64,000 bases of DNA from Chryseobacterium sp. FH2 (GTDB taxonomy: Bacteria > Bacteroidota > Bacteroidia > Flavobacteriales > Weeksellaceae): contig NZ_LFNE01000003.1 of NCBI RefSeq assembly GCF_001045455.1, positions 310,001-374,000 of the forward strand. Reading direction: 5' to 3'. The position numbers and the translations under genes were made by a program. The notes beneath the pieces are model-generated. The model searched no databases. It was given only the letters and a program-made list of their open reading frames with translations, and was not told where the DNA came from. This document shows positions 1 to 64,000 of this stretch, piece after piece (position 1 is the first letter of the stretch; each line of letters opens with the position of its first letter).

Positions 1-172
1 ATAACCTGCTAACTTTGGAATACCAATTTACAAGTTCAACGCTCCTGTTGAGAAACAGAATATTTTCATAAATATTAAAAAAGAACATCAACTCATTAAT
101 TGTTATTTAATACTAGTCACAAGTAACGATTAATATATCACTTAACAATATTAATATAAAAAAAATTCAGTT

Positions 173-844
173 ATGAACACTAGAAATTCAAACAATCGAA
201 GTTCAAGAAACAACTCCTCCAACAATGAATCAAGATCGACTCTTGAAGAAGTTTATCAGCTAGGATATGATCACGGTTATAATGACGCATCTCAGGATGA
301 AGATTATGATGATGATTTCTCAGAATTTGAGGATTATTATGATGATGGTTATGACGATGACGATGATTACGGTGATGACTACGATGATGATTATGATGAT
401 GACTACGATGATGACGATGATGATGATAATGATAACAGAGGTCGAAGAAGTTCAGGCGGAAATCAGCAAAGAGACAGCAGAGGAAGATACACATCGGGAA
501 GCGGAAGAAGTTCTCGGGGAAGTTCAGGTAATTCCAATAATTCAGGAAGAAGATCAAGCTCATCTTCAAGCTCAGGACGTTCTTCCTCATCAGGAAGAGG
601 CAGAAGCTCTTCTTCGGGAAATAGCTCGCGTTCGTCTGGTAATTCAGGAAGATCAGGTAATTCAGGAAGATCAAATTCTAATTCAAATTCAGGCTCAGGA
701 AACGGGACTTCAAAAAGAGGTTTTGCATCTATGAGTAAGGCAGAACGTACAAGAATTGCACGTATGGGAGGTCAGGCTTCTCATGGAGGAGGCAGATCTT
801 CAGGTTCTGGCAGATCAGGATTTGGAGGCAGACGTAATTCATAA
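173..844 (+). CDS. KGG-motif stress protein with acidic and RS/G-rich disordered regions
   Basis: A 223-aa protein of almost wholly low complexity. Residues about 40-90 are an Asp/Tyr-rich acidic tract; residues about 90-180 are rich in Ser, Gly, Arg and Asn; the C-terminus (about 183-210) holds the one recognisable motif, GFASMSKAERTRIARMGGQA, which fits the KGG repeat of general stress proteins (Con-10/GsiB type). No signal peptide or membrane segment is visible, so it is probably cytoplasmic. KGG proteins are known from desiccation and stationary-phase stress; the joined acidic and basic/serine halves make it a polyampholyte likely to be intrinsically disordered. It precedes other stress-type genes. 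The start is the first ATG before the ordered reading frame. The opposite-strand and frame-shifted open frames over the GAT/GAC tract are artefacts of the repeat. Confidence 0.8.
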   Translation: MNTRNSNNRSSRNNSSNNESRSTLEEVYQLGYDHGYNDASQDEDYDDDFSEFEDYYDDGYDDDDDYGDDYDDDYDDDYDDDDDDDNDNRGRRSSGGNQQRDSRGRYTSGSGRSSRGSSGNSNNSGRRSSSSSSSGRSSSSGRGRSSSSGNSSRSSGNSGRSGNSGRSNSNSNSGSGNGTSKRGFASMSKAERTRIARMGGQASHGGGRSSGSGRSGFGGRRNS

Positions 845-854
845 TTCATTTAAT

Positions 855-898
855 AGGTCACTTCTTTCGTAACATAAAAAGGAAGGGGGTGACCTTTT
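855..898 (+). terminator. Hairpin terminator/attenuator after the KGG gene
   Basis: AGGTCAC at 855-861 pairs with GTGACCT at 889-895, and the stem extends inward through TTCTTTC against GGAAGGGG with G-U pairs. A short T run follows. It lies between the KGG gene and the ferritin-like gene that starts 24 bases later, so it may only partly stop transcription. Confidence 0.55.
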
Positions 899-921
899 AA
901 TTAAACACCACACATCACACT

Positions 922-1506
922 ATGGCAACTAAGACAGAAAATAATAATACAACAGCTACAGACAAAAAAATTGCGGTAGGAAATGCTACTGTTAATGAGA
1001 ACGAAATGAAAAATTCTTCTCTGCACAAATTTTTTGTTGATGCATTAAAAGACATTTATTATGCTGAGCACAAATTAGTAGATGCTCTGCAGACTATGCA
1101 TGATGCTGCAACTACAGAAGAACTGAAAGACGCTTTTGAAGATCACCAGCTTCAGACCAAAAAGCATATTAGCCGTCTGGAAAAAGTTTTTAAACTAATT
1201 AATGAAACAGCGGAACAAAAAAAATGCGAGGCAATGGATGGGTTGATAAAAGAAGGCGAAGAAATAATAAAATCTACCGAAGAAGGTTCTATGACGCGTG
1301 ATGCAGCCTTAATTATAGCAGCACAAAAAGTTGAGCATTACGAAATTGCAACCTATGGAGGTCTTGCCCAGCTTGCCATCACAATGGGGCATGACAAAGC
1401 TGCAGATCTATTAGAAAAAACATTACAGGAAGAGGAAGATACAGATTATAATCTTACAGAAATAGCAGAAACATCGATTAATTTTGATGCCGAGCAAGAA
1501 GATTAA
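922..1506 (+). CDS. YciE/YciF-type ferritin-like protein (DUF892)
   Basis: A 194-aa protein with a short polar N-terminal extension (about residues 1-30) followed by a DUF892 four-helix ferritin-like domain. The start of the domain carries the typical string DIYYAEHKL (E49, H50 are candidate metal ligands) and the end has EEEDTDYNL, both characteristic of the YciE/YciF family. The family is linked to osmotic, cold and oxidative stress responses and has a di-iron ferritin-like fold; the exact reaction is not established. It sits between a KGG protein and a zinc alcohol dehydrogenase. The family assignment is firm; the stress role is from the family and neighbours. Confidence 0.9.
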   Translation: MATKTENNNTTATDKKIAVGNATVNENEMKNSSLHKFFVDALKDIYYAEHKLVDALQTMHDAATTEELKDAFEDHQLQTKKHISRLEKVFKLINETAEQKKCEAMDGLIKEGEEIIKSTEEGSMTRDAALIIAAQKVEHYEIATYGGLAQLAITMGHDKAADLLEKTLQEEEDTDYNLTEIAETSINFDAEQED

Positions 1507-1530
1507 GCCCCTTTAGTACATATAATTTCA

Positions 1531-1560
1531 AGCCATATAGGAATTTTCTATATGGCTTTC
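1531..1560 (+). terminator. Hairpin terminator after the DUF892 gene
   Basis: AGCCATATAG (1531-1540) and CTATATGGCT (1548-1557) form a perfect 10-bp stem with a 7-base loop. The following T run is short, so termination strength is uncertain. Confidence 0.6.
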
Positions 1561-1954
1561 GGCTCATGTATTACATGATATAATTAAAGTAAACAGCATT
1601 AGAAATTTGGTCATATTATTGCATTATTTTTCATATCACCAAAATGACATGATATAAAAAGTAAAGAAAATCAGAATGCAAAGCTCAATTACTTAAGTTC
1701 ATTAAAGAATCAAACAACATGAGAAATTGATAGCTAATCTGGCGTAATAGTCGGATTTATTTAGGAGGTGAGAAAAATTTATAAGGCAAGTAATGTCAAC
1801 AATAAAAACATATATCATTTCTTACATAAAAAGCGACTGAGAATTTATAAATGCAGTTTCACAGCCTCACGTTTGGAAATTCGGAGAAGATAGAAACAGT
1901 TAGGCACAATTAGCCAACTTTAAAATATTACACACCACATAAAATATTAAAATT
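1561..1954. other. Intergenic stretch, no gene seen
   Basis: AT-rich sequence with stops in all frames. It contains TTAGGAGGTG near 1760, which resembles a Shine-Dalgarno site, but no start codon or open frame follows at a useful distance. Probably the leader and promoter region of the downstream dehydrogenase; I could not find a convincing TAnnTTTG element. Confidence 0.5.
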
Positions 1955-3121
1955 ATGAAAGCTGCAGTTTTTCACGCTCCAGGTAAAATTACCTGTGATA
2001 CGATGGATGATCCTATTATCCAGAACGAAAATGATATTATCTTAAGAGTTACTTCAACAGCCATTTGCGGAAGTGATCTACACATGTATTCGGGAGGAAT
2101 GCCACAATTAAAGCCAATGGTAATGGGGCATGAATTCATGGGAATTGTTGAAGAAGTAGGAAAAAATATTACTCATTTAAGAAGCGGAGACAGGGTAGTC
2201 GTTCCTTTTCCGATAGCTTGCGGAGGCTGCTATTTTTGTCAGCATGATCTTCCAGGAGCTTGTGAAAACAGTAATCCTGAACATTACGGTCCCGAAGGAG
2301 GTATTCTCACCGAAAAAGGAGGCGGAATGTTTGGATATACCGACCTTTATGGAGGATACAACGGAGGTCAGGCACAATATGTGAGAGTGCCTTATGCTAA
2401 TTTTGGTCCGCGAAAAGTTCCTGAAAATCTTACTGATGAACAGGTTTTGTTTCTGACAGATATTTTCCCAACAGGTTATACAGGCGTTATGTGGGGAGAA
2501 TTAAAAGGTGGGGAAACTGTTGCAATTTTCGGAGCGGGACCTGTTGGTTCTATGGCAGCTAAAAGTGCAATTCTTCACAATGCTAAAAAAGTAATCGTTA
2601 TTGATACTTTACCTTACAGGTTAGAACAAATTAAGAAACTTACAGGTTGCGATATTATCCAGTGGGAAAATGCTGATCAAACCGTGCAGCAAATCCGGGA
2701 TCTAACGGATGGGCGGGGTGCAGATCTCTGCATTGATGCCGTAGGTTTTGAGCCTGAACGCAGTTTTTTAGACAAGGCAAAAGCATTGATTAATTTTGAA
2801 AAAGGTTCGATTAAAGTTCTGGAAGCTTGTTTAAGCGGGGTGAGACGTGGCGGGATTGTCTCTGTTCTAGGGGTGTATCCCGTACATTATGATAATTTTA
2901 AACTCGGACAAATTTTTGATAAAGGAATTACACTAAAAGCCGGACAATCTCCTGTACATGCAATCATCGACAAACTTTTAAAATATATTGAAAATGGTCA
3001 GGTAAAGCTGGATGATATTATTACCCATCGGCTTTCTTTGGATGAAGTAGCAAAAGGTTATGAGATTTTTCATAAAAAAGAAGACGGATGCGTAAAAGTA
3101 GTCTTAGATCCTTGGAAGTAG
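1955..3121 (+). CDS. Zinc-dependent alcohol dehydrogenase (formaldehyde dehydrogenase-like MDR)
   Basis: A 388-aa medium-chain dehydrogenase/reductase. Catalytic zinc ligands are visible as C38 (AICGSD) and H59-E60 (MGHEF). The structural zinc loop has C89, C92, C95 and C103. The NAD(P) Rossmann motif AIFGAGPVGSMAA lies near residues 190-202. The length and the extended loop after the structural zinc site fit the glutathione-independent formaldehyde dehydrogenase-like subgroup often found in bacterial stress clusters. It should oxidise or reduce small alcohols or aldehydes with NAD(P); the substrate cannot be read from sequence. It stands 450 bases after the DUF892 gene, and a CinA-like gene follows 55 bases later, probably in the same transcript. 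Confidence 0.9.
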   Translation: MKAAVFHAPGKITCDTMDDPIIQNENDIILRVTSTAICGSDLHMYSGGMPQLKPMVMGHEFMGIVEEVGKNITHLRSGDRVVVPFPIACGGCYFCQHDLPGACENSNPEHYGPEGGILTEKGGGMFGYTDLYGGYNGGQAQYVRVPYANFGPRKVPENLTDEQVLFLTDIFPTGYTGVMWGELKGGETVAIFGAGPVGSMAAKSAILHNAKKVIVIDTLPYRLEQIKKLTGCDIIQWENADQTVQQIRDLTDGRGADLCIDAVGFEPERSFLDKAKALINFEKGSIKVLEACLSGVRRGGIVSVLGVYPVHYDNFKLGQIFDKGITLKAGQSPVHAIIDKLLKYIENGQVKLDDIITHRLSLDEVAKGYEIFHKKEDGCVKVVLDPWK

Positions 3122-3175
3122 AGAATATTGCAAAACTATATTTAAAAATAATCATTAAATAAAATAGCAAATGCC

Positions 3176-3676
3176 ATGAAATTTCAGCAAAATTTACTTG
3201 AATACATTAGTAATTCGTTGATTACTGCCAATGAAAGCGTTTCAATTGCGGAAAGTGTTACATCAGGATTGATACAGCTTTCCTTTTCTCAAATGCCCAA
3301 CGCAAGCTTATTTTACAAAGGTGGTATGACGACTTATACTCTCCCCGAAAAAGTAAAGTTTTTAAATGTCAATCGAATTGAAGCTAAAGAAAACGATTGT
3401 GTTACTCAGAATATTGCCGATACCATGGCGCTGAATATAGCAAAATCATTTGAAACAGATTGGGGAATCGCAATTACAGGATATGCAACGCCTGTCAGAA
3501 ATTCAGGATTTAAAATTTTTGCTTTCTTTTCCTTTAGTTATAAAGGTGAAACTGTGCTTTCAAAATGTATTGAGCTTCATCCTAAAACACAGGCTTTGGA
3601 TGCCCAATTATTTTATACTGAATTTATTTTAGGGTGTTTTAAAAGCGAGCTTAATCAACTTATGATTTCAAGTTAA
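3176..3676 (+). CDS. CinA C-terminal-domain-like protein (PncC-type, divergent)
   Basis: A 166-aa single-domain protein matching the CinA C-terminal/PncC nicotinamide-nucleotide amidase fold: the N-terminal motif IAESVTSG corresponds to the family's AES-x-T-G-G active-site loop, followed by GGMTTYTLPEKVKFLNV and DWGIAITGYATP in the expected order. PncC deamidates NMN to nicotinate mononucleotide in pyridine nucleotide recycling. The second glycine of the active-site loop is replaced by serine, and the central ITGxAGP motif is altered to ITGYATP, so activity may differ. It follows the dehydrogenase closely and precedes the FAD/Rieske gene. Confidence 0.75.
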   Translation: MKFQQNLLEYISNSLITANESVSIAESVTSGLIQLSFSQMPNASLFYKGGMTTYTLPEKVKFLNVNRIEAKENDCVTQNIADTMALNIAKSFETDWGIAITGYATPVRNSGFKIFAFFSFSYKGETVLSKCIELHPKTQALDAQLFYTEFILGCFKSELNQLMISS

Positions 3677-3811
3677 ATTTCATGGAGCTCATACTTCTAT
3701 TAAGGAGTCTGTCATTAAATCTGATATGAATTTGATGAAGCAGAATGACAAAAACGCAAAAAATATTGGTAAGATTGGTCTTACAATTTATTAATTTAAA
3801 CTGATTATGAC

Positions 3812-5335
3812 ATGAACAGAGACGGAGCGCGAAAAAGTATTTGGCAGGAAGAAATCAAAAGATTTTCTTCTGATGCAGATTTTAGTCAATGGTTTGATGT
3901 AGCAATTGTTGGTGGGGGAATCACCGGTATTTCAACTGCTGTCAGATTGCAGCTTTCCGGTAAAAAATGTATTCTCCTGGAAGCTGCAAATATCGGTTTT
4001 GGGACTACAGGGGGAACCACTGCTCATCTGAATAATTTCTTTGATACAACGTATGCTCGGGCCATAAAAGATTTTGGCTTACAGAATGCAAAGCTTCTCA
4101 AATATGTAGGAATTGAGGCCAAAAATATGATTAAAAATAATATCAGGGAATTTAATATCGACTGCGATTTTGAAAATAAAACGGCTTACCTTTTTGCTCT
4201 CGATGAAAAGCAGGAAAAGCAATTAGATGATATTGTGGAAGGGGCTTCACAAGTTGGGCATCAGATGATTTTTACCAATGATATCCCTTTTCCTATTCCT
4301 TTTAAGAAAGCCGTTGCCATTCCTGATCAGGGGCAATTTCATCCGATAAAATATATTCAGGGGCTTGCCGAAGCTTTTATTAACGGAGGGGGCGTTATTG
4401 TAGAAGACTGCCTTTGTGAAAGCCATGACGAGCAAGCAGATTCCGTAATTTTAAATACATCGAAGGGAATTGTTAAGGCAGGAAAAGTTATCTATGCAAC
4501 CCATACCCCTCCGGGAGTAAATGTTCTTAATTTTACGGTTGCTCCTTACCGAAGCTATGCTATTGCTTTTAGTTTGAATGGAAATAACTATCCTGAAGAT
4601 TTAGGCTATGATCTTACCGATCCTTATCACTATTACAGGATCCAGAATATCAATGGTGAAGATTTATTAATTGCAGGAGGGGAAGATCACAAAACAGGTC
4701 ACGCGGATGATACGGGTGAATGTTTTTCTAAACTGGAAAATTATGTCCGGAAATATTTTGATGTAGATTTGGCAGTGTACAGTTGGTCAAGTCAATATTA
4801 TGAACCTGTTGACGGAATGCCCTACATTGGAAAATTACCGGGAAGCAATGGTCATATTTATGTTTCTACTGGTTTCAGGGGAAACGGAATGATTTTCGGA
4901 ACGATTACATCTCAGATTTTAAGTGATTTGATTATTAACGGAGCAAATAAATATGAAAATCTTTTTAACCCTGCCAGAATAAAACCAATTGCCGGATTTT
5001 CAAATTTTATAAAAGAGGGTATAAGTGTTGCAATGGATTTTATAAAAGACAAAGTTTTTGTTGAAAAAATAGATTCCCTCACCGAGCTTAAAGATGGAGA
5101 AGCTAAGGTCATACAATATGAGGGCGAATCTTATGCAGTTTATAAAGAAACCAACGGGAAATTGCACATCTTAGAAAGTACCTGTCCGCATGCAAAATGT
5201 GAAGTGCGTTGGAATAGCGCTGAAATAAGTTGGGACTGCCCTTGTCACGGCTCACGTTTTAGTGTTAACGGCAAAATGCTGACAGCACCTGCTGTCAGTA
5301 ATTTACAAAGAATAACTTCAAAAGAGGAAATATAA
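3812..5335 (+). CDS. FAD-dependent oxidoreductase with C-terminal Rieske domain
   Basis: A 507-aa fusion. The N-terminal part is a DAO-type FAD oxidoreductase with dinucleotide motif VGGGITGIS at about residues 33-41 and a C-terminal FAD contact region containing STGFRGNGMIFG. The last 60 residues are a Rieske [2Fe-2S] domain with ligands C458, H460, C476 and H479 (CPH ... CPCH). This arrangement is a known family of uncharacterised bacterial proteins, often beside CinA-like and stress genes as here. The electron donor and substrate are unknown. No secretion signal is present. It is likely cotranscribed with the next gene 12 bases downstream. Confidence 0.9.
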   Translation: MNRDGARKSIWQEEIKRFSSDADFSQWFDVAIVGGGITGISTAVRLQLSGKKCILLEAANIGFGTTGGTTAHLNNFFDTTYARAIKDFGLQNAKLLKYVGIEAKNMIKNNIREFNIDCDFENKTAYLFALDEKQEKQLDDIVEGASQVGHQMIFTNDIPFPIPFKKAVAIPDQGQFHPIKYIQGLAEAFINGGGVIVEDCLCESHDEQADSVILNTSKGIVKAGKVIYATHTPPGVNVLNFTVAPYRSYAIAFSLNGNNYPEDLGYDLTDPYHYYRIQNINGEDLLIAGGEDHKTGHADDTGECFSKLENYVRKYFDVDLAVYSWSSQYYEPVDGMPYIGKLPGSNGHIYVSTGFRGNGMIFGTITSQILSDLIINGANKYENLFNPARIKPIAGFSNFIKEGISVAMDFIKDKVFVEKIDSLTELKDGEAKVIQYEGESYAVYKETNGKLHILESTCPHAKCEVRWNSAEISWDCPCHGSRFSVNGKMLTAPAVSNLQRITSKEEI

Positions 5336-5347
5336 ATTGATACCGAT

Positions 5348-6001
5348 ATGTCTAAAAAAAGCTTTATTTACAGAAACAGCTTGAGCATTGTGCTGATTAT
5401 TTTAATGCTTTCATGCTGGGCAGGTCAGTTTTTTACAGGTTGGAAAACTGAAAATAAGGAATTGGCAGAAGAAGGACAGGCTTTGCTGAGCTTAGGTGAA
5501 TATATTCACAGCGGACATTTTATTCAGGCTACTTTTGAAAATTGGGAAAGCGAATTTTTACAGATGATGTTGTATATTTTGCTCACCGTTTCCTTAAGGC
5601 AGAAAGGCTCAAGTGAATCAAAATCTTTAGAGGAGAAAGAGGATGTCGACCGAGAACCTGTTCCGCATGCAAATGCACCTTGGCCTGTAAAAAAAGGCGG
5701 TATTTGGCTTGCTTTATATAAGCATTCTTTATCTATTGCTTTTGCCATTTTATTTATCATCAGCTTTGCATTTCATTTTTATGGAAGCCTCAAAGATTTT
5801 AACACAGAACAAATTTCCAAACATGAGCTGCCTGTACCTGCAATAAAGTATATAGGTGAATCAAGATTTTGGTTTGAATCTTTACAAAACTGGCAGAGTG
5901 AGTTTTTGGCAGTTTTTTCCCTTGTGATCCTTTCAATCTGGCTCCGTGAGAAGGGGTCTCCTGAATCTAAACCTGTGGATACACCTCATGACGAAAACTA
6001 A
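5348..6001 (+). CDS. DUF6766-type membrane protein with internal duplication
   Basis: A 217-aa membrane protein built of two similar halves of about 100 residues. Each begins with a hydrophobic helix (NSLSIVLIILML; HSLSIAFAILFI), continues to ENWESEFLQ or QNWQSEFLA, then a second hydrophobic helix, and ends with LRQKGSSESK or LREKGSPESK. It therefore has about four membrane segments. This matches the DUF6766 family as I recall it, whose function is unknown. It lies 12 bases after the FAD/Rieske gene, suggesting a coupled role, perhaps at the membrane. Confidence 0.75.
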   Translation: MSKKSFIYRNSLSIVLIILMLSCWAGQFFTGWKTENKELAEEGQALLSLGEYIHSGHFIQATFENWESEFLQMMLYILLTVSLRQKGSSESKSLEEKEDVDREPVPHANAPWPVKKGGIWLALYKHSLSIAFAILFIISFAFHFYGSLKDFNTEQISKHELPVPAIKYIGESRFWFESLQNWQSEFLAVFSLVILSIWLREKGSPESKPVDTPHDEN

Positions 6002-6066
6002 AATTTAATTATTTTATTTATACAGTCAAACCGGTTCCTGATATTCAAAATAAAATATCTTATTAT

Positions 6067-6097
6067 AAAAGGCTGCTATTGTTGAAGCAGCCTTTTT
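6067..6097. terminator. Bidirectional terminator between convergent genes
   Basis: AAAAGGCTGCT (6067-6077) pairs with AGCAGCCTTTT (from 6086) across an 8-base loop. The A run on the left and T run on the right make it usable from both strands; it separates the DUF6766 gene from the oppositely oriented oleate hydratase gene. Confidence 0.85.
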
Positions 6098-6182
6098 TAT
6101 TTAAAATAAATTTTTACTTTGAAATATAATGCAATCTGTATCGTTGTTTAAGATGCGAGAATAAAGATGTTGTGACTTGCAT

Positions 6183-8123
6183 TTAATTTTTAATACCTTT
6201 TATCCAATCCTGGAATTTTCCTATCTGTTCCATGAAAAAAGATTCATGCTCTTCTTTTTCTTCAGAGTGATTAACAAGAATATGTTCAAAATAAGTTCCT
6301 TTTAAAATTTTTCTTAAAATACCTTCCCCTAAGAATGGCTTATAATCATTTAAAGCTTGTGTAGCTTTCAGTAAATGGCGGATATCATATTGCAGAGGAT
6401 TGATATCGGGAACTTGTTTATTTAGGTTTAATAATTCATATACTGCTATTCTTGCCGTTCTCACAGAGCTTTCCATGGTAAAAACGACATCATTGTTGGT
6501 TTCTACAAATTGCCCTATCAGCCCTAAATTTTTACACCCCTCCGGAACTACTCTCGGGCGGTCTCCTTTCCCTCTTGGCATAAACATAGATGTTATATAT
6601 GGCATGAAAGAAGTACGGATAATGGTATTTTCTATTACATTATCCACTTGGTCAATAATTCCCAAATGATAGCAAAGTTCAGTTAGAATCTCATTTCCGG
6701 TACATTCAGACATTGTCTTTTTGATATAATTTCCTTCTTTATCCATTAATAAGGAGTATACCCAGATTACCAGAATATCATCTGGCTGAGTAGGGAAGTG
6801 AGGTTGTCTGTTACAGGTAAAACTCATCAGCCAGTTCGAGTCAGTAATCGTAATAATGCCTCCTGTTGCAGTTTTTCCTGAATAAGGATCATTAACGCAT
6901 AATTCTTTTAATTTGTCAACAAAAGCAGAAGGCCTACAGGTTAATGTAGCAGACTCCCAAGAAGACTTTTCTATATTGCTGCAGAATTTTTCAGGTTTTC
7001 CAAATACTTCAGATTTGGCTGCAAGGTTTTTCCATAATTTCCATCCGTCACTTTGTCCGTTGCTGCTGTTGTCTACGGTAACCACCGGAACTGTGTTGTT
7101 GTCACCATAGAAAGTGCTTTCTGTCATAGAGCTTGTGGTAATGATAACGTAGTCTTCTTTTCCTACAGGAATTTTTACTTCTTTACCATCCTGATCTGTA
7201 ATGATATTTTCAACAACCTTCCCTTCTGTGTTAACGTGTAGATCCAAATCTGTTACCAAGGTGTTAAACTGGATTTTTACTCCCTTTTCGACCAGAAAGT
7301 TTTTCAATGGGGTTACAAATGTATCAAACTGGTTATATTTCGGAAAAACGAGACATGAAAAATCTTTCATTCCGTCGATTGCATGAAGGAACCTGTGCAT
7401 GTATAATTTTAACTCCAATAAACTGTGCCAGTTCTCAAAGGCAAACATTGAACGCCAGAAAAACCAGAAATTACTGCTCAAAAATGATTCACTGAAATAA
7501 TCTTCAATGGTTAAATCATCAAGTTCTTCTTTTTTCTTTAGTAAAAGTTTGACTATCGCCAGCTGATCTTTTTTCTCTAATCCGAATTTGCTGAAGTCCT
7601 GTATCTGGCCCTGATTATGTATAAGCCTTGCTTTGGAATAATTAGGATCGTTATCGTTGATAAGGCGATATTCATCTAATACAGTGTATGGAGCAGGGAG
7701 TTCCAGAGCCGGTATATCCTGGAATATATCCCAGAGGTTTTCATAAGTCATATCCATTTCTCGCCCTCCACGGATGATGTATCCGTCTTTTGCATTTCCC
7801 GCTCCATCCAAAGAACCTCCTTCTACGTGAAGCTGATCGAGAAAGATAATATTTTCCCCGGGTACATGGCCATCACGGATAAAGTAATAGGCAGCTGCCA
7901 TTCCGGCAATCCCGCTTCCTACAATATATATTTTGGAGTCTTTGTAAGATTTAAAAGGAATTCCTTTATTACGTTGATAGTTTCCGATTTGATCTGAAAA
8001 AGGCATTGTCTTTTCAGGGGTGTTAATCTGAACTTCTTTACTTGAATCGGGCTCATGGTTTACCTTTCCGAACTCATGAGACGCATTTAATACTTTGTCG
8101 AATTTTGATGTGATTTTCTCCAT
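6183..8123 (-). CDS. ohyA: Oleate hydratase (myosin-cross-reactive antigen family)
   Basis: A 646-aa FAD enzyme that adds water to the cis-9 double bond of oleate and related unsaturated fatty acids to give 10-hydroxy acids. The FAD motif GSGIAG is at 69-74, followed by [15 protein letters not shown] and RGGREM, the loop that contains the family's essential glutamate (E122 here). Length and motifs match the MCRA/OhyA family throughout. I chose the ATG at 8123: the upstream 13 codons of open frame are hydrophobic and AT-rich and look like untranslated leader. Hydration detoxifies unsaturated fatty acids at membranes. A SemiSWEET gene lies upstream on the same strand. Confidence 0.95.
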
Positions 8124-8229
8124 TGTTAGAAATTTAATTAATAACAGTTTAAATTTAAACAATAATTCTCTAAGATTTGATATTTGGAGAAAATATCATG
8201 TTAAGTGATGTAGGAATTTATTTTTTATT

Positions 8230-8490
8230 TTAAATAGCAGTAATAAATGCAATGAGCCCGAATATAATTCCGGGAGAATTAGCAATGGCAACAGGCCAGT
8301 CACGTTTTGGTTTTTTAAGGAGACCATAGGTAACCCAAAGCGTACAGTTAATAGCTGCAACCAAAGGTTGTAACCAATCACCTTTTAGACCTTTAAGATT
8401 ATTGCTTATCTGGGGAATATATGAAACATACATCGCCATTGCAGTAACAGTGGCTACCCAGCCTAAAATTGTAAAAAACGTATTATTCAT
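8230..8490 (-). CDS. SemiSWEET-family sugar transporter
   Basis: An 86-aa protein with three predicted membrane helices and the PQ-loop motif YVSYIPQIS (P26-Q27), the length and layout of bacterial SemiSWEET half-transporters. These dimerise to form a passive sugar pore in the inner membrane. The conserved Asn/Trp region AAINCTLWVTYG is also present. The substrate (sucrose or glucose in studied members) cannot be told. Same strand as the oleate hydratase downstream, spaced by about 100 bases. Confidence 0.85.
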   Translation of the reverse strand: MNNTFFTILGWVATVTAMAMYVSYIPQISNNLKGLKGDWLQPLVAAINCTLWVTYGLLKKPKRDWPVAIANSPGIIFGLIAFITAI

Positions 8491-8640
8491 AATTATTTCT
8501 AAATTTTATACAATATACCGAAATTTTGAGAAGTCTAATTTCTTAAAGGCCATCGACGAAGTAGCCATTATGATCTATGATGATGGAGCTGAAGCAACAG
8601 GAAAACCCTTGGATAAAATTGTATCTTTCTTAACGAGAAT

Positions 8641-9765
8641 TTATTTTAAAAATTCTTCGACCAGAAGCTTTACCTGGAGCGGTCTTTGTTTTTTATCTAC
8701 ATCCAGCCGGTTATAAAAACCTGTTTTCACGATAACCATCTTTTTTTCAGGAATTATAATGATAAACTGACCTAAAAAACCATAGAAGAACCGATATTTA
8801 ATTTCGTTTTCATCATTGGCCCATAGGGTAAAACAAAAGGCGTCATTTGCTTTTGTTGGGGTAAGAAGTTTTTTACAGTAGTCTTTACTGATGAGCTGTT
8901 TGCCGTTCCAGTTGCCTTTCTGCATGATAAGCTGCCCTATTTTTGCAAAATCCCTGGGTGTTGCATGAATACAGCAGAAAGCTTTTTCCATCCCCTTTTT
9001 ATCAATGCTCCATTTGGCGGGAAATTCCATTCCCATCGGATTCCAAAGTTTTTCTGAAAGATAAACTGCCAGCTTTTTACCTGTTGCTTTTCTCAGGGCA
9101 AGACCTAAAAGCTGTGCTGCTATGCTTTGGTATTTGTATTTTTCTCCCGGCATTTCCTTTATTTTTATATCAAAAGCCTGTTTTGAAAGATCATCAATAA
9201 AATACTGTTTTGAGTTTTCAGCGAAAGGATGATGATACTCTTCTTTCCAGTCCATGCCTGCCTGCATGGTCATCAAATGGCGAAAAGTAAGAAATTTCCC
9301 ATACCGGCTGTTTTTATAACAAGGAAATACAGAAGATATAAGCTGATCTTCAGACTGCAGGTAGCCATCGTCAATGGCACATCCCACTAAAATGGCAAGG
9401 ATACCTTTAGCCATGGAAAAGGAATTCATAAGGGAAGCAGCGTGGTGATCTTTCCAATACTGTTCATGTACCAGTTTATTGTCATGTATGACAATAAGCG
9501 ATGAAGCCCTTGTCTTTTCCAAATCTTTTGCCAGGCGTTCCGAAATGGCTGTTCTATTGTAACAAGTGTCTTTCTCCCATGACTTAGGATGCAGGGTAGG
9601 AACTGTGTGAGACGGGAACCTTTCTTCATCATCACTGGAAGGGGTAATAGGCCCTTTTTTCAGATTAATCGCCACAGCTTTAAAAATATATCCGTACCCT
9701 GAAAAATAGATAAGGGCAGCTATTGCTGAAGTTCCGGCTATAAAAACAGACAATACTTTTTTCAT
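8641..9765 (-). CDS. Serine hydrolase of the beta-lactamase/class C family
   Basis: A 374-aa protein with an N-terminal hydrophobic anchor (about residues 4-28) that could be a signal or membrane segment. The SxxK active-site motif is S117-M-A-K120 (NSFSMAKG), and Y212-Q-S (KYQSIAAQ) fits the second catalytic motif YxS/N. Proteins of this group hydrolyse peptides, esters or beta-lactams in the periplasm; the length fits esterase/6-aminohexanoate-dimer-hydrolase-like members rather than true AmpC enzymes. Substrate unknown. A TAnnTTTG element lies about 30 bases upstream. Confidence 0.85.
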   Translation of the reverse strand: MKKVLSVFIAGTSAIAALIYFSGYGYIFKAVAINLKKGPITPSSDDEERFPSHTVPTLHPKSWEKDTCYNRTAISERLAKDLEKTRASSLIVIHDNKLVHEQYWKDHHAASLMNSFSMAKGILAILVGCAIDDGYLQSEDQLISSVFPCYKNSRYGKFLTFRHLMTMQAGMDWKEEYHHPFAENSKQYFIDDLSKQAFDIKIKEMPGEKYKYQSIAAQLLGLALRKATGKKLAVYLSEKLWNPMGMEFPAKWSIDKKGMEKAFCCIHATPRDFAKIGQLIMQKGNWNGKQLISKDYCKKLLTPTKANDAFCFTLWANDENEIKYRFFYGFLGQFIIIIPEKKMVIVKTGFYNRLDVDKKQRPLQVKLLVEEFLK

Positions 9766-9793
9766 AATTTATTATTAGTACCTTTCATATATG

Positions 9794-9801
9794 CAAACTT
9801 A
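9794..9801 (-). promoter_or_regulatory. Putative Bacteroidota -7 promoter element (TAAGTTTG)
   Basis: On the minus strand the octamer reads TAAGTTTG, matching TAnnTTTG, about 30 bases before the serine hydrolase start. No clear -33 element was found. Confidence 0.4.
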
Positions 9802-9994
9802 AATGTGTTTATCATAGATGATGATAAAAATAGTTATCCTTAGACAACTTTTTTTAATCATTCAAAGGGTATGCCGACAATTTGATTCTTGCGTGTCCGG
9901 CTGGATTACGTATGAAAAAAGAAAGATCTGTCATTAAATTCATTTTAGAGGCAGAACAATCATTTTCTAAATTTGTGAACTGTGTATCAAAATA

Positions 9995-10354
9995 TTAGTT
10001 AAGCTCATAATTAGAAATGACTAATCTCAAAATGAAATGAACATACTCCTGCTCAACTTCTTCTCTGTTGATGAGTCTGTTTTTATAGTCATAAGAATTG
10101 AGTACCTGGATTAATTTTTGGTAGGATTCAAACTCATCACCTTTAATTTTGACCCTTACATTTCCGCTCTTTGTTGCAATAATATCATTATCCAGCGTCC
10201 TGATTTTAAATAAAACATGACACAGTGTCGGATTAAAATTCATGCGTCCCGTATATCTTTCTACGATATTAACCTTGAACGAATCAAATACGATGGTGTT
10301 AAAAACGACGTTGGAACCAGGCTCCTGCGTATTGAGCTCAAGTGTATAATTCAT
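9995..10354 (-). CDS. Conserved-looking hypothetical protein, 119 aa
   Basis: I do not recognise this protein. It is soluble, with no signal peptide or membrane helix, and has alternating beta-like segments (LELNTQEPGSNVVFNTIVFDSF; VRVKIKGDEFESYQKLIQVL) followed by a helical C-terminus. A TAnnTTTG element sits 17 bases upstream of the ATG, which supports it being a real, singly transcribed gene. It lies between the serine hydrolase and the DUF1275 gene on the same strand. Confidence 0.6.
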   Translation of the reverse strand: MNYTLELNTQEPGSNVVFNTIVFDSFKVNIVERYTGRMNFNPTLCHVLFKIRTLDNDIIATKSGNVRVKIKGDEFESYQKLIQVLNSYDYKNRLINREEVEQEYVHFILRLVISNYELN

Positions 10355-10370
10355 GAATGTAAAATTTTTA

Positions 10371-10378
10371 CAAATTTA
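10371..10378 (-). promoter_or_regulatory. Putative Bacteroidota -7 promoter element (TAAATTTG)
   Basis: Minus-strand TAAATTTG matches TAnnTTTG and lies 17 bases upstream of the 119-aa gene, giving a short leader. Base composition here makes chance matches possible. Confidence 0.4.
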
Positions 10379-10471
10379 TGCAGAAGCTTAAAACATTCAA
10401 AATAAAAAAACACTAAGTATCAATAAGTTTTTTTGTATGGTGAAAATATACATACGGAAACGGCAGTACGG

Positions 10472-11209
10472 TTAATCATGATGCCTGAATTTTCTTTTTA
10501 AGTGATAATACCTGAAAAGAATCCGGTCGTACCACAGTGCGAATAGTAGCAGAACTGCCGGAAGCAAAAGGGTTTTCAGCTCAAAGTGCTGAAAGGTAAA
10601 ACCACCGATAATACCACCTAAAAAGAAGCAGCTGATGATCATAAGCTTTAAAAATATGCTCTTGTACAATCTTGTTTTTTCTCCTTTTTCCTTATAAAAG
10701 AAGAGTTGTGAAAGTTCTATGCCCAAATCTGTGAACAGCCCGGTGAGATGGGTGGTTCTTACAACGGATTGAGATACTTTTGTTACCAGAGCATTCTGCA
10801 GTCCCATAGCGAATAGAAGTATAAAAGAAATAATTATTGAAAATGAAGAATTGCTTTCAGGAAAAAAAACGGGAGCAAAACCTATGGTAATCATAATAAT
10901 TGTTTCGATGGATATAGGAATGATATAGGAAGTATGTGAACTGTATTTGGATGCCCATTCTATAATGAGCCCTGAAATAAAGGCCCCCATTAAAAAGAAA
11001 AGAATATAAAGTAAGTAAATAAAGGCCATCCTGTAATTCTTTAAGAACAGCTGTTCTGAAAAAAAAGCAAAATGCCCCGTAACATTAGTGGTTAATGTAT
11101 TTACAGCAAGTACTCCTGTAATATTTACCAATCCTGCTACACAGGATAAAATAGAAGCTAACTTTAGATTATGGGAATAAGTACGTCCTTTTCCTTTATG
11201 CCTGAACAT
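10472..11209 (-). CDS. YoaK/DUF1275 family membrane protein
   Basis: A 245-aa integral membrane protein with about six hydrophobic segments and the DUF1275 signatures AGLVNITGVL with TNVTGHFAFF, and LFAMGLQNALVTKVSQSVVR with THLTGLFTDLGIEL. The family is widespread and resembles transporters; its substrate is not established. It stands alone on the minus strand between the 119-aa gene and the Crp/Fnr regulator. Confidence 0.9.
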   Translation of the reverse strand: MFRHKGKGRTYSHNLKLASILSCVAGLVNITGVLAVNTLTTNVTGHFAFFSEQLFLKNYRMAFIYLLYILFFLMGAFISGLIIEWASKYSSHTSYIIPISIETIIMITIGFAPVFFPESNSSFSIIISFILLFAMGLQNALVTKVSQSVVRTTHLTGLFTDLGIELSQLFFYKEKGEKTRLYKSIFLKLMIISCFFLGGIIGGFTFQHFELKTLLLPAVLLLFALWYDRILFRYYHLKRKFRHHD

Positions 11210-11318
11210 TAGTAAATTATTTTAATACATTTATACATATAAAAGATCTCAAAGACGGCTAAAATATAAAGAAATAAACAACTAAATTTATGTATACATA
11301 TCTGCAATTACGAAAAGT

Positions 11319-12002
11319 TTAATGCAGGTTAGCAATACGGGTCAGCTGTTTAAAATCTATCAACTGTATTTTACGTCCATCCATTAAAATAAGACTCTCC
11401 TGCCTGAAATCATGAAGTATTCGTGCTAATGTTTCGTTAGCGGTTCCCACCATGTTAGCTAGGTCATTCCTGGAAAGGGCAATATATACATTTTGTTCAT
11501 TGGTATTTGATTTATACTTTTTGTGCAGAATCAGCAAACTGAGCGCTACCCGCTCCCTTACCGTACGTTGGGAGAGAACGGTCATCAGGTTGGCCATCAC
11601 ACTAAACTCATGGCTCAGGCTTTTTAAAAGCAACCTGGAAAATACAACCGACTGATCAAGAATCTTTAAAAAATCTTCTTTTGATATAAAAGCAATGACG
11701 GAATTTTCAATAGCCTGTGTAGTGTCCCCGTATGATTCGTTACTTAAAATGGCTGAATATCCAAAAAACTCTCCGGTATTATAAATATAAATGATTTGTT
11801 CCCTGCCATCGTTATCTACTTTGTATTTTTTTACTTTGCCCGTTTTTAAGTAAAAAATACCGGTAGGTATTGTTCCATCCGTAAAAATAGCTTCGTTTTT
11901 ACGGTAATTCTTATTCTGCATCGCTGCTTTGAGCATTTCCTTATCATATTGGGGAAGCTCGTCAAAGAGATACTGGTTATTGAAAAGAAATTTTGAAATC
12001 AT
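11319..12002 (-). CDS. Crp/Fnr family transcriptional regulator
   Basis: A 227-aa protein with an N-terminal cyclic-nucleotide-binding-like beta roll (about 1-120), dimer helix and a C-terminal winged HTH. The recognition helix region SRNDLANMVGTANETLARIL keeps the Glu and Arg that contact DNA in Fnr-type proteins (ANETLAR versus VETISR in Fnr). There is no N-terminal cysteine set, so it should not carry an oxygen-labile Fe-S cluster; the effector is unknown. I chose the ATG at 12002 because a TAnnTTTG element overlaps the alternative ATG at 12014. It is divergent from pckA and an Fnr-like palindrome lies between them. Confidence 0.88.
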   Translation of the reverse strand: MISKFLFNNQYLFDELPQYDKEMLKAAMQNKNYRKNEAIFTDGTIPTGIFYLKTGKVKKYKVDNDGREQIIYIYNTGEFFGYSAILSNESYGDTTQAIENSVIAFISKEDFLKILDQSVVFSRLLLKSLSHEFSVMANLMTVLSQRTVRERVALSLLILHKKYKSNTNEQNVYIALSRNDLANMVGTANETLARILHDFRQESLILMDGRKIQLIDFKQLTRIANLH

Positions 12003-12011
12003 AGCTTGCTG

Positions 12012-12019
12012 CAAAATTA
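12012..12019 (-). promoter_or_regulatory. Putative -7 promoter element for the Crp/Fnr gene (TAATTTTG)
   Basis: Minus-strand TAATTTTG matches TAnnTTTG. If transcription starts about four bases after it (near 12008), the leader is very short and the palindrome at 12043-12056 is centred near -41.5. Confidence 0.45.
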
Positions 12020-12042
12020 AGCTATTTTAAACTAAGTGAAAC

Positions 12043-12056
12043 TTGACTTAAATCAA
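12043..12056. promoter_or_regulatory. Fnr-type operator palindrome between crp/fnr gene and pckA
   Basis: TTGACTTAAATCAA matches the Fnr box TTGAT-N4-ATCAA at nine of ten fixed positions. It lies in the 131-base divergent spacer of a Crp/Fnr-family gene and pckA. Relative to the two putative -7 elements it would be centred near -41.5 for the regulator and near -62 for pckA, the usual class II and class I positions. Binding is inferred. Confidence 0.6.
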
Positions 12057-12100
12057 ATTTTAGAAAGAGATAGATCATTATAATTTCTTAATAAACAGTC

Positions 12101-12108
12101 TACTTTTG
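12101..12108 (+). promoter_or_regulatory. Putative -7 promoter element for the pckA operon (TACTTTTG)
   Basis: TACTTTTG matches TAnnTTTG 26 bases before the pckA ATG. No clear -33 element is present, which would fit a promoter that relies on an activator at the upstream palindrome. Confidence 0.5.
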
Positions 12109-12133
12109 TTGAAATAATAATACCGACTTTGAA

Positions 12134-13741
12134 ATGGAGTACATTGAACACTTAAAAAATATAGGTATCCTACCTGCTAAAGAAGTTTTTTGGAATTTAT
12201 CAGAACCTCAGTTAGTATCCCAGACTCTAAGAAATAGGGAAGGTATTATAATCCAATCAGGGGCATTGGCGTGTGATACAGGTGAGTTCACGGGGCGTTC
12301 TCCTAAAGACAAATATGTTGTTAAGGATGAGAAAACCGCAGATTCGATCTGGTGGGGAGAGGTTAATCATCCTTTTCTTCCTGAAGATTTCGACAGATTA
12401 TATGAACGTGTTACCAGCCATCTCTCAGATAATGATATCTATGTTAAGGATGTTTATGCCTGTGCAAAACCAGAATACCGTCTGAATATCAGGGTTATTA
12501 CAGAAAATCCGTGGCAGAGCTTATTTGCTAATAACCTTTTCTTAAGACCTGATAAAAAGGAACTGGAAGCATTTCAACATGAATGGCTGATCTTGGCAGC
12601 TCCAAATTTTAACGCTGTTCCGGAGATAGACAAAACCCGTCAGCATAATTTTACGATTATCAACTTTACAAAAAAGGTGATTCTCATAGGAGGAAGTGCT
12701 TATACCGGTGAAATCAAAAAAGGAATTTTCACCGTATTGAATTATATTTTGCCTCATGAGAAAAATGTACTTTCGATGCATTGTTCTGCAAATATTGGAA
12801 AACAAGGAGATACCTCTGTATTTTTTGGCCTTTCAGGAACAGGGAAAACTACACTTTCAGCAGATCCATCCAGAAAACTGATCGGAGATGATGAACATGG
12901 ATGGGATGATGATAATGTTTTTAATTTTGAAGGCGGATGCTATGCTAAATGTGTGAATCTGAGTGAAGAGAAAGAACCTCAGATTTTTTCGGCTATCCGT
13001 TTCGGTACCCTGCTAGAGAATGTACGCTTTTTTGAAGGGACAGATATTGTTGATTATGATAATATTTCAGTAACGGAAAATACAAGGGCTGCATATCCTA
13101 TTGATTTTATTGATAATGCAGTACATCCGTCGATCGGTGGGGTACCCGATAATATTTTCTTTCTGACCTGTGATGCATTCGGGATACTTCCTCCCATTTC
13201 AAAATTAACGGTAGGTCAGGCGATGTATCACTTCATTTCAGGATATACCGCGAAGGTAGCAGGAACAGAAGCCGGAATTACTAAGCCACAGACTACATTT
13301 TCAGCATGCTTCGGGAAACCTTTTCTACCTCTTCACCCCACCAGATATGCCGAGTTACTTGGGAAAAAGCTGAGAGATAATAAAGTAAACGTGTGGCTTA
13401 TTAATACGGGCTGGTCCGGAGGAGCTTATGGAACAGGTGAGCGGATAAAACTTGCTTATACCAGAGCAATGATTGCTGCAGTATTGGAAGGCAAATTGGT
13501 GAATGTGGATTTTATAAGTGATACCATTTTTGGGCTTCAGATGCCTTTACAATGTGATGGAGTGCCATCAGAAATTTTAAATCCCAAAAATACCTGGGCA
13601 GACAAGTCTCAATATGACGAAACAGCCTTAGGACTTGCAGCCCGGTTTATAGAAAATTTTAAAGATTTTGAATCTTTCGCCAATGAAGAGATTATAAACG
13701 GAGGTCCTATTCTGCAAAATAAACTAAATAAACAACAATAA
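12134..13741 (+). CDS. pckA: Phosphoenolpyruvate carboxykinase (ATP)
   Basis: A 535-aa enzyme that converts oxaloacetate and ATP to PEP, CO2 and ADP at the gluconeogenic branch point. The kinase P-loop GLSGTGKTT is at residues 232-240, followed by the metal-binding IGDDEHGWD; RSPKDKYVV near the N-terminus and TGWSGGAYGTGERI near the C-terminus are family signatures. Length is standard. It opens a tightly packed series of six genes (the next starts one base after its stop codon), which is an unusual context: glycine cleavage parts follow. An Fnr-type palindrome lies upstream. Confidence 0.97.
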   Translation: MEYIEHLKNIGILPAKEVFWNLSEPQLVSQTLRNREGIIIQSGALACDTGEFTGRSPKDKYVVKDEKTADSIWWGEVNHPFLPEDFDRLYERVTSHLSDNDIYVKDVYACAKPEYRLNIRVITENPWQSLFANNLFLRPDKKELEAFQHEWLILAAPNFNAVPEIDKTRQHNFTIINFTKKVILIGGSAYTGEIKKGIFTVLNYILPHEKNVLSMHCSANIGKQGDTSVFFGLSGTGKTTLSADPSRKLIGDDEHGWDDDNVFNFEGGCYAKCVNLSEEKEPQIFSAIRFGTLLENVRFFEGTDIVDYDNISVTENTRAAYPIDFIDNAVHPSIGGVPDNIFFLTCDAFGILPPISKLTVGQAMYHFISGYTAKVAGTEAGITKPQTTFSACFGKPFLPLHPTRYAELLGKKLRDNKVNVWLINTGWSGGAYGTGERIKLAYTRAMIAAVLEGKLVNVDFISDTIFGLQMPLQCDGVPSEILNPKNTWADKSQYDETALGLAARFIENFKDFESFANEEIINGGPILQNKLNKQQ

Positions 13742-13742
13742 A

Positions 13743-14123
13743 ATGAAAATTCCTGAAAACCTCTTATATACAGTAGAACACGAATGGATAAGATTAGAAA
13801 ATGATACGGCATATATTGGAATTACCGATTTTGCCCAGCATGAATTAGGTGATATTGTGTATGTTGAAATCGAGACTCTTGGAGAGAATTTAAAACAGCA
13901 TGAAGTATTTGGAACTGTTGAAGCAGTAAAGACAGTATCGGATCTTTTCTTACCTATCGCCGGAGAAATACTGGAGATCAATCCCAAGCTGGAAGCAAAT
14001 CCTGAACTTGTCAACAACGATCCCTACGGAGATGGCTGGATGACCAAAATTAAAATCGAAAATATTTTAGATACGGAAGGGTTGTTGGGATGTGAGGCAT
14101 ATACCTCATTAATTGGCTTATAG
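13743..14123 (+). CDS. gcvH: Glycine cleavage system H protein
   Basis: A 126-aa H protein with the lipoylation motif FGTVEAVKTVSDL, lipoyl lysine K63, and the family N-terminus YTVEHEWIRLEN plus GITDFAQHELGDIVYVE. It carries the aminomethyl intermediate between the P, T and L proteins during glycine decarboxylation. Length and motifs are complete. It begins one base after the pckA stop and is followed seven bases later by gcvT. No gcvP or lpd is in the window, so this may be the main H protein or a second, operon-specific copy. Confidence 0.95.
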   Translation: MKIPENLLYTVEHEWIRLENDTAYIGITDFAQHELGDIVYVEIETLGENLKQHEVFGTVEAVKTVSDLFLPIAGEILEINPKLEANPELVNNDPYGDGWMTKIKIENILDTEGLLGCEAYTSLIGL

Positions 14124-14129
14124 TGCAAT

Positions 14130-15227
14130 ATGAAAACTGTAAAAATAAAGAAAACGGCATTCAATGCAATACATCATATCCTGGGGGGAAAAATGGTAGA
14201 CTTTGCAGGATATGAAATGCCTGTTCAGTATAAAGGTGTAAACCACGAACATGAAATCGTAAAAAATGGAGTGGGGGTATTCGATGTCTCTCATATGGGA
14301 GAGATTTCAATACAGGGGAAAGGCGCTTTGGCGTTAATTCAGAAAATTACTTCCAATGATGCATCAAAACTTATTTCCGGAAAAGTACAATACACTTGTA
14401 TGCCTAATGATACAGGCGGAATAGTAGATGATCTCCTGGTGTATATGATTGGCCAGGAAGATTATCTGTTGGTAGTTAATGCGTCCAACATACAAAAAGA
14501 CCTGAACTGGATTCTTGCAAACAATTCTTTTGGGGCGGAAATAACCAATATTTCAGACTCTATTTCCTTATTGGCGGTTCAAGGGCCTAAAGCTGTACAA
14601 GTCCTGCAGAAGCTGACCGATATCAACTTAAAAGATTTGGAATACTATACTTTCACAATTGGCGAATTTGCCCACATTCCTAATGTTTTGCTGTCTGCTA
14701 CGGGATATACCGGGGCAGGAGGCTTTGAAATATATATAGAAAACAGATATGCAGCCCACTTGTGGGAAGCTGTTTTTGAGGCAGGAAAAGAAGAAAATAT
14801 AGAACCTGTCGGATTAGCGGCAAGAGATACGTTGCGTTTAGAGATGGGATTTTGCCTATATGGAAATGATATTGATGATTTTACATCTCCATTAGAAGCC
14901 GGGTTGGGCTGGATCACAAAATTCACGAAAGATTTTGTACATAGCGGCTTTTTAAAAATTCAGAAAGAAAAAGGCGTTACCAAAAAACTGGTAGGTTTTG
15001 AAATGGAAGATAAAGGTATTCCGCGTCACGGTTATGAAATTTGGAATACAAATCAGGAAGTCATAGGAGTTGTTACTTCCGGAACGATGTCTCCTACATT
15101 AAAAAAAGCTATAGGCATGGGATATGTTTCTATAGACTATTCCGATATAGGGAATGAAGTTTTTATCAATATCAGAAATAAACCGGCCAAAGCGGTTATT
15201 GTAAAAACACCGTTTATAAAAAAATAG
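14130..15227 (+). CDS. gcvT: Glycine cleavage system T protein (aminomethyltransferase)
   Basis: A 365-aa T protein that moves the methylene group from the aminomethyl-lipoyl H protein to tetrahydrofolate, releasing ammonia. Typical signatures are present: [15 protein letters not shown] at the N-terminus, [11 protein letters not shown], and [20 protein letters not shown]. Length is standard for GcvT. It lies between gcvH and a second, degenerate H-like gene in a gap-free run on one strand. Confidence 0.95.
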
Positions 15228-15238
15228 ATCTAATCCGC

Positions 15239-15610
15239 ATGTTTATCCCTAAAAACCTTTACTATACTAAAAACCATTTATGGTTGAGAAAAATCGGTTT
15301 GTATGATTTTTGTATAGGTATCACTGATTTCGCTCAGAAAGAAATAGGTGAGATAGATCTTATTGAGTTTAATGTAGAAGGAAACATCATAAAAGAAGCT
15401 GTTTCATGGGGGTCGGTCTATGGAATTAACGAAACTTTTCCCCTTATTTCGCCTTGTGAATGTGAAATTATAGCTGTAAATACTATTTTGAACAAAAAAC
15501 CTTCACATATTAATACAGACCCATATAGCTATTGGTTTTTGAGCATTTCAGCAGATATTTGCACCAGCAAATTTTTAACTAACGAAGAATATATTCAACT
15601 TATCAAATGA
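15239..15610 (+). CDS. GcvH-like protein lacking the lipoyl lysine
   Basis: A 123-aa protein aligning end to end with GcvH: YTKNHLWLRK and GITDFAQKEIGEIDLIEF match the true H protein upstream, and WGSVYGINETFPLISP aligns with its lipoylation loop. The modified lysine (K63 in the upstream gcvH) is replaced by asparagine, N64, and neighbouring acidic and Val positions also differ. It therefore cannot be lipoylated at the normal site and cannot act as a glycine cleavage carrier in the usual way. The frame is intact and its stop overlaps the start of the methyltransferase gene (ATGA), so it looks maintained rather than decaying. Its role is unknown; a binding or regulatory partner for GcvT or for the downstream enzymes is possible. 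Confidence 0.85.
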   Translation: MFIPKNLYYTKNHLWLRKIGLYDFCIGITDFAQKEIGEIDLIEFNVEGNIIKEAVSWGSVYGINETFPLISPCECEIIAVNTILNKKPSHINTDPYSYWFLSISADICTSKFLTNEEYIQLIK

Positions 15611-16203
15611 TTTTTAATGATCTTAAATTAAATATTGATGTTAAAGACAGTACCTTTAATGAACTTTATCCTAATCATATAAAAGAATTGGCCAGCCGCC
15701 ACTGGACGCCAATTGCTGTTGCCAAGATGGCAGCTGAGTATCTTGCCGAAGAGCCTAACAGTAAAATACTGGATATTGGAGCAGGTGCCGGAAAGTTTTG
15801 TCTGGTGGGAGCGGCTTCTACAAAGGGAATGTTTTTCGGTGTTGAGCAAAGGGCTTCTCTCACCAAAATATCAAAAAAAATAGCGGACAGGCATAAAATT
15901 ACCAATGTAGAATTTATACATTCCAATATCAACGAAATTTCTTTCTCCGATTATGATGCATTCTACTTTTTTAATTCTTTTTATGAAAATATAGATACTT
16001 CATGTCTCATCGACGATACAGTACTGCCAGACAGGGATTTATATTATGCTTATTCAGATTATGTAAAAGAACAGCTTGATAAAACTCCTATAGGTACACG
16101 TTTGGCAACCTACTGGAGTAAATGGGATGAAATTCCGAGCAGTTTTGATCTGACGGGTACTGCCTGCAACGGATTATTAAACTTTTGGAGGAAAATGTCG
16201 TGA
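15607..16203 (+). CDS. Class I SAM-dependent methyltransferase-like protein
   Basis: A 198-aa protein with the S-adenosylmethionine motif I ILDIGAGAGKFCLVGA (about residues 55-70), an acidic strand end FFGVEQR (motif II) and a FYFFNSFYENI region where motif IV is expected. The ATG overlaps the stop of the H-like gene by four bases, implying translational coupling. The substrate is unknown. The coupling to a lysine-less H-like protein and to an oxoamine synthase suggests a shared pathway, but the sequence does not say which. Confidence 0.8.
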   Translation: MIFNDLKLNIDVKDSTFNELYPNHIKELASRHWTPIAVAKMAAEYLAEEPNSKILDIGAGAGKFCLVGAASTKGMFFGVEQRASLTKISKKIADRHKITNVEFIHSNINEISFSDYDAFYFFNSFYENIDTSCLIDDTVLPDRDLYYAYSDYVKEQLDKTPIGTRLATYWSKWDEIPSSFDLTGTACNGLLNFWRKMS

Positions 16204-16258
16204 ACCTGTGGGATAAACCGGAAAACTAAAAATAAACATTCAATACCCAAACAGATAT

Positions 16259-17497
16259 ATGAATATTTTAGATAAAATAAAAACCCGTCTCGGTCCGTTA
16301 GGCGATCATGCCCATTATGCTCATGGGTACTATGCTTATCCAAGGCTTGAGGGAGATATTAGCAATATGATGCTTTTTAATGAAAAAAAGAAATTGGTTT
16401 GGAGCCTGAATAATTATTTAGGGTTAGCCAATCATCCTGAAGTTAGAAAAGCGGATGCTGAAGGAGCCAGGCAATATGGTCTTGCTTATCCGATGGGAGC
16501 ACGAATGATGAGTGGAAATACTAAATTGCATGAAGAGTTTGAAGAAAAAATTGCTGATTATGTTCAAAAGGAAGATGCTTTTTTATTAAATTACGGTTAT
16601 CAGGGAATGGTATCAATAATTGATAGCCTGGTTGACCGGAAAGATGTAATAGTATATGACGCAGAATCACATGCATGTATTATTGACGGAATGCGTTTGC
16701 ATCTTGGGAAACGGTTTGTTTTTAAGCACAATGATATAAAGGATTGTGAAAAACAATTGGAACGTGCGAAAAAAATAGTACAAGAAACAAAAGGCGCCAT
16801 ATTGGTAATAACAGAAGGTGTTTTTGGCATGCGTGGGGATCAGGGGAAACTAAAAGAAATTGTAGCGCTTAAAGATAAATTTGATTTTTCCCTCTTGGTA
16901 GATGATGCTCATGGAATTGGCTGTCTGGGAAAAACGGGAGCAGGGACTGGGGAAGAACAGGGGATCCAGGATGGTATTGATTTTTATTTTGGAACATTTG
17001 CTAAATCATTTGCAGGTATTGGTGCTTTTGTTGCCAGTACCAAAGAGGCTATATTATTTTTAAAATATAATATGCGGTCACAGATATTTGCTAAAGCACT
17101 GCCCATGCCAATGGTTTTTGGTGCTTTAAAACGATTGGAATTAATTCGTACAAAGCCGGAGCTTAGAGAAAAATTATGGACAATAACACATAATCTGCAA
17201 AATGGTCTGACCGATGCAGGTTTCGATATTGGCAATACCAATTCTCCGGTAACGCCCGTTTATCTCAATGGTACTATCGGAGAAGCTACAGCTTTGGTGC
17301 ACGACTTACGGGAAAATCATCAGATCTTCTGCTCTATGGTAGTTTATCCTGTCGTGCCAAAAGGAATGATTATTTTACGATTAATCCCCACGGCGGTACA
17401 TACCTTAGAAGATGTTGAAAGAACAATAAGTGTATTTAAAAAGATTAGGACAAATCTGAATTTAGGTTATTATAACCAGCCGGGAGAGACGAATTAA
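16259..17497 (+). CDS. PLP-dependent alpha-oxoamine synthase (serine palmitoyltransferase/KBL-like)
   Basis: A 412-aa fold-type I PLP enzyme of the alpha-oxoamine synthase group, which condenses an amino acid with an acyl-CoA and releases CO2. Signatures are NNYLGLANHPEV, DAESHACIIDGMRLH, VDDAHGIGCLG and the PLP lysine K249 in FGTFAKSFAGIGAF. I consider it closest to Bacteroidota serine palmitoyltransferase or cysteate acyltransferase-type enzymes; glycine C-acetyltransferase is an alternative made attractive by the glycine cleavage genes upstream. It is the last gene of the run; a strong terminator follows. Confidence 0.85.
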   Translation: MNILDKIKTRLGPLGDHAHYAHGYYAYPRLEGDISNMMLFNEKKKLVWSLNNYLGLANHPEVRKADAEGARQYGLAYPMGARMMSGNTKLHEEFEEKIADYVQKEDAFLLNYGYQGMVSIIDSLVDRKDVIVYDAESHACIIDGMRLHLGKRFVFKHNDIKDCEKQLERAKKIVQETKGAILVITEGVFGMRGDQGKLKEIVALKDKFDFSLLVDDAHGIGCLGKTGAGTGEEQGIQDGIDFYFGTFAKSFAGIGAFVASTKEAILFLKYNMRSQIFAKALPMPMVFGALKRLELIRTKPELREKLWTITHNLQNGLTDAGFDIGNTNSPVTPVYLNGTIGEATALVHDLRENHQIFCSMVVYPVVPKGMIILRLIPTAVHTLEDVERTISVFKKIRTNLNLGYYNQPGETN

Positions 17498-17579
17498 CCT
17501 GGCAATGAAAATATAGCAGAACATTTATATTATTCAATAATACGATACATAGGTCTGAATATTATGTATATTTTTTTTT

Positions 17580-17614
17580 AGTATTACTACATTTTTGTAG
17601 TAATACTTTTTTTA
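17580..17614 (+). terminator. Rho-independent terminator of the pckA operon
   Basis: AGTATTACTACA (17580-17591) and TGTAGTAATACT (17596-17607) form a perfect 12-bp stem with a TTTT loop, followed by a run of T. It closes the pckA-to-oxoamine-synthase unit. Confidence 0.9.
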
Positions 17615-17788
17615 CTGTAAAATTTTTACAGACATCCAAATTCAGCTGTTTTTATCCAATCTTCCATACGTATCTGTATGTGCTGATTTTTAGATATTTA
17701 CTTTAATGAAGACTTTCCTGGTGGGGTTTTACAATATTAATTAAATGAAAATTAATGCATGATATAGAAAATATTAATAATAATTATT

Positions 17789-17796
17789 TATCTTTG
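17789..17796 (+). promoter_or_regulatory. Putative -7 promoter element of the polysaccharide locus (TATCTTTG)
   Basis: TATCTTTG fits TAnnTTTG exactly and is followed by CGG, a common context in Flavobacteriia. It lies 65 bases upstream of the first gene of the glycan locus. The rest of 17608-17860 holds nothing else I can name. Confidence 0.55.
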
Positions 17797-17860
17797 CGGA
17801 ATAATAAAAGCCACCAAATGTTGAATTAAAAATAATGATATTTTTAAGGTTTATTGTAGT

Positions 17861-19771
17861 ATGGGGAATGTTTTTAAAGTCAAAGAATTTAGGTATATAC
17901 CTAGATGGTTAGTTTTTTTTATCGATATTTCAATCATTTCTTTTTCTATCTTAATTTCATATCTGTTCTTGAAAAGTCTGGAGGTAAAAATTAATTTTGT
18001 TGAATATCGGGATGAAGAAATATTTGCAATCATTGCTGTTAATATTTTATTTATGTTTCTGTTTAAAACATATGCAGGAATTATAAGATACTCCACTTTT
18101 TTTGATTTTTTTAAAATTGTGTGGTCGTCAGGGGGTACTTTTATAGTATTGCTGGTGCTGAATTTTATTTTAGAATTGATATTGGGTAAAACAGTGTATT
18201 TATACCCGATTCTTTTTTTATATTTTTTTATTTCTATTTTTCTGATGTTCTTTTTCAGAATGATGACCAAACAACTTTTTAGCTTGCTTATGGATCCCAA
18301 GGATGTCTTATCCAAAGTAAGAATTGCTGTTGTAGGTATAGAAGAGGAATCCGTGTCATTGGCGAATGCTATCATACATAATCCTCGCCATCCTTATCAG
18401 TTAGCAGGATTTCTTAGCGCCAGATCGGATTCTAAAAAAGCAATGTTGCTCGGTCATAAAATTTATAATAAAAGGGAATTTCTTAACAGTAATAATTGGG
18501 CGAGCCAATTTGATGCGGTTTTAATCAAAGGCATGATGGGCAAGTCTGAAATGGAAGAATGGACCACTCTCGCATTAGACAAAGGATTGCAGGTATTAAA
18601 AGCACCTGCAATTAACGAATTGAAAGAAGGTATTATAGAAAACATCCGTCCGCTTCAAATTGAGGATTTACTTGACCGTGTACCAATTAAGATAGAAAAT
18701 GAAGAGATAAGAAGCCGCCATTTTAATAAAAGTATTTTGGTAACCGGAGGAGCAGGATCTATTGGTAGCGAAATTGTAAGGCAGGTTGCTCAATTAGATT
18801 CATCACTTATTGTGGTTGTGGATCAGGCAGAATCTCCCTTGCATGAACTGAAGCTTGAGCTGTTGGAAAGATTTCCAAACCAGAATTTCAAATTTGTGTT
18901 GGCGGATATTTCAAACCACTATAGACTTGAAAGATTATTTGAAGATTACCGGTTTTCAATAGTTTATCATGCTGCGGCATATAAACATGTTCCTTTAATA
19001 GAAGACAATCCGCATGAAGCCATTTTTGTGAATATCGGGGGGACTAAAAATTTAGCTTTATTATCCAAACAATATAACGTTAATCGTTTTGTCATGGTAT
19101 CTACGGATAAGGCTGTGAACCCAACCAATGTAATGGGGGCTTCTAAGAGGGCTGCTGAACTTTTTGTGCAGTCTTTGCAAAACTCTCCGGGTAATACTAC
19201 AAAGTTTATTACGACACGCTTTGGAAATGTACTGGGTTCCAACGGTTCTGTGATACCGCATTTCAGAAAGCAAATTGAAAAGGGAGGCCCGGTTACGATT
19301 ACCCATCCCGATATCATTCGCTATTTTATGACTATTCCCGAAGCCTGTGAACTGGTGCTGCAGGCAGGAACAATGGGAAATGGAGGTGAGATTTACGTCT
19401 TTGATATGGGTAAACCTGTTAAAATCCTGGATCTGGCAAAAAGAATGATAAAATTATCAGGATATATACCGGATGTTGATATCAAAATTGACTTTATAGG
19501 CTTAAGGCCTGGTGAAAAGCTATATGAGGAGCTTTTAACAGATAATTCTACTACTATTCCCACACATCATGAGAAAATAATGATATCAAAAGATCCATTG
19601 ATGGAATTTGAAGATATAGAAGTCTTATGCAAACAAATTATGCGAGCGGCTATAAAAAAAGATAGTCTACAGGTCGTTAAAATTTTAAAGATAATCGTGC
19701 CGGAGTTTATAAGTAATAATTCGGAATTTGAAATTCTGGATAAAACACCTAAACATGAAGTATATCAATAA
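17861..19771 (+). CDS. UDP-GlcNAc 4,6-dehydratase, membrane-anchored (PglF/CapD-like)
   Basis: A 636-aa protein with four N-terminal membrane helices (about residues 15-140), a CoA-binding-like middle domain and a C-terminal short-chain dehydrogenase domain with the NAD motif TGGAGSIGSE at about 295-304. In place of the usual catalytic YxxxK it has M425-x3-K429 (NVMGASKR), the substitution known in the PglF/FlaA1 group. The expected reaction is UDP-GlcNAc to UDP-4-keto-6-deoxy-GlcNAc, first step to UDP-diacetylbacillosamine; PglE-, PglD- and PglC-like genes lie at the far end of the same locus (36-38.7 kb). It opens the locus. Confidence 0.9.
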   Translation: MGNVFKVKEFRYIPRWLVFFIDISIISFSILISYLFLKSLEVKINFVEYRDEEIFAIIAVNILFMFLFKTYAGIIRYSTFFDFFKIVWSSGGTFIVLLVLNFILELILGKTVYLYPILFLYFFISIFLMFFFRMMTKQLFSLLMDPKDVLSKVRIAVVGIEEESVSLANAIIHNPRHPYQLAGFLSARSDSKKAMLLGHKIYNKREFLNSNNWASQFDAVLIKGMMGKSEMEEWTTLALDKGLQVLKAPAINELKEGIIENIRPLQIEDLLDRVPIKIENEEIRSRHFNKSILVTGGAGSIGSEIVRQVAQLDSSLIVVVDQAESPLHELKLELLERFPNQNFKFVLADISNHYRLERLFEDYRFSIVYHAAAYKHVPLIEDNPHEAIFVNIGGTKNLALLSKQYNVNRFVMVSTDKAVNPTNVMGASKRAAELFVQSLQNSPGNTTKFITTRFGNVLGSNGSVIPHFRKQIEKGGPVTITHPDIIRYFMTIPEACELVLQAGTMGNGGEIYVFDMGKPVKILDLAKRMIKLSGYIPDVDIKIDFIGLRPGEKLYEELLTDNSTTIPTHHEKIMISKDPLMEFEDIEVLCKQIMRAAIKKDSLQVVKILKIIVPEFISNNSEFEILDKTPKHEVYQ

Positions 19772-20012
19772 TATAGCTTGAAATACGATCAAGGAATGTT
19801 AAAAATAAACAAATATTTTGACTGTTTTTTTTTCAATCGGAACGAAAATTGCTACAGAAAGAATTAATCTTAAAATAATAAAATTGCATTAAAACACGTT
19901 TCACATCTAAGTGAAAACTTTAATAATATAGAAAAATATTCGCAGTTTGCTCTTTTATCATAAATACTTTTAATAAAATTAGCAATAACTTTAAGTAGAC
20001 TAAAAATAACAT

Positions 20013-20804
20013 ATGAAGAAAACTATTATTACATATTTAATACTCTTATCGGTTATTTTGTTATCGTGCAGACCGAAACAAAATATGGTATACATGTCAA
20101 AACATAATATGGAAGAGGAGGTTACTAAGGCAAAGTTTCAGGGCTTACATATTCAGGAAGGGGACGTTCTTCTGATTCTTGTTTCTGCACTGGATGAAAT
20201 TGCGGTAAAACCTTTTAACCTTAACACAGCAAATAAAGTGGGAACCGATTCAAGTACCGGGATGAATCAATATGTACAGCCAAGTGAGTATGTAGTAAAT
20301 GAAGAAGGATATATATACTTTCCGGTATTAGGGAATGTTTACAGTAAAGGAATGACCCAGGTACAACTAAAACAAGAGCTGGAGTCTCGCCTAAAGAGAT
20401 ATCTCACAGATCCTATGGTGACAATTACTCTAAAAAACTTTAATGTAAGTGTTTTAGGTGAGGTAAAGGAGCCCGGGCAGAAAGAAAGTGTTTCCCAGAA
20501 GATTAATATCTTTCAGGCATTGGGTCTTGCAGGTGATATGACAGATTTTGGAGACCGCACGAATGTGAAACTTATCCGTACTGGAGATGATGGGACAGAT
20601 CAGATTGTAAATGTAGATCTTACAAGATCAGATATTGTAAGTTCACCTTACTATTATATGAAGCAAAACGACATATTATATGTACAGCCGGATAAAAACA
20701 AACAAGTTCAGGCAAACTCTAATCCAAACAGAGCTCTGACATTCCAGATTATTGGCGCATTACTAACAGCAGGTACTCTTATTATTGCTTTAACAAGACG
20801 ATAA
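20013..20804 (+). CDS. Polysaccharide export outer-membrane lipoprotein (Wza-like)
   Basis: A 263-aa protein with a lipoprotein signal ending in LLSC (cysteine about residue 19), then the poly-export (PES) domain with GDVLLILVSALDE and YVVNEEGYIYFPVLGNVYSKGMT, followed by SLBB-like segments (NVSVLGEVKEPGQ). A C-terminal hydrophobic helix (TFQIIGALLTAGTLIIAL) fits the membrane-spanning part of the export channel. It forms the outer-membrane pore for capsular or exopolysaccharide together with the Wzc-like protein encoded three bases downstream. The 241 bases upstream hold no other gene. Confidence 0.93.
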   Translation: MKKTIITYLILLSVILLSCRPKQNMVYMSKHNMEEEVTKAKFQGLHIQEGDVLLILVSALDEIAVKPFNLNTANKVGTDSSTGMNQYVQPSEYVVNEEGYIYFPVLGNVYSKGMTQVQLKQELESRLKRYLTDPMVTITLKNFNVSVLGEVKEPGQKESVSQKINIFQALGLAGDMTDFGDRTNVKLIRTGDDGTDQIVNVDLTRSDIVSSPYYYMKQNDILYVQPDKNKQVQANSNPNRALTFQIIGALLTAGTLIIALTRR

Positions 20805-20807
20805 AAT

Positions 20808-23147
20808 ATGCATCAGACAGAATTTCAGGCAAAGGAAGAAAAATTAAATATAAGAAAAACTATTTCTAAATACCTGTATAAATGGCCTTGGTTTATTGCC
20901 TCTATTTTGGTCTTTGTAATAGGTGCTTATATTTATCTGAGGTATACTGTACCTCAATATCAATCGAAAACTACCCTTAAATTTGATAAAAAACAAACCG
21001 ATCTGTCCTCGGCCTTGGCAGATCTTGATAATCTCGGTATAGGTTTAGGCAACGCTGATGAGCTGAAAAGTGAAGCAGCGGTTGTCAATTCACGACCTAT
21101 ACTCATGCAGGTAGTACAAAATCTTAATCTCAACGTGGAATATTATAATTCAGGAGAAATTAAAGATTCGCAACTGTTTACCAAAGTTCCTATAACTGCA
21201 AAGATTATAACTTACAACAATAATAAAAAATTCGTATCCTCTGAATACACTGTAACAGGTGTAAAGGAAGATCAGTTTACGCTTCATAGTGAAAAAAAGG
21301 GGGATATTACAGGAAAATTTAATATTCCTTTACATCTGGATTTCGGAACAGTAATATTACAAAGAAATCCTGCTGTTGCATTTAGAACAGAATATAAAAT
21401 TATTTTTTCGAATCCAATTGAGAAAGTCAAAAAACTAGAAAAAACAATACAGGTAAATTTACCGGATGAGAAGGCTCTGTTAATGGACATTAGCTTAATA
21501 GGCTCCCTTCCTGAAAAGTCAGAAGCTATTCTGAATGAAGTGACCAGACAGTATAATTTAGATGGTCAGAAGGATAAGAATATTCAGGCCCAGAATACTC
21601 AGGAGTTTATAGATAAAAGACTGGAGGTTATTACCAAGGATCTTTCAGGGGTAGAAAATCAGAAAGAAGATTTCCAAAACCGTAATCGTATTGTTGATTT
21701 ACAGGCACAGGCAGAATTGGCGCTTCAAAATACAAGTGAAAATACAAAGGCTCTTCTTCAGCAGCAGGCTCAGCTTGATCTTTTAAATTCTCTTACAGCA
21801 GAAGCCTTAAAAGGCAATAACCAGCTTATGCCGTCTAATCTTGGGCTGAATCCTTCGTTGGAACAATCTATTTCTCAATATAATTTGCTTCTTATCAGTA
21901 GGAATAAAACCCTTAAACAGGCCACTAATGAAAACCCTGCTATAATAGAAATGAATAGGGAAATTGCTTCTTTAAAGGATATAATTCGCGATAATATTCG
22001 TGAGCAGAAAGAGAGTGTACAGGCGGGTATTGCTCAGCTGCAAAATCAAATTACGAAAAATAACAATATTATAGAAAAGGTTCCCGGACAGTCTAAAATT
22101 TACAGAGGGATAGAACGTCAGCAGAACCTTAAAGAGCAGCTCTTTTTATTTCTTCTGCAAAAAAGAGAAGAAAATGCAATCAATCTGTCTGTAGATGTAC
22201 CAAAAGCCAAAATTGTAAATCCTGCATTTACAGAGGATACTCCGGTATCACCTAAAAGGGGTATCATTCTTCCGGGAGCTTTTTTCCTGGGGATATTAAT
22301 TCCTTTGGCCATTTTCTATTTACTATTCATGCTGGATGATAAGATTTATACGAGAGATGATATTAAAGAACGTTCCGGACTAGGAGTGCTGGTTGATATA
22401 CCGTCACTGAAAGACAATGAAAACCATCTGGTACAGAAAAACGACTTTTCAGAGTTGGCAGAGGCATTCAGGGTATTGGTTTCCAATCTTAAATTTGTGT
22501 TACCGGCAAAAGATTCTGCCAGCGTAATTATGGTAACTTCTTCGGTAAAAGGAGAAGGGAAAACTCTTGTATCGGTTAATCTAGCTCTTACATTAGCCAA
22601 TAAAAACGGAAGAGCCCTTCTGATTGGTTCAGATATTCGTAATCCTCAAATTCAGCGATATGATAGTGAACCTACTAAAAGAAAAGGGCTTACTGAATTT
22701 TTATATGATGATACAATAAATGTGGAAGAACTTATTCATACGTCATCTACTAATCCTTATTGTGATGTTATTTACGCAGGAGCTATTCCTCCTAATCCTC
22801 AGGAACTGCTTTCTAACGGAAGATATCAAAAGCTTATTGAGCAGATGTCCTCTCAGTATGCGTATATTATTATAGACTCTGCACCGCTTATGTTGGTTTC
22901 AGATACTCTCAGTATTGCAGATGTGGCTGATGCAGCTTTATATGTGGTAAGGTCTGGAGTATCAAAAAATATATTAATAGATTTTGCTAACGATTTGGTG
23001 AAAGACTCAAAACTCAGCAATGTATCTTTTGTCATTAACGATGTTTCAAAAAAGGCAGGAGGTTATGGATATAACTATAGCTATGGATACGGTTATGGGC
23101 ACACCAGTGATAAAAAATCTTGGTGGAAGAAAATTTTTAAATCATAG
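20808..23147 (+). CDS. Polysaccharide copolymerase and BY-kinase (Wzc-like)
   Basis: A 779-aa inner-membrane protein: Wzz-type chain-length domain flanked by membrane helices (about 27-50 and 480-505), long coiled-coil periplasmic region, and a cytoplasmic bacterial tyrosine kinase domain. Walker A SSVKGEGKT (about 576-584), Walker A' LLIGSDIR and Walker B IIIDSAPL are present. The C-terminal tail is a tyrosine cluster (GGYGYNYSYGYGYGH), the usual autophosphorylation site. It controls polymer length and export with the Wza-like protein. Complete and canonical. Confidence 0.95.
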   Translation: MHQTEFQAKEEKLNIRKTISKYLYKWPWFIASILVFVIGAYIYLRYTVPQYQSKTTLKFDKKQTDLSSALADLDNLGIGLGNADELKSEAAVVNSRPILMQVVQNLNLNVEYYNSGEIKDSQLFTKVPITAKIITYNNNKKFVSSEYTVTGVKEDQFTLHSEKKGDITGKFNIPLHLDFGTVILQRNPAVAFRTEYKIIFSNPIEKVKKLEKTIQVNLPDEKALLMDISLIGSLPEKSEAILNEVTRQYNLDGQKDKNIQAQNTQEFIDKRLEVITKDLSGVENQKEDFQNRNRIVDLQAQAELALQNTSENTKALLQQQAQLDLLNSLTAEALKGNNQLMPSNLGLNPSLEQSISQYNLLLISRNKTLKQATNENPAIIEMNREIASLKDIIRDNIREQKESVQAGIAQLQNQITKNNNIIEKVPGQSKIYRGIERQQNLKEQLFLFLLQKREENAINLSVDVPKAKIVNPAFTEDTPVSPKRGIILPGAFFLGILIPLAIFYLLFMLDDKIYTRDDIKERSGLGVLVDIPSLKDNENHLVQKNDFSELAEAFRVLVSNLKFVLPAKDSASVIMVTSSVKGEGKTLVSVNLALTLANKNGRALLIGSDIRNPQIQRYDSEPTKRKGLTEFLYDDTINVEELIHTSSTNPYCDVIYAGAIPPNPQELLSNGRYQKLIEQMSSQYAYIIIDSAPLMLVSDTLSIADVADAALYVVRSGVSKNILIDFANDLVKDSKLSNVSFVINDVSKKAGGYGYNYSYGYGYGHTSDKKSWWKKIFKS

Positions 23148-23149
23148 AA

Positions 23150-24118
23150 ATGAATAAAATTTTAATTACTGGCGGAGCAGGTTTTATAGGTTCCAACTTG
23201 ACGGAGTATTTTTTAAACAAGGGGTATTATGTTGTTTGCCTGGATAATTTTGCAACAGGACACCGCTATAATATTGAACCTTTTTTAGAAAACTCGAATT
23301 ATAAATTAATTGAAGGGGATATCCGTGATTTAGAAACTTGTAAAACAGCAGTAGAAGGGGTAGATTATATCTTGCATCAGGCTGCTTTGGGGTCAGTACC
23401 CCGTTCAATTAAAGATCCTGTCACAAGTAATGATGTGAATGTAACAGGCTTTTTAAATATGCTGATTGCAGCAAGGGATGCTAATATCAAACGTTTTGTA
23501 TATGCCGCTTCATCATCCACATATGGTGATTCTGAATCTTTGCCAAAAGTGGAGGATGTAATAGGTAAGCCATTATCCCCTTATGCAGTTACAAAATTTG
23601 TGAATGAGCTGTATGCTGATGTATTTAGTAAAACCTATGGTATTCAATGTATCGGTTTACGTTATTTCAACGTATTCGGGCGCCGTCAGGATCCCAATGG
23701 TGCTTATGCTGCTGTCATTCCGTTATTTGTAAAGCAATTGATAAACCACGAATCTCCTAAAATTAACGGAACAGGAGATTATTCCCGTGATTTTACTTAT
23801 ATCGATAATGTCATTCAGATGAATGAATTAGCAATGTTATCTGAGAACGCCGAAGCTGTGAATACAGTTTATAATACAGCAGTGGGTGATCGTACAACCT
23901 TAAATGATTTAATGCATTACCTGAAAAAATATTTAAGTGAATTTGATCCGGAAATTGCTAACGTTAATACTATTTATGGTCCTAATCGGATAGGAGATAT
24001 TCCGCATTCGTTAGCATCCATTAAAAAAGCAGAAAAATTATTGGGATATAAACCCAGTCATACTATAGATAAAGGCTTGAAAGAAGCAGTTCAATGGTAT
24101 TGGGAAAATTTAAAGTAA
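23150..24118 (+). CDS. NAD-dependent UDP-HexNAc 4-epimerase (WbpP-like)
   Basis: A 322-aa extended SDR. NAD motif GGAGFIG at 8-14, the serine-rich catalytic region ASSSTYGD, and Y145-x3-K149 (SPYAVTK). The features [23 protein letters not shown] and the length match UDP-GlcNAc/UDP-GalNAc C4 epimerases such as WbpP and TviC. It starts two bases after the Wzc-like gene and is followed by a UDP-sugar dehydrogenase; together they would make UDP-GalNAcA, either enzyme acting first. Exact substrate is inferred from family and neighbour. Confidence 0.9.
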
Positions 24119-24140
24119 ACATTTTTTGAATCGAATTTTT

Positions 24141-25433
24141 ATGGAAAAAAAATATAAAATTGCCGTTATCGGATTAGGATATGTCGGTTTACCTTTAGCG
24201 CGTTTGTTTGCAACTCAGTATCCGGTTGTAGGATTTGATATCAATCAAAAAAGGATTGATGAATTAAACACAGGAATAGACAGTACTTTAGAAGTAGAAA
24301 ATAATGTCTTACAAGCTGTGTTATTAAAAGAAAACCCTTCACTTGAAGGGGAGAATAATGGACTATATTGCTCGGCAAATATTGATGATATCCGTGATGC
24401 AAATATCTATATCGTAACGGTCCCAACACCGGTTGATAAGCATAATCGTCCTGATTTGACGCCGTTGTACAAATCTTCTGAAACGGTAGCTAAAGTATTG
24501 TCAAAAGGGGATATTGTGATTTATGAATCTACAGTATATCCAGGAGTTACAGAGGAAGAGTGTATTCCTGTATTAGAAAAAGATTCCGGGCTAAAGTTTA
24601 ATCAGGATTTCTTTGCAGGTTATTCACCGGAGCGAATCAATCCGGGTGATAAAGAGCATACAGTAGAGAAAATTTTAAAAGTTACTTCAGGTTCCACTCC
24701 TGAAATTGGAAAAATAGTAGATAATTTATATAAATCTGTAATTGTTGCCGGTACCCATCTTGCTCCGACAATAAAGGTAGCAGAAGCGGCTAAAGTGATT
24801 GAAAATTCGCAAAGAGATATTAATATTGCCTTTGTCAATGAGCTTGCGAAAATTTTTAATCTGCTGGATATTGATACTCATGCGGTATTGGAAGCTGCGG
24901 GAACCAAATGGAACTTTTTACCCTTTAAACCCGGATTGGTAGGCGGTCACTGTATTGGGGTAGATCCTTATTATTTGGCTCAGAAAGCTCAGGAAAAAGG
25001 ATATCATCCGGAAATTATTTTAGCGGGTCGTCGCTTAAATGATTCTATGGGAGAATACGTTGCTTCTCAGCTTGTAAAGACATTGATTAGAAAAGATATT
25101 AAAGTAAATGGAGCGAAAGTGCTGAATTTAGGAATTACCTTTAAAGAGAATTGTCCGGATGTAAGAAATACTAAAGCAGTGGATGTGATTAATGGGCTTG
25201 CAGACTATGCTTTAGATGTCACGACTTTTGATCCGTGGGCTAACCCTGAAGAAGTAAAACATGAGTATAATCTTCATGTTGTAAATAAGATTCCGGACGA
25301 AAAGTTTGATGCGATTATTCTGACGGTTGCACATAAAGAATTCATTGATATAAATTTGAATAATTATTTAAAGGAAGGAGGAATAATTTATGATGTGAAG
25401 GGAGTTTTAGAAGAATGCGATTCTAGGCTGTAA
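24141..25433 (+). CDS. UDP-N-acetylhexosamine 6-dehydrogenase (WbpO/TviB-like)
   Basis: A 430-aa nucleotide-sugar dehydrogenase that oxidises C6 of a UDP-HexNAc to the uronic acid. NAD motif [12 protein letters not shown] is at the N-terminus, [10 protein letters not shown] in the middle and the catalytic cysteine is C271 in [12 protein letters not shown]. The best match by motif is the TviB/WbpO group. I took the ATG at 24141; a TTG fifteen bases upstream is in frame but adds only an atypical five residues. It pairs with the epimerase gene just upstream. Confidence 0.92.
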
Positions 25434-25440
25434 TACAATC

Positions 25441-25483
25441 AAAGTTGAGGGAAAAAGTAATGCTTTTTCTCTTGACTTTTCTA
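25441..25483 (+). terminator. Long wobble-paired hairpin downstream of the UDP-sugar dehydrogenase
   Basis: Bases 25441-25457 pair with 25463-25479 across a five-base TAATG loop; all 17 positions pair if three G-U pairs are allowed. A short T run follows. It could partly terminate transcription after the precursor genes, before the polymerase gene. Confidence 0.7.
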
Positions 25484-25553
25484 GAATCCATCCGGTATTG
25501 GAGGATTTAATATAGTATAATATTTTAATTGGAAAGTAAGCAGCTTGTTGGGC

Positions 25554-26924
25554 ATGATGGTAGATAAATCATATAAATTGACTTTATTCGCTTTAAGTTT
25601 TCTGTTTTTCTCTATAGGTTTTTTTCTCTATGGGAAAGTCAGCAATACTTCCTATCAGGATGTTTATTTTTTACCAATAGGTTTAGGCTTTTTTGTATTA
25701 TTCATTTCAGACATATTTGTAAAGCTTAAATCATACTTTATTTTTTGGATAATTACCATTCAGCAACTCATACGCTATATTGTGATTCCCTGTCTTTTTT
25801 TAGGTGATGAAAAGTTAAGGTTTGGCAGTACTACACTCAACGAAGCTTATGCTGTGGTAATGATGCTGGTGGAATTGTTATTTATATTGTTTGCCTATCA
25901 TATTTGTACTTTTTCAAAACAGAAACCAAAAGTTGGCAAACTAAACTTTTTACCTTTAAATATCATTAATACCGGCTTATTTTTTCTGTTCATCGTGATT
26001 ATTATGACAAACAGAAGCTTCTTAAATAAGTTAAGTTTTGTATGGGATATTTCCACTTATCTAAAGCTTAAAATTTCCGGGGATTTAGAAAACATTTCTC
26101 CTTTAGTAAGTATCATGTTCCCTGTTATGAGGGAGTATATTGTTCTTTTTATCTTTTCAGTAATCAATTCGTTTAAACTAAAACAAGGCACAAAGCTGAT
26201 GCTTTCAATACTTGCCGTATTAATAAATGCATCCATTATTGTAGGGATTAGCCGATTTAGTATTGTATATACTTCTTTTCCTTTAATACTCTTATTAATT
26301 TATTTTTATCCTGCTTACAGGAAAAAAGTAGTTACTTATACGTCTGTTTTCTTTGGGGCTATCATGCTGGTGGCTTCAGTATCTAAGTTTTCCAGAAATA
26401 CAAAAAGTGCTGATGTAGGTGGTTTTTTTAGTATTCATCAATTAAATGCTTATTTTGGAGGAGTAGCCAATTATGCAATAGGATATGATTCATATAAAAA
26501 AAATGAAGTAAATCCTTTTGATAAATATTATTATTTTATCTCAGATATTACCCAAAACATACCTGTACTTTCGAGATTTTCAAGCGATAATTATAAGACA
26601 AATATTAAATTTAATAATCAGATTTATGGAGCAGGCCGCTCACGAGACCAGATTGTACCGGTTTCTATAGCAGGACTTTACCATTTTTCAATTTATTTTT
26701 TTTACCTCTATATATTTGTATTAAGCATTTTAGCTTTTAAATTTGAAAGGAAAGCATATTCTACCAATTCGCCGGTACTGTTCTTTTTATACATTATTCT
26801 GGCTTTTGGCTGTTCCACTTCCATGATGGTTAATATAGGTTCTATTTCTGCAACATTATTTATCAACTTAGTTGTGTTTATACCATTCTTTACAATGATT
26901 AATAAATTAAATTCATCAAAATGA
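25554..26924 (+). CDS. Oligosaccharide repeat-unit polymerase (Wzy-like)
   Basis: A 456-aa protein with about 11-12 hydrophobic segments and a large loop between them, no cleaved signal, and little else conserved, as is usual for Wzy O-antigen/capsule polymerases. It lies between the precursor genes and the flippase of a Wzx/Wzy locus and overlaps the beta-helix gene by four bases. The start is one of two adjacent ATGs (25554 or 25557); an upstream TTG is possible. Function is from topology and position, since Wzy proteins share little sequence. Confidence 0.75.
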   Translation: MMVDKSYKLTLFALSFLFFSIGFFLYGKVSNTSYQDVYFLPIGLGFFVLFISDIFVKLKSYFIFWIITIQQLIRYIVIPCLFLGDEKLRFGSTTLNEAYAVVMMLVELLFILFAYHICTFSKQKPKVGKLNFLPLNIINTGLFFLFIVIIMTNRSFLNKLSFVWDISTYLKLKISGDLENISPLVSIMFPVMREYIVLFIFSVINSFKLKQGTKLMLSILAVLINASIIVGISRFSIVYTSFPLILLLIYFYPAYRKKVVTYTSVFFGAIMLVASVSKFSRNTKSADVGGFFSIHQLNAYFGGVANYAIGYDSYKKNEVNPFDKYYYFISDITQNIPVLSRFSSDNYKTNIKFNNQIYGAGRSRDQIVPVSIAGLYHFSIYFFYLYIFVLSILAFKFERKAYSTNSPVLFFLYIILAFGCSTSMMVNIGSISATLFINLVVFIPFFTMINKLNSSK

Positions 26925-28018
26925 AAAAGGTAATATTCTTATTTTTTGTATTAATATATTTTTGGGGAAATGCTCAATATTATGTTAAAGACCGTTTTTC
27001 AGGGTATTCAACAGTTAAAAGCGAATATTTCAAAACAGCAAAAGATCTTACGGCTTATTTACCAAAAGGATATTCTGTCAGGGGAGATAAAGATTATACC
27101 AATTATATTCAGAAAGGGCTCAATGAAAATACGGCTATTATTATGCCTGATTTTCCTGTTTTGATTAACGAAAACGGGCTGACATTAAAATCAAATCAAA
27201 AAATACTTTTTCAGAAAAGCTCAAAACTGATTATGAAACCTAATAATAAGAGTCGTTACGCGATACTTAGTTTGTCTAATATTCAGAATGTAGATATTTA
27301 TTATCCTAATCTGGCGGGAGACAAACACAATCACTTATCAACTGCCGGACAATGGGGGATGGGAATATACATATTATCATGCAAGAATATCAATATTACA
27401 GGCTCTTCCATCGAAAGTAACTGGGGAGATGGAATTTGTGTAGGAGGCAGAAACGGTATTAATTCTTCAGATATAACAATTAAAAATACAATATTAAGGG
27501 ATAATCGCAGAAACGGGTTGACGATAGGGGGAGTTACCAATCTGCTATTTGAAAATGCCTATATTTCAAATACATCAGGACATAATCCTCAAGCGGGAAT
27601 AGATATTGAGCCGGACAGTAACGATTATGAGATAAAAAACGTCAGGCTTAATAATATACAGACTGAAAATAACGGGAATTACGGTATCATAATCTCCCCT
27701 GGAAATATGGTCGGAAAACAGAAGAAGGCCATTTCGGTTGCCATAAACAATTTTAGAGATAACGGATCTAAAATTGGCTTTGGGCTGGCCGTTACTAGAG
27801 ATAAGCTTAATACAGGATTTGCTCAGCTAGGAGGAAATATAAGTATTAATAATTTTTCTTCACAAAATAATGCAACTGCACAATTTAAATCTTTTAAAGG
27901 TGCTCCGCATCAGGTAAATATTAATATGGATTTTGGGAAATTAAAAACATCTTCTAAAACTACAAATGAATATGGGCAAAAATTAAAAAATAATAATGAA
28001 ACAATTGTCTTAAAATAA
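26921..28018 (+). CDS. Secreted right-handed beta-helix protein (polysaccharide lyase/hydrolase-like)
   Basis: A 365-aa protein with a signal peptide (about 1-18, ending FWGNAQ) and many parallel beta-helix coils, seen in recurring N-x-x-I-T-N/S-x-x-I patterns such as NINITGSSIESNWGDGICVGG and SSDITIKNTILRDNRRNGLTIGG. The fold is that of pectate lyase, GH28 and phage tailspikes. Within a capsule locus such a periplasmic protein may trim, release or epimerise the polymer. No catalytic set can be assigned with confidence. It overlaps both neighbours (ATGA with Wzy, TAATG with Wzx). A decayed relative lies at 34340-34631. Confidence 0.8.
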   Translation: MKKVIFLFFVLIYFWGNAQYYVKDRFSGYSTVKSEYFKTAKDLTAYLPKGYSVRGDKDYTNYIQKGLNENTAIIMPDFPVLINENGLTLKSNQKILFQKSSKLIMKPNNKSRYAILSLSNIQNVDIYYPNLAGDKHNHLSTAGQWGMGIYILSCKNINITGSSIESNWGDGICVGGRNGINSSDITIKNTILRDNRRNGLTIGGVTNLLFENAYISNTSGHNPQAGIDIEPDSNDYEIKNVRLNNIQTENNGNYGIIISPGNMVGKQKKAISVAINNFRDNGSKIGFGLAVTRDKLNTGFAQLGGNISINNFSSQNNATAQFKSFKGAPHQVNINMDFGKLKTSSKTTNEYGQKLKNNNETIVLK

Positions 28019-29268
28019 TGATCAACAGAGTAAAAAATATTTTTAATACGAAGGACAAGAAAGCCTTGTTAGAAAACTTCGTTTCATTATCTGCGTTGCA
28101 GTTATTGGGAATGATGTTGCCATTGATTACTCTGCCCTATATTTTAAGAGTATTAGGGTTTGAGAAATATGGAGTAATTGTCTTTTCAGTATCATTGATA
28201 GCGTATTTTACTTCGTTGACAGATTTTAGTTTTAGGATCACAGCTACCCGTGATGTGGCTATTTACAGAGACAGCCCCAAAAAACTGAATATTATTTACA
28301 GTAAAGTTTTGACGATTAAAACTATTTTCTTATTACTTTCCTGGCTCATCATTGCTATAGCAGTGTTTCTGTATCCACCGTTCTATGAAAATAAAGAAAT
28401 TTATTTTTATACCAGCTTAATGTTATTAGGGTACGTATTATTTCCCGAGTGGTTTTTTCAGGGTATTGAAAAAATGCGCTATATCACATATCTGAATTTA
28501 GGAATTAAGCTTTTTTTCACGTTATGTGTTTTTATTTTTATTAAGAAAGAAAGTGATTTTTGGATTTATCCGCTATTACAAAGTGCGGGAAATATTGGCG
28601 CGGGTTTAGTAGGGCAATATCTGTTAGTAAAAAAATATAAGCTGAAGTTTATATTTCTGCCCTATAAAATGATTCTCAAAACCATTAAAATCAATTCCCC
28701 GATTTTTATCAATCAGTTTGTTCCTACTTTATATAATAATACCAGCACTTTCTTATTAGGAATTTTGGGAACAGCAGAACTGGTAGGCATTTATCAGGCT
28801 ATTTTAACCGTTGTAAATTTGATTGTAAGTTTAATTGAAATCCTTTCCCGAGTATTTTTCCCTTTTTTAAACCGCAAAAAAAATGCTTTTCAATGGTATA
28901 AAAAAATGATGCTGATCACGATAAGTGTAATGATTGTTGGGGCTTTAGTCTTTAATAAAGTTATTTTCTGGTATTTGAATGTGACTTATGACAATGCTTT
29001 TTGGATATTGTTAATATTATCCATAGGCCTTTTCGGATATACGTTGTATAATGTTTTCGGGCTTAATTATTTTATTGTACACAGGCAAGATAAGTTAGTT
29101 ATGAAGAACACCTTAATTTTTTCAATACTAGGTTTTTTTATTACAATTCCATTAATTAAATATTTCACAATTTTTGGATCTGCCATAAGCTTGAGTTTAG
29201 TAAGATGTTTAATTGGTTTCGGCCTCTTTTTTAAATGGTTAAAAAATGATACTAAACAAAATTTATAA
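28018..29268 (+). CDS. Oligosaccharide flippase (Wzx-like)
   Basis: A 416-aa membrane protein of the MATE/MOP superfamily with about 12 hydrophobic helices. The N-terminal LLGMMLPLITLPYILRVLGFEKYGV is the standard start of Wzx/RfbX flippases, and FPEWFFQGIEKMRYIT is a further family motif. It moves lipid-linked repeat units across the inner membrane. Its ATG overlaps the stop of the beta-helix gene, and its end overlaps the acyltransferase gene by 23 bases. Confidence 0.92.
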   Translation: MINRVKNIFNTKDKKALLENFVSLSALQLLGMMLPLITLPYILRVLGFEKYGVIVFSVSLIAYFTSLTDFSFRITATRDVAIYRDSPKKLNIIYSKVLTIKTIFLLLSWLIIAIAVFLYPPFYENKEIYFYTSLMLLGYVLFPEWFFQGIEKMRYITYLNLGIKLFFTLCVFIFIKKESDFWIYPLLQSAGNIGAGLVGQYLLVKKYKLKFIFLPYKMILKTIKINSPIFINQFVPTLYNNTSTFLLGILGTAELVGIYQAILTVVNLIVSLIEILSRVFFPFLNRKKNAFQWYKKMMLITISVMIVGALVFNKVIFWYLNVTYDNAFWILLILSIGLFGYTLYNVFGLNYFIVHRQDKLVMKNTLIFSILGFFITIPLIKYFTIFGSAISLSLVRCLIGFGLFFKWLKNDTKQNL

Positions 29269-29827
29269 TAAGAGTCTTAATTTATTATTAAGTAGCTATT
29301 ACAAAAAAATAAAAAATATTAATTTTTTAGGAAAAGTTTATTTTAAAGGTATTCCTGTGATTTTGAAGCATCAGGATGCCCAAATAATAATAGGAAAAAA
29401 TACATTGATAAATTCTTCAAAAAAAAATTATCATTTAAACATGCATTCTTCCTGTAAATTATTGGCGGATAGGCCTCAAGCTGAGATAATTATCGGTGAA
29501 AACTGTAGAATACACGGTACATGTATTCATGCGGTAAAAAAAATTAAAATTGGGAATAACTGTTTGATTGCTGCTAATACAAATATCATAGATTCCAATG
29601 GTCATATTTTGGCTATGGATAATCCAGTAGATAGATTAAGGATAGCAGATGAAGGAAGGCCAGTCATAATTGAAGATAATGTTTGGATTGGGGCAAATGT
29701 AATAATCTTAGGTGGCACTATTATCAGAGAAGGAGCTGTAATAATGGCAGGGAGTGTTGTAAAAGGAGAAGTTCCTCCGAAAAGTATATATGGAACAGAC
29801 TCATTTAAAGTGATTAAACAGTATTAA
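29246..29827 (+). CDS. Hexapeptide-repeat acyltransferase
   Basis: A 193-aa left-handed beta-helix acyltransferase. The repeats are visible from about residue 70 on (IIIGENCRIHGTCIHA, IKIGNNCLIAANTNIIDSNG) and the C-terminal VIIEDNVWIGANVIILGG is the classic signature of O-acetyltransferases of the NodL/WcaF/VatD type. It probably O-acetylates a sugar of the repeat unit in the cytoplasm using acetyl-CoA. Overlaps the flippase gene by 23 bases. Confidence 0.88.
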   Translation: MILNKIYNKSLNLLLSSYYKKIKNINFLGKVYFKGIPVILKHQDAQIIIGKNTLINSSKKNYHLNMHSSCKLLADRPQAEIIIGENCRIHGTCIHAVKKIKIGNNCLIAANTNIIDSNGHILAMDNPVDRLRIADEGRPVIIEDNVWIGANVIILGGTIIREGAVIMAGSVVKGEVPPKSIYGTDSFKVIKQY

Positions 29828-29831
29828 TAGA

Positions 29832-30854
29832 ATGAAGATAGCAATACATCACCGTAAAGGCAGTTTTTCTGAGCGCTGGATTGAATATTTACAAGAAGAA
29901 AATATACCTTATGTGGTATTGAATGCTTTTGATAATGATATTGTCAGTCAGATAAAGAAAAATCAGATTACCCATTTTATGTGGCATTTTGATCAGAATC
30001 ATTTTGATGATATGTTGCAGGCGAGGGTTTTGTTTAACGCAATTAGTAAAATGGGAATTAAGACATTCCCGAATGAAGATTCATATTGGCATTTTGATGA
30101 TAAGGTGGCACAGAAATACCTTTTAGAAGCATTAGATGTACCATTAGTAAAAGCAGATGTTTTTTATCATAAAAAAGAAGCGGAGGAATATATTGAAAAA
30201 ACTGATTTTCCGAAGGTTTTCAAATTAAAGGGCGGGGCAGGAGCCATCAATGTAAAACTGGTAAAAACAAAAAGACATGCCAGAAAAATTTCCAACCAGG
30301 CATTTGGCCGCGGTTTTAGCGCTTATGATTCGTGGACGGTTTTCACGGATACCATTGAGCGGTTCTGGAGACATAAAAGCCTGCATAATTTTTTTAGGAT
30401 TATAAAGTGGGGCTTTAAAGGGATTTTTGTAGATAAACAATATAAAGTTTTTCCCAAACAGAGAGAATATGTTTATTTCCAGGAATTTATCCCTGGTTTA
30501 GACTACGACATAAGGCTGATTACGATTGGAGAGAAATGTTTTTACCTGAAAAGAAGTACAAGAGATAACGATTTCAGGGCTTCGGGCAGCGGACGGCTTG
30601 AATTTGCCCCGGCAGGGTTTAACCTGAAGGCTGTTGACATCGCTTTTACAACTGCACAAAAACTCAATATGCCATGTGTAGCCTACGATTTCATATTTAA
30701 TTCTGATAATGAGCCGTTATTAGTAGAAATTAGTTATGGATTTCAGCCTTACGTCTATGATAACTGCTTAGGTTTTTATGATAAAAATCTAAACTGGCAC
30801 GAGGCTAAGGTAAACTTGGAATATGAAATTATTGGTAATTTTTTAAAGAAATAA
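29832..30854 (+). CDS. ATP-grasp domain enzyme
   Basis: A 340-aa protein resembling RimK/carbamoyl-phosphate-synthase-type ATP-grasp ligases: FPNEDSYWHFDDKVAQKYLL near residue 80, a glycine-rich lysine segment PKVFKLKGGAGAINVKLV near 128-144, and a C-terminal metal-binding region YDFIFNSDNEPLLVEISY. Such enzymes join a carboxylate to an amine using ATP. In a locus that makes an N-acetyl-hexosaminuronic acid, a plausible job is amide formation on the uronate or attachment of an amino acid; this is inference. Confidence 0.75.
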   Translation: MKIAIHHRKGSFSERWIEYLQEENIPYVVLNAFDNDIVSQIKKNQITHFMWHFDQNHFDDMLQARVLFNAISKMGIKTFPNEDSYWHFDDKVAQKYLLEALDVPLVKADVFYHKKEAEEYIEKTDFPKVFKLKGGAGAINVKLVKTKRHARKISNQAFGRGFSAYDSWTVFTDTIERFWRHKSLHNFFRIIKWGFKGIFVDKQYKVFPKQREYVYFQEFIPGLDYDIRLITIGEKCFYLKRSTRDNDFRASGSGRLEFAPAGFNLKAVDIAFTTAQKLNMPCVAYDFIFNSDNEPLLVEISYGFQPYVYDNCLGFYDKNLNWHEAKVNLEYEIIGNFLKK

Positions 30855-30861
30855 ATTTCTC

Positions 30862-32031
30862 ATGAAGATATTATTTGTTGAGGCTGTTCAGAATTATGGT
30901 GGTGCAAGAAAAAGTACCGTAGAATTAGCCGGGCGGTTACAGGAAAAAGATCATGGAGTAAAAATAATAGATTTTTGGGGAACCTGCGAACCTTTCGTAA
31001 AGGCAATGGAAGAACGCGGTGTCAGTTATGCCATTCTAGATAAAAGGCAGACTCCGGTAATACTTACAAGTTCCAATAAACTAAAAAAGTTTTTAAACTA
31101 TGTGAAGTATGTGCAGTTATTGTTGTCCTACAGGAAAAAAGTAAAACTGCTGATTAATGATTTTCAGCCGGATCTTATTATTGTAAACAATACAAAAACT
31201 TTATCGATTCTATCAAAATCCAGAAATTATAAAATTGCATTTTTTGCAAGAGGCTGGTTTCTTCCAAAGACCGTTACCCGCGTCAATACCTTTTTGATTA
31301 AGAAATTAACAGATATTTATATAGGAGTTTCCCAATCGACAAGACAGGCTATTTTTGCCGGAGGGTTTGCTCCATTGGAAGATATTTATACTGTGCCTAA
31401 TGCCATAGATTATGCCAAGCTCCTAAATGATTTTAAAAATAAGGAAAATACGGTGAACTGGGGTGCTGAGCAAACGGACAGGCCTTTTGTAATAATGCAT
31501 TGTGGAGGGTTTTTACCAACAAAGGGACAAAATATCACAATAGAGATAGCAAAAAAACTCAAACATGAGAATGTTAATTTTAAAATCCTTTTAGTAGGAA
31601 TTATTTATAAAGGCGGGGCTTCCCAAAAATATTATGATAAGATTATCAACCAGATTAAAGCTGAGCAGTTAGAGGAATATTTTGAAATTATCTTGAACAA
31701 AAGTGATGTTTTAGAATATTTCGAAAAAATGGATGTTTTACTGCATCCGTCAGCAACAGAAGGGTTGCCGCGTGTCGTGATGGAAGCAATGGCTTTTGGA
31801 AAACCGGTAATTGGCAATGCTGTAGGCGGAATGACAGATTATATTTTACACGGATTTACAGGATATCTTACCAATTTTAATGCGGTTGAAGATTATATTA
31901 GGTACTGTGATGTTTTGCAAAAAGATAAAGAGCTGTATGGCTTTATTTCAAAAAACGCATCCGAGCTTATCAAAAATAGCTATACGGCTGATAACCAAAT
32001 TGAGCAGTTGCTAAAAATTAAGATTAAATAA
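30862..32031 (+). CDS. Glycosyltransferase family 4
   Basis: A 389-aa GT-B enzyme of family 4: N-terminal MKILFVEAVQNYGGARKSTV with glycine loop, and the C-terminal donor-site motif EGLPRVVMEAMAFGKPVI with both glutamates of the EX7E signature. It adds one sugar to the growing lipid-linked repeat unit in the cytoplasm. Donor and linkage cannot be read. Seven bases after the ATP-grasp gene and six bases before the next glycosyltransferase. Confidence 0.92.
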   Translation: MKILFVEAVQNYGGARKSTVELAGRLQEKDHGVKIIDFWGTCEPFVKAMEERGVSYAILDKRQTPVILTSSNKLKKFLNYVKYVQLLLSYRKKVKLLINDFQPDLIIVNNTKTLSILSKSRNYKIAFFARGWFLPKTVTRVNTFLIKKLTDIYIGVSQSTRQAIFAGGFAPLEDIYTVPNAIDYAKLLNDFKNKENTVNWGAEQTDRPFVIMHCGGFLPTKGQNITIEIAKKLKHENVNFKILLVGIIYKGGASQKYYDKIINQIKAEQLEEYFEIILNKSDVLEYFEKMDVLLHPSATEGLPRVVMEAMAFGKPVIGNAVGGMTDYILHGFTGYLTNFNAVEDYIRYCDVLQKDKELYGFISKNASELIKNSYTADNQIEQLLKIKIK

Positions 32032-32037
32032 CCGGAT

Positions 32038-32904
32038 ATGAAGAATGACAGAATTGCAGTAGTAACCCCGGTTTATAATGGCGCACATACTATCGAAAGG
32101 TCGATTAGGTCATTATTGAACCAGACTTTTAGTAGCTGGGTCAGTGTTATTGTGAATGATGGGTCTACAGATGAAACAGCGAAGATCCTTGAAAAGTATC
32201 AGGACGATGAGAGGTTTTACATCATCAATTTGGCGAGTAATGTAGGAAGAGGTGCTGCAAGGAAAATAGCACTGGAAAAAGTAAAAGAAATTAATGCGAA
32301 GTATATATGCATGCTGGATGCAGATGACCTATACTATCCTGATAAGTTGAAATGGCAATATGATTATATGGAACTCCATCAGGATATAGCTTTGTTGTCC
32401 TGTTCTATAGGGTATATTGATGATAAGAATAATCTTTTGGGAGTTCTTGAGACATTTGATAAAGAACATATCCTGACATTTGACCATTACACTGATTATA
32501 AAGCGGTTCCTCATGCGTGCTCTATCATCAGGCTTTCTGAAATCGGGAATATAACTTTTGACGAAAAACTGCTGCTTGGCCAGGATCAGGACTTTATGAT
32601 CAGGATGTTGAAGAAAAAAAAGTATGCATTTATACCTAAAATAGGGTATTTATATAACAGAACAGATTCTTTTTCTTTCAAAAAATATAAAAAGTCATTA
32701 GAGCTGGCTTTTTATGCTAAAAAGAAATTAGGCTTGGGTATGTTAGATTTATTAAGAATATATATAATCAATCAGGTAAAGGTAATGTACGTAGGAATCC
32801 TGTGTCTTGTCGGAAAGGAAAAGATTTATTTAGATAAAATTGGTCGTCCGCCACATCAGAATGAGTTACAGGAGCACGAAAATAAACTGATTTTAAATTT
32901 ATAA
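32038..32904 (+). CDS. Glycosyltransferase family 2
   Basis: A 288-aa GT-A enzyme of family 2: N-terminal IAVVTPVYNGAHTIERSIRSL, NDGSTDET, the metal-binding YICMLDADDLYYPDKL (DXD-type) and the later QDQDFMIRML region. It should be the second sugar-adding enzyme of the repeat unit. Length and motifs are complete. Sixty bases separate it from the CapK-like gene. Confidence 0.92.
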   Translation: MKNDRIAVVTPVYNGAHTIERSIRSLLNQTFSSWVSVIVNDGSTDETAKILEKYQDDERFYIINLASNVGRGAARKIALEKVKEINAKYICMLDADDLYYPDKLKWQYDYMELHQDIALLSCSIGYIDDKNNLLGVLETFDKEHILTFDHYTDYKAVPHACSIIRLSEIGNITFDEKLLLGQDQDFMIRMLKKKKYAFIPKIGYLYNRTDSFSFKKYKKSLELAFYAKKKLGLGMLDLLRIYIINQVKVMYVGILCLVGKEKIYLDKIGRPPHQNELQEHENKLILNL

Positions 32905-32963
32905 ATCATATCTCCTTGCAAGTATTAAAGAGATGAGAAAATGATAAAACATACTAACTGAAA

Positions 32964-34343
32964 ATGAAAGAGAAAATATATAAAATATTACCTGATTTTC
33001 TTCAAAATTTTATGGTTTATATCTATAACAGACAGGCTTATAAAAGAAGATATGGAGGGGAATATGAAAATTTCAGGAAAGAAAAAAAAGATAATCGCAC
33101 ATTATCATTAGAAGAATTGAAAGAATATCAAAAAAACAGATATTCCAGATTGATAGAATTCGCAATTCAGAATTCAGAATATTATAAAAAATCAATTGGG
33201 AATATTGATAATGCGGTTTTAATAGAAAATATTTCCAGTTTACCAATCGTTAATAAGGAAGTATTCCGCAATAATATTGATGCCATTATTGTAAAAACTT
33301 CTGAAAAGTTGGAAAAATCTAAGACGGGAGGTACTACGGGAAAATCTCTGGAAGTTAAGTTTTTTGTCAGAGACAGTCAGGAAAGATTTGCCTTTTTAGA
33401 TGATTTCAGGTCTAGATTTGGATATGAATTGGGAAAAAAAACAGCTTGGTTTTCCGGAAAAAGTTTACTGACAGATCGAGATATTAAAAAGAAAAGATTC
33501 TGGAAGACAGATTTTATAAATAATGTCCGTTATTACTCTACATTTCATATCAAAGATGATTATCTTAAATACTATGTAGAAAATTTATTGAGCTATGCAC
33601 CCGAATATTTAGTGGGATTTCCCTCTACAATATTAGAGATTGCTAAATATGGTCTGGCTAACGGGTATGATTTTCCGGAAAATACGGTAAAGGCAGTTTT
33701 TCCAACCGCAGAAACCATTACCGCAGAAACGAGATATCATATTGAAAAATTTTTTAAAACAAAGCTTTATAACCAATATGCTTCTTCTGAGGGAGCTCCT
33801 TTTATCATTGAATGTAAAGAAGGTAATCTTCATTTAGAATTGCAAAGCGGTGTTTTTGAAGTTTTAGATGAAAATGATCAGCCTGCAAAATCAGGAAGGT
33901 TAATAGTTACTTCATTTACAACAGCTGCGACGCCATTGATAAGATATGATATAGGCGATTCGATAACACTTGAAGAAGCTGATAAAAAATGCAGTTGTGG
34001 AAATAATAATCCTTTGGTGAAAGAAATTTTAGGGAGAATTGACGATTTTATTTATTCAGTTGAAAATGGGAAAATCAATTTGGGGAATGTTTCCAATACT
34101 TTAAAAGATACAAAGGGAATTATTAGGTTTCAGGCTGTACAAAACAAATTAGAAGAGCTGGATTTGTATGTAGTAGCTGATAAAGAAATTTATTCAAAAC
34201 AAATTGAAAAAATATTTATTGGGAACTGGAAAGACAGAGTAGGAAACTCTATGAAAATACATTTACATTATGTAAATGAGATTCCTGTAGAAGCTAGTGG
34301 CAAATACAGAATTGTAAAAAATAATATAAAAAATTTATTGTGA
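32964..34343 (+). CDS. CapK/phenylacetate-CoA-ligase-like adenylating enzyme
   Basis: A 459-aa protein of the ANL adenylate-forming superfamily in the CapK subgroup. The ATP motif SKTGGTTGKSLEVKF is at about residues 117-131, YNQYASSEGAPF (motif A5-like) and LIRYDIGDS (A8-like) follow. CapK-type proteins are frequent in capsule loci and are thought to activate a carboxylic acid; none is firmly characterised to my knowledge. Together with the ATP-grasp enzyme it suggests acyl or amino-acid decoration of the polymer. A decayed gene begins at its stop codon. Confidence 0.85.
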   Translation: MKEKIYKILPDFLQNFMVYIYNRQAYKRRYGGEYENFRKEKKDNRTLSLEELKEYQKNRYSRLIEFAIQNSEYYKKSIGNIDNAVLIENISSLPIVNKEVFRNNIDAIIVKTSEKLEKSKTGGTTGKSLEVKFFVRDSQERFAFLDDFRSRFGYELGKKTAWFSGKSLLTDRDIKKKRFWKTDFINNVRYYSTFHIKDDYLKYYVENLLSYAPEYLVGFPSTILEIAKYGLANGYDFPENTVKAVFPTAETITAETRYHIEKFFKTKLYNQYASSEGAPFIIECKEGNLHLELQSGVFEVLDENDQPAKSGRLIVTSFTTAATPLIRYDIGDSITLEEADKKCSCGNNNPLVKEILGRIDDFIYSVENGKINLGNVSNTLKDTKGIIRFQAVQNKLEELDLYVVADKEIYSKQIEKIFIGNWKDRVGNSMKIHLHYVNEIPVEASGKYRIVKNNIKNLL

Positions 34344-34631
34344 AAATTATAAAATCATTTTTAAGAGGTAGAATTATAAGCAATGCCGGAAGAAATGGAA
34401 TAACAATTGCTGGAAGTAAAGATGTACTGTTAAAAAAATCTATTAATTACAAATATTAATGGGAATGATCCTATGGCAGGCATTGATATTAATAATGCAA
34501 ATATAGGTGTAGCTCTGTATTTAGGACATTCCGGTGAGCAAACTATATTAAAATCAGTTAGAATTTGCTGCGACAATATTTCAGTTGAGAATTTCAATAC
34601 AGGAATCTTGCAGGATATGAAACTAACCTGA
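34340..34631 (+). pseudogene. Decayed beta-helix gene fragment
   Basis: From a GTG at 34340 a frame reads to a stop at 34457-34459 and contains GRNGITIAGSKDVLLKKSI, closely resembling RRNGLTIGGVTNLLFENAY of the secreted beta-helix protein of this locus. After a one-base frame change it continues from about 34455 as INGNDPMAGIDINNANIG, matching the region AGIDIEPDSNDY of that protein, to a stop at 34629-34631. The order of both pieces matches the intact gene, so this is a truncated, frameshifted relative. No signal peptide remains. Confidence 0.7.
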
Positions 34632-35103
34632 TATCAAAAAATTGTATTAAAAACAGCATTAGAGTAGAATTGAGAATCATCTACATCAATAATCAGTTAG
34701 TCGGGAGTATGTGATGTATATCCCAGGTAGAAAAAAGTACTAGCATGGTTGTTTTCAGATATAATCTGACTTTACAGGAGGAAGTACTCGACAACAAAAA
34801 ACTATAAACCAAAACAGAAAAACACACAAAGACAGAACGGGAAATTATGATCTTCCGGAATTGAAGCAGCATTGATTTCAGAACTAAATTCCATGGAACT
34901 AGGGAGGATTTTATAGCTGATTCATATGATGTGGCATAGTGTCTTAAAAAATCCCAAACAAGGGAATAACAGGTGCAGATAGGAATATTTCGGTTAATGA
35001 TGCTTTGTCATCAAAAAATATATAAAAAATACACAAAAGATATAAAGGGAAAATTATTAATTGGTTTAAAATGCAAGGAATAATAAATAAATAGTAAAAG
35101 AAT
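34632..35103. other. Non-coding remnant region, no gene recognised
   Basis: Stops occur often in all frames. Short stretches look like former coding sequence, for example ITGADRNISVNDALSSKN near 34950-35020 on the plus strand, but I cannot assign them. Probably further debris of the rearrangement that left the beta-helix fragment. Confidence 0.45.
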
Positions 35104-36282
35104 TTGAAAACTAAATTAATACGGATAACAACAATTCCACTTTCTTTAAAGCTATTATTAAAGGGGCAGCATCGATTTATGTCAAAACATTTTGAGGTAA
35201 TAGGAGTTTCGTCACCCGGAAAAGAACTTGATGAAGTAAAAAATGATGAAGAAATAGAAGTGATATCAATTGATATGTCTCGTCAGATTACTCCAATTAA
35301 AGATATCAAAGCTTTATGGAGTACTTATCAGCTTTTAAAAAGAGAAAAACCACAAATTGTCCATACCCATACTCCTAAAGCAGGTATCGTAGGAATGCTG
35401 GCAGCAAAGCTGGCAGGAGTTCCGAACCGTTTGCACACAGTTGCAGGTTTACCTTTGATGGAAGCAACAGGTGTAAAGCGTAAAATTCTGGACTTTGTTG
35501 AAAAATTAACCTATTCATCTGCAACCAGGGTTTATCCAAATTCAAAAGGCTTATATGAATATATTCTGCAGAATAATTACACTGACAGAAAAAAATTAAA
35601 AGTTATCGGAAATGGATCATCAAATGGAATTGATACCTCATTCTTTTCACCCGAACAAGTTACCGAAGCACAGAAAAGTCTTTTAAAAAAAGAATTAAAT
35701 ATAGAAGATACAGATTTTGTTTTTGTATTTGTAGGCCGTTTGGTAGGAGATAAAGGAATTAATGAATTGATCACTGCGTTTTCTTTTGTAAATAAAACGA
35801 AAAATACACAGCACCGCTTCAAATTATTATTAGTTGGCCCTCTGGAGCAGGAATTAGATCCATTACCCGCAGCTATATTAAAAGAAATAAAAAATAACCC
35901 GGATATCATAGATGTAGGCTTTCAGAAAGATGTTCGCCCCTATTTTGCGATTTCTGATGTATTGGTTTTTCCAAGTTACCGGGAAGGGTTTCCCAATGTA
36001 GTGATGCAGGCGGGAGCGATGGGTTTGCCGGGTATAGTTTCTGATATCAACGGATGCAACGAAATTATTATAGATGGTCAAAATGGAGTAATAGTTCCGG
36101 TGAAAAATAGTGAAAAACTTAGTGAAGCAATGGAAAAAATGAAGTCGGATACAGAGTATTACCAAAAATTAAAAATGAATGCCCGGCAGATGATTGCATC
36201 TCGCTACGAGCAGTCAGTGATTTGGAATGCCTTATTAAGTGAATACAAAAAATTAATTAAAGAAAAAGATTATCGTGTATAA
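35104..36282 (+). CDS. Glycosyltransferase family 4 (PglA-like position)
   Basis: A 392-aa family 4 enzyme starting at TTG; the sequence KLIRITTIPLSLKLLLKGQ at the very N-terminus is of a type common in this subfamily, so a later ATG would cut conserved residues. HTHTPKAGIVGMLAAKLAGV and REGFPNVVMQAGAMGLPGIV are typical. In the EX7E signature the second glutamate is glutamine. The gene overlaps the initiating transferase by eight bases, so it probably adds the second sugar, as PglA does after PglC in Campylobacter. Confidence 0.9.
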   Translation: MKTKLIRITTIPLSLKLLLKGQHRFMSKHFEVIGVSSPGKELDEVKNDEEIEVISIDMSRQITPIKDIKALWSTYQLLKREKPQIVHTHTPKAGIVGMLAAKLAGVPNRLHTVAGLPLMEATGVKRKILDFVEKLTYSSATRVYPNSKGLYEYILQNNYTDRKKLKVIGNGSSNGIDTSFFSPEQVTEAQKSLLKKELNIEDTDFVFVFVGRLVGDKGINELITAFSFVNKTKNTQHRFKLLLVGPLEQELDPLPAAILKEIKNNPDIIDVGFQKDVRPYFAISDVLVFPSYREGFPNVVMQAGAMGLPGIVSDINGCNEIIIDGQNGVIVPVKNSEKLSEAMEKMKSDTEYYQKLKMNARQMIASRYEQSVIWNALLSEYKKLIKEKDYRV

Positions 36283-36880
36283 ATTTTTTTTAAAAAGGGT
36301 TATAGATTTTTTGATTGCGTTGACAGGACTTATTCTGTTATCGCCTGTTTTTATCGTTGTCACTATCTTATTGTATTTCGCAAATCAGGGTAAGCCGTTC
36401 TTTATCCAGGCAAGACCGGGTTTACATGAGAAAATATTCAATATCATCAAGTTTAAGACAATGAATGATAAAAAAGATAGAGAGGGTAATTATCTGCCTG
36501 ATTCGGAACGCTTAACAGCTATCGGAAGTTTTATACGCCAGACTTCATTAGATGAGCTTCCGCAATTGATCAATGTATTAAAAGGAGACATGGCAATTAT
36601 AGGTCCCCGACCTCTGTTGCCACAATATTTGTCTTTATATAGTGAATCCCAAAAACGTAGGCACAATATACGTCCGGGGATTACAGGCTGGGCACAGGTG
36701 AATGGGAGAAATGCCATTTCCTGGACTAAGAAATTTGAATTGGATGTATGGTATGTTGATAATTTGTCCTTTGCAACAGATTGCAAAGTGATATTTCTTA
36801 CTGTAAAAAAAGTTGTGAAAAAAGAAGGCATAAACCAGGCAGAACAAGCTACGGTAGAAGCTTTTAAGGGAAATAATTAA
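36275..36880 (+). CDS. Initiating phosphoglycosyl transferase (PglC-like)
   Basis: A 201-aa monotopic sugar-phosphate transferase: one N-terminal re-entrant hydrophobic segment (about 10-32), the basic RPGLHEKIFNIIKFKTM, the catalytic DE pair in TSLDELPQLINVLKGDM, and GPRPLLPQYL with PGITGWAQVNGRN. It lacks the extra N-terminal membrane domain of WbaP, so it belongs to the small PglC-type group. It should transfer phospho-diacetylbacillosamine (inferred from the neighbours) to undecaprenyl phosphate. The start is GTG, overlapping the previous gene by eight bases. Confidence 0.93.
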   Translation: MYKFFLKRVIDFLIALTGLILLSPVFIVVTILLYFANQGKPFFIQARPGLHEKIFNIIKFKTMNDKKDREGNYLPDSERLTAIGSFIRQTSLDELPQLINVLKGDMAIIGPRPLLPQYLSLYSESQKRRHNIRPGITGWAQVNGRNAISWTKKFELDVWYVDNLSFATDCKVIFLTVKKVVKKEGINQAEQATVEAFKGNN

Positions 36881-36898
36881 TTTAAATGTAGATAGAGT

Positions 36899-37492
36899 AT
36901 GTATTTATACGGAGCAAGTGGTCATGGCAAAGTAGTCGCTGAAGTGGCTGAAGAATGCGGCTATCATATTGAGGCTTACATTGATGAATATCTGTCGGAA
37001 GAGAAAGTGTTGAATTATCCTGTTCTTCATACAGTTCCTCCACATGATATAGAAGTACTTATTTCTATAGGTAATAACAGGGTACGCAAAGAAATAGTTA
37101 ATCAGCATCAGCTGTTCAGCTATATTACACTCCTTCATCCCAAGGCAATAATATCTAAAAGCGTAAAAATTGAAGAAGGGACTATTGTTATGCCGGGTGT
37201 TACTATAAATGCCGTAGCAGAAATAGGGAAACACTGTATTATCAATACTAATGCCTCTATTGATCATGAGTGCATAATCGAAGATTTTGTACATATATCT
37301 CCAAATGCGGCATTGGCCGGAGGTGTATATGTAGGTGAAGGAACCCATATAGGAATCGGAGTAAATATAATACAAGGAATAAAAATTGGAAAGTGGTGTA
37401 CCATTGGTGCCGGATCTGTTATTATTAGCGATGTTCCGGATGGTTCTACGGTAGTAGGCAACCCTGGTAAAATAATAAAAGTAAAAGTTTAA
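36899..37492 (+). CDS. UDP-4-amino-sugar N-acetyltransferase (PglD/NeuD-like)
   Basis: A 197-aa acetyltransferase with a Rossmann-like N-terminal domain (YLYGASGHGKVVAEVAEECG) and a left-handed beta-helix C-terminal domain. SIDHECIIEDFVHISPNAALAGGV holds the histidine that acts as base in PglD. It should acetylate the 4-amino group of UDP-4-amino-4,6-dideoxy-GlcNAc to give UDP-N,N'-diacetylbacillosamine. Flanked by PglC- and PglE-like genes, matching the pathway. Confidence 0.92.
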   Translation: MYLYGASGHGKVVAEVAEECGYHIEAYIDEYLSEEKVLNYPVLHTVPPHDIEVLISIGNNRVRKEIVNQHQLFSYITLLHPKAIISKSVKIEEGTIVMPGVTINAVAEIGKHCIINTNASIDHECIIEDFVHISPNAALAGGVYVGEGTHIGIGVNIIQGIKIGKWCTIGAGSVIISDVPDGSTVVGNPGKIIKVKV

Positions 37493-37512
37493 AAATTTAG
37501 AATAGTAAAAAT

Positions 37513-38673
37513 ATGAAATCAAAAATATGGTTGTCTTCTCCTCATATGGGAGGAAACGAATTAAAGTACATTAATGAGGCTTTTGACACCAATTGGATAG
37601 CGCCTTTAGGACCAAATGTTGATGGTTTTGAACAAGATTTAGAAGTATTCTTAAATGAAAAGGTAAAAATAGCTGCCCTTTCCTCTGGGACTGCTGCTTT
37701 GCATCTGGCATTGATTCAATGTGATGTTAATCCTGGAGATGAGGTTATATGCCAATCTATGACATTTTCTGCCTCTGCTAATCCTATCGCTTATCTTGGA
37801 GCTCTTCCCGTTTTTATAGATTCTGAAAAGGATACATGGAATATGTGTCCGGTAGCTTTAAAAGAAGCTATTGAAGATAGAATCGTGAAAGGAAAGAAAC
37901 CGAAAGCTATTATTGTCGTTCATCTTTACGGGATGCCGGCAAAAATGGATGAAATTTTATCAATTGCCAGAGAGTATGATATCCCTTTAGTTGAGGACGC
38001 TGCTGAATCATTGGGCTCCAAATATAAAGGAAAAGCTTGTGGTACTTTCGGACATTTTGGTATTTTATCTTTCAACGGTAACAAAATTATTACTACTTCC
38101 GGAGGTGGTGCATTAGTATGTCATCTGCAGGCAGACAAAGACAAAGCGGTATTTCTCTCTACCCAGGCCCGAGATGATGCTCCGCATTATCAGCATTCTC
38201 ATATTGGATATAATTACAGGATGAGTAATATTAGTGCAGGAATTGGGCGGGGACAAATGGAAGTTTTGAGCGAGAGGATTGACAGCCGTAGAAAAATGCA
38301 CGATTTTTACGCTGAACTTTGTAAAAATATGGATGGAGTAGAACTGTTTTCGGAGCCCAGCACTGATTTTTACAGCAATCACTGGTTGTCTGTTATTACA
38401 ATAGACGAAAGAAAATCATTAAAAACATGTGAAGATTTGCGTCTGGCATTCCTGGAAGAGGATATTGAATGTAGGCCTATTTGGAAACCAATGCACCTGC
38501 AGCCGGTATTTAAAGATGCACCATATTATGGAGGAAAAGTAGCTGAGGATCTATTCGGCAACAGCTTATGTCTGCCTTCAGGATCTAATCTCTCAGATAA
38601 TGAAAGAGAGAGAATTGCAGAAGTTATGATAAAAGTTTTTTCAAATAATAAGGAGCATCCTGTTTTGCGGTAA
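37513..38673 (+). CDS. UDP-4-keto-sugar aminotransferase (PglE/DegT-like)
   Basis: A 386-aa DegT/DnrJ/EryC1 aminotransferase. The N-terminal WLSSPHMGGNELKYINEAF and IAPLGPNVDGFEQ are typical of the PglE group; VEDAAESLGSKYKGK binds PLP phosphate region, and the PLP lysine is in SFNGNKIITTSGGG. It converts the 4-keto product of the dehydratase at 17.9 kb to the 4-amino sugar. Last gene of the glycan locus. Confidence 0.93.
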   Translation: MKSKIWLSSPHMGGNELKYINEAFDTNWIAPLGPNVDGFEQDLEVFLNEKVKIAALSSGTAALHLALIQCDVNPGDEVICQSMTFSASANPIAYLGALPVFIDSEKDTWNMCPVALKEAIEDRIVKGKKPKAIIVVHLYGMPAKMDEILSIAREYDIPLVEDAAESLGSKYKGKACGTFGHFGILSFNGNKIITTSGGGALVCHLQADKDKAVFLSTQARDDAPHYQHSHIGYNYRMSNISAGIGRGQMEVLSERIDSRRKMHDFYAELCKNMDGVELFSEPSTDFYSNHWLSVITIDERKSLKTCEDLRLAFLEEDIECRPIWKPMHLQPVFKDAPYYGGKVAEDLFGNSLCLPSGSNLSDNERERIAEVMIKVFSNNKEHPVLR

Positions 38674-38851
38674 TTTATTTATAATCTGATAAAATAAAAA
38701 TTGCAGGATTGACGATGTAGTATTCCGGAATTATGTGTATAAACTAATGATATAAACACTTCTCTGAAATAATATTATAAAATAATCCAGGTGGCAATTT
38801 TCGACAAATTCCCTATAAAAATTGTTCAAAACTGCAACCTTGTAATCATCC

Positions 38852-38891
38852 GGACGGACGAGGCATTTTTTAATGCTTTTTCCGTCCTTTC
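38852..38891 (+). terminator. Hairpin terminator after the polysaccharide locus
   Basis: GGACGGA (38852-38858) pairs with TCCGTCC (38881-38887), with an inner GCATT/AATGC stem, followed by TTTCTT. It lies about 180 bases past the last gene. Confidence 0.65.
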
Positions 38892-39623
38892 TTATTTGAG
38901 CAATAAGCTACCTGTAGTGAAATTGAATACATGTCTGCTCTGTTATTAAATCATTTCATTAATGCCATAGTCACATTTGGGGAGATTTTTTTGTGAAAAA
39001 AAGCTCAGTTTGAACTTATAATTATAAAGAATAATATAAAATATTAATATTAGAGTCTGTCATTAAGCTTTTATTTTATTAAAATTACAATTAAGTGAAT
39101 TTGATAATCAAGAATTTATATGTTTTAAGTCAATTTGAGGGTTTTAAAAGTGTAAATAAGGGTATGCTTTTTTGTTATTTCGATTTATATTAAATTAATA
39201 TTGTACCACATTTTTAGAGCGAGAATATACACGGATTGTGATATACTTTATTAGATTTTTTCATCATTGAAAATGTATTTAATAAAAAAGACTCTTTAAA
39301 TAAGAAAACTTATAACACAAATGCCCATATAAATTAGCTGGGGTAACCATTCCCCGGCTTCTATTTATTTAGAGTATTCAATATTAAATTTTAAAAATTA
39401 CACAATGAAAAAAAATGATACAGCACCAGGTAAAAATTCCTTCGCGAATTTGATGGTAATTCTCTTTTAATTAGAATTCCTCGAAATTAACTTTAGATAT
39501 TTATTTGTATAAATATCTTTCACACCAATTTTTTTCAGTTTGAATGTATGTTTCTGACTATCATATAGTTCGGCTGAGATAACTATGACTTATAATATGA
39601 TTTAATTACTTTTAAAATAATTT
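38892..39623. other. Long AT-rich intergenic region
   Basis: No gene is supported. It contains the 14-mer GAGTCTGTCATTAA at 39053-39066, also present at 3705-3718. A very short frame opens at ATG 39405 and closes after 21 codons; I see no reason to call it. Promoter elements for the downstream secreted-protein gene were not found with confidence. Confidence 0.5.
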
Positions 39624-40979
39624 ATGATGAAAAAACAACTCATTACAACTTTTTCACTTTTAAGCGTTCTGACATTCGGACAGGTTGGTATTAATACGGT
39701 TACCCCTAATTCAAAAGCAGGATTACATGTCTCAGAAAGAATTAACCCTGCAAGTGCTAGTCCTGATAAGCTTAATGGGCTATTGGTTCAGAGATATACT
39801 ACCTCAGAAAGGGATCAAATCAATCCCGGCTCTACGGAAAACGGCCTTACCATTTATAATAAACAAACAAACTGTTATAACGTTTGGAACTGGAATACTT
39901 CTTTATCTACAGGCGCTTGGGCACAGTTTTGTGGTGAAAAGGAAGGATCCGTAATATTTACAGATTGTAATACCATCAAAGTGGTGGGTGTTTATAATAT
40001 TGATGAACCGGTAACCAATCAAAATGTTCATATTGATATTCCCGTAAGGGTAACAGCTTTAGGCTCATATAATTATTCTACCACGGTAAATGGAGTGAAT
40101 TTTGTAGCCCAGGGTACTTTTACAACTATCGGTCAGCAGACTGTGAGCCTTTATCCTTATTCAGTATCAGGAACTCCTGCCACAGGTACTTATAATGCAA
40201 CTATCACCTCAATAGGGGACTCTGGGGTAACATGTAATGTTCCGGTAAACTTCATCAGCAGAACAACTTCTGTGTTAAAGATTGTAAATATTACAGGAAC
40301 AAATTATTCAACAGGGCTTATTTCAGGTTGCGGAAGTTACAGTTCAGGTAATGCTGCAGGAAAAACAGGCACCTGGCTTACTTCACCTCAGGCACAAGCA
40401 ATTGCAGGTGTGGCAAGTATTCAGATTAAATGTGTGAGCCCGACAAATATTGCAGATTTAAGTGACGAACTAAAAACAGCATCCATCGTATACCTAAACG
40501 GACGTACAAGTGCGGAATCCAACAGTGGAACAATTGCGGTGTTAAACGATTGGTATAAAGCGGGAAAAGGGATAGTGATTGACCAGGGAGATGAGCTTTC
40601 GGAAACACAGTTTGCACAAGGATTAGGATTTTATATTGAAGCAGGAGCTACGAGTACAATTTCTATCACAGCGAGCGTGTTACCTCATGTTTTGGTTTCG
40701 CCGGACGGATACACACTTCCTGCTGTAACTCCTGCTACGATAGCTACACAAGGTGCTAATGCAGCTTACGTAACTTCTACAAACGGAGTAATATTCGGGG
40801 CGAGTAGTGATGGAAAAAGACGGTATTTATATGCAGATATTACAAATAATCCTGGTATAGGAAATGATAGAGGAGCGTTCATTTTTGGAGATAAAAGTGG
40901 GGCTAATACAGATACGAATACATCTGATCTTTGGAAAAATATTTTTGCATGGGCAATTCATAATGCGCCTATTCATTAA
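39624..40979 (+). CDS. Secreted protein with Chryseobacterium-type N-terminal module
   Basis: A 451-aa protein with a signal peptide (about 1-19, MKKQLITTFSLLSVLTFGQ). The mature start QVGINTVTPNSKAGLHVSE and the stretch NGLTIYNKQTNCYNVWNWNT to WAQFCG form a module I associate with many secreted Flavobacteriia proteins. After Thr/Ser-rich beta-like repeats (about 110-220) a globular C-terminal region follows, with DLSDELKTASIVYLNGRTSAE and GKGIVIDQGDELSETQFAQGLGF, resembling a Rossmann or amidotransferase-like fold, uncertain. No T9SS tail is visible. Function unknown. Confidence 0.75.
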   Translation: MMKKQLITTFSLLSVLTFGQVGINTVTPNSKAGLHVSERINPASASPDKLNGLLVQRYTTSERDQINPGSTENGLTIYNKQTNCYNVWNWNTSLSTGAWAQFCGEKEGSVIFTDCNTIKVVGVYNIDEPVTNQNVHIDIPVRVTALGSYNYSTTVNGVNFVAQGTFTTIGQQTVSLYPYSVSGTPATGTYNATITSIGDSGVTCNVPVNFISRTTSVLKIVNITGTNYSTGLISGCGSYSSGNAAGKTGTWLTSPQAQAIAGVASIQIKCVSPTNIADLSDELKTASIVYLNGRTSAESNSGTIAVLNDWYKAGKGIVIDQGDELSETQFAQGLGFYIEAGATSTISITASVLPHVLVSPDGYTLPAVTPATIATQGANAAYVTSTNGVIFGASSDGKRRYLYADITNNPGIGNDRGAFIFGDKSGANTDTNTSDLWKNIFAWAIHNAPIH

Positions 40980-41001
40980 TTTTTGCGAAACATTCTATTT
41001 T

Positions 41002-41029
41002 AAACCGTCTTAAAGGGCGGTTTTTTTTA
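41002..41029 (+). terminator. Terminator after the 451-aa secreted protein gene
   Basis: AAACCGTC (41002-41009) pairs with GGCGGTTT (41016-41023) across a six-base loop with one G-U pair, followed by an uninterrupted T run. Confidence 0.8.
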
Positions 41030-41046
41030 ACAATCAATTTTAAAAG

Positions 41047-44000
41047 ATGAAAATAAAAATATTTATACTCCTTTTTTGTTTTCCTGCATGGATATTATCA
41101 CAAAATCTACTTCAGGTAGAAATCAACAATCAAAATAATGATGTTGAAGTGATGAGTAATAACACTGCGAATTTCATAAGTTCTGATTTAGAACTTGCCG
41201 GAAAAGATGGTGCAAATCTCCAGGAAACTTTTTTGCGTTTTGATGGGATTTCATTACCGTCTGATGCGGTTATTAACAACGTTTATCTTGTTTTTTACGG
41301 AGATGAGGCAAGTACTTCTTCAACAGTAATAAAAATTACAGGGGAAATAGGAAGTTCGCCTCCGTATCCTGCATCTACTGCTGCCACAACAGGTTTAAAT
41401 CTGAAATCCCGAAATTATTCCGGCAGTTTTGCAGAATGGATAACTTCAGGGTGTCAAGTCAATCAGCAATACCAGTCTCCGGATTTAAAAAATATTGTTC
41501 AGGAAATGTTTCCGAATAATAGTATGAATGATGTAAGTCTCGCATTTCGTATTCAGGGAAGCGGGCAGGGAGCGTTTACCGTCAAATCTTACTCCGGAGC
41601 AACAGGTTACAGACCCAAATTAGTTATAAATTATTCTACCCAGACAACGACTGTTAATACGGTCATTTCCACAGGGAATAACGATGCCGAACAGGTTCTT
41701 ACGACAGGCAATATAGATTTGGGTAGCGGTGTTTTGGAATTGGGAGGAAAGTATGGCAATACTCCGCAAATTTCAGGATTAAGATTTGAAAATGTTCAGA
41801 TTCCTGCCGGGGCTCAAATTACCAATGCTTATATTGAGTTTTATTCTTACGGGAATAATGTGAATAATGCAGAGCTGACTTTCAGAACAGAATTGGGCAG
41901 TCCTGCTGCCTATACAACGGCTAACAATAATATAGCAGGAAGAAGCTACAGTCTGCGTAAGGTAAAATGGATTACTGATGCCTGGACTACTTCCAATACC
42001 AAGTATAAAAGCGCAAACCTTAAAGAAATAATAGATGAAACCCGTCTGAACGGATGGCAACCCGGTCAGGCTCTGGCTTTTAAAGTAGAGGGGAATGATG
42101 GCTATGCCACAGCGTGGTCAAGAGAAGGAAATGTAAATTATCAACCAAGACTGGTAATTGAATATCTTAATAATGGAGCAGGACCAGGTGTGGGGGCTGT
42201 ACAGCAGGATGAAACCATCCGCAGATACGTTTCTTCCGGAAATAATGATGCCGAACAGGTTCTTACAACAGGCAATATGGATTTGGGCAGTGGTGTTTTG
42301 GAATTGGGTGGAAAGTATGGCAATATTCCGCAAACCACAGCTATACGGTTTGAAAATATCCAGCTTCCTGATAATGCTTATGTTGCAGACGCTTATATTG
42401 AGTTTTATGCCTATGGAAATAGTACAAATGCACAAATAAAAGTATATTCTGAAGATTCAGACGCTGCGGTTTATACTACAGCTTCAGAAAATATCACAAA
42501 ACGTAATTATTCAACAATCTTTGTAGATTGGAATACCGGGAATTGGGTATCAAATTCTAAGTACAGAACAGCTAATCTTAGAAATGTGGTTGATCAGATA
42601 AGGATGAATGGATGGCATTCTGGAAATTCATTGGCGTTTAAACTGGAATCAGCATCTGGAGGAGCAAGTGTATATTCGAGGAATGGTTCAGAGCTGTATC
42701 AGCCACGTTTGGTGATTGAGTATCTGAATAATAACACCGGTCCTGTGATTGAGGGTATAGAAACTAATCCTGCAAATATGAATAAACTTTATATTAATGA
42801 AGTATCGTCAGAAGGCACTCAGATTCAGGATGAAGATTGGCTCGAAATTTACAATGATCATGATTATCCGGTTTATTTCAAAAATCAAAACAGTGGAATT
42901 TATCTTTCCGATAAAAATGGTAACAGAACTTTAAGCGAATTAAAAAACATCTATATTCCGGCAAAAGGATTTGGAATGTTTATTGCCGACAGCGATCCCG
43001 CCAAAGGAAATAATCATCTTAATTTCGGCTTGAGCGCTGACGGAGAAACAATTTATCTTTCAAGAAAAGTAAATGGGACTGTAATTCAGCAGGATGTTTT
43101 GACCTATCAAAATATTCCTTTTAATCAGTCATTCGGGAGATTTCCAAACGGCACAGGAAGTTTAACCAGTTTTATTAAACCTACTTATAATGCCTCAAAT
43201 AATGATGGAAAACAACGGTTAGACCTTAATTTCAGTAAAAAAAGAGGCGTTTACGATGTAGGATTTGATTTAACCATTTCTGCACAATCAGGAACTACAA
43301 TAAAATACACACTGGATGGAAAAACTCCGTCTGCAACGGTGGGCATGACTTATACAGCACCGATTACAATCAACAAAACTTCTGCAGTGAAAGTGTATGC
43401 TTATGATTCCGCAGGAAATAATTCAGGGGTAATTGCACATACCTATGTTTTGAGAAATAATTATGCTAATGAAACTGCTTTAGATGGCTATTGGCAATGG
43501 CTTTATAAATCAAATATCACAGCAGATGAATATGCACAGGCTATTGGTGAAGTGCCCATTGTTTCGGTTACTACCAATTCAGAACCTAATACACTTTGGG
43601 CAGAAGCATCAGTAGAATATATTGATAACAATGTATACAGCGGAAGAAATAACTTCTTCAGCAATTCTCTGACCAGAAAGTTTGGACAGGAAAGTGTAGG
43701 TTTTTATAACCCTAATCTTAAGTTTAAATTTAACGCTGACTCTGGAGTGAAGAAGGCAAATTATACATTCTTTGATGATTATCCGAATGATGTTTTTGAA
43801 AATCCCGGAAAAATCCAGTCCTTAGAATTAAAACAAGGTCAGGACAATGCATCCCGAAATGTTTATAATATAGGTTTTATGAGGTTCAGTGAAAAAATAT
43901 CGATGAATTTGCAGAAAGAAATGGGAAAATATGCTTTAAACACACGTTATATAAATCTGTTTATCAACGGGAAATATCGTGGATTAAAGACCATGAGAAA

Positions 44001-45786
44001 CGACTTTAACCCTAATAATCTTGAGGAAATTTTTGGTGATGATGATGATAACTATACTAAAGTAAACCTTCAGGATGGATATTTTACATCAGGTATCGTA
44101 GAAGCGGGAGACGGAAGTCAGGCTGTTTGGAATAATATCAAAAGTATTGCTGCTAATAAGAAGTTTCAGGAATTTAAAAAACTTGTGGATGTAGATGATT
44201 TAATAAAATTCCAGATCATGTTTATGTTTACAGATACCGAAAACGAGGCAACAGCTATTACTCATAATACCAATCCTGATGTGATGAAAACTAAATTTAT
44301 GATTAATGACACAGACGGATCTTTTTTTGGTGGAATTACCTATTCTTCATCAGATATATCAATGCCTGCAAGAGGATTTGCAGGCGGTGGAGGAAACTAT
44401 AAACAAAAATGGCTTCTTACGACAAGCAGAAATGGCCCCGGAGGATTATTCGGGCGGTTTATGGGCTCAAATACCAATGTAGCAACAGGAAATCTTGAGT
44501 TTAAGACTTTAGTAAAAGATGCTGTTTTACAATATATGGGACCAGCTTCAGGAAATTTTACCGGGGCAGATGGTGCGACATTGTCTGTGGCAAACGTGCA
44601 GAATAAGATCCAGACCGTAATGAATGAGCTTGACAGGTTATACAAATTAGATGCGGCTTATATGGGCTATACATCCAATGTTTATAATCAATGGAAAAAT
44701 ATTGATGGTCCCAGAATTATTGGCCAGGTTCCGGAGAGAGTTTCTTTCAGTTTAAAAAAATGGCTGGAATATAATATGGCACACACTCTTTTACCTGCTG
44801 AAATTCCAACATTAGATACAATCAAGACAACTGATAATATCCAGATAAATAACCCAAATCCGGGAACACAGGTTTATTATACATTAAACGGGACAGATCC
44901 GATGGGAAATGATGGAATAGTTTCGCAGGATGCACATTTATATAGTGGTGAGTTTAATGTACCGGTGGGTACTTACGCTATTGTGGCACGCTCATTTGGA
45001 ACAAATAATTGGGGCCCTAAATTCTCAAAAACCATTAAAGTGGAAGATATGAATTCAGGTAAGTTTGTCATTACCGGAATTAATTATAAACCGCAATCCG
45101 ATGGAGATGCAGAGTTTTTAATGGTTACAAATTCAGGAAGTTCAGATTTGGATGTTTCAGGATATACAATTTCAGATGCTGTTACCTATACTTTTCCTCA
45201 GGGAACAAAAATTTTACCCAACCAGACTATAATGTTGGTGAAAAATCCTACACTGATTACAGGATTTGACCAGTTTACTAAATATCAATGGGCAAGCGGT
45301 AGTCTGAGTAACTCAGGTGAACCAGTTACTTTTAAAGATAAATCCGGAAATACGGTTGATTATGTATTTTTCAGCAGTGTTTCACCTTGGCCGGTTCAGG
45401 CAAACGGACAGGGGTATTATTTAAAGCTAATTTCTCCTGATTTGAATAATGAATTACCGGAAAGCTGGGAGGCTGTGCCAATTGTTAATGTTTTATCGAC
45501 TGCTAAAATGTCAAAATCAACAGAACAGAAATCGGTGAATATCATTCCGGCTGAAAAGGATAATGAGACTAAAATTTACCCTGTTCCTATGAAAGAAGTT
45601 TTATTTGTAAGCACTAATGAAAAATCTGTAATAGCTGTTTACAATATGGCTGGACAGTTTATAAAAATGAAAACTTTTGAGAAAGGAACAAATGCCCTTG
45701 ATGTATCCGAACTGAATAAAGGAGGATATCTTATAAAGATTCAGGGCGAAAAACATTCTAAAGTTTTCAAAGCCGTTAAAGAATAA
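41047..45786 (+). CDS. Large T9SS-secreted protein with DNRLRE-like repeats, lamin-tail and CotH domains
   Basis: A 1579-aa secreted protein. After a signal peptide (about 1-18) come three DNRLRE-type beta domains (about 20-195, 208-375, 396-565), a lamin-tail domain (577-700), a chitobiase-C-like beta domain (729-795), a CotH kinase-like region (about 800-1250; YRGLKTMRNDFNPNNLEEIFG and FTDTENEATAITHN), a second chitobiase-C-like domain (1254-1335), a second lamin-tail domain (1338-1470) and a type A T9SS C-terminal signal (about 1508-1579, with KIYPVPMKEVLFV and LNKGGYLIKI). It should be exported across the outer membrane and attached to or released from the surface. CotH proteins phosphorylate spore-coat proteins in Bacillus; the role here is unknown. 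Confidence 0.9.
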   Translation: MKIKIFILLFCFPAWILSQNLLQVEINNQNNDVEVMSNNTANFISSDLELAGKDGANLQETFLRFDGISLPSDAVINNVYLVFYGDEASTSSTVIKITGEIGSSPPYPASTAATTGLNLKSRNYSGSFAEWITSGCQVNQQYQSPDLKNIVQEMFPNNSMNDVSLAFRIQGSGQGAFTVKSYSGATGYRPKLVINYSTQTTTVNTVISTGNNDAEQVLTTGNIDLGSGVLELGGKYGNTPQISGLRFENVQIPAGAQITNAYIEFYSYGNNVNNAELTFRTELGSPAAYTTANNNIAGRSYSLRKVKWITDAWTTSNTKYKSANLKEIIDETRLNGWQPGQALAFKVEGNDGYATAWSREGNVNYQPRLVIEYLNNGAGPGVGAVQQDETIRRYVSSGNNDAEQVLTTGNMDLGSGVLELGGKYGNIPQTTAIRFENIQLPDNAYVADAYIEFYAYGNSTNAQIKVYSEDSDAAVYTTASENITKRNYSTIFVDWNTGNWVSNSKYRTANLRNVVDQIRMNGWHSGNSLAFKLESASGGASVYSRNGSELYQPRLVIEYLNNNTGPVIEGIETNPANMNKLYINEVSSEGTQIQDEDWLEIYNDHDYPVYFKNQNSGIYLSDKNGNRTLSELKNIYIPAKGFGMFIADSDPAKGNNHLNFGLSADGETIYLSRKVNGTVIQQDVLTYQNIPFNQSFGRFPNGTGSLTSFIKPTYNASNNDGKQRLDLNFSKKRGVYDVGFDLTISAQSGTTIKYTLDGKTPSATVGMTYTAPITINKTSAVKVYAYDSAGNNSGVIAHTYVLRNNYANETALDGYWQWLYKSNITADEYAQAIGEVPIVSVTTNSEPNTLWAEASVEYIDNNVYSGRNNFFSNSLTRKFGQESVGFYNPNLKFKFNADSGVKKANYTFFDDYPNDVFENPGKIQSLELKQGQDNASRNVYNIGFMRFSEKISMNLQKEMGKYALNTRYINLFINGKYRGLKTMRNDFNPNNLEEIFGDDDDNYTKVNLQDGYFTSGIVEAGDGSQAVWNNIKSIAANKKFQEFKKLVDVDDLIKFQIMFMFTDTENEATAITHNTNPDVMKTKFMINDTDGSFFGGITYSSSDISMPARGFAGGGGNYKQKWLLTTSRNGPGGLFGRFMGSNTNVATGNLEFKTLVKDAVLQYMGPASGNFTGADGATLSVANVQNKIQTVMNELDRLYKLDAAYMGYTSNVYNQWKNIDGPRIIGQVPERVSFSLKKWLEYNMAHTLLPAEIPTLDTIKTTDNIQINNPNPGTQVYYTLNGTDPMGNDGIVSQDAHLYSGEFNVPVGTYAIVARSFGTNNWGPKFSKTIKVEDMNSGKFVITGINYKPQSDGDAEFLMVTNSGSSDLDVSGYTISDAVTYTFPQGTKILPNQTIMLVKNPTLITGFDQFTKYQWASGSLSNSGEPVTFKDKSGNTVDYVFFSSVSPWPVQANGQGYYLKLISPDLNNELPESWEAVPIVNVLSTAKMSKSTEQKSVNIIPAEKDNETKIYPVPMKEVLFVSTNEKSVIAVYNMAGQFIKMKTFEKGTNALDVSELNKGGYLIKIQGEKHSKVFKAVKE
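41671..42334 (+). repeat. Direct repeat inside the CotH/T9SS gene
   Basis: About 100 bases at 41671-41770 recur at 42235-42334 with only scattered differences (shared core GCCGAACAGGTTCTTAC). The spacing is 564 bases, exactly 188 codons, so the second and third DNRLRE-like domains arose by in-frame duplication or are kept alike by gene conversion. Confidence 0.85.
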
Positions 45787-45818
45787 AGAGTATTTAACAG
45801 AAAAAACATAATGAATGT

Positions 45819-45853
45819 AAAGTCCTCCAAATTATTAATTTGGAGGACTTTTT
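45819..45853. terminator. Strong terminator after the CotH/T9SS gene
   Basis: AAAGTCCTCCAAATT (45819-45833) pairs perfectly with AATTTGGAGGACTTT (45837-45851) across a three-base loop, followed by TT. It lies between convergent genes and could act on both strands. Confidence 0.9.
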
Positions 45854-45960
45854 AGTATTTCATTTAAAAATTACAACATGGTTTTAGATTGAAGTTCCCA
45901 TATTAACCAGGAAGAACAAACCTGCCAGACTGTTGGGTCTATAAAAATGCGATAAGATTT

Positions 45961-46815
45961 TTACATTTCATTAAAAAATAGCATTAGGTTGACACTTGAT
46001 TCCAAATTCATTTTTTTTCGAAGCCTGTATTTGATGGATTCTATTGCTTTGTAAGTGGAATTTGTTGCTATTGCAATCTCTTTTGTGGTCAGTCCGAGTT
46101 TTATCAAAGCACAGACTTCAAGTTCTGTTTCATTGATTTTAGGACATATTTCCCTAATCTTGTTAACGAATATGAGGTTTGTAGCCAAGAAAAGAGGCAT
46201 AAAGGAATTGTCTCTCCTGTTAATTGATTCAAATATATCGACTAATTCTACTACTGTATTATTCTCATTTTGTACTATTTTCAATGATTCTTCCGGAGCC
46301 CTTTTGTTTTTAAACCAAAAATCAGCGATATAATAAAAGAGTAACCCTATTGCAAGTACTGCAGTAACCCGCAGATATCCCAGATAAAGATTGCTGTCTC
46401 CGGAAGACCTTAAGATGTTGTTCTGCTCTCTGAAAAGAAATAATAAGAAAGTAATGCTGATAATGATTAATGAGCATAAAATAATTCTCTGTAGATTTTT
46501 AAATAATACAAGAGTATATAAAAATAACAGGCAAAATATGGCTACAAAAAACAAATCAAGAAAAAAATAATGACAAAGAAAAGAGAAATAGATTGTCAGA
46601 ATACTCATGTTCAAAAATTTGAACCTTTCTATGTTTGATTTATTAATATTGAACAGCATGACAAGATTGAATAGTAAAACAATTGATGTAGGATACAATA
46701 ACATCTTTTTGCTGCTAAAGAAGAAATCTGCAACAGATATAAAGAAGAATATAATCGAAAGTGTAATGATTGTTTTGAGTAATAATTTCGATTCTTCATT
46801 TGTAATTTTTTTCAT
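45961..46815 (-). CDS. Membrane-anchored LuxR-type regulator
   Basis: A 284-aa protein with four to five hydrophobic helices (about residues 13-160) and a C-terminal LuxR/GerE HTH: ETELEVCALIKLGLTTKEIA and STYKAIESIKYRLRKKMNL at about 220-275. There is no receiver or kinase domain, so it is a one-component regulator that would act while anchored in the inner membrane. I took the ATG at 46815 (MKKITNEESK); the frame is open further up to a GTG at 46911, but those residues look like translated leader. The signal and targets are unknown. Confidence 0.75.
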   Translation of the reverse strand: MKKITNEESKLLLKTIITLSIIFFFISVADFFFSSKKMLLYPTSIVLLFNLVMLFNINKSNIERFKFLNMSILTIYFSFLCHYFFLDLFFVAIFCLLFLYTLVLFKNLQRIILCSLIIISITFLLFLFREQNNILRSSGDSNLYLGYLRVTAVLAIGLLFYYIADFWFKNKRAPEESLKIVQNENNTVVELVDIFESINRRDNSFMPLFLATNLIFVNKIREICPKINETELEVCALIKLGLTTKEIAIATNSTYKAIESIKYRLRKKMNLESSVNLMLFFNEM

Positions 46816-47127
46816 GTGCTTTTGTTCGAAAATTTTTTGTTTTAGAGTTTTACGAATTAATTTTTGGCAAACATATAGTATATGACATTTTACGTGAGAA
46901 TTAAGCATCACTCAAAAACCCTCATTTCACCTTAGATAAAATAAATTACTGAGAGTCAGTTGTTTGAGTTTTATAAAGAAAAGGGTATTATTGACCTTTT
47001 TTGGGGAGTAATAATGATTTTAAACAGTATTGAAGAAATCCGGCAAAATATATTGAAATCTAGAATTTGGCTAAAGTCTGAGATAGTATTGATTCCAACG
47101 TGGGCGTATCAAAAAAAACGAATAATT

Positions 47128-47469
47128 TTACTCATCAATTTTAAATTTAGATTTCCATCTTGCAATGGTATTTCTGCTCAGTTTGAAATGAATTGACAGC
47201 TGAGTATTATTAAGATCATATTTTTTTTGATATTCCAGTATCTTAGAAATAGACTGATTATCATAAGACCGGAGACGCTGATTATCTGCAGATATTTCAT
47301 GGCATCCAAAAATCCGCTCATTAAGCTGAATAATATCCAAAACACTCAATTCTTCCTTTGACAATATAGATTGGCATTCATTAATTTTACCAGGAAATTT
47401 TTTAGTGAGGATATCTGAATAAATTTTTTTATAGTAAGGTTGTCTCATTTTTTGTTTTTCTCGATCCAT
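47128..47469 (-). CDS. Small HTH protein (second of a pair)
   Basis: A 113-aa protein with a C-terminal helix-turn-helix, LNNTQLSIHFKLSRNTIARWKSKF, and an N-terminal part that I do not recognise (YYKKIYSDILTKKFPGKINEC). It overlaps the preceding gene by 25 bases on the same strand, implying translational coupling. Such HTH proteins are often labelled transposase-like, but no catalytic transposase gene or terminal inverted repeat is nearby. Probably a DNA-binding protein working with its upstream partner. Confidence 0.7.
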   Translation of the reverse strand: MDREKQKMRQPYYKKIYSDILTKKFPGKINECQSILSKEELSVLDIIQLNERIFGCHEISADNQRLRSYDNQSISKILEYQKKYDLNNTQLSIHFKLSRNTIARWKSKFKIDE

Positions 47470-47870
47470 TTGTATAAAGTTGTTTTAGGAATATTATATT
47501 CACTAACGATTTGGCTTTTTGTTTTCTCTCCTTTTTCAAGCATTTCAAGCATAAAATTGATAACCTCTTTGGTATAAATATTCTTGCGGAAATGTGGCAT
47601 TTGTGAATTGTCCTTATTTTTCTTACTTCTGATACCGGAAGAAGCCGGAGAATAGAATATCAAATTCTGTGAATAAAACCGGAAAAAATCGTATTCTAAA
47701 ATCCTGCTCCATTTCAAAAGAATTTCAGTATCCAAACTTTTAGAATTATACATATTTGAAATGTCCTTTTCTGTACAATTAAAGAACTTACATAGCCTGT
47801 GCATTTCTATTTCATATTCCTGGGCTCGTTTATTGATCATTAAACCGATGTTTATATCTTTAAAATTCAT
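47445..47870 (-). CDS. HTH protein of a Chryseobacterium-type family (first of a pair)
   Basis: A 141-aa protein with an N-terminal helical domain (INIGLMINKRAQEYEIEMHR, then LLKWSRILEYDFFRFYSQNL), a polar linker, and a C-terminal HTH, KTKSQIVSEYNIPKTTLYKW (about 113-135). The layout is one I recall as recurring in Chryseobacterium genomes, commonly annotated as transposase although no transposase partner is present. The stop overlaps the start of the 113-aa HTH gene. Function unknown; likely DNA-binding. Confidence 0.72.
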   Translation of the reverse strand: MNFKDINIGLMINKRAQEYEIEMHRLCKFFNCTEKDISNMYNSKSLDTEILLKWSRILEYDFFRFYSQNLIFYSPASSGIRSKKNKDNSQMPHFRKNIYTKEVINFMLEMLEKGEKTKSQIVSEYNIPKTTLYKWIEKNKK

Positions 47871-48480
47871 TGTATAATATCTTAACTTTTAATTTGAAGT
47901 AGGCGCTGATGTCTTTTAGGTACAGATAGAAAATACATTAAGTTTGACTCATCATTTAATCGTAAAGGCTATACAAAGTGTGTTTAATTTGTATCGATAC
48001 ATTATTGTAATTTGTATGAAAAATCTGACCGGGAAAAACATCTCTGTATAGCCTTGCTGAAAATATTTCATCATTTGTGTTGACAGACTTCTATTTGAGG
48101 GGCAATCATTTAAGAGTAGTCTGGCTTATAAAATATTTATATTAGAATTTATGATTCAGCTATCTGTTTAAAATTCATTTGCTTTTTATAATTATTTGCT
48201 TTTTTACATATATGAGTGTTGTTTATTTAATTAATAACTTGGTTTTGTAGTATTTTTTCATTGTATAAAGACTTATATATGATAAAAAGAAAATCGATTA
48301 ATAATTTCCATTATTTCAGATATGCTCATATATTATTAAATTTGTAACTTACTTTTGCAAAATTAGTTGATAGGAGGAATCAAAAATTTCACATCTAAAT
48401 AGAATTTTAAATTTCATTAAAGTTTTGTAGAATTTTGAAAGTCAATACTTTGCATAAGCTTTTTTTTGAAAAACATTATA
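47871..48480. other. Divergent intergenic region with a candidate promoter
   Basis: AT-rich, no gene. TACTTTTG at 48350-48357 (plus strand) matches TAnnTTTG and could serve the AraC-type gene with a leader of about 120 bases. AAGTCTGTCA reads on the minus strand at 48081-48090, part of a motif also seen at 3705 and 39053. Confidence 0.45.
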
Positions 48481-49560
48481 ATGACAACTGATAAAAAATT
48501 TATAGATGGATCTGTAGATGCATTAAAGAGAAAATTAATTTCACAATATGTGTATTTAATGTCTGGTATATTACTGGGATACTCTTTAGTATTTTATTTT
48601 GTTATTAAAGATTCGTTTTTTGCAGCTTGCACATTTGCCTATTCTGTTTTATTATTTTATACATTTATCATTATTCGTAAAAGCTATAATGTAAAAGTAC
48701 TTGTACATCTTTATCTGACTTATGCTCCTTTATTTGCAGGATTTATTATGCTTGATTTCTGGAAATATTCTGCTGCTACTGCCATGTGGCTTTTACCTGT
48801 ACCGCTGGGAGCCCATATTTTTCTGGGAAAAAAATACGTTTATATATATTCAATATATATATTACTGATAATTATCGCGGTAAGTGTTCTGACAAAACTA
48901 TTTGTGTTTGATTATTTCAATCTCAGTGATGTAAATGTTATTGTAATCTCTGATACTTTTGTTGGAATAGTGAATCTTGCCGTATTCAGCCTTCTGATAT
49001 ATTATAATGAGAAAATAAGAAAAGCAGAAATAGAGGAAAATATTTTTAATAAGATTACATTTTCTGAAAATAAAAATGACAATCAAATAAATAATAATTT
49101 TAGTGATACTAATGAAGCCGAAGCCTTTGTATTTACTGAACCCGCTGACAAAGACAGGATGATGTATGCAGATAGTGAAAATACAGAAAAGTATATTGCT
49201 TTGTTTAAAGAGGTTAAAAATATTGTAGAAGAAAAGGCTTACTTTAAAGATGTGGATTTTACCATTTCTCAATTATCTAATATTTTGAGATCCAATAATT
49301 TATATATATCCAAATCAATTAAGCTGAATGGATTTTCAAATTTTAATCATTATCTGAATATGTGCAGAATTGAAAATGTAAAAAAACTGCTTCAGGAAAA
49401 TGATATCAGTAAGGTTACCTTAATGTACATCTATACGGCATCCGGATTTTCTAATCAGTCTACTTTTAATAGGGTATTTAAACAAATTGAGGGAATAACA
49501 CCGTCCGAATATATAATGACTATAAAAGAGGAGGAAGACAGGGACGTAGTGCATGAGTAA
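48481..49560 (+). CDS. Membrane-anchored AraC-type regulator
   Basis: A 359-aa protein with about six hydrophobic helices (about residues 20-180) and a C-terminal AraC/XylS double HTH: TISQLSNILRSNNLYISKSI, then IENVKKLLQENDISKVTLMY and ASGFSNQSTFNRVFKQIEGITPSEY. An acidic linker (about 190-240) joins the two. It is a one-component membrane regulator; neither ligand nor target can be read. I chose the ATG at 48481; a TTG 15 bases upstream is in frame. Confidence 0.85.
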   Translation: MTTDKKFIDGSVDALKRKLISQYVYLMSGILLGYSLVFYFVIKDSFFAACTFAYSVLLFYTFIIIRKSYNVKVLVHLYLTYAPLFAGFIMLDFWKYSAATAMWLLPVPLGAHIFLGKKYVYIYSIYILLIIIAVSVLTKLFVFDYFNLSDVNVIVISDTFVGIVNLAVFSLLIYYNEKIRKAEIEENIFNKITFSENKNDNQINNNFSDTNEAEAFVFTEPADKDRMMYADSENTEKYIALFKEVKNIVEEKAYFKDVDFTISQLSNILRSNNLYISKSIKLNGFSNFNHYLNMCRIENVKKLLQENDISKVTLMYIYTASGFSNQSTFNRVFKQIEGITPSEYIMTIKEEEDRDVVHE

Positions 49561-49630
49561 TCATTTATAATTTCTTCTTTATAGATTCGCTTTGCATTAA
49601 TTCATCATCAAAATTTATATTATCTCTAAA

Positions 49631-49660
49631 AAAAGTTCGGCACATTTGCACCGAACTTAA
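49631..49660 (-). terminator. Terminator of the 1459-aa/166-aa operon
   Basis: AAGTTCGG (49633-49640) pairs with CCGAACTT (49651-49658) across a ten-base loop. On the minus strand it is followed by a T run, so it serves the minus-strand operon. Confidence 0.8.
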
Positions 49661-49681
49661 AAACTAATATCAAAAACGCCT

Positions 49682-50182
49682 TTACTTCCAAAAGCTCCAT
49701 TTTAATCCATCAAATACAGCTATTGTTTTACTCACTGTATCGTAACAGATAGTCCCTGCTACCGGACTTTTCATATTTGTAACCGGATCATTGACCTTTG
49801 GTAAAACTAAGGCTTTATCAGCAGATTCAAGTACCAGCACACCTTGTGCCGGTGAACCTGGAGCGCCAATAATAATGCCTCCGCCTTCTTCGGCAGATGT
49901 ATTGGGCATTGTGCCTGTAAGACTTCCGGTGTCTGATAAAGAAACCCATAAGTCATTCTCACGCATTTTTACCGTAATGTCTGATTTATCAAGCAAAAAT
50001 GTCCCGTTGCTTGCTGCGGTCCCGGTTGGAAGAGTGTCTACAACCGGAAGGAGAATTCCTGTATTAGATAAAGGAAAATCCAGAATAGCATCTCCGTCCA
50101 CAGAATCCTTACCCATGCCGACCTGTGCTTTTATGAAAGAAGAGCCGGCAAGAATAACTGTTAATATTATTATTTTTTTCAT
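49682..50182 (-). CDS. Small secreted protein, companion of the 1459-aa protein
   Basis: A 166-aa protein with a signal peptide (about 1-19, ending FIKAQ). It is Gly/Ala/Asp-rich with a short C-terminal module SPVAGTICYDTVSKTIAVFDGLKW, which resembles the C-terminal tail of the 1459-aa protein (NPVEGMLIYDTVDKCMKLYNGT) encoded 19 bases upstream. Likely exported. No known domain; function unknown. Confidence 0.75.
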   Translation of the reverse strand: MKKIIILTVILAGSSFIKAQVGMGKDSVDGDAILDFPLSNTGILLPVVDTLPTGTAASNGTFLLDKSDITVKMRENDLWVSLSDTGSLTGTMPNTSAEEGGGIIIGAPGSPAQGVLVLESADKALVLPKVNDPVTNMKSPVAGTICYDTVSKTIAVFDGLKWSFWK

Positions 50183-50201
50183 TTAATTAATTTTAAAATT
50201 A

Positions 50202-53200
50202 TTATTCATTACAGCTTCTCACCACACAATTCCATCCGGTTCCGTTATAAAGCTTCATACATTTATCTACGGTATCGTAGATTAGCATGCCTTCTACCGG
50301 ATTTGCAATCAGAGAGCTTTGGGAACGTGTAATGACAAAACCTCTTGTTTTTGATTCCAGAGCCACGGCACCATTGGGAAGATTTTCCGGCCATCCGTTT
50401 TGCTTAGCCTGAATGGTAATACCGATTTTAGTAATCATATCAGCAGGAGAGGTGTTCGGATCTTTTGTACAGTAAGTACATTCCAGAACTTTTAATAAAT
50501 GGGAAGATACAGAATTAGAAGCTCCACATTCAGACTGAGGATCTACTGTAACAGATGCCATATTGCTAAAATATTTGCTTCCGTCCACATCAGTATAAGC
50601 CATTGTAGCAGAAGTATTGGTATTAACTTTAAATTTAATCACCGCTGTTTGTCCTGCAGCTATGTTCATTCCTGAGATATAAACCTGATCTCCGTCAAAT
50701 ATCGCTGTTCCGTTAGCTGTAAAATTAGTCTGGACTAAAGAACCAGCGATGTACGTCTGGGCTGCATCCAGATTATCAGTAAATTCCACATCGGTAATAG
50801 GATTTGCATCATTATTTGTGATGTTAACCGTATATTCAAGCTCTGTAGAAGACGCTCCGAAACATCTGTTAACAGATTTTGTTACCGTTGGTTTAGTGAT
50901 CGCTGTTGAAGCCGTATAAGTAATGCTCGTATCCTGATATCCTGCAGCTCCGCTATCATCATCGCTTCTATAAGGATTGGGATCATTGATTCCCCCATCT
51001 ACCGTGTAATTGAAGTGTGTAGCATAGGTTCCTGCTCCTGAAGGCCTTACTTTTACATAAATATAAGAATTCCCTGAAGGTACTGTCAAATCATTTAGTA
51101 AGAAACTTTGGCCTGCATATATAGGAGTTTCGGTTCCAAGACCTACATAGCTATCCGCTACATATTGTAACCCTCCTGGTAAAGTATTATTAATATCAAT
51201 CGTTTTAGGTGAGCAGTTATTATTTTTAATATTTAATTTTAATGTTGCATCCTCACAAGTTGGCAGTTGATTTTCAATATATGAAGCAATAATACTCACG
51301 TTATCCGGGATTGGCTCAATCGGATTATCACAAACAAATGACATATTACCAATGTAAAGGAAATCAACTTTGCTGAATACCGGGCTTCTGTCAATCGTCC
51401 ATTCTATCACGATTTTCTCAACAGGTTTTTCAAAATCTACATTTACCGTTGCATAATCCAGAATATCTAGATAAGGTTGAGTTCCTGTTGCTGTACCTGT
51501 AGAAGCATCAATTGTGTATCTTCTTAAAATATTATTAAGAGCGGGTGTAGAATTATAAGCATAATTCATTTTTGGAGTGACTTGATCAGTACCGCAATAG
51601 CCAATTACTTTTACAATTGTAGACTGTCCTGCCAATTTAGTAATGCCTGCAATCTGGAAGCTGGCTTTTGCAGCTTTAGTTCCATTAATATCTTTTAAAT
51701 TCACGGTATAAGATACTTTACCTGCTTCGCCACTCATATTATCGTATCTTGATAGCTGTGTCCATGTACCAAACATTCTTGGGAAAATAGTAGGAATCCA
51801 TTCTACACCTGAAGGATAAGTAACACTGATATCTGCTGATAATGCACCACTTGCAGGGGCAGTTCCGCTTAAAGGGATATTATTCAAAGTATTGTTTGTA
51901 GCACCGGTTGCACCTCCGTTAAACCAGGCTTGCCCATTTTGCAGTGTTTGTTTTCCTCCTAAACATGCCTGACAGGCTGCAGGACCAACTTTACCAACTA
52001 CAGTAAAATACTGTCCGTTTTTAAAGTTATAATAAAATATTGCTTTACCTCCGGAAACGCTTATTGCCGGTGAAATTCCTGTGTTGGTTGTGAATCCACT
52101 GTCATCTGAGAAATATAAAGATATCTCACTGTTGATATTATAGGAAGATAAATCAACTTCGAAATAAGACGCATTAACAGTTCCTGTTTTCTGAACCAGC
52201 CATGTTTTGTTGATTCTTACAAGGCCGTCCGATAAAGCAGGGCAACTCACGGGATTCACCACTGATGTACCGGTATGCACGTTGTTATCACCAAACATCA
52301 TAAATCCTTTATCTGCCAATGATGTTCTGCTTATATTGGAATTTGGTGATGTAAAATCATTGATGGTAGATGCTGTAAGAATACTGTTATCATTAATGCT
52401 ATGAGATATTTTCTGATCTAAATTACCATTTACATCTCTTGCAATACCAAAAATATTGTTGTTGAAAGCCGTATTAGTAGATGAGTTCCAGACAATAGTA
52501 GCAGCAGAATTGATATAATTCAAAGGCTGTATCAGTGTAATACCATACTTTACTGCAAAATAGGTATCTACTTTATCTCTGTCCTGTGCAGATAAACTAA
52601 CATTATAGTAGGCAACTTCCGGAATTCTTCCTGCAAAACCAAAAACGCTTCCGCCTATTTGCATATTACTAAGAACATCTGCAGTTATTGCATCCGAAAA
52701 AGTAACAAAACTACCGTTATAACCTACCTGTTTATTATTGCCACTGACAATTGAGCTTACTTGCCCCCCAACTAAAGTCATTTTATTTAAAAGAGCATTA
52801 AAAGCTGTATTTTGCCTGTTTATAATGCCTCCGTTATCTATATAGTGGAGAGTTACCAAATTACTTGATGAATTAATACCTAAACCATATCTATGCGCTG
52901 CGCCGCTTCCTGCGATATTTCCGAATCTGAAAATATGGCTGTAAGTAGGATCGATATCTCCTGATTTGGCACCTACTGCGAAAGTTGTATGCAATCTACC
53001 CAAAGATGCAGGGTTTATGACCGCTGTAAAGTGAGCGAAATCTGTTGAAGAGAATGTATAGAACGGATTATAGTTGCTGTTTGCATCACCGTTAGATAAT
53101 AAGATGGCTCCTGTACCATTTTTACTTATGGTAAAACCATTTACTCTGTCAGACCAATTGGTTAAAGTAGCAGTAACGCCGGCATCATACCAATATCCCA

Positions 53201-54581
53201 ATCCGGCAGCAACCCCTGCAGGAGCATTAATCAATCCTGCAAAAGTAAAAAACTGACCATTATCTAACGTTACATCTGCATAATTATATGTTATTCCGTT
53301 AATAACCTGTGTAGAAGTCATGCTTGTGACAGTATCTGTATTATCAAAAACAGCATCTGTACTTTGAATTAATTTCAAATTCGTAATTCCTTGTGGCCAC
53401 ATTACTCTTACAGTTCCTACGGATGTTGTATTTTGAACTTTCCAGATAGCAGGGAAACGCAAATTAATACCTGAAATCCCACTGATAGGTGTTGATAATG
53501 TTCTTTCTAAACCATTATCTCCCCAAATTAAATATTGTTTATCGGTCGGGAAACTATTCGTGTTTAACGCATTTGTATTAGCCAAAGCCCCGCCAATTCC
53601 TATAGCTACGTGGGAGCCTGTATTGATACTTTGAGATTGTTTCTGATTTAAAGCTGTGGCATCGTCACGCCCAATACCTGCAATGTTCTGATTATAAGCA
53701 GAATTGACTGAGGCATTCCAAATTACAGTAGCATCAGTAGCCACATAGTTTGTTGCTACAGTTTGATCTATCGTTACACCATATTTTACGGCTAAATAAC
53801 TTTCAATTCTGTTTTGCTCAGCCGCCGTTAGCTGTCTTTCATATCCGATAACTTCCTGGTAATCGTTTCCGCCTCTTTCTGCACCTCCATCTGTGTCAGT
53901 ATTCAGATGGAAGTTTCTACCCGTGAATGCCGGTGGAGTATAGCTTGAAGGAACTTGGCTTTTACCATTTATTTTGTAAGGATAAGCACTTGCCACACCT
54001 GTAGTATATGCCCAGCCTAAAATATTAGTGGTAGACGGATTGAATAAATTGGTAGAAATAAATTGTATATTCTGGCTCCATTTAAATATTCCTGCTGAGG
54101 TGGAACTGTTGATATAACTTCCCATCTCATTTTCAGATGCTCCTGCACCGGGTGTGCTTAATGTTGAATTACTCACGTTCATTTGCACATTATAGCCGAT
54201 ATTGGGTGTTCCTCCTGCTCCCGCTTTAGAAACATTATAGAATGTTCCGGCTGTTCCTGGTGTTGTTGCTGTTGCAGAAAAAGCATTAAGCATTCCTAAT
54301 CCTGCACCCTGAATCATTCTTACAGCTGGATTAAAGTTGGATCCCAGATTCAAATACGTGGAATTTGCGGTATGGAGCGGGAATCCCGACAAAGCCTGAA
54401 GTTGCCCGCCAGTAAAACCGGCATTGTTCCAGGATGTTACAGTACCGCCTTCTACGGTAGTATTTGTTCCGAAATCGGCTTTATACCACAATTGTGTGCC
54501 GGCGACTCCTCCTGGGCTCTGTGCTGGTGCAGGTATACTCATCATTATGAATATACCAATTAAAAGATTGATTTTTTTCAC
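50202..54581 (-). CDS. Large secreted surface protein with duplicated LamG-like/DUF8202 and DUF11-like domains
   Basis: A 1459-aa protein with a signal peptide (about 1-20). Two similar blocks each consist of a LamG-like beta domain (about 25-265 and 458-680; LWYKADFGTNTTVEGG, LGYWYDAGVTATLTNW) and a domain I take to be DUF8202 (AVKYGVTIDQTVATN with IWGDNG; AVKYGITLIQPLNY with MFGDNN). Then come a beta-rich region, two DUF11-like repeats (about 1093-1215 and 1227-1340) and a tail near 1377-1459 with NPVEGMLIYDTVDKCMKLYN. There is no canonical T9SS signal at the end, so the way out and anchoring are uncertain. Probably an adhesin-like surface protein. Confidence 0.82.
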   Translation of the reverse strand: MKKINLLIGIFIMMSIPAPAQSPGGVAGTQLWYKADFGTNTTVEGGTVTSWNNAGFTGGQLQALSGFPLHTANSTYLNLGSNFNPAVRMIQGAGLGMLNAFSATATTPGTAGTFYNVSKAGAGGTPNIGYNVQMNVSNSTLSTPGAGASENEMGSYINSSTSAGIFKWSQNIQFISTNLFNPSTTNILGWAYTTGVASAYPYKINGKSQVPSSYTPPAFTGRNFHLNTDTDGGAERGGNDYQEVIGYERQLTAAEQNRIESYLAVKYGVTIDQTVATNYVATDATVIWNASVNSAYNQNIAGIGRDDATALNQKQSQSINTGSHVAIGIGGALANTNALNTNSFPTDKQYLIWGDNGLERTLSTPISGISGINLRFPAIWKVQNTTSVGTVRVMWPQGITNLKLIQSTDAVFDNTDTVTSMTSTQVINGITYNYADVTLDNGQFFTFAGLINAPAGVAAGLGYWYDAGVTATLTNWSDRVNGFTISKNGTGAILLSNGDANSNYNPFYTFSSTDFAHFTAVINPASLGRLHTTFAVGAKSGDIDPTYSHIFRFGNIAGSGAAHRYGLGINSSSNLVTLHYIDNGGIINRQNTAFNALLNKMTLVGGQVSSIVSGNNKQVGYNGSFVTFSDAITADVLSNMQIGGSVFGFAGRIPEVAYYNVSLSAQDRDKVDTYFAVKYGITLIQPLNYINSAATIVWNSSTNTAFNNNIFGIARDVNGNLDQKISHSINDNSILTASTINDFTSPNSNISRTSLADKGFMMFGDNNVHTGTSVVNPVSCPALSDGLVRINKTWLVQKTGTVNASYFEVDLSSYNINSEISLYFSDDSGFTTNTGISPAISVSGGKAIFYYNFKNGQYFTVVGKVGPAACQACLGGKQTLQNGQAWFNGGATGATNNTLNNIPLSGTAPASGALSADISVTYPSGVEWIPTIFPRMFGTWTQLSRYDNMSGEAGKVSYTVNLKDINGTKAAKASFQIAGITKLAGQSTIVKVIGYCGTDQVTPKMNYAYNSTPALNNILRRYTIDASTGTATGTQPYLDILDYATVNVDFEKPVEKIVIEWTIDRSPVFSKVDFLYIGNMSFVCDNPIEPIPDNVSIIASYIENQLPTCEDATLKLNIKNNNCSPKTIDINNTLPGGLQYVADSYVGLGTETPIYAGQSFLLNDLTVPSGNSYIYVKVRPSGAGTYATHFNYTVDGGINDPNPYRSDDDSGAAGYQDTSITYTASTAITKPTVTKSVNRCFGASSTELEYTVNITNNDANPITDVEFTDNLDAAQTYIAGSLVQTNFTANGTAIFDGDQVYISGMNIAAGQTAVIKFKVNTNTSATMAYTDVDGSKYFSNMASVTVDPQSECGASNSVSSHLLKVLECTYCTKDPNTSPADMITKIGITIQAKQNGWPENLPNGAVALESKTRGFVITRSQSSLIANPVEGMLIYDTVDKCMKLYNGTGWNCVVRSCNE

Positions 54582-54633
54582 CTTATTTTTCTTTAAATTT
54601 TAAATAATAGTACATGTTTGTTTAAAAATAAAT

Positions 54634-55236
54634 TCAAAAAACTGGAGGTGGAGGACGGGTTATGTATTGTGACAAATGATAGTCCTTAAAAAAATTAAGA
54701 TTATTGTTAATTATTTCATTATTAGTATTTTTAGGGTATATATGTAAAAGTCTATATCTTATATTTTCAATTAAAAATTTCGAATGATATTGAATGTTGG
54801 GAACCGAAACTGAAATTGCTATCCCTTTTTGATAAGTTGAAAAGAAATTATCGGGACAAAGTTTCAAAAATTCAACTGATTCTATTTTCGGAAAAGTTTT
54901 TATCTTTTCTTTGGAGGATTTTGAAATTGATTGTTTTGTAACTCTTTCAGGGCCGGATTTAGATTTTTTTTCATTAGATGTAAGGTTTTTGGTGTTATGT
55001 AAAGTCTGTTTCTGAATTAAAATTTCACCCTCAAAATTCCTCAATCTTACCTGGTCAACATTTCCTGAGTCTGTAATATAGAATGTTGTATTATCATGAA
55101 TAGTAATTTTAGTACCCTTTACATAATAGAAAGCCTGGGAATTTAGATTTGAAGACATTAAAAATATAAACAACAGCAATGAAGCCCCTTTATATAGGGA
55201 AAAAGTGGGCTTCAGCTGTTGTAAATAGGATTTCAT
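54634..55236 (-). CDS. Hypothetical exported protein, 200 aa
   Basis: A 200-aa protein with an N-terminal hydrophobic signal after a basic start (about 15-33, LLLFIFLMSSNLNSQ). The mature part begins AFYYVKGTKITIHDNTTFYI, a short beta-rich stretch, then a basic Lys/Ser-rich linker and a mixed C-terminal part ending TRPPPPVF. I do not recognise a domain. The frame is open upstream to a TTG at 55323, but the ATG at 55236 sits right before the signal-like sequence. It lies just upstream of the 1459-aa protein gene on the same strand. Confidence 0.6.
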   Translation of the reverse strand: MKSYLQQLKPTFSLYKGASLLLFIFLMSSNLNSQAFYYVKGTKITIHDNTTFYITDSGNVDQVRLRNFEGEILIQKQTLHNTKNLTSNEKKSKSGPERVTKQSISKSSKEKIKTFPKIESVEFLKLCPDNFFSTYQKGIAISVSVPNIQYHSKFLIENIRYRLLHIYPKNTNNEIINNNLNFFKDYHLSQYITRPPPPVF

Positions 55237-56096
55237 TATAAGTGCTTTTATTAATTGTAAAAGACAAGGTTTATCTGTCTCAGTACGTTCTGACCCAATC
55301 ATGGTTTGGAAATCAGAATGCAAATGAGGGAATTAAGGTTTTTTTTGACCTAAAAGATGTAGCGTATATATCTTTTATCTTTATGGTTATTGCTTAGGGT
55401 CCAATATACAGAATACTATTAGCCGGATAATTGCTATAATCAGCTAAACAGTATGTGAATTTTAATGAAACCGGAACTAAAAAAATAAAATTTTTCATAG
55501 TATTAAATTTTTAAAGTTAGTAATGGAGATTTTCTGTATTTTATTTAGCGTAAAAAAAATGTAAAAGAATTTTGTACTAAAATATGTTTAATTCTGTTTT
55601 TTATTTTCTTGGGGTAAAAGTAATATAATATTTATAGTCCTGATAAGTTATAATGATAACTTTAAGTCAATTTGTTAATTTCATTTACGGTTTTTATCGT
55701 ATTGATTATTAAATGGTTATGTAAGTTAAAATAGTAAATGTTATCATAATAAGTCGTAAAATTTATAAAGTCTTTTGAACTCATTAATAGCTAATGGTGA
55801 TTATAAAGCATACTTTGAAAAATAAGAGTTGGACATATTGATATTTTAATACACATTTTTAGCTGAAAAAAATATGCATTCGATAATCTGATAATTATCT
55901 TTTCAGATTATTTTCAGTACAATATTAATTAACTGTATTATTTGAAGTAATTTTTTGTTAAGTATTACAGTGTTTGTTATATTATTAGCAATTACAATTT
56001 TTATTTGTTTTTTATTTATTATTTGTAAAATATATTTATCAAAATATAGTGATTTGGCTTAATTGTTGGATAATTAACGAACTAAATAGAATTAAT
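55237..56096. other. Long AT-rich intergenic region upstream of the catalase gene
   Basis: No gene is supported on either strand; stops are dense. It separates divergent genes and should hold the catalase promoter, but I see no clear TAnnTTTG element near 56000-56090. Confidence 0.5.
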
Positions 56097-58232
56097 ATGA
56101 AAGAAACTTCTAACCCAAAATCACAACAGCTAGAGCATTCTATAACAGAAAATGATAATCAGGCTCTAACAACCAATCAGGGATTAAAAATCAATAACAA
56201 TCAGGATTCTTTAAAGTCGGGAGAAAGAGGCCCGAGCTTACTGGAAGATTTTATTCTGAGAGAAAAGATTACCCACTTTGATCACGAAAGGATACCTGAA
56301 AGAATAGTACATGCACGTGGTTCCGGCGCACACGGAACTTTTAGATTAAATAAAAGTCTAAAAAAATATACCAAAGCAAAATTTTTGTCGGAAGAAGGTA
56401 AGGAAACACCTGTTTTTGTGCGATTTTCTACCGTTGCGGGCAGTGCGGGCAGTACGGATCTTGCGAGGGATGTAAGGGGTTTTGCTATTAAATTTTATAC
56501 TGAAGAAGGCAATTATGATTTAGTTGGAAATAATATTCCTGTATTTTTTATTCAGGATGCAATAAAATTCCCAGATCTGATTCATGCCGTAAAACCCGAG
56601 CCGGATAATGCCATTCCACAGGCTGCATCTGCACACGATACATTTTGGGATTTTATTTCCCTGATGCCGGAAAGCATGCATATGATTATGTGGGCTATGA
56701 GTGACAGGGCAATTCCGAGAAGTTACAGAATGATGGAAGGTTTTGGCGTTCATACCTTTAAATTTATTAATGAGGAAGGAAAAATGCACTTTGTGAAATT
56801 TCATTTTAAACCGAAATTAGGCGTTCATTCCGTAGCTTGGGATGAAGCGACTAAAATTTCCGGTAAAGATTCTGATTTTCACAGGAGAGATCTTTGGGAA
56901 GCCATTGAAAATGGAGCTTTTCCGGAATGGGATTTCGGGGTACAGATTATTCCGGAAGAAGATGAACATAAATTTGATTTTGATTTACTTGATCCTACAA
57001 AACTGATTCCTGAAGAAGAAGTACCCGTAGAATTAGTAGGAACTTTGACTCTTAACAGAAACCCGGATAACTTTTTTGCAGAAACGGAGCAAATTGCATT
57101 TCACCCCGGTCATCTTGTTCCGGGAATAGATTTTACGAATGATCCGCTGCTACAGGGTAGATTATTTTCTTACACCGATACTCAGCTTTCCAGGTTAGGG
57201 TCACCAAATTTTCACGAAATACCGATTAACCGATCTATTAATACGGTTCACAATAACCAGCGTGACGGTCACATGAGACAGCAGATTGTAAAAGGAAAGG
57301 TAAGCTATGAACCGAATACTATTGGAGGAGGCTGTCCTTTTCAGGCAATGATGAAAGACGGTGGTTTTACTTCACAGGAAGAAAGGGTGGATGGGCAGAA
57401 AATAAGGGCAAGAAGTCAAAGTTTTGTTGATCATTATTCTCAGGCTAAATTATTTTACAACAGCCAATCTGACCCTGAAAAGAAACACCTTCAAAATGCT
57501 TTGATTTTTGAATTGTCAAAGGTGACTATTCCTGCTATCCGAGAAAGAGTAGTTGGGCAATTGGCTTTCATTAATAATGATTTAGCATCATTGGTTGCTA
57601 AAAAAGTAGGTGTAAACGTTACCAAACTAAAACAGCCAAATGGAAGTATTCCTGCAGATGCTGATCCAAAAACATTGCAAAGCCCTGAAAAAGAACCTTC
57701 TACTAAGAGCTCAGATCCTCTAAGTATGAGTAATACCATTAAAAATACGATAAAAAGCCGTGTCATTGGTTTTATTATGGAAAACGGAGTAAATGCAAAA
57801 GATGTCAATACTTTGAAATCAAAGCTTGAAAAGGAAGGCGCCGTTGTACAGATTATTGCAGGAAGTCTTGCACCGGTTACGGCAGATGACGGAACAATCT
57901 TCGAGCCGAAACATTCTCTTACCAGTACAGCAAGTGTTTGTTTTGATGCTTTATATTTATGCAGCGGTAAAAAATCTTCAGAGAGTTTATTGAATGAAGA
58001 TAATAAACCCGGAACACTTCTTTTTGTGAATGAAGCTTATAAACATTGTAAAGCGATCTATTTCGGAAATGAAACGGATGATATATATAAAGCCAGCAAT
58101 GTAAGCAGTAAAAAACATCAGGATCCGGCGATTATAACTGTCGAAAATAAAAATGCCGACGAATCATTTATCAAAGCTATTGCCAATCACCGTGTTTGGG
58201 AATTGGAAATGGAAAGAAATAATCCGGCATAG
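56097..58232 (+). CDS. katE: Large-subunit catalase (HPII/KatE type)
   Basis: A 711-aa monofunctional heme catalase that splits hydrogen peroxide. The catalytic histidine is H72 in RIVHARGSGAHG; the distal Asn is in DLVGNNIPVFF, and the heme-ligand tyrosine in RLFSYTDTQLSRLG. After the catalase core (to about 530) comes a linker and the C-terminal class I amidotransferase-like domain typical of large catalases (about 555-705, RVIGFIMENGVNAKDV). The ATG at 56097 fits; an upstream GTG adds atypical residues. KatE-type catalases belong to stationary-phase and general stress responses. Confidence 0.96.
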   Translation: MKETSNPKSQQLEHSITENDNQALTTNQGLKINNNQDSLKSGERGPSLLEDFILREKITHFDHERIPERIVHARGSGAHGTFRLNKSLKKYTKAKFLSEEGKETPVFVRFSTVAGSAGSTDLARDVRGFAIKFYTEEGNYDLVGNNIPVFFIQDAIKFPDLIHAVKPEPDNAIPQAASAHDTFWDFISLMPESMHMIMWAMSDRAIPRSYRMMEGFGVHTFKFINEEGKMHFVKFHFKPKLGVHSVAWDEATKISGKDSDFHRRDLWEAIENGAFPEWDFGVQIIPEEDEHKFDFDLLDPTKLIPEEEVPVELVGTLTLNRNPDNFFAETEQIAFHPGHLVPGIDFTNDPLLQGRLFSYTDTQLSRLGSPNFHEIPINRSINTVHNNQRDGHMRQQIVKGKVSYEPNTIGGGCPFQAMMKDGGFTSQEERVDGQKIRARSQSFVDHYSQAKLFYNSQSDPEKKHLQNALIFELSKVTIPAIRERVVGQLAFINNDLASLVAKKVGVNVTKLKQPNGSIPADADPKTLQSPEKEPSTKSSDPLSMSNTIKNTIKSRVIGFIMENGVNAKDVNTLKSKLEKEGAVVQIIAGSLAPVTADDGTIFEPKHSLTSTASVCFDALYLCSGKKSSESLLNEDNKPGTLLFVNEAYKHCKAIYFGNETDDIYKASNVSSKKHQDPAIITVENKNADESFIKAIANHRVWELEMERNNPA

Positions 58233-58255
58233 GAAGTTAAATCACAATATTATAT

Positions 58256-58291
58256 AAAAAAGCAGAAGGTATATTACCTTCTGCTTTTTTA
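58256..58291. terminator. Bidirectional terminator between catalase and glycosyltransferase genes
   Basis: AGCAGAAGGTA (58261-58271) pairs with TACCTTCTGCT (58275-58285) across a TAT loop, with A run before and T run after. It serves the convergent genes on both sides. Confidence 0.92.
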
Positions 58292-58325
58292 TATTAGCTA
58301 TAATGTATTAAAAGATTATAAATGC

Positions 58326-60590
58326 TTATTTTATAAAGCAAAGTCTTGCCATCAGATAACTCACTGTAGATTCTGCGCCCTGATTGAGGTTTACATTTTT
58401 TTCTTCCAGACCATCATAACAACCGCCGGTAGCAGGATTGTAGATGATTTGATTTAAATGATTCTTTCCTAAAAACCAATTGAAGGATTTTTTCATGATT
58501 TCTAAATATTTCTCATCATGAAAAACCTTGTAAAATGCTGATAATGCTAAAATGGTATAAGCAACATCAATAGGTTGCTCTCCACCATTTGTATCAGTAT
58601 TCATGTCATGTTTATGAAGCCATCCGTTATTGGAAATTACCTTAATATTATCATCTGTAATAATTTTGGATAATAGAAACTGGAAAGAATCATGCGCTGT
58701 TTGTTTGTATATCTCGTCACCGGTAGCAAGCCACGCGCATAATAGAGCTTCGGGCAATGCACTGTTTCCGTAGGTCATATAGCTTTCAAACCATTGCCAA
58801 TCATCTTTTTTTTCGTGTTGATACATTTTCACAAGACGGTTGGCTAGTTTTTTTAATAAGGGAATATTGGTTTCGGAATTTTGATAGTATAACCCTTTTA
58901 TAATAAAAGCCATAGCCCTTGTAGAATAGGTTTTTTCTGCACAGATGAGGTTTTTTTGAATGATTGCTTCTGCCTTGTCAGAAAACTTTTGAGGTAGAAT
59001 TTCCTTCATTGAAAGTAAGTATCCCAGTGACCAGATTGCTCTTCCGTTAGAATCTTCCAGGTTAGTTTCGTTATTCTGTTCTGTAAATTTTTTTTGTTCA
59101 TTCACATAATTCAGGAAACTTCCATCTGGCTGTTGGCAAAAATTAATGAAATTCAGGTAAATTAAAATTAGTTCCAAATCAGACTCGTTTCTGCTTAATT
59201 CATAATGCCTGCAAACAGCAATCATTGCACGGGCATTATCATCCAGAGTATAGCCGGAAGATATATCGGGTCTGTTGATTTTGGAAAACTGAATCATTCC
59301 AAAATTTGTCGTCATGTTTTTGATGTGATCAAGGTTGATTTCTGGTAAAGTGTAATTCAGCTCTTTTTTATCTTTTATATATTCCTGAAATAATATAGCA
59401 TGTGAGATAGAAGAGTTTTCCCAAGCTGTGGGAGCCATTTTTTCTAACGATTTTGAACGCAGTTTTTCTTGTGCCTTTTTATTTTTCAATAATGTATTTA
59501 CGGCAACAGCTAATTGTTCCGGAGCTTCAAAATCAATAATAATTCCGGTATCTTCTTTTAATACTTCCAAAGCGTGAGGAATAGGTGTGGAAACAATAGG
59601 ACATCCACAGCTGATGGCGTAAGAAAAGGTTCCGCTTACGGCCTGGTTCCTGTCTTTTGATGTAAAAAGATAAACATCAGTAAGCTGAAGGTATTCTAGT
59701 AATTCATCCAAAGGTAAATACTCATTAATAAAGCGGATATGATTTTCCAGATGAAGATTTTTAATGATCTGTTTTAATGATGAACGATATTCTTCACCTT
59801 CGTTTTTTACGATGACAGGATGGGTTTTTCCTATAATTAAGAAGATAACTTCCGGATTTTCAGAGATAATTTCCGGTAATGCCTGTAAAGTTGTTTCGAT
59901 ATTTTTACCGGAACCCAATAACCCGAATGTAGAAAGCACTTTTTTATCCTGAAGTTGATATTTTTCCTTTAAAGAAACTTTATTGGTAAAGGGCAGTAAA
60001 TGGGTGCCATGTGGAATCACCTTGATTTTATCAAAAGGAATATCGTAATCATTTGAAAGGATATGTGCAGAAATTCCGGTCATGACAATAACAGATTGAG
60101 AAAAACCTGCAATTTCTTTTACTTTTTCTTTCAGTTCATGATTCGGTTTTGGCAGCACTGTATGAAAAGTGATAATAACATCTTTTCTTACATTCTTGAG
60201 CAAAAGGAGTAACCCGTTTTTAACATCATTAAAAAATCCGAATTCATGCTGAAGCATGACAAGCTGAATATTATCATTTTTATTAATTTGATTGGCCAGC
60301 TCTAAATAAGAAATTATATCAGATGTATTTAAACTATATTCAATTTTTTCTTCGTACTGATAATTTTCATCCTCTGATTCCATCGGGCAGATAATTGCTT
60401 TAAATGATTCTCCGAATTTTGATTGAAGAGATCTTATTAAATCTTGGGTATAAGTGGCAATTCCGCACACCTTAGGAGGAAAAGTACTGATAAAGAGAAT
60501 CTCAGATTTATTATGAATTGTGTTTATTTTGCTTTTGACAGATAGTTTTATCACTTTGTCCTCCACATCTGGATTAATATCTTTTTTCAT
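58326..60590 (-). CDS. GT4 glycosyltransferase fused to an (alpha/alpha)6-barrel domain
   Basis: A 754-aa two-domain protein. Residues about 25-400 are a family 4 glycosyltransferase (ILFISTFPPKVCGIATYTQD, KVIPHGTHLLPF, SGTFSYAISCGCPIVSTPIP). Residues about 420-754 are a helical glycosidase-like barrel (SGYTLDDNARAMIAVCRHYE, NGRAIWSLGYLL, GGCYDGLEEKNVNLNQGAES). This fusion is common in Bacteroidota beside GH130 genes, as here, and probably builds or remodels a mannose-containing polymer or glycoside. The exact substrate is unknown. It has no signal peptide. Confidence 0.88.
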   Translation of the reverse strand: MKKDINPDVEDKVIKLSVKSKINTIHNKSEILFISTFPPKVCGIATYTQDLIRSLQSKFGESFKAIICPMESEDENYQYEEKIEYSLNTSDIISYLELANQINKNDNIQLVMLQHEFGFFNDVKNGLLLLLKNVRKDVIITFHTVLPKPNHELKEKVKEIAGFSQSVIVMTGISAHILSNDYDIPFDKIKVIPHGTHLLPFTNKVSLKEKYQLQDKKVLSTFGLLGSGKNIETTLQALPEIISENPEVIFLIIGKTHPVIVKNEGEEYRSSLKQIIKNLHLENHIRFINEYLPLDELLEYLQLTDVYLFTSKDRNQAVSGTFSYAISCGCPIVSTPIPHALEVLKEDTGIIIDFEAPEQLAVAVNTLLKNKKAQEKLRSKSLEKMAPTAWENSSISHAILFQEYIKDKKELNYTLPEINLDHIKNMTTNFGMIQFSKINRPDISSGYTLDDNARAMIAVCRHYELSRNESDLELILIYLNFINFCQQPDGSFLNYVNEQKKFTEQNNETNLEDSNGRAIWSLGYLLSMKEILPQKFSDKAEAIIQKNLICAEKTYSTRAMAFIIKGLYYQNSETNIPLLKKLANRLVKMYQHEKKDDWQWFESYMTYGNSALPEALLCAWLATGDEIYKQTAHDSFQFLLSKIITDDNIKVISNNGWLHKHDMNTDTNGGEQPIDVAYTILALSAFYKVFHDEKYLEIMKKSFNWFLGKNHLNQIIYNPATGGCYDGLEEKNVNLNQGAESTVSYLMARLCFIK

Positions 60591-60629
60591 TATTTATTTT
60601 TAAATGGGATAGTTATTTAGAACTATCGG

Positions 60630-61664
60630 TTATGATGGATATTTCATTAGCTCTGTCAATAATTCGGAAATATTTACAGAAGCTACGGCAATTCTTTTGT
60701 CGGCTGCTCCATAGTAAATATACAGGTGGTCATTCTCTATAATGGAGCCGGTGGGAAAACATACATTATTAACCTCGCCTTTTAATTCCCATTTCTCCTC
60801 CGGCCTGAAAAGAGGATAAGGAAGTCTTGCTATTTCTTTTTCTGGGTCATCAAGATCCAGTAAGGCTGCACATGCACTGTAAACATATCCGCTAATAGTA
60901 TCATGAACACCGTGGTATATCATTAGCCAGCCACTTTGAGTTTCTATAGGGGGACATCCTCCGCCGATATAACTTATCTCATGATCGTATTTTGGAGATA
61001 AAAGAATATGATCCTTAAAATGCAAAAAATAATCTTCCCAGAAATCTGGGGTTAATTCTTCAATGCTTTCAATATTGACAATTTGAATATCGGGTCTTAT
61101 ACGATGAATAAAATATAATTTACCATTTATTCTTCTTGGGAAAAAAATCAAATTTTTATCCCATAAAAATGAGGGTTCGTTACTGTTGTTACTAATTCTG
61201 GATTTGTTAAATCGCTGATATTTTTCATGTATTGTCCCATCCGATTCGGATAAAAGCTTAAATTTTTCATAAGAGATTTTGGGTACAATAATGCCTTCAT
61301 TTTTCCATGATATCATGTCTTTGGAAGTTAGCAGTTTTCCCAAGGCATTCATACCGTCATAACAGGTGCAGGTAAGATAGAAAAGATGATCTATTTTTAC
61401 GATCCGGGGATCTTCGACACCATGTTTTTCATATTCAAACTCAGGAACTATCACCGGAATATCCATTCGGCTTTCTACCGTAACAGGATCTGATAACAAA
61501 CAATGCCCGATACTTGAGAAATTGCCTTTAGCTACGGCTCGGTAAAATAAATGTATTTTTCCTTTTTCTTTGATTACGGCAGGATTTAAGACGCCTTCAC
61601 TTTCAAAATTTAGTTGGGTTTTTCTGAGTATAATTCCTTCTTTTTTTACGGGTACATATTTCAT
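60630..61664 (-). CDS. GH130 family beta-mannoside phosphorylase/hydrolase
   Basis: A 344-aa five-bladed propeller enzyme of family GH130. The catalytic aspartate lies in GVEDPRI (D85), and the sequences LNPAVIKEKGKIHLFYRA, GGGCPPIETQSGWLMIYHGV and YYGAADKRIAVA are family signatures. GH130 members phosphorolyse or hydrolyse beta-1,2- or beta-1,4-mannosides. No signal peptide, so it acts in the cytoplasm. Its start codon overlaps the stop of a 43-aa gene (TAATG), and the GT4 fusion follows 39 bases downstream. Confidence 0.9.
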   Translation of the reverse strand: MKYVPVKKEGIILRKTQLNFESEGVLNPAVIKEKGKIHLFYRAVAKGNFSSIGHCLLSDPVTVESRMDIPVIVPEFEYEKHGVEDPRIVKIDHLFYLTCTCYDGMNALGKLLTSKDMISWKNEGIIVPKISYEKFKLLSESDGTIHEKYQRFNKSRISNNSNEPSFLWDKNLIFFPRRINGKLYFIHRIRPDIQIVNIESIEELTPDFWEDYFLHFKDHILLSPKYDHEISYIGGGCPPIETQSGWLMIYHGVHDTISGYVYSACAALLDLDDPEKEIARLPYPLFRPEEKWELKGEVNNVCFPTGSIIENDHLYIYYGAADKRIAVASVNISELLTELMKYPS

Positions 61665-61795
61665 TAGGTACTGGCGTGCCTACTTTCATTTTCTTTATTT
61701 ATTCTTTTGATAAGTTTATCATCCCGCTTTTCTTTTGCAGATTTTGAGGGAGGTGTTTTATCTGATTTTCTTTTTCCGTCTTTTTCTTTTGACAT
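61664..61795 (-). CDS. Small basic protein (43 aa) coupled to the GH130 gene
   Basis: A 43-aa frame from ATG at 61795 to a TAA whose last A starts the GH130 gene (TAATG). The product is highly charged and lysine-rich (MSKEKDGKRKSDKTPPSKSA, then KEKRDDKLIKRINKENES) with no hydrophobic segment. The coupled stop/start argues for real translation. Function unknown; it may be a leader peptide that couples translation, or a nucleic-acid-binding or stress protein. Confidence 0.6.
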   Translation of the reverse strand: MSKEKDGKRKSDKTPPSKSAKEKRDDKLIKRINKENESRHAST

Positions 61796-61901
61796 TTTAC
61801 ATACTTTTTATTAATGTAAAGTTGGTTTTTTAAAAAAGGAAAGGTTTGTAATAGTTTATTGATTTATTACATAAATCATAGATATTTAGAAATTAAAGGT
61901 T

Positions 61902-61909
61902 TAACTTTG
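61902..61909 (+). promoter_or_regulatory. Putative -7 promoter element (TAACTTTG)
   Basis: TAACTTTG matches TAnnTTTG, 55 bases upstream of the AraC-type gene ATG at 61964. No strong -33 element seen. Confidence 0.45.
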
Positions 61910-61963
61910 AAGAAATAGCTGTTAAAATTTTGATTGACAGGCTGTACAAATAGAGTATGGATT

Positions 61964-62524
61964 ATGAAGTTGTACATAAAATATATGGTAAGCTTACGCT
62001 GCAAAATGGTTGTCTATCAGGAATTGGAAAGACTGAATATCAGGAATGCTGTGGTAGATCTTGGTTTGGTAGAAATACCGGATGATATAAGTTCCGAAAA
62101 AAGGCAGATATTAAAAGAAAATTTACTCAAAACCGGGCTCGAACTGTTAGATGATAAAAAAAGTATCCTGATAGAAAAAATAAAAAATGTAGTCACGGAA
62201 ATGATTCATTATTCTGAAATTCTTCCGAAGGAAAACTTCTCTGACTATATCAGTGAAAAGCTAGGTTATGATTATACTTACCTTGCCAATACATTTTCTG
62301 AAGTAAAAGGAGTGACTTTACAGCATTTTATAATAATCAATAAAGTAGAAAGAGTAAAAGAATTGCTTTTGTATGATGAGCTTAACCTTACAGAAATCTC
62401 ATATAAGCTCAACTACAGTAGCGTGGCCCATCTTTCTAATCAGTTCAAGAAAATCACAGGGCTTTCACCTTCGTTTTATAAACAGCTGAAAAAAAAACGT
62501 TTGAAGAATTTAGAAGATTTGTAA
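61964..62524 (+). CDS. AraC-family regulator (Chryseobacterium-type, 186 aa)
   Basis: A 186-aa regulator with an N-terminal domain beginning MKLYIKYMVSLRCKMVV and a C-terminal AraC HTH pair (LGYDYTYLANTFSEVKGVTL and LNLTEISYKLNYSSVAHLSN), ending SPSFYKQLKKKRL. I recognise this size and layout as a family widespread in Chryseobacterium and related genera, often placed beside CsbD-like or stress genes, as here. The ATG at 61964 matches the family start; a TTG 30 bases upstream is unlikely. Confidence 0.9.
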   Translation: MKLYIKYMVSLRCKMVVYQELERLNIRNAVVDLGLVEIPDDISSEKRQILKENLLKTGLELLDDKKSILIEKIKNVVTEMIHYSEILPKENFSDYISEKLGYDYTYLANTFSEVKGVTLQHFIIINKVERVKELLLYDELNLTEISYKLNYSSVAHLSNQFKKITGLSPSFYKQLKKKRLKNLEDL

Positions 62525-62630
62525 AAGGTGTGATATATGCAAATTTATTCCCGAAATATGTAGGAAAAACAGATATATAAAATACCATCTTTGAATAGTA
62601 ATAATTATATTACACAAACATTCTGATTTT

Positions 62631-62840
62631 ATGGATACAAATCATAATAATGGATTTAAAATCACGGGAGACTGGGAAGAACAATCCCGACAGCTAAAAG
62701 AGAAGTTTTCACAGCTAAAAGATTCAGACTTGGTGTTTGAAAAAGGGAAAGAAAATGAATTGCTGGCAAAATTAGAGAATAAATTAAGTAAAAACCGTGA
62801 AGAAGTCATTAAGATTCTCAAGAACACTCAATTTTCATAA
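62631..62840 (+). CDS. CsbD-like general stress protein
   Basis: A 69-aa protein with the CsbD/UPF0337-like pattern NGFKITGDWEEQSRQLKEKF followed by a second helical segment of alternating Lys/Glu. CsbD is a sigma-B-controlled stress protein in Bacillus; members are small, highly expressed, soluble helical proteins of unknown mode of action. It follows the AraC regulator by about 100 bases and is closed by a terminator. Confidence 0.82.
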   Translation: MDTNHNNGFKITGDWEEQSRQLKEKFSQLKDSDLVFEKGKENELLAKLENKLSKNREEVIKILKNTQFS

Positions 62841-62892
62841 TGAGCTTATTAAAACTCGAAAAATAGTAAATATGTTTTAAAGAGTTTTAATA

Positions 62893-62933
62893 GAAAAAGG
62901 GGCAGAAACTTTTAAGTGTCTGTTCTTTTTTTA
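62893..62933 (+). terminator. Terminator after the CsbD-like gene
   Basis: Bases 62893-62911 pair with 62914-62927 or so (core CAGAAACTT / AAGTGTCTG with one mismatch and G-U pairs), followed by seven T residues. Confidence 0.6.
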
Positions 62934-62977
62934 TGATAATAACATCAAAAATGACCTGTCAATATTCATTATTATAA

Positions 62978-63169
62978 ACCAATAACATACAAAAATCTTA
63001 TTATAGGATTCCTAAAGTAACCATAAAATTCAGGCTTTATATCCTGATTATTTTACATAAGACGTTTTTTGTTTATGTCACAAATGAAGGGATACATTAT
63101 ATCTATCAGAATGCAGCGCCTGTCGTATTTGAAAAAGATCTGAAAAATCAAGATTATGAAAACAATTAA
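62978..63169 (+). pseudogene. Open coding-like remnant without a start codon
   Basis: A 63-codon frame with no ATG, GTG or TTG reads FVYVTNEGIHYIYQNAAPVV and FEKDLKNQDYENN and ends at TAA 63167-63169, overlapping the start of the 89-aa gene (63156). The amino-acid pattern looks like real protein, so this may be the end of a gene that lost its 5' part. It could also be chance. Confidence 0.35.
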
Positions 63170-63425
63170 GTTATATATATTTAAAGACTCTGTGACTCAG
63201 AAAATGCCTTTATTTAAAGAAAAAGATATGCTCAGTTCACTTAATGATCTGATGAAAATTGATATTATTAAAACAGAGAAAGTCACCGAATATATCATTG
63301 ATGTTCCTGATGATTTTAGTTTTGAAAATTACGATAATGATCAATTGACATACTTATGCAATAGTTCTACGAACACTATTGAATATCATTTTGCAACTGT
63401 CCTGAATGATTATGATGTGATATGA
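63156..63425 (+). CDS. Hypothetical protein, 89 aa
   Basis: An 89-aa soluble protein with mixed alpha/beta character (KTIKLYIFKDSVTQKMPLF; VTEYIIDVPDDFSFENYDND). I do not recognise a domain. Its stop overlaps the start of the antiporter gene (ATGA), which supports translation and suggests a joint role with the transporter. Confidence 0.6.
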   Translation: MKTIKLYIFKDSVTQKMPLFKEKDMLSSLNDLMKIDIIKTEKVTEYIIDVPDDFSFENYDNDQLTYLCNSSTNTIEYHFATVLNDYDVI

Positions 63426-64000
63426 AGAACTTAAAAAAATACAGCTCTTCCATCAAACTATTAACGTATATGAAAAACAAGATCTATCTTTTGGGATGGA
63501 CAATGCTTATTCCGATACTGGCCTGGATAGCATATTTTGCTCATTATTCATTTACGGGACATTTATATTCCATAATCCTTACTTTTTTTCTCATGGGTTC
63601 TGTTCTCGCAGCAGTTTATCATTCAGAAATTATTGCTTATCGGGTTGGGGAACCTTATGGAACTCTGCTTCTTGCTTTTGCAATAACGGTCATAGAAGCT
63701 TCTCTTATTATTTCGATTATGCTGAGTGCAAAAGGATTGGAAACAATTAGTCTTGCAAGAGATACCGTTTTTGCCGCAGTAATGATTATTCTTACAGGAA
63801 TTATTGGGATTTGTATTGTTGTAGGATCACTTCGCTACAAAGAGCAGGTATTTACATTACAGGGAGTAAGTACGGCTCTGATTACGCTTGTAGCTATCAT
63901 AGCATTTACATTGATTTTGCCAAATTACACCACGAGCCATGACAAAGGGGAATACACCTCTGTACAGTTGATTTTTATTTCGATTACCTGTTTAGCCCTA
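63422..64000 (+). CDS. Calcium/proton antiporter (ChaA-like), truncated by the window end
   Basis: The first 193 residues of a membrane transporter. HSEIIAYRVGEPYGTLLLAF, ITVIEASLIISIML and LARDTVFAAVMIILTGIIGI match the first half of ChaA-type Ca2+(Na+, K+)/H+ antiporters, with the acidic residues of the first alpha repeat present (E69 in HSEI, E92 in VIEAS). The start at 63422 overlaps the 89-aa gene stop; an internal ATG at 63470 is an alternative. The second half lies outside the window. Confidence 0.88.
   Translation, partial: MKNLKKYSSSIKLLTYMKNKIYLLGWTMLIPILAWIAYFAHYSFTGHLYSIILTFFLMGSVLAAVYHSEIIAYRVGEPYGTLLLAFAITVIEASLIISIMLSAKGLETISLARDTVFAAVMIILTGIIGICIVVGSLRYKEQVFTLQGVSTALITLVAIIAFTLILPNYTTSHDKGEYTSVQLIFISITCLAL

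Follow-up and report, generated by a model that had tools for sequence, protein, structure and literature searches.

Several described systems bear on the locus reported here. The first is the cysteate fatty acyltransferase (CFAT) of the SulA type, known from Alistipes finegoldii (7u7h), in which Lys281 separates SulA from serine palmitoyltransferase, which has an alanine there (PMC9304779). Sulfonolipids affect choanoflagellate development (PMC3463246) and have been linked to inflammation in mice (PMC11211663). Further points of comparison are the glycine cleavage system with its P, H and T proteins, other GcvH-like proteins such as the lipoate-binding proteins of Hdr-like sulfur oxidation (PMC6067878), and the CRP/FNR regulators.

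In the literature searched, which misses most subscription journals, no report joined glycine cleavage with sulfonolipids. A search for PEP carboxykinase (PEPCK), glycine cleavage and Chryseobacterium returned only a Roseithermus xylan transcriptome, and for combinations of at least three of sulfonolipid, gcvT, gcvH, pckA and aminomethyltransferase, none with sulfonolipid was among the matches listed. Here we describe, within a 64,000-nucleotide stretch of Chryseobacterium sp. FH2 (the window), what may be an accessory, inducible operon of isozymes with its own switch, common to several genera, whose clearest product would be a sulfonolipid base. We give this explanation about an even chance of being right.

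Operon layout and second-copy enzymes

The ORF list of the window places six ORFs at 12134-17497, all on the + strand, separated in order by 1, 6, 11, -4 (an ATGA overlap) and 55 bases, and each of the six proteins has at least one Pfam match above cut-off. An earlier, sequence-only reading of this DNA had noted six same-strand genes with short gaps (now -4 to 55 bases) ending in a strong terminator, and both observations hold: a terminator-like hairpin with a T tail follows the operon at 17580-17607 (+ strand; 12 pairs, -14.4 kcal/mol, z -6.8). The support for this terminator comes solely from the hairpin energy, since the scan for such sites as a class found 4 against 3.9 expected. That reading did not include the divergent Crp-type regulator and its site, nor did it recognize that the enzymes are second copies or that the operon occurs in several genera.

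The first gene, pckA (12134..13741, +), encodes an ATP-type PEPCK (PF01293, 733.8 bits) that is 45% identical to the housekeeping copy; the common PEPCK was found in 60 of 60 Chryseobacterium genomes and a second one in 8. It is followed by gcvH with its lipoyl lysine (13743..14123, +; TIGR00527, 147.5 bits, cut-off 115.85), 54% identical to the likewise lysine-bearing housekeeping gcvH on C5, and by the aminomethyltransferase gene gcvT (14130..15227, +; TIGR00528, 402.9 bits, cut-off 235.85), 56% identical to the other gcvT on C8. These two proteins, both above curated cut-offs, resemble those of the glycine cleavage system, but here they are second copies with PEPCK in front, an extra lysine-less H-like protein and no gcvP. 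GcvP had been called absent, which is correct for the operon and not for the genome, where one gcvP lies ~44 kb upstream. The complete P, H and T set is found in two Flavobacterium genomes (L008 and L009), where gcvP follows 10 bases behind the CFAT gene and each genome has two gcvP genes; we count this as a glycine-cleavage link in favor of the preferred explanation. Judged from sequence, these comparisons show the operon to encode isozymes of PEPCK, GcvH, GcvT and CFAT (with GcvP in the two Flavobacterium genomes) beside the housekeeping copies.

A second cysteate fatty acyltransferase, by sequence

The last gene (16259..17497, +) encodes an alpha-oxoamine synthase whose closest matches among solved structures are SulA (7u7h, E 6e-174) and a cysteate-C-fatty acyltransferase (28eh, E 6.5e-170); these SulA/CFAT structures scored 581.9 and 568.6 bits versus 243.9 for serine palmitoyltransferase. 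Residues 8-407 align with SulA and include the PLP lysine, and Lys279 is the equivalent of SulA Lys281. All 24 CFAT-type rows examined have a lysine at this position, where the two oxoamine synthases of other kinds in the alignment have Ala or Asn. By these alignments the enzyme is a cysteate fatty acyltransferase of the SulA/CFAT type. This CFAT is a second copy and matches its housekeeping counterpart in the genome at 62% identity; the common copy is present in 60/60 Chryseobacterium genomes and the second in 6/60. It also differs from SulA/CFAT in its setting, as it accompanies PEPCK and GcvH/T under regulation and does not adjoin a cysteate-synthase-like gene.

Models for other oxoamine synthases fell below their curated cut-offs, including serine palmitoyltransferase (NF047600, 310.9 bits, cut-off 640), 5-aminolevulinate synthase and BioF. 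The sequence-only reading had first proposed glycine/threonine salvage with this enzyme as glycine C-acetyltransferase (Kbl), an idea that gains something from GcvH and GcvT being in the same operon. Both Kbl models stayed under cut-off (PRK06939, 295.5 bits against 460; TIGR01822, 247.6 against 493), however, the best structure matches were SulA/CFAT, ahead by >300 bits, and the Lys281 equivalent is present, so that we regard this proposal as highly improbable. Its other proposal, a sulfonolipid base supplied with methyl or one-carbon units, is supported for the oxoamine synthase gene, as far as the Lys281 equivalent; the methyl or one-carbon supply is a conjecture.

The gene content of the operon includes neither a cysteate synthase nor a 3-ketocapnine reductase. 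In Bizionia saleffrena, fabF lies 24 bases behind CFAT, and in two related genomes a cysteate-synthase-like gene adjoins the operon locus; we count these neighbors as a probable lipid link in favor of the sulfonolipid explanation. Nothing ties PEPCK or glycine cleavage to cysteate by chemistry, and this, like the two missing enzymes, counts against it.

The H-like protein and the methyltransferase

Between gcvT and the CFAT gene lie two further genes. The first (15239..15610, +) encodes an H-like protein (PF01597, 61.5 bits, cut-off 22.2) that had been described as lysine-less, and the alignment agrees, placing Asn64 at the lipoyl lysine. Among 17 intact copies this residue is Asn in 16 and His in one. 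On the curated gcvH model TIGR00527 the protein reaches 67 bits against a cut-off of 115.85, while passing the Pfam PF01597 cut-off, and on the not_gcvH model TIGR03077 it scores 29.7 bits against 144.05. It shares the GCV_H domain with the proteins of that model and of Hdr-like sulfur oxidation, and differs from other GcvH-like proteins in having no lysine and in a gene that overlaps a methyltransferase gene. We reject a pseudogene on the strength of the 17 intact copies and of dN/dS of 0.092-0.258 (unsaturated pairs), which indicates purifying selection. A structure prediction from 12 rows gave a mean pLDDT of 38.8. One broken copy was seen, at L060. Three GCV_H matches each likewise occur in genomes G154, G195 and G055, of which G154 has no methyltransferase match.

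The overlapping gene (15607..16203, +; 4-base overlap) encodes a class I methyltransferase (PF13847, 38.9 bits, cut-off 27), found at 62-100% identity in 12 genomes out of 395 in the order, with no match in plasmids. Six of 10 members matched the DOT1 model (best 8.6e-5), with generic methyltransferase models scoring higher, and a profile search of solved structures matched generic methyltransferases only (best E 0.00069). The prediction from 10 rows had a mean pLDDT of 38.3. Because the other operon genes are not intact in 4 of the 12 methyltransferase-bearing genomes, the enzyme may have a use outside the operon pathway.

The H-like protein would act without lipoate in docking or regulation, most likely toward GcvT or the methyltransferase, and the methyltransferase would modify a protein or small molecule of the operon pathway. 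It is doubtful, though worth stating, that the two form a lipoate-free H-protein module. In it, a GcvH-type protein with substituted arm lysine and cavity residues, and with the new Asn64 nearly fixed, would dock GcvT (or CFAT/ACP) and present it to the coupled methyltransferase or control it by way of that enzyme, so that a single Crp-type switch would join glycine cleavage and the making of the sulfonolipid base. The lysine-less H protein offers a natural way to learn what H proteins can do without lipoate.

Regulator, predicted operator and promoter

A Crp/Fnr-family regulator gene (11319..12014, - strand; cNMP_binding and HTH_Crp_2 domains) is divergent from the operon, and such a gene is directly adjacent and divergent at 18 of 21 operon loci. 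A predicted, unstranded operator of the form TTGA-N6-TCAA, TTGACTTAAATCAA, lies at 12043..12056. The site is present at all 21 loci, with both half-sites complete at 18 and one base altered at three, and the exact sequence TTGAYTTAAATCAA occurs once genome-wide. Counts of one-mismatch operators genome-wide were 26/27 versus 7/6 for the reversed control, palindromes being counted twice; given this excess, the regulon may be wider than the operon. Three of the four one-mismatch sites inspected (L043-L046) fall within ORFs and one at an ORF end, 55 bases ahead of the next ORF.

Downstream, at 12101..12108 (+), TACTTTTG probably serves the operon as its -7 promoter element, going by the Bacteroidota consensus. 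The search pattern was TAnnTTTG at first (15/21 loci) and was widened to TAnnTTT[G/A] after six loci were found without the G (TAnnTTTA, 6/21), giving 21/21. The distance from operator center to this element is 51 bases at 19 loci and 52 at two, and the spacing is fixed even though the stretch between is merely 45-48% identical across families. The comparison shows that the regulator gene and the operon have a common promoter region with a predicted palindromic Crp/Fnr-type site at a fixed 51-52 bases from a -7-like element. The effector and HTH_Crp domains are as in CRP/FNR regulators, and so is the site, which would lie near -61 given a correct reading of the promoter; the position of the regulator gene next to its likely site and the missing invariant Fe-S cysteine are not. 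No Cys is invariant across 12 aligned regulators, unlike the conserved Fe-S cluster cysteines of an FNR-type oxygen sensor.

In the mechanism that we propose, the regulator would activate the operon from its site, about 61 bases before the expected start (near -61), in response to a redox or low-oxygen type of signal; oxygen itself is a guess, because the regulator is without Fe-S cysteines. PEPCK and the glycine cleavage proteins would steer C3 and C1 carbon among PEP, serine and glycine, and the second CFAT would form 3-ketocapnine from cysteate and acyl-ACP by condensation, so that more sulfonolipid, or a different mix of it, would be made. The regulation of sulfonolipids in bacteria seems, to our knowledge, little worked out. 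With its recognizable switch, the gene of the second cysteate acyltransferase would make inducible synthesis testable at one promoter.

The Crp/Fnr-type site with its fixed promoter geometry also speaks for a rival explanation, that the regulator switches central metabolism in response to low oxygen or redox state. In this view the second PEPCK (working towards oxaloacetate) and glycine cleavage balance carbon and redox and CFAT adjusts the membrane, with no flux between them. We consider this somewhat unlikely, though the strongest rival. It is favored by the Flavobacterium version, which adds gcvP and thiolase and not cysteate genes, and disfavored by the fabF that follows CFAT at L013.

Distribution and gene order

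The sequence-only reading had proposed comparing gene order across relatives, and the order proved identical at 20 of 20 loci holding at least two of the six genes. The contrary pattern that it named, with only pckA kept and the rest variable, was not found as worded: single genes, including pckA, are lost in many relatives and the order is constant. All 6 Chryseobacterium genomes with a second CFAT fall among the 8/60 with a second PEPCK (Fisher p 5.6e-7, genomes counted and kinship uncorrected), and in 6/6 the start of one gene lies 3.8-4.2 kb from that of the other. The constant order and this co-occurrence argue that the grouping is not chance.

Flavobacterium, Bizionia and Maribacter carry the whole or an eroded operon in the same order, and all six genes are intact at three of 11 loci found via the H-like gene. 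Relics show that a fuller operon is the older state. PEPCK and GcvH are kept and CFAT is gone at L004, L006, L012 and L052-L055, as a redox switch of central metabolism would allow, but CFAT is kept without PEPCK, GcvH and GcvT at L010 and L058, which speaks against such a switch.

Piecemeal loss, patchy presence (the methyltransferase in 12/395 genomes, the second CFAT in 6/60) and mobile-element-type genes adjoining three loci (L053, L059 and L061) are also what might be expected of cargo with no joint function, a mobile region collecting unrelated duplicates behind one strong regulated promoter. We think this distinctly unlikely, given the common order at 20/20 loci, the full order in two families and dN/dS of 0.037-0.258 in unsaturated pairs, which indicates purifying selection on each operon gene tested.

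Under the preferred explanation of a shared isozyme operon, its spread can be considered separately. Chryseobacterium and Flavobacterium are 88-90% identical in the operon CFAT versus 71-74% in the housekeeping CFAT, which suggests spread by transfer rather than slow evolution; the mobile-element-type genes next to L053, L059 and L061 are further evidence of spread. We word this as a suggestion because total fourfold-site divergence is about equal for the two CFATs, and only fourfold-site transversions are fewer for the operon CFAT, against Flavobacterium only. In the CFAT tree the housekeeping group excludes the operon enzymes (support 88/80), which do not form a single resolved clade. The CFAT of G364 (68%) clusters with the housekeeping CFATs in this tree.

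Operon structure and oxoamine synthase

The six-gene operon described in the sequence-only reading holds: all six open reading frames are present on the forward strand, namely pckA (12134-13741), gcvH (13743-14123), gcvT (14130-15227), a GcvH-type protein without the lipoyl lysine (H-like; 15239-15610), a methyltransferase (15607-16203) and an oxoamine synthase (16259-17497), with intergenic gaps of 1, 6, 11, -4 and 55 bases. In the same order, Pfam assigned PEPCK_ATP, GCV_H, GCV_T plus GCV_T_C, GCV_H, class I methyltransferase models and Aminotran_1_2. Starting 83 bases past the last stop codon, a hairpin of 12 pairs is followed by a T tail. The genes are best read as an accessory operon of isozymes under a Crp-type switch, with a sulfonolipid base as its clearest product. 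No paper on a grouping of PEPCK, glycine cleavage and cysteate fatty acyltransferase (CFAT) was found in the literature searched.

The nearest solved relatives of the oxoamine synthase were Alistipes SulA and a cysteate-C-fatty acyltransferase (7u7h and 28eh; E values 6e-174 and 6.5e-170). Scores were far lower for serine palmitoyltransferase, at 243.9 bits, and for 2-amino-3-ketobutyrate CoA ligase, at 204.4 bits. According to the SulA paper (PMC9304779), Lys281 sets SulA apart from serine palmitoyltransferase. In our alignment the equivalent residue is Lys279 in the window protein and is lysine in all 24 CFAT-type rows, but is alanine or asparagine in the two other oxoamine synthases aligned from the window genome. 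The operon enzyme is predicted to have CFAT (SulA-type) activity.

Second copies of the operon enzymes

The window genome encodes another PEPCK, GcvT and GcvH (45%, 56% and 54% identical to the operon copies), while gcvP is present once, 44 kb upstream. Another CFAT, 62% identical to that of the operon, lies on contig C9 adjoining a cysteate-synthase-like gene, for which the best model was CapA (545 bits, below the cut-off of 600). Across the genus, all 60 genomes compared have the common forms of both PEPCK and CFAT; a second PEPCK was found in eight and a second CFAT in six. All six fall within the eight (Fisher p 5.6e-7, uncorrected for kinship), and in each of them the second PEPCK and second CFAT start 3.8-4.2 kb apart.

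Gene order and erosion in relatives

We compared 21 distinct operon loci, including the window, and four loci in which only the methyltransferase was intact. Because these were gathered through H-like, methyltransferase or CFAT matches, counts of genes across the whole set are biased. Gene order was identical in all 20 loci holding at least two operon genes. With H-like as query, named genomes of Chryseobacterium, Flavobacterium, Maribacter and Bizionia yielded 11 loci; intact there were the regulator in 11, the methyltransferase in nine, PEPCK and GcvH in seven each, CFAT in five and GcvT in four. Three of these loci, two from Flavobacterium (L008, L009) and one from C. elymi (L014), kept all six genes. 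Relics of PEPCK (L007, L010), GcvH (L013), GcvH and CFAT (L011), and GcvT and H-like (L049) show that a fuller operon is the older state and has eroded piecemeal.

Some loci carry additions. L008 and L009 of Flavobacterium have an extra gcvP 10 bases 3' of CFAT and a thiolase in the same direction (models run for L008); their genomes hold two gcvP copies each, against one in each of five other genomes searched. In Bizionia saleffrena, fabF lies 24 bases 3' of CFAT. An extra 86-aa ORF follows the methyltransferase in Bizionia and genome G408 (L012 8947-9207, L013 8950-9210, L058 10147-10407); the L013 copy had no Pfam match. A cysteine-rich (CxxC) 70-aa ORF, without a Pfam match for its L058 copy, is the first gene past the operator, in L058 at 9172-9384 and in L011 upstream of gcvH.

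H-like protein and methyltransferase

Among 17 intact H-like proteins, the lipoyl lysine position holds asparagine in 16 and histidine in one, and the Glu14 position holds leucine, valine or isoleucine in all. By alignment, position 67 is phenylalanine in 16 and leucine in one, while Asp68 and Glu12 are each kept once (L053 and L011, respectively). The gene is under purifying selection (dN/dS 0.092-0.258) and evolves faster than the other operon genes. H-like should not function as a normal H protein; we infer a docking role for it, towards GcvT or the methyltransferase.

The methyltransferase matched generic class I models, and DOT1 in six of 10 members (best E value 8.6e-5). Of 395 genomes searched in the order, 30 had a match to it with an E value no higher than 0.001; identity was 62-100% in 12 of them (counting the window's own) and no more than 38% in the other 18. 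That it is the sole intact operon gene in four genomes speaks against a strictly operon-bound role.

Regulator and probable promoter

A Crp/Fnr-family gene (11319-12014, reverse strand) is divergent from the operon. It is directly divergent in 18 of the 21 operon loci, about 3 kb away in L054 and absent from the stretch read in L052 and L055. Across the 12 regulators compared, no cysteine is invariant, so the regulator is not an Fe-S FNR. A TTGA-N6-TCAA site occurs in all 21 loci, with both half-sites complete in 18 and one base changed in three. It lies 51 bases (19 loci) or 52 bases (two loci) from TAnnTTTG (15 loci) or TAnnTTTA (six loci), which we take to be the Bacteroidota -7 element; the operator would then lie near -61. 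Spacer identity was 45-48% between the window and L008, L012, L013 and L058. The 21 loci include close kin (L014 spacer 98%) and so do not count as independent events. In the 4.0 Mb genome, the exact operator sequence has a single occurrence. Sites with one mismatch were commoner than in the reversed control, so a wider regulon is possible. Another TTGA-N6-TCAA palindrome of the window, TTGATATCAATCAA, lies at 24235-24248.

Probable transfer between genera

Among the 395 genomes searched in the order, three have operon-type CFAT (84-100% identity), and G364 has a copy at 68%. Between two Chryseobacterium and three Flavobacterium genomes, operon CFATs were 88-90% identical and the common, housekeeping CFATs 71-74%. 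In the CFAT tree, 13 housekeeping-type rows formed one group (support 88/80); the operon rows fell outside it, in no single resolved grouping. Total divergence at fourfold sites was about equal for the two. Transversions there were fewer for the operon copy (0.32-0.37) than for the housekeeping copy (0.39-0.52) in six Chryseobacterium-Flavobacterium pairs; in comparisons with Bizionia or G408 they were not. In L053, L059 and L061 the neighbours encode SSB, Toprim, HTH_17, ThiF or DUF932 and are read as mobile-element genes. The operon methyltransferase had no match in plasmids. Transfer between genera is likely.

Neighboring genes

Metallo-beta-lactamase/rhodanese proteins lie beside the operon in L061 and L058, as do TauE and Sulf_transp proteins in L061 and a SulP permease in L058. 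A cysteate-synthase-like gene adjoins a DUF1275 gene and the operon, entire in L054 (5481-6506) and partial in L055 (2-535; genomes G179 and G187), although the partial gene also opens contig L067 (2-535), possibly a repeat or assembly effect. These sulfur-gene neighbors are few and fit sulfite or cysteate supply. The rhodanese/metallo-beta-lactamase and sulfur genes (L061 9188-13253, L058 5350-8099) are accompanied by a further Crp-like gene, that of L058 recognized by eye.

The window has a DUF1275 membrane protein gene at 10472-11209 (reverse strand), and 15 of the 25 loci compared have one close to the operon, on one side or the other. Two related genomes have a beta-carbonic anhydrase (Pro_CA), another CO2-handling enzyme, near the operon (L053 10865-11530; L059 1347-2012, the latter by likeness of its start). 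The operon is followed in the window by a long run of ORFs, mostly on the forward strand (17861-38673), the first three of which appear by eye to be capsule/exopolysaccharide-like (epimerase, Wza- and Wzc-like).
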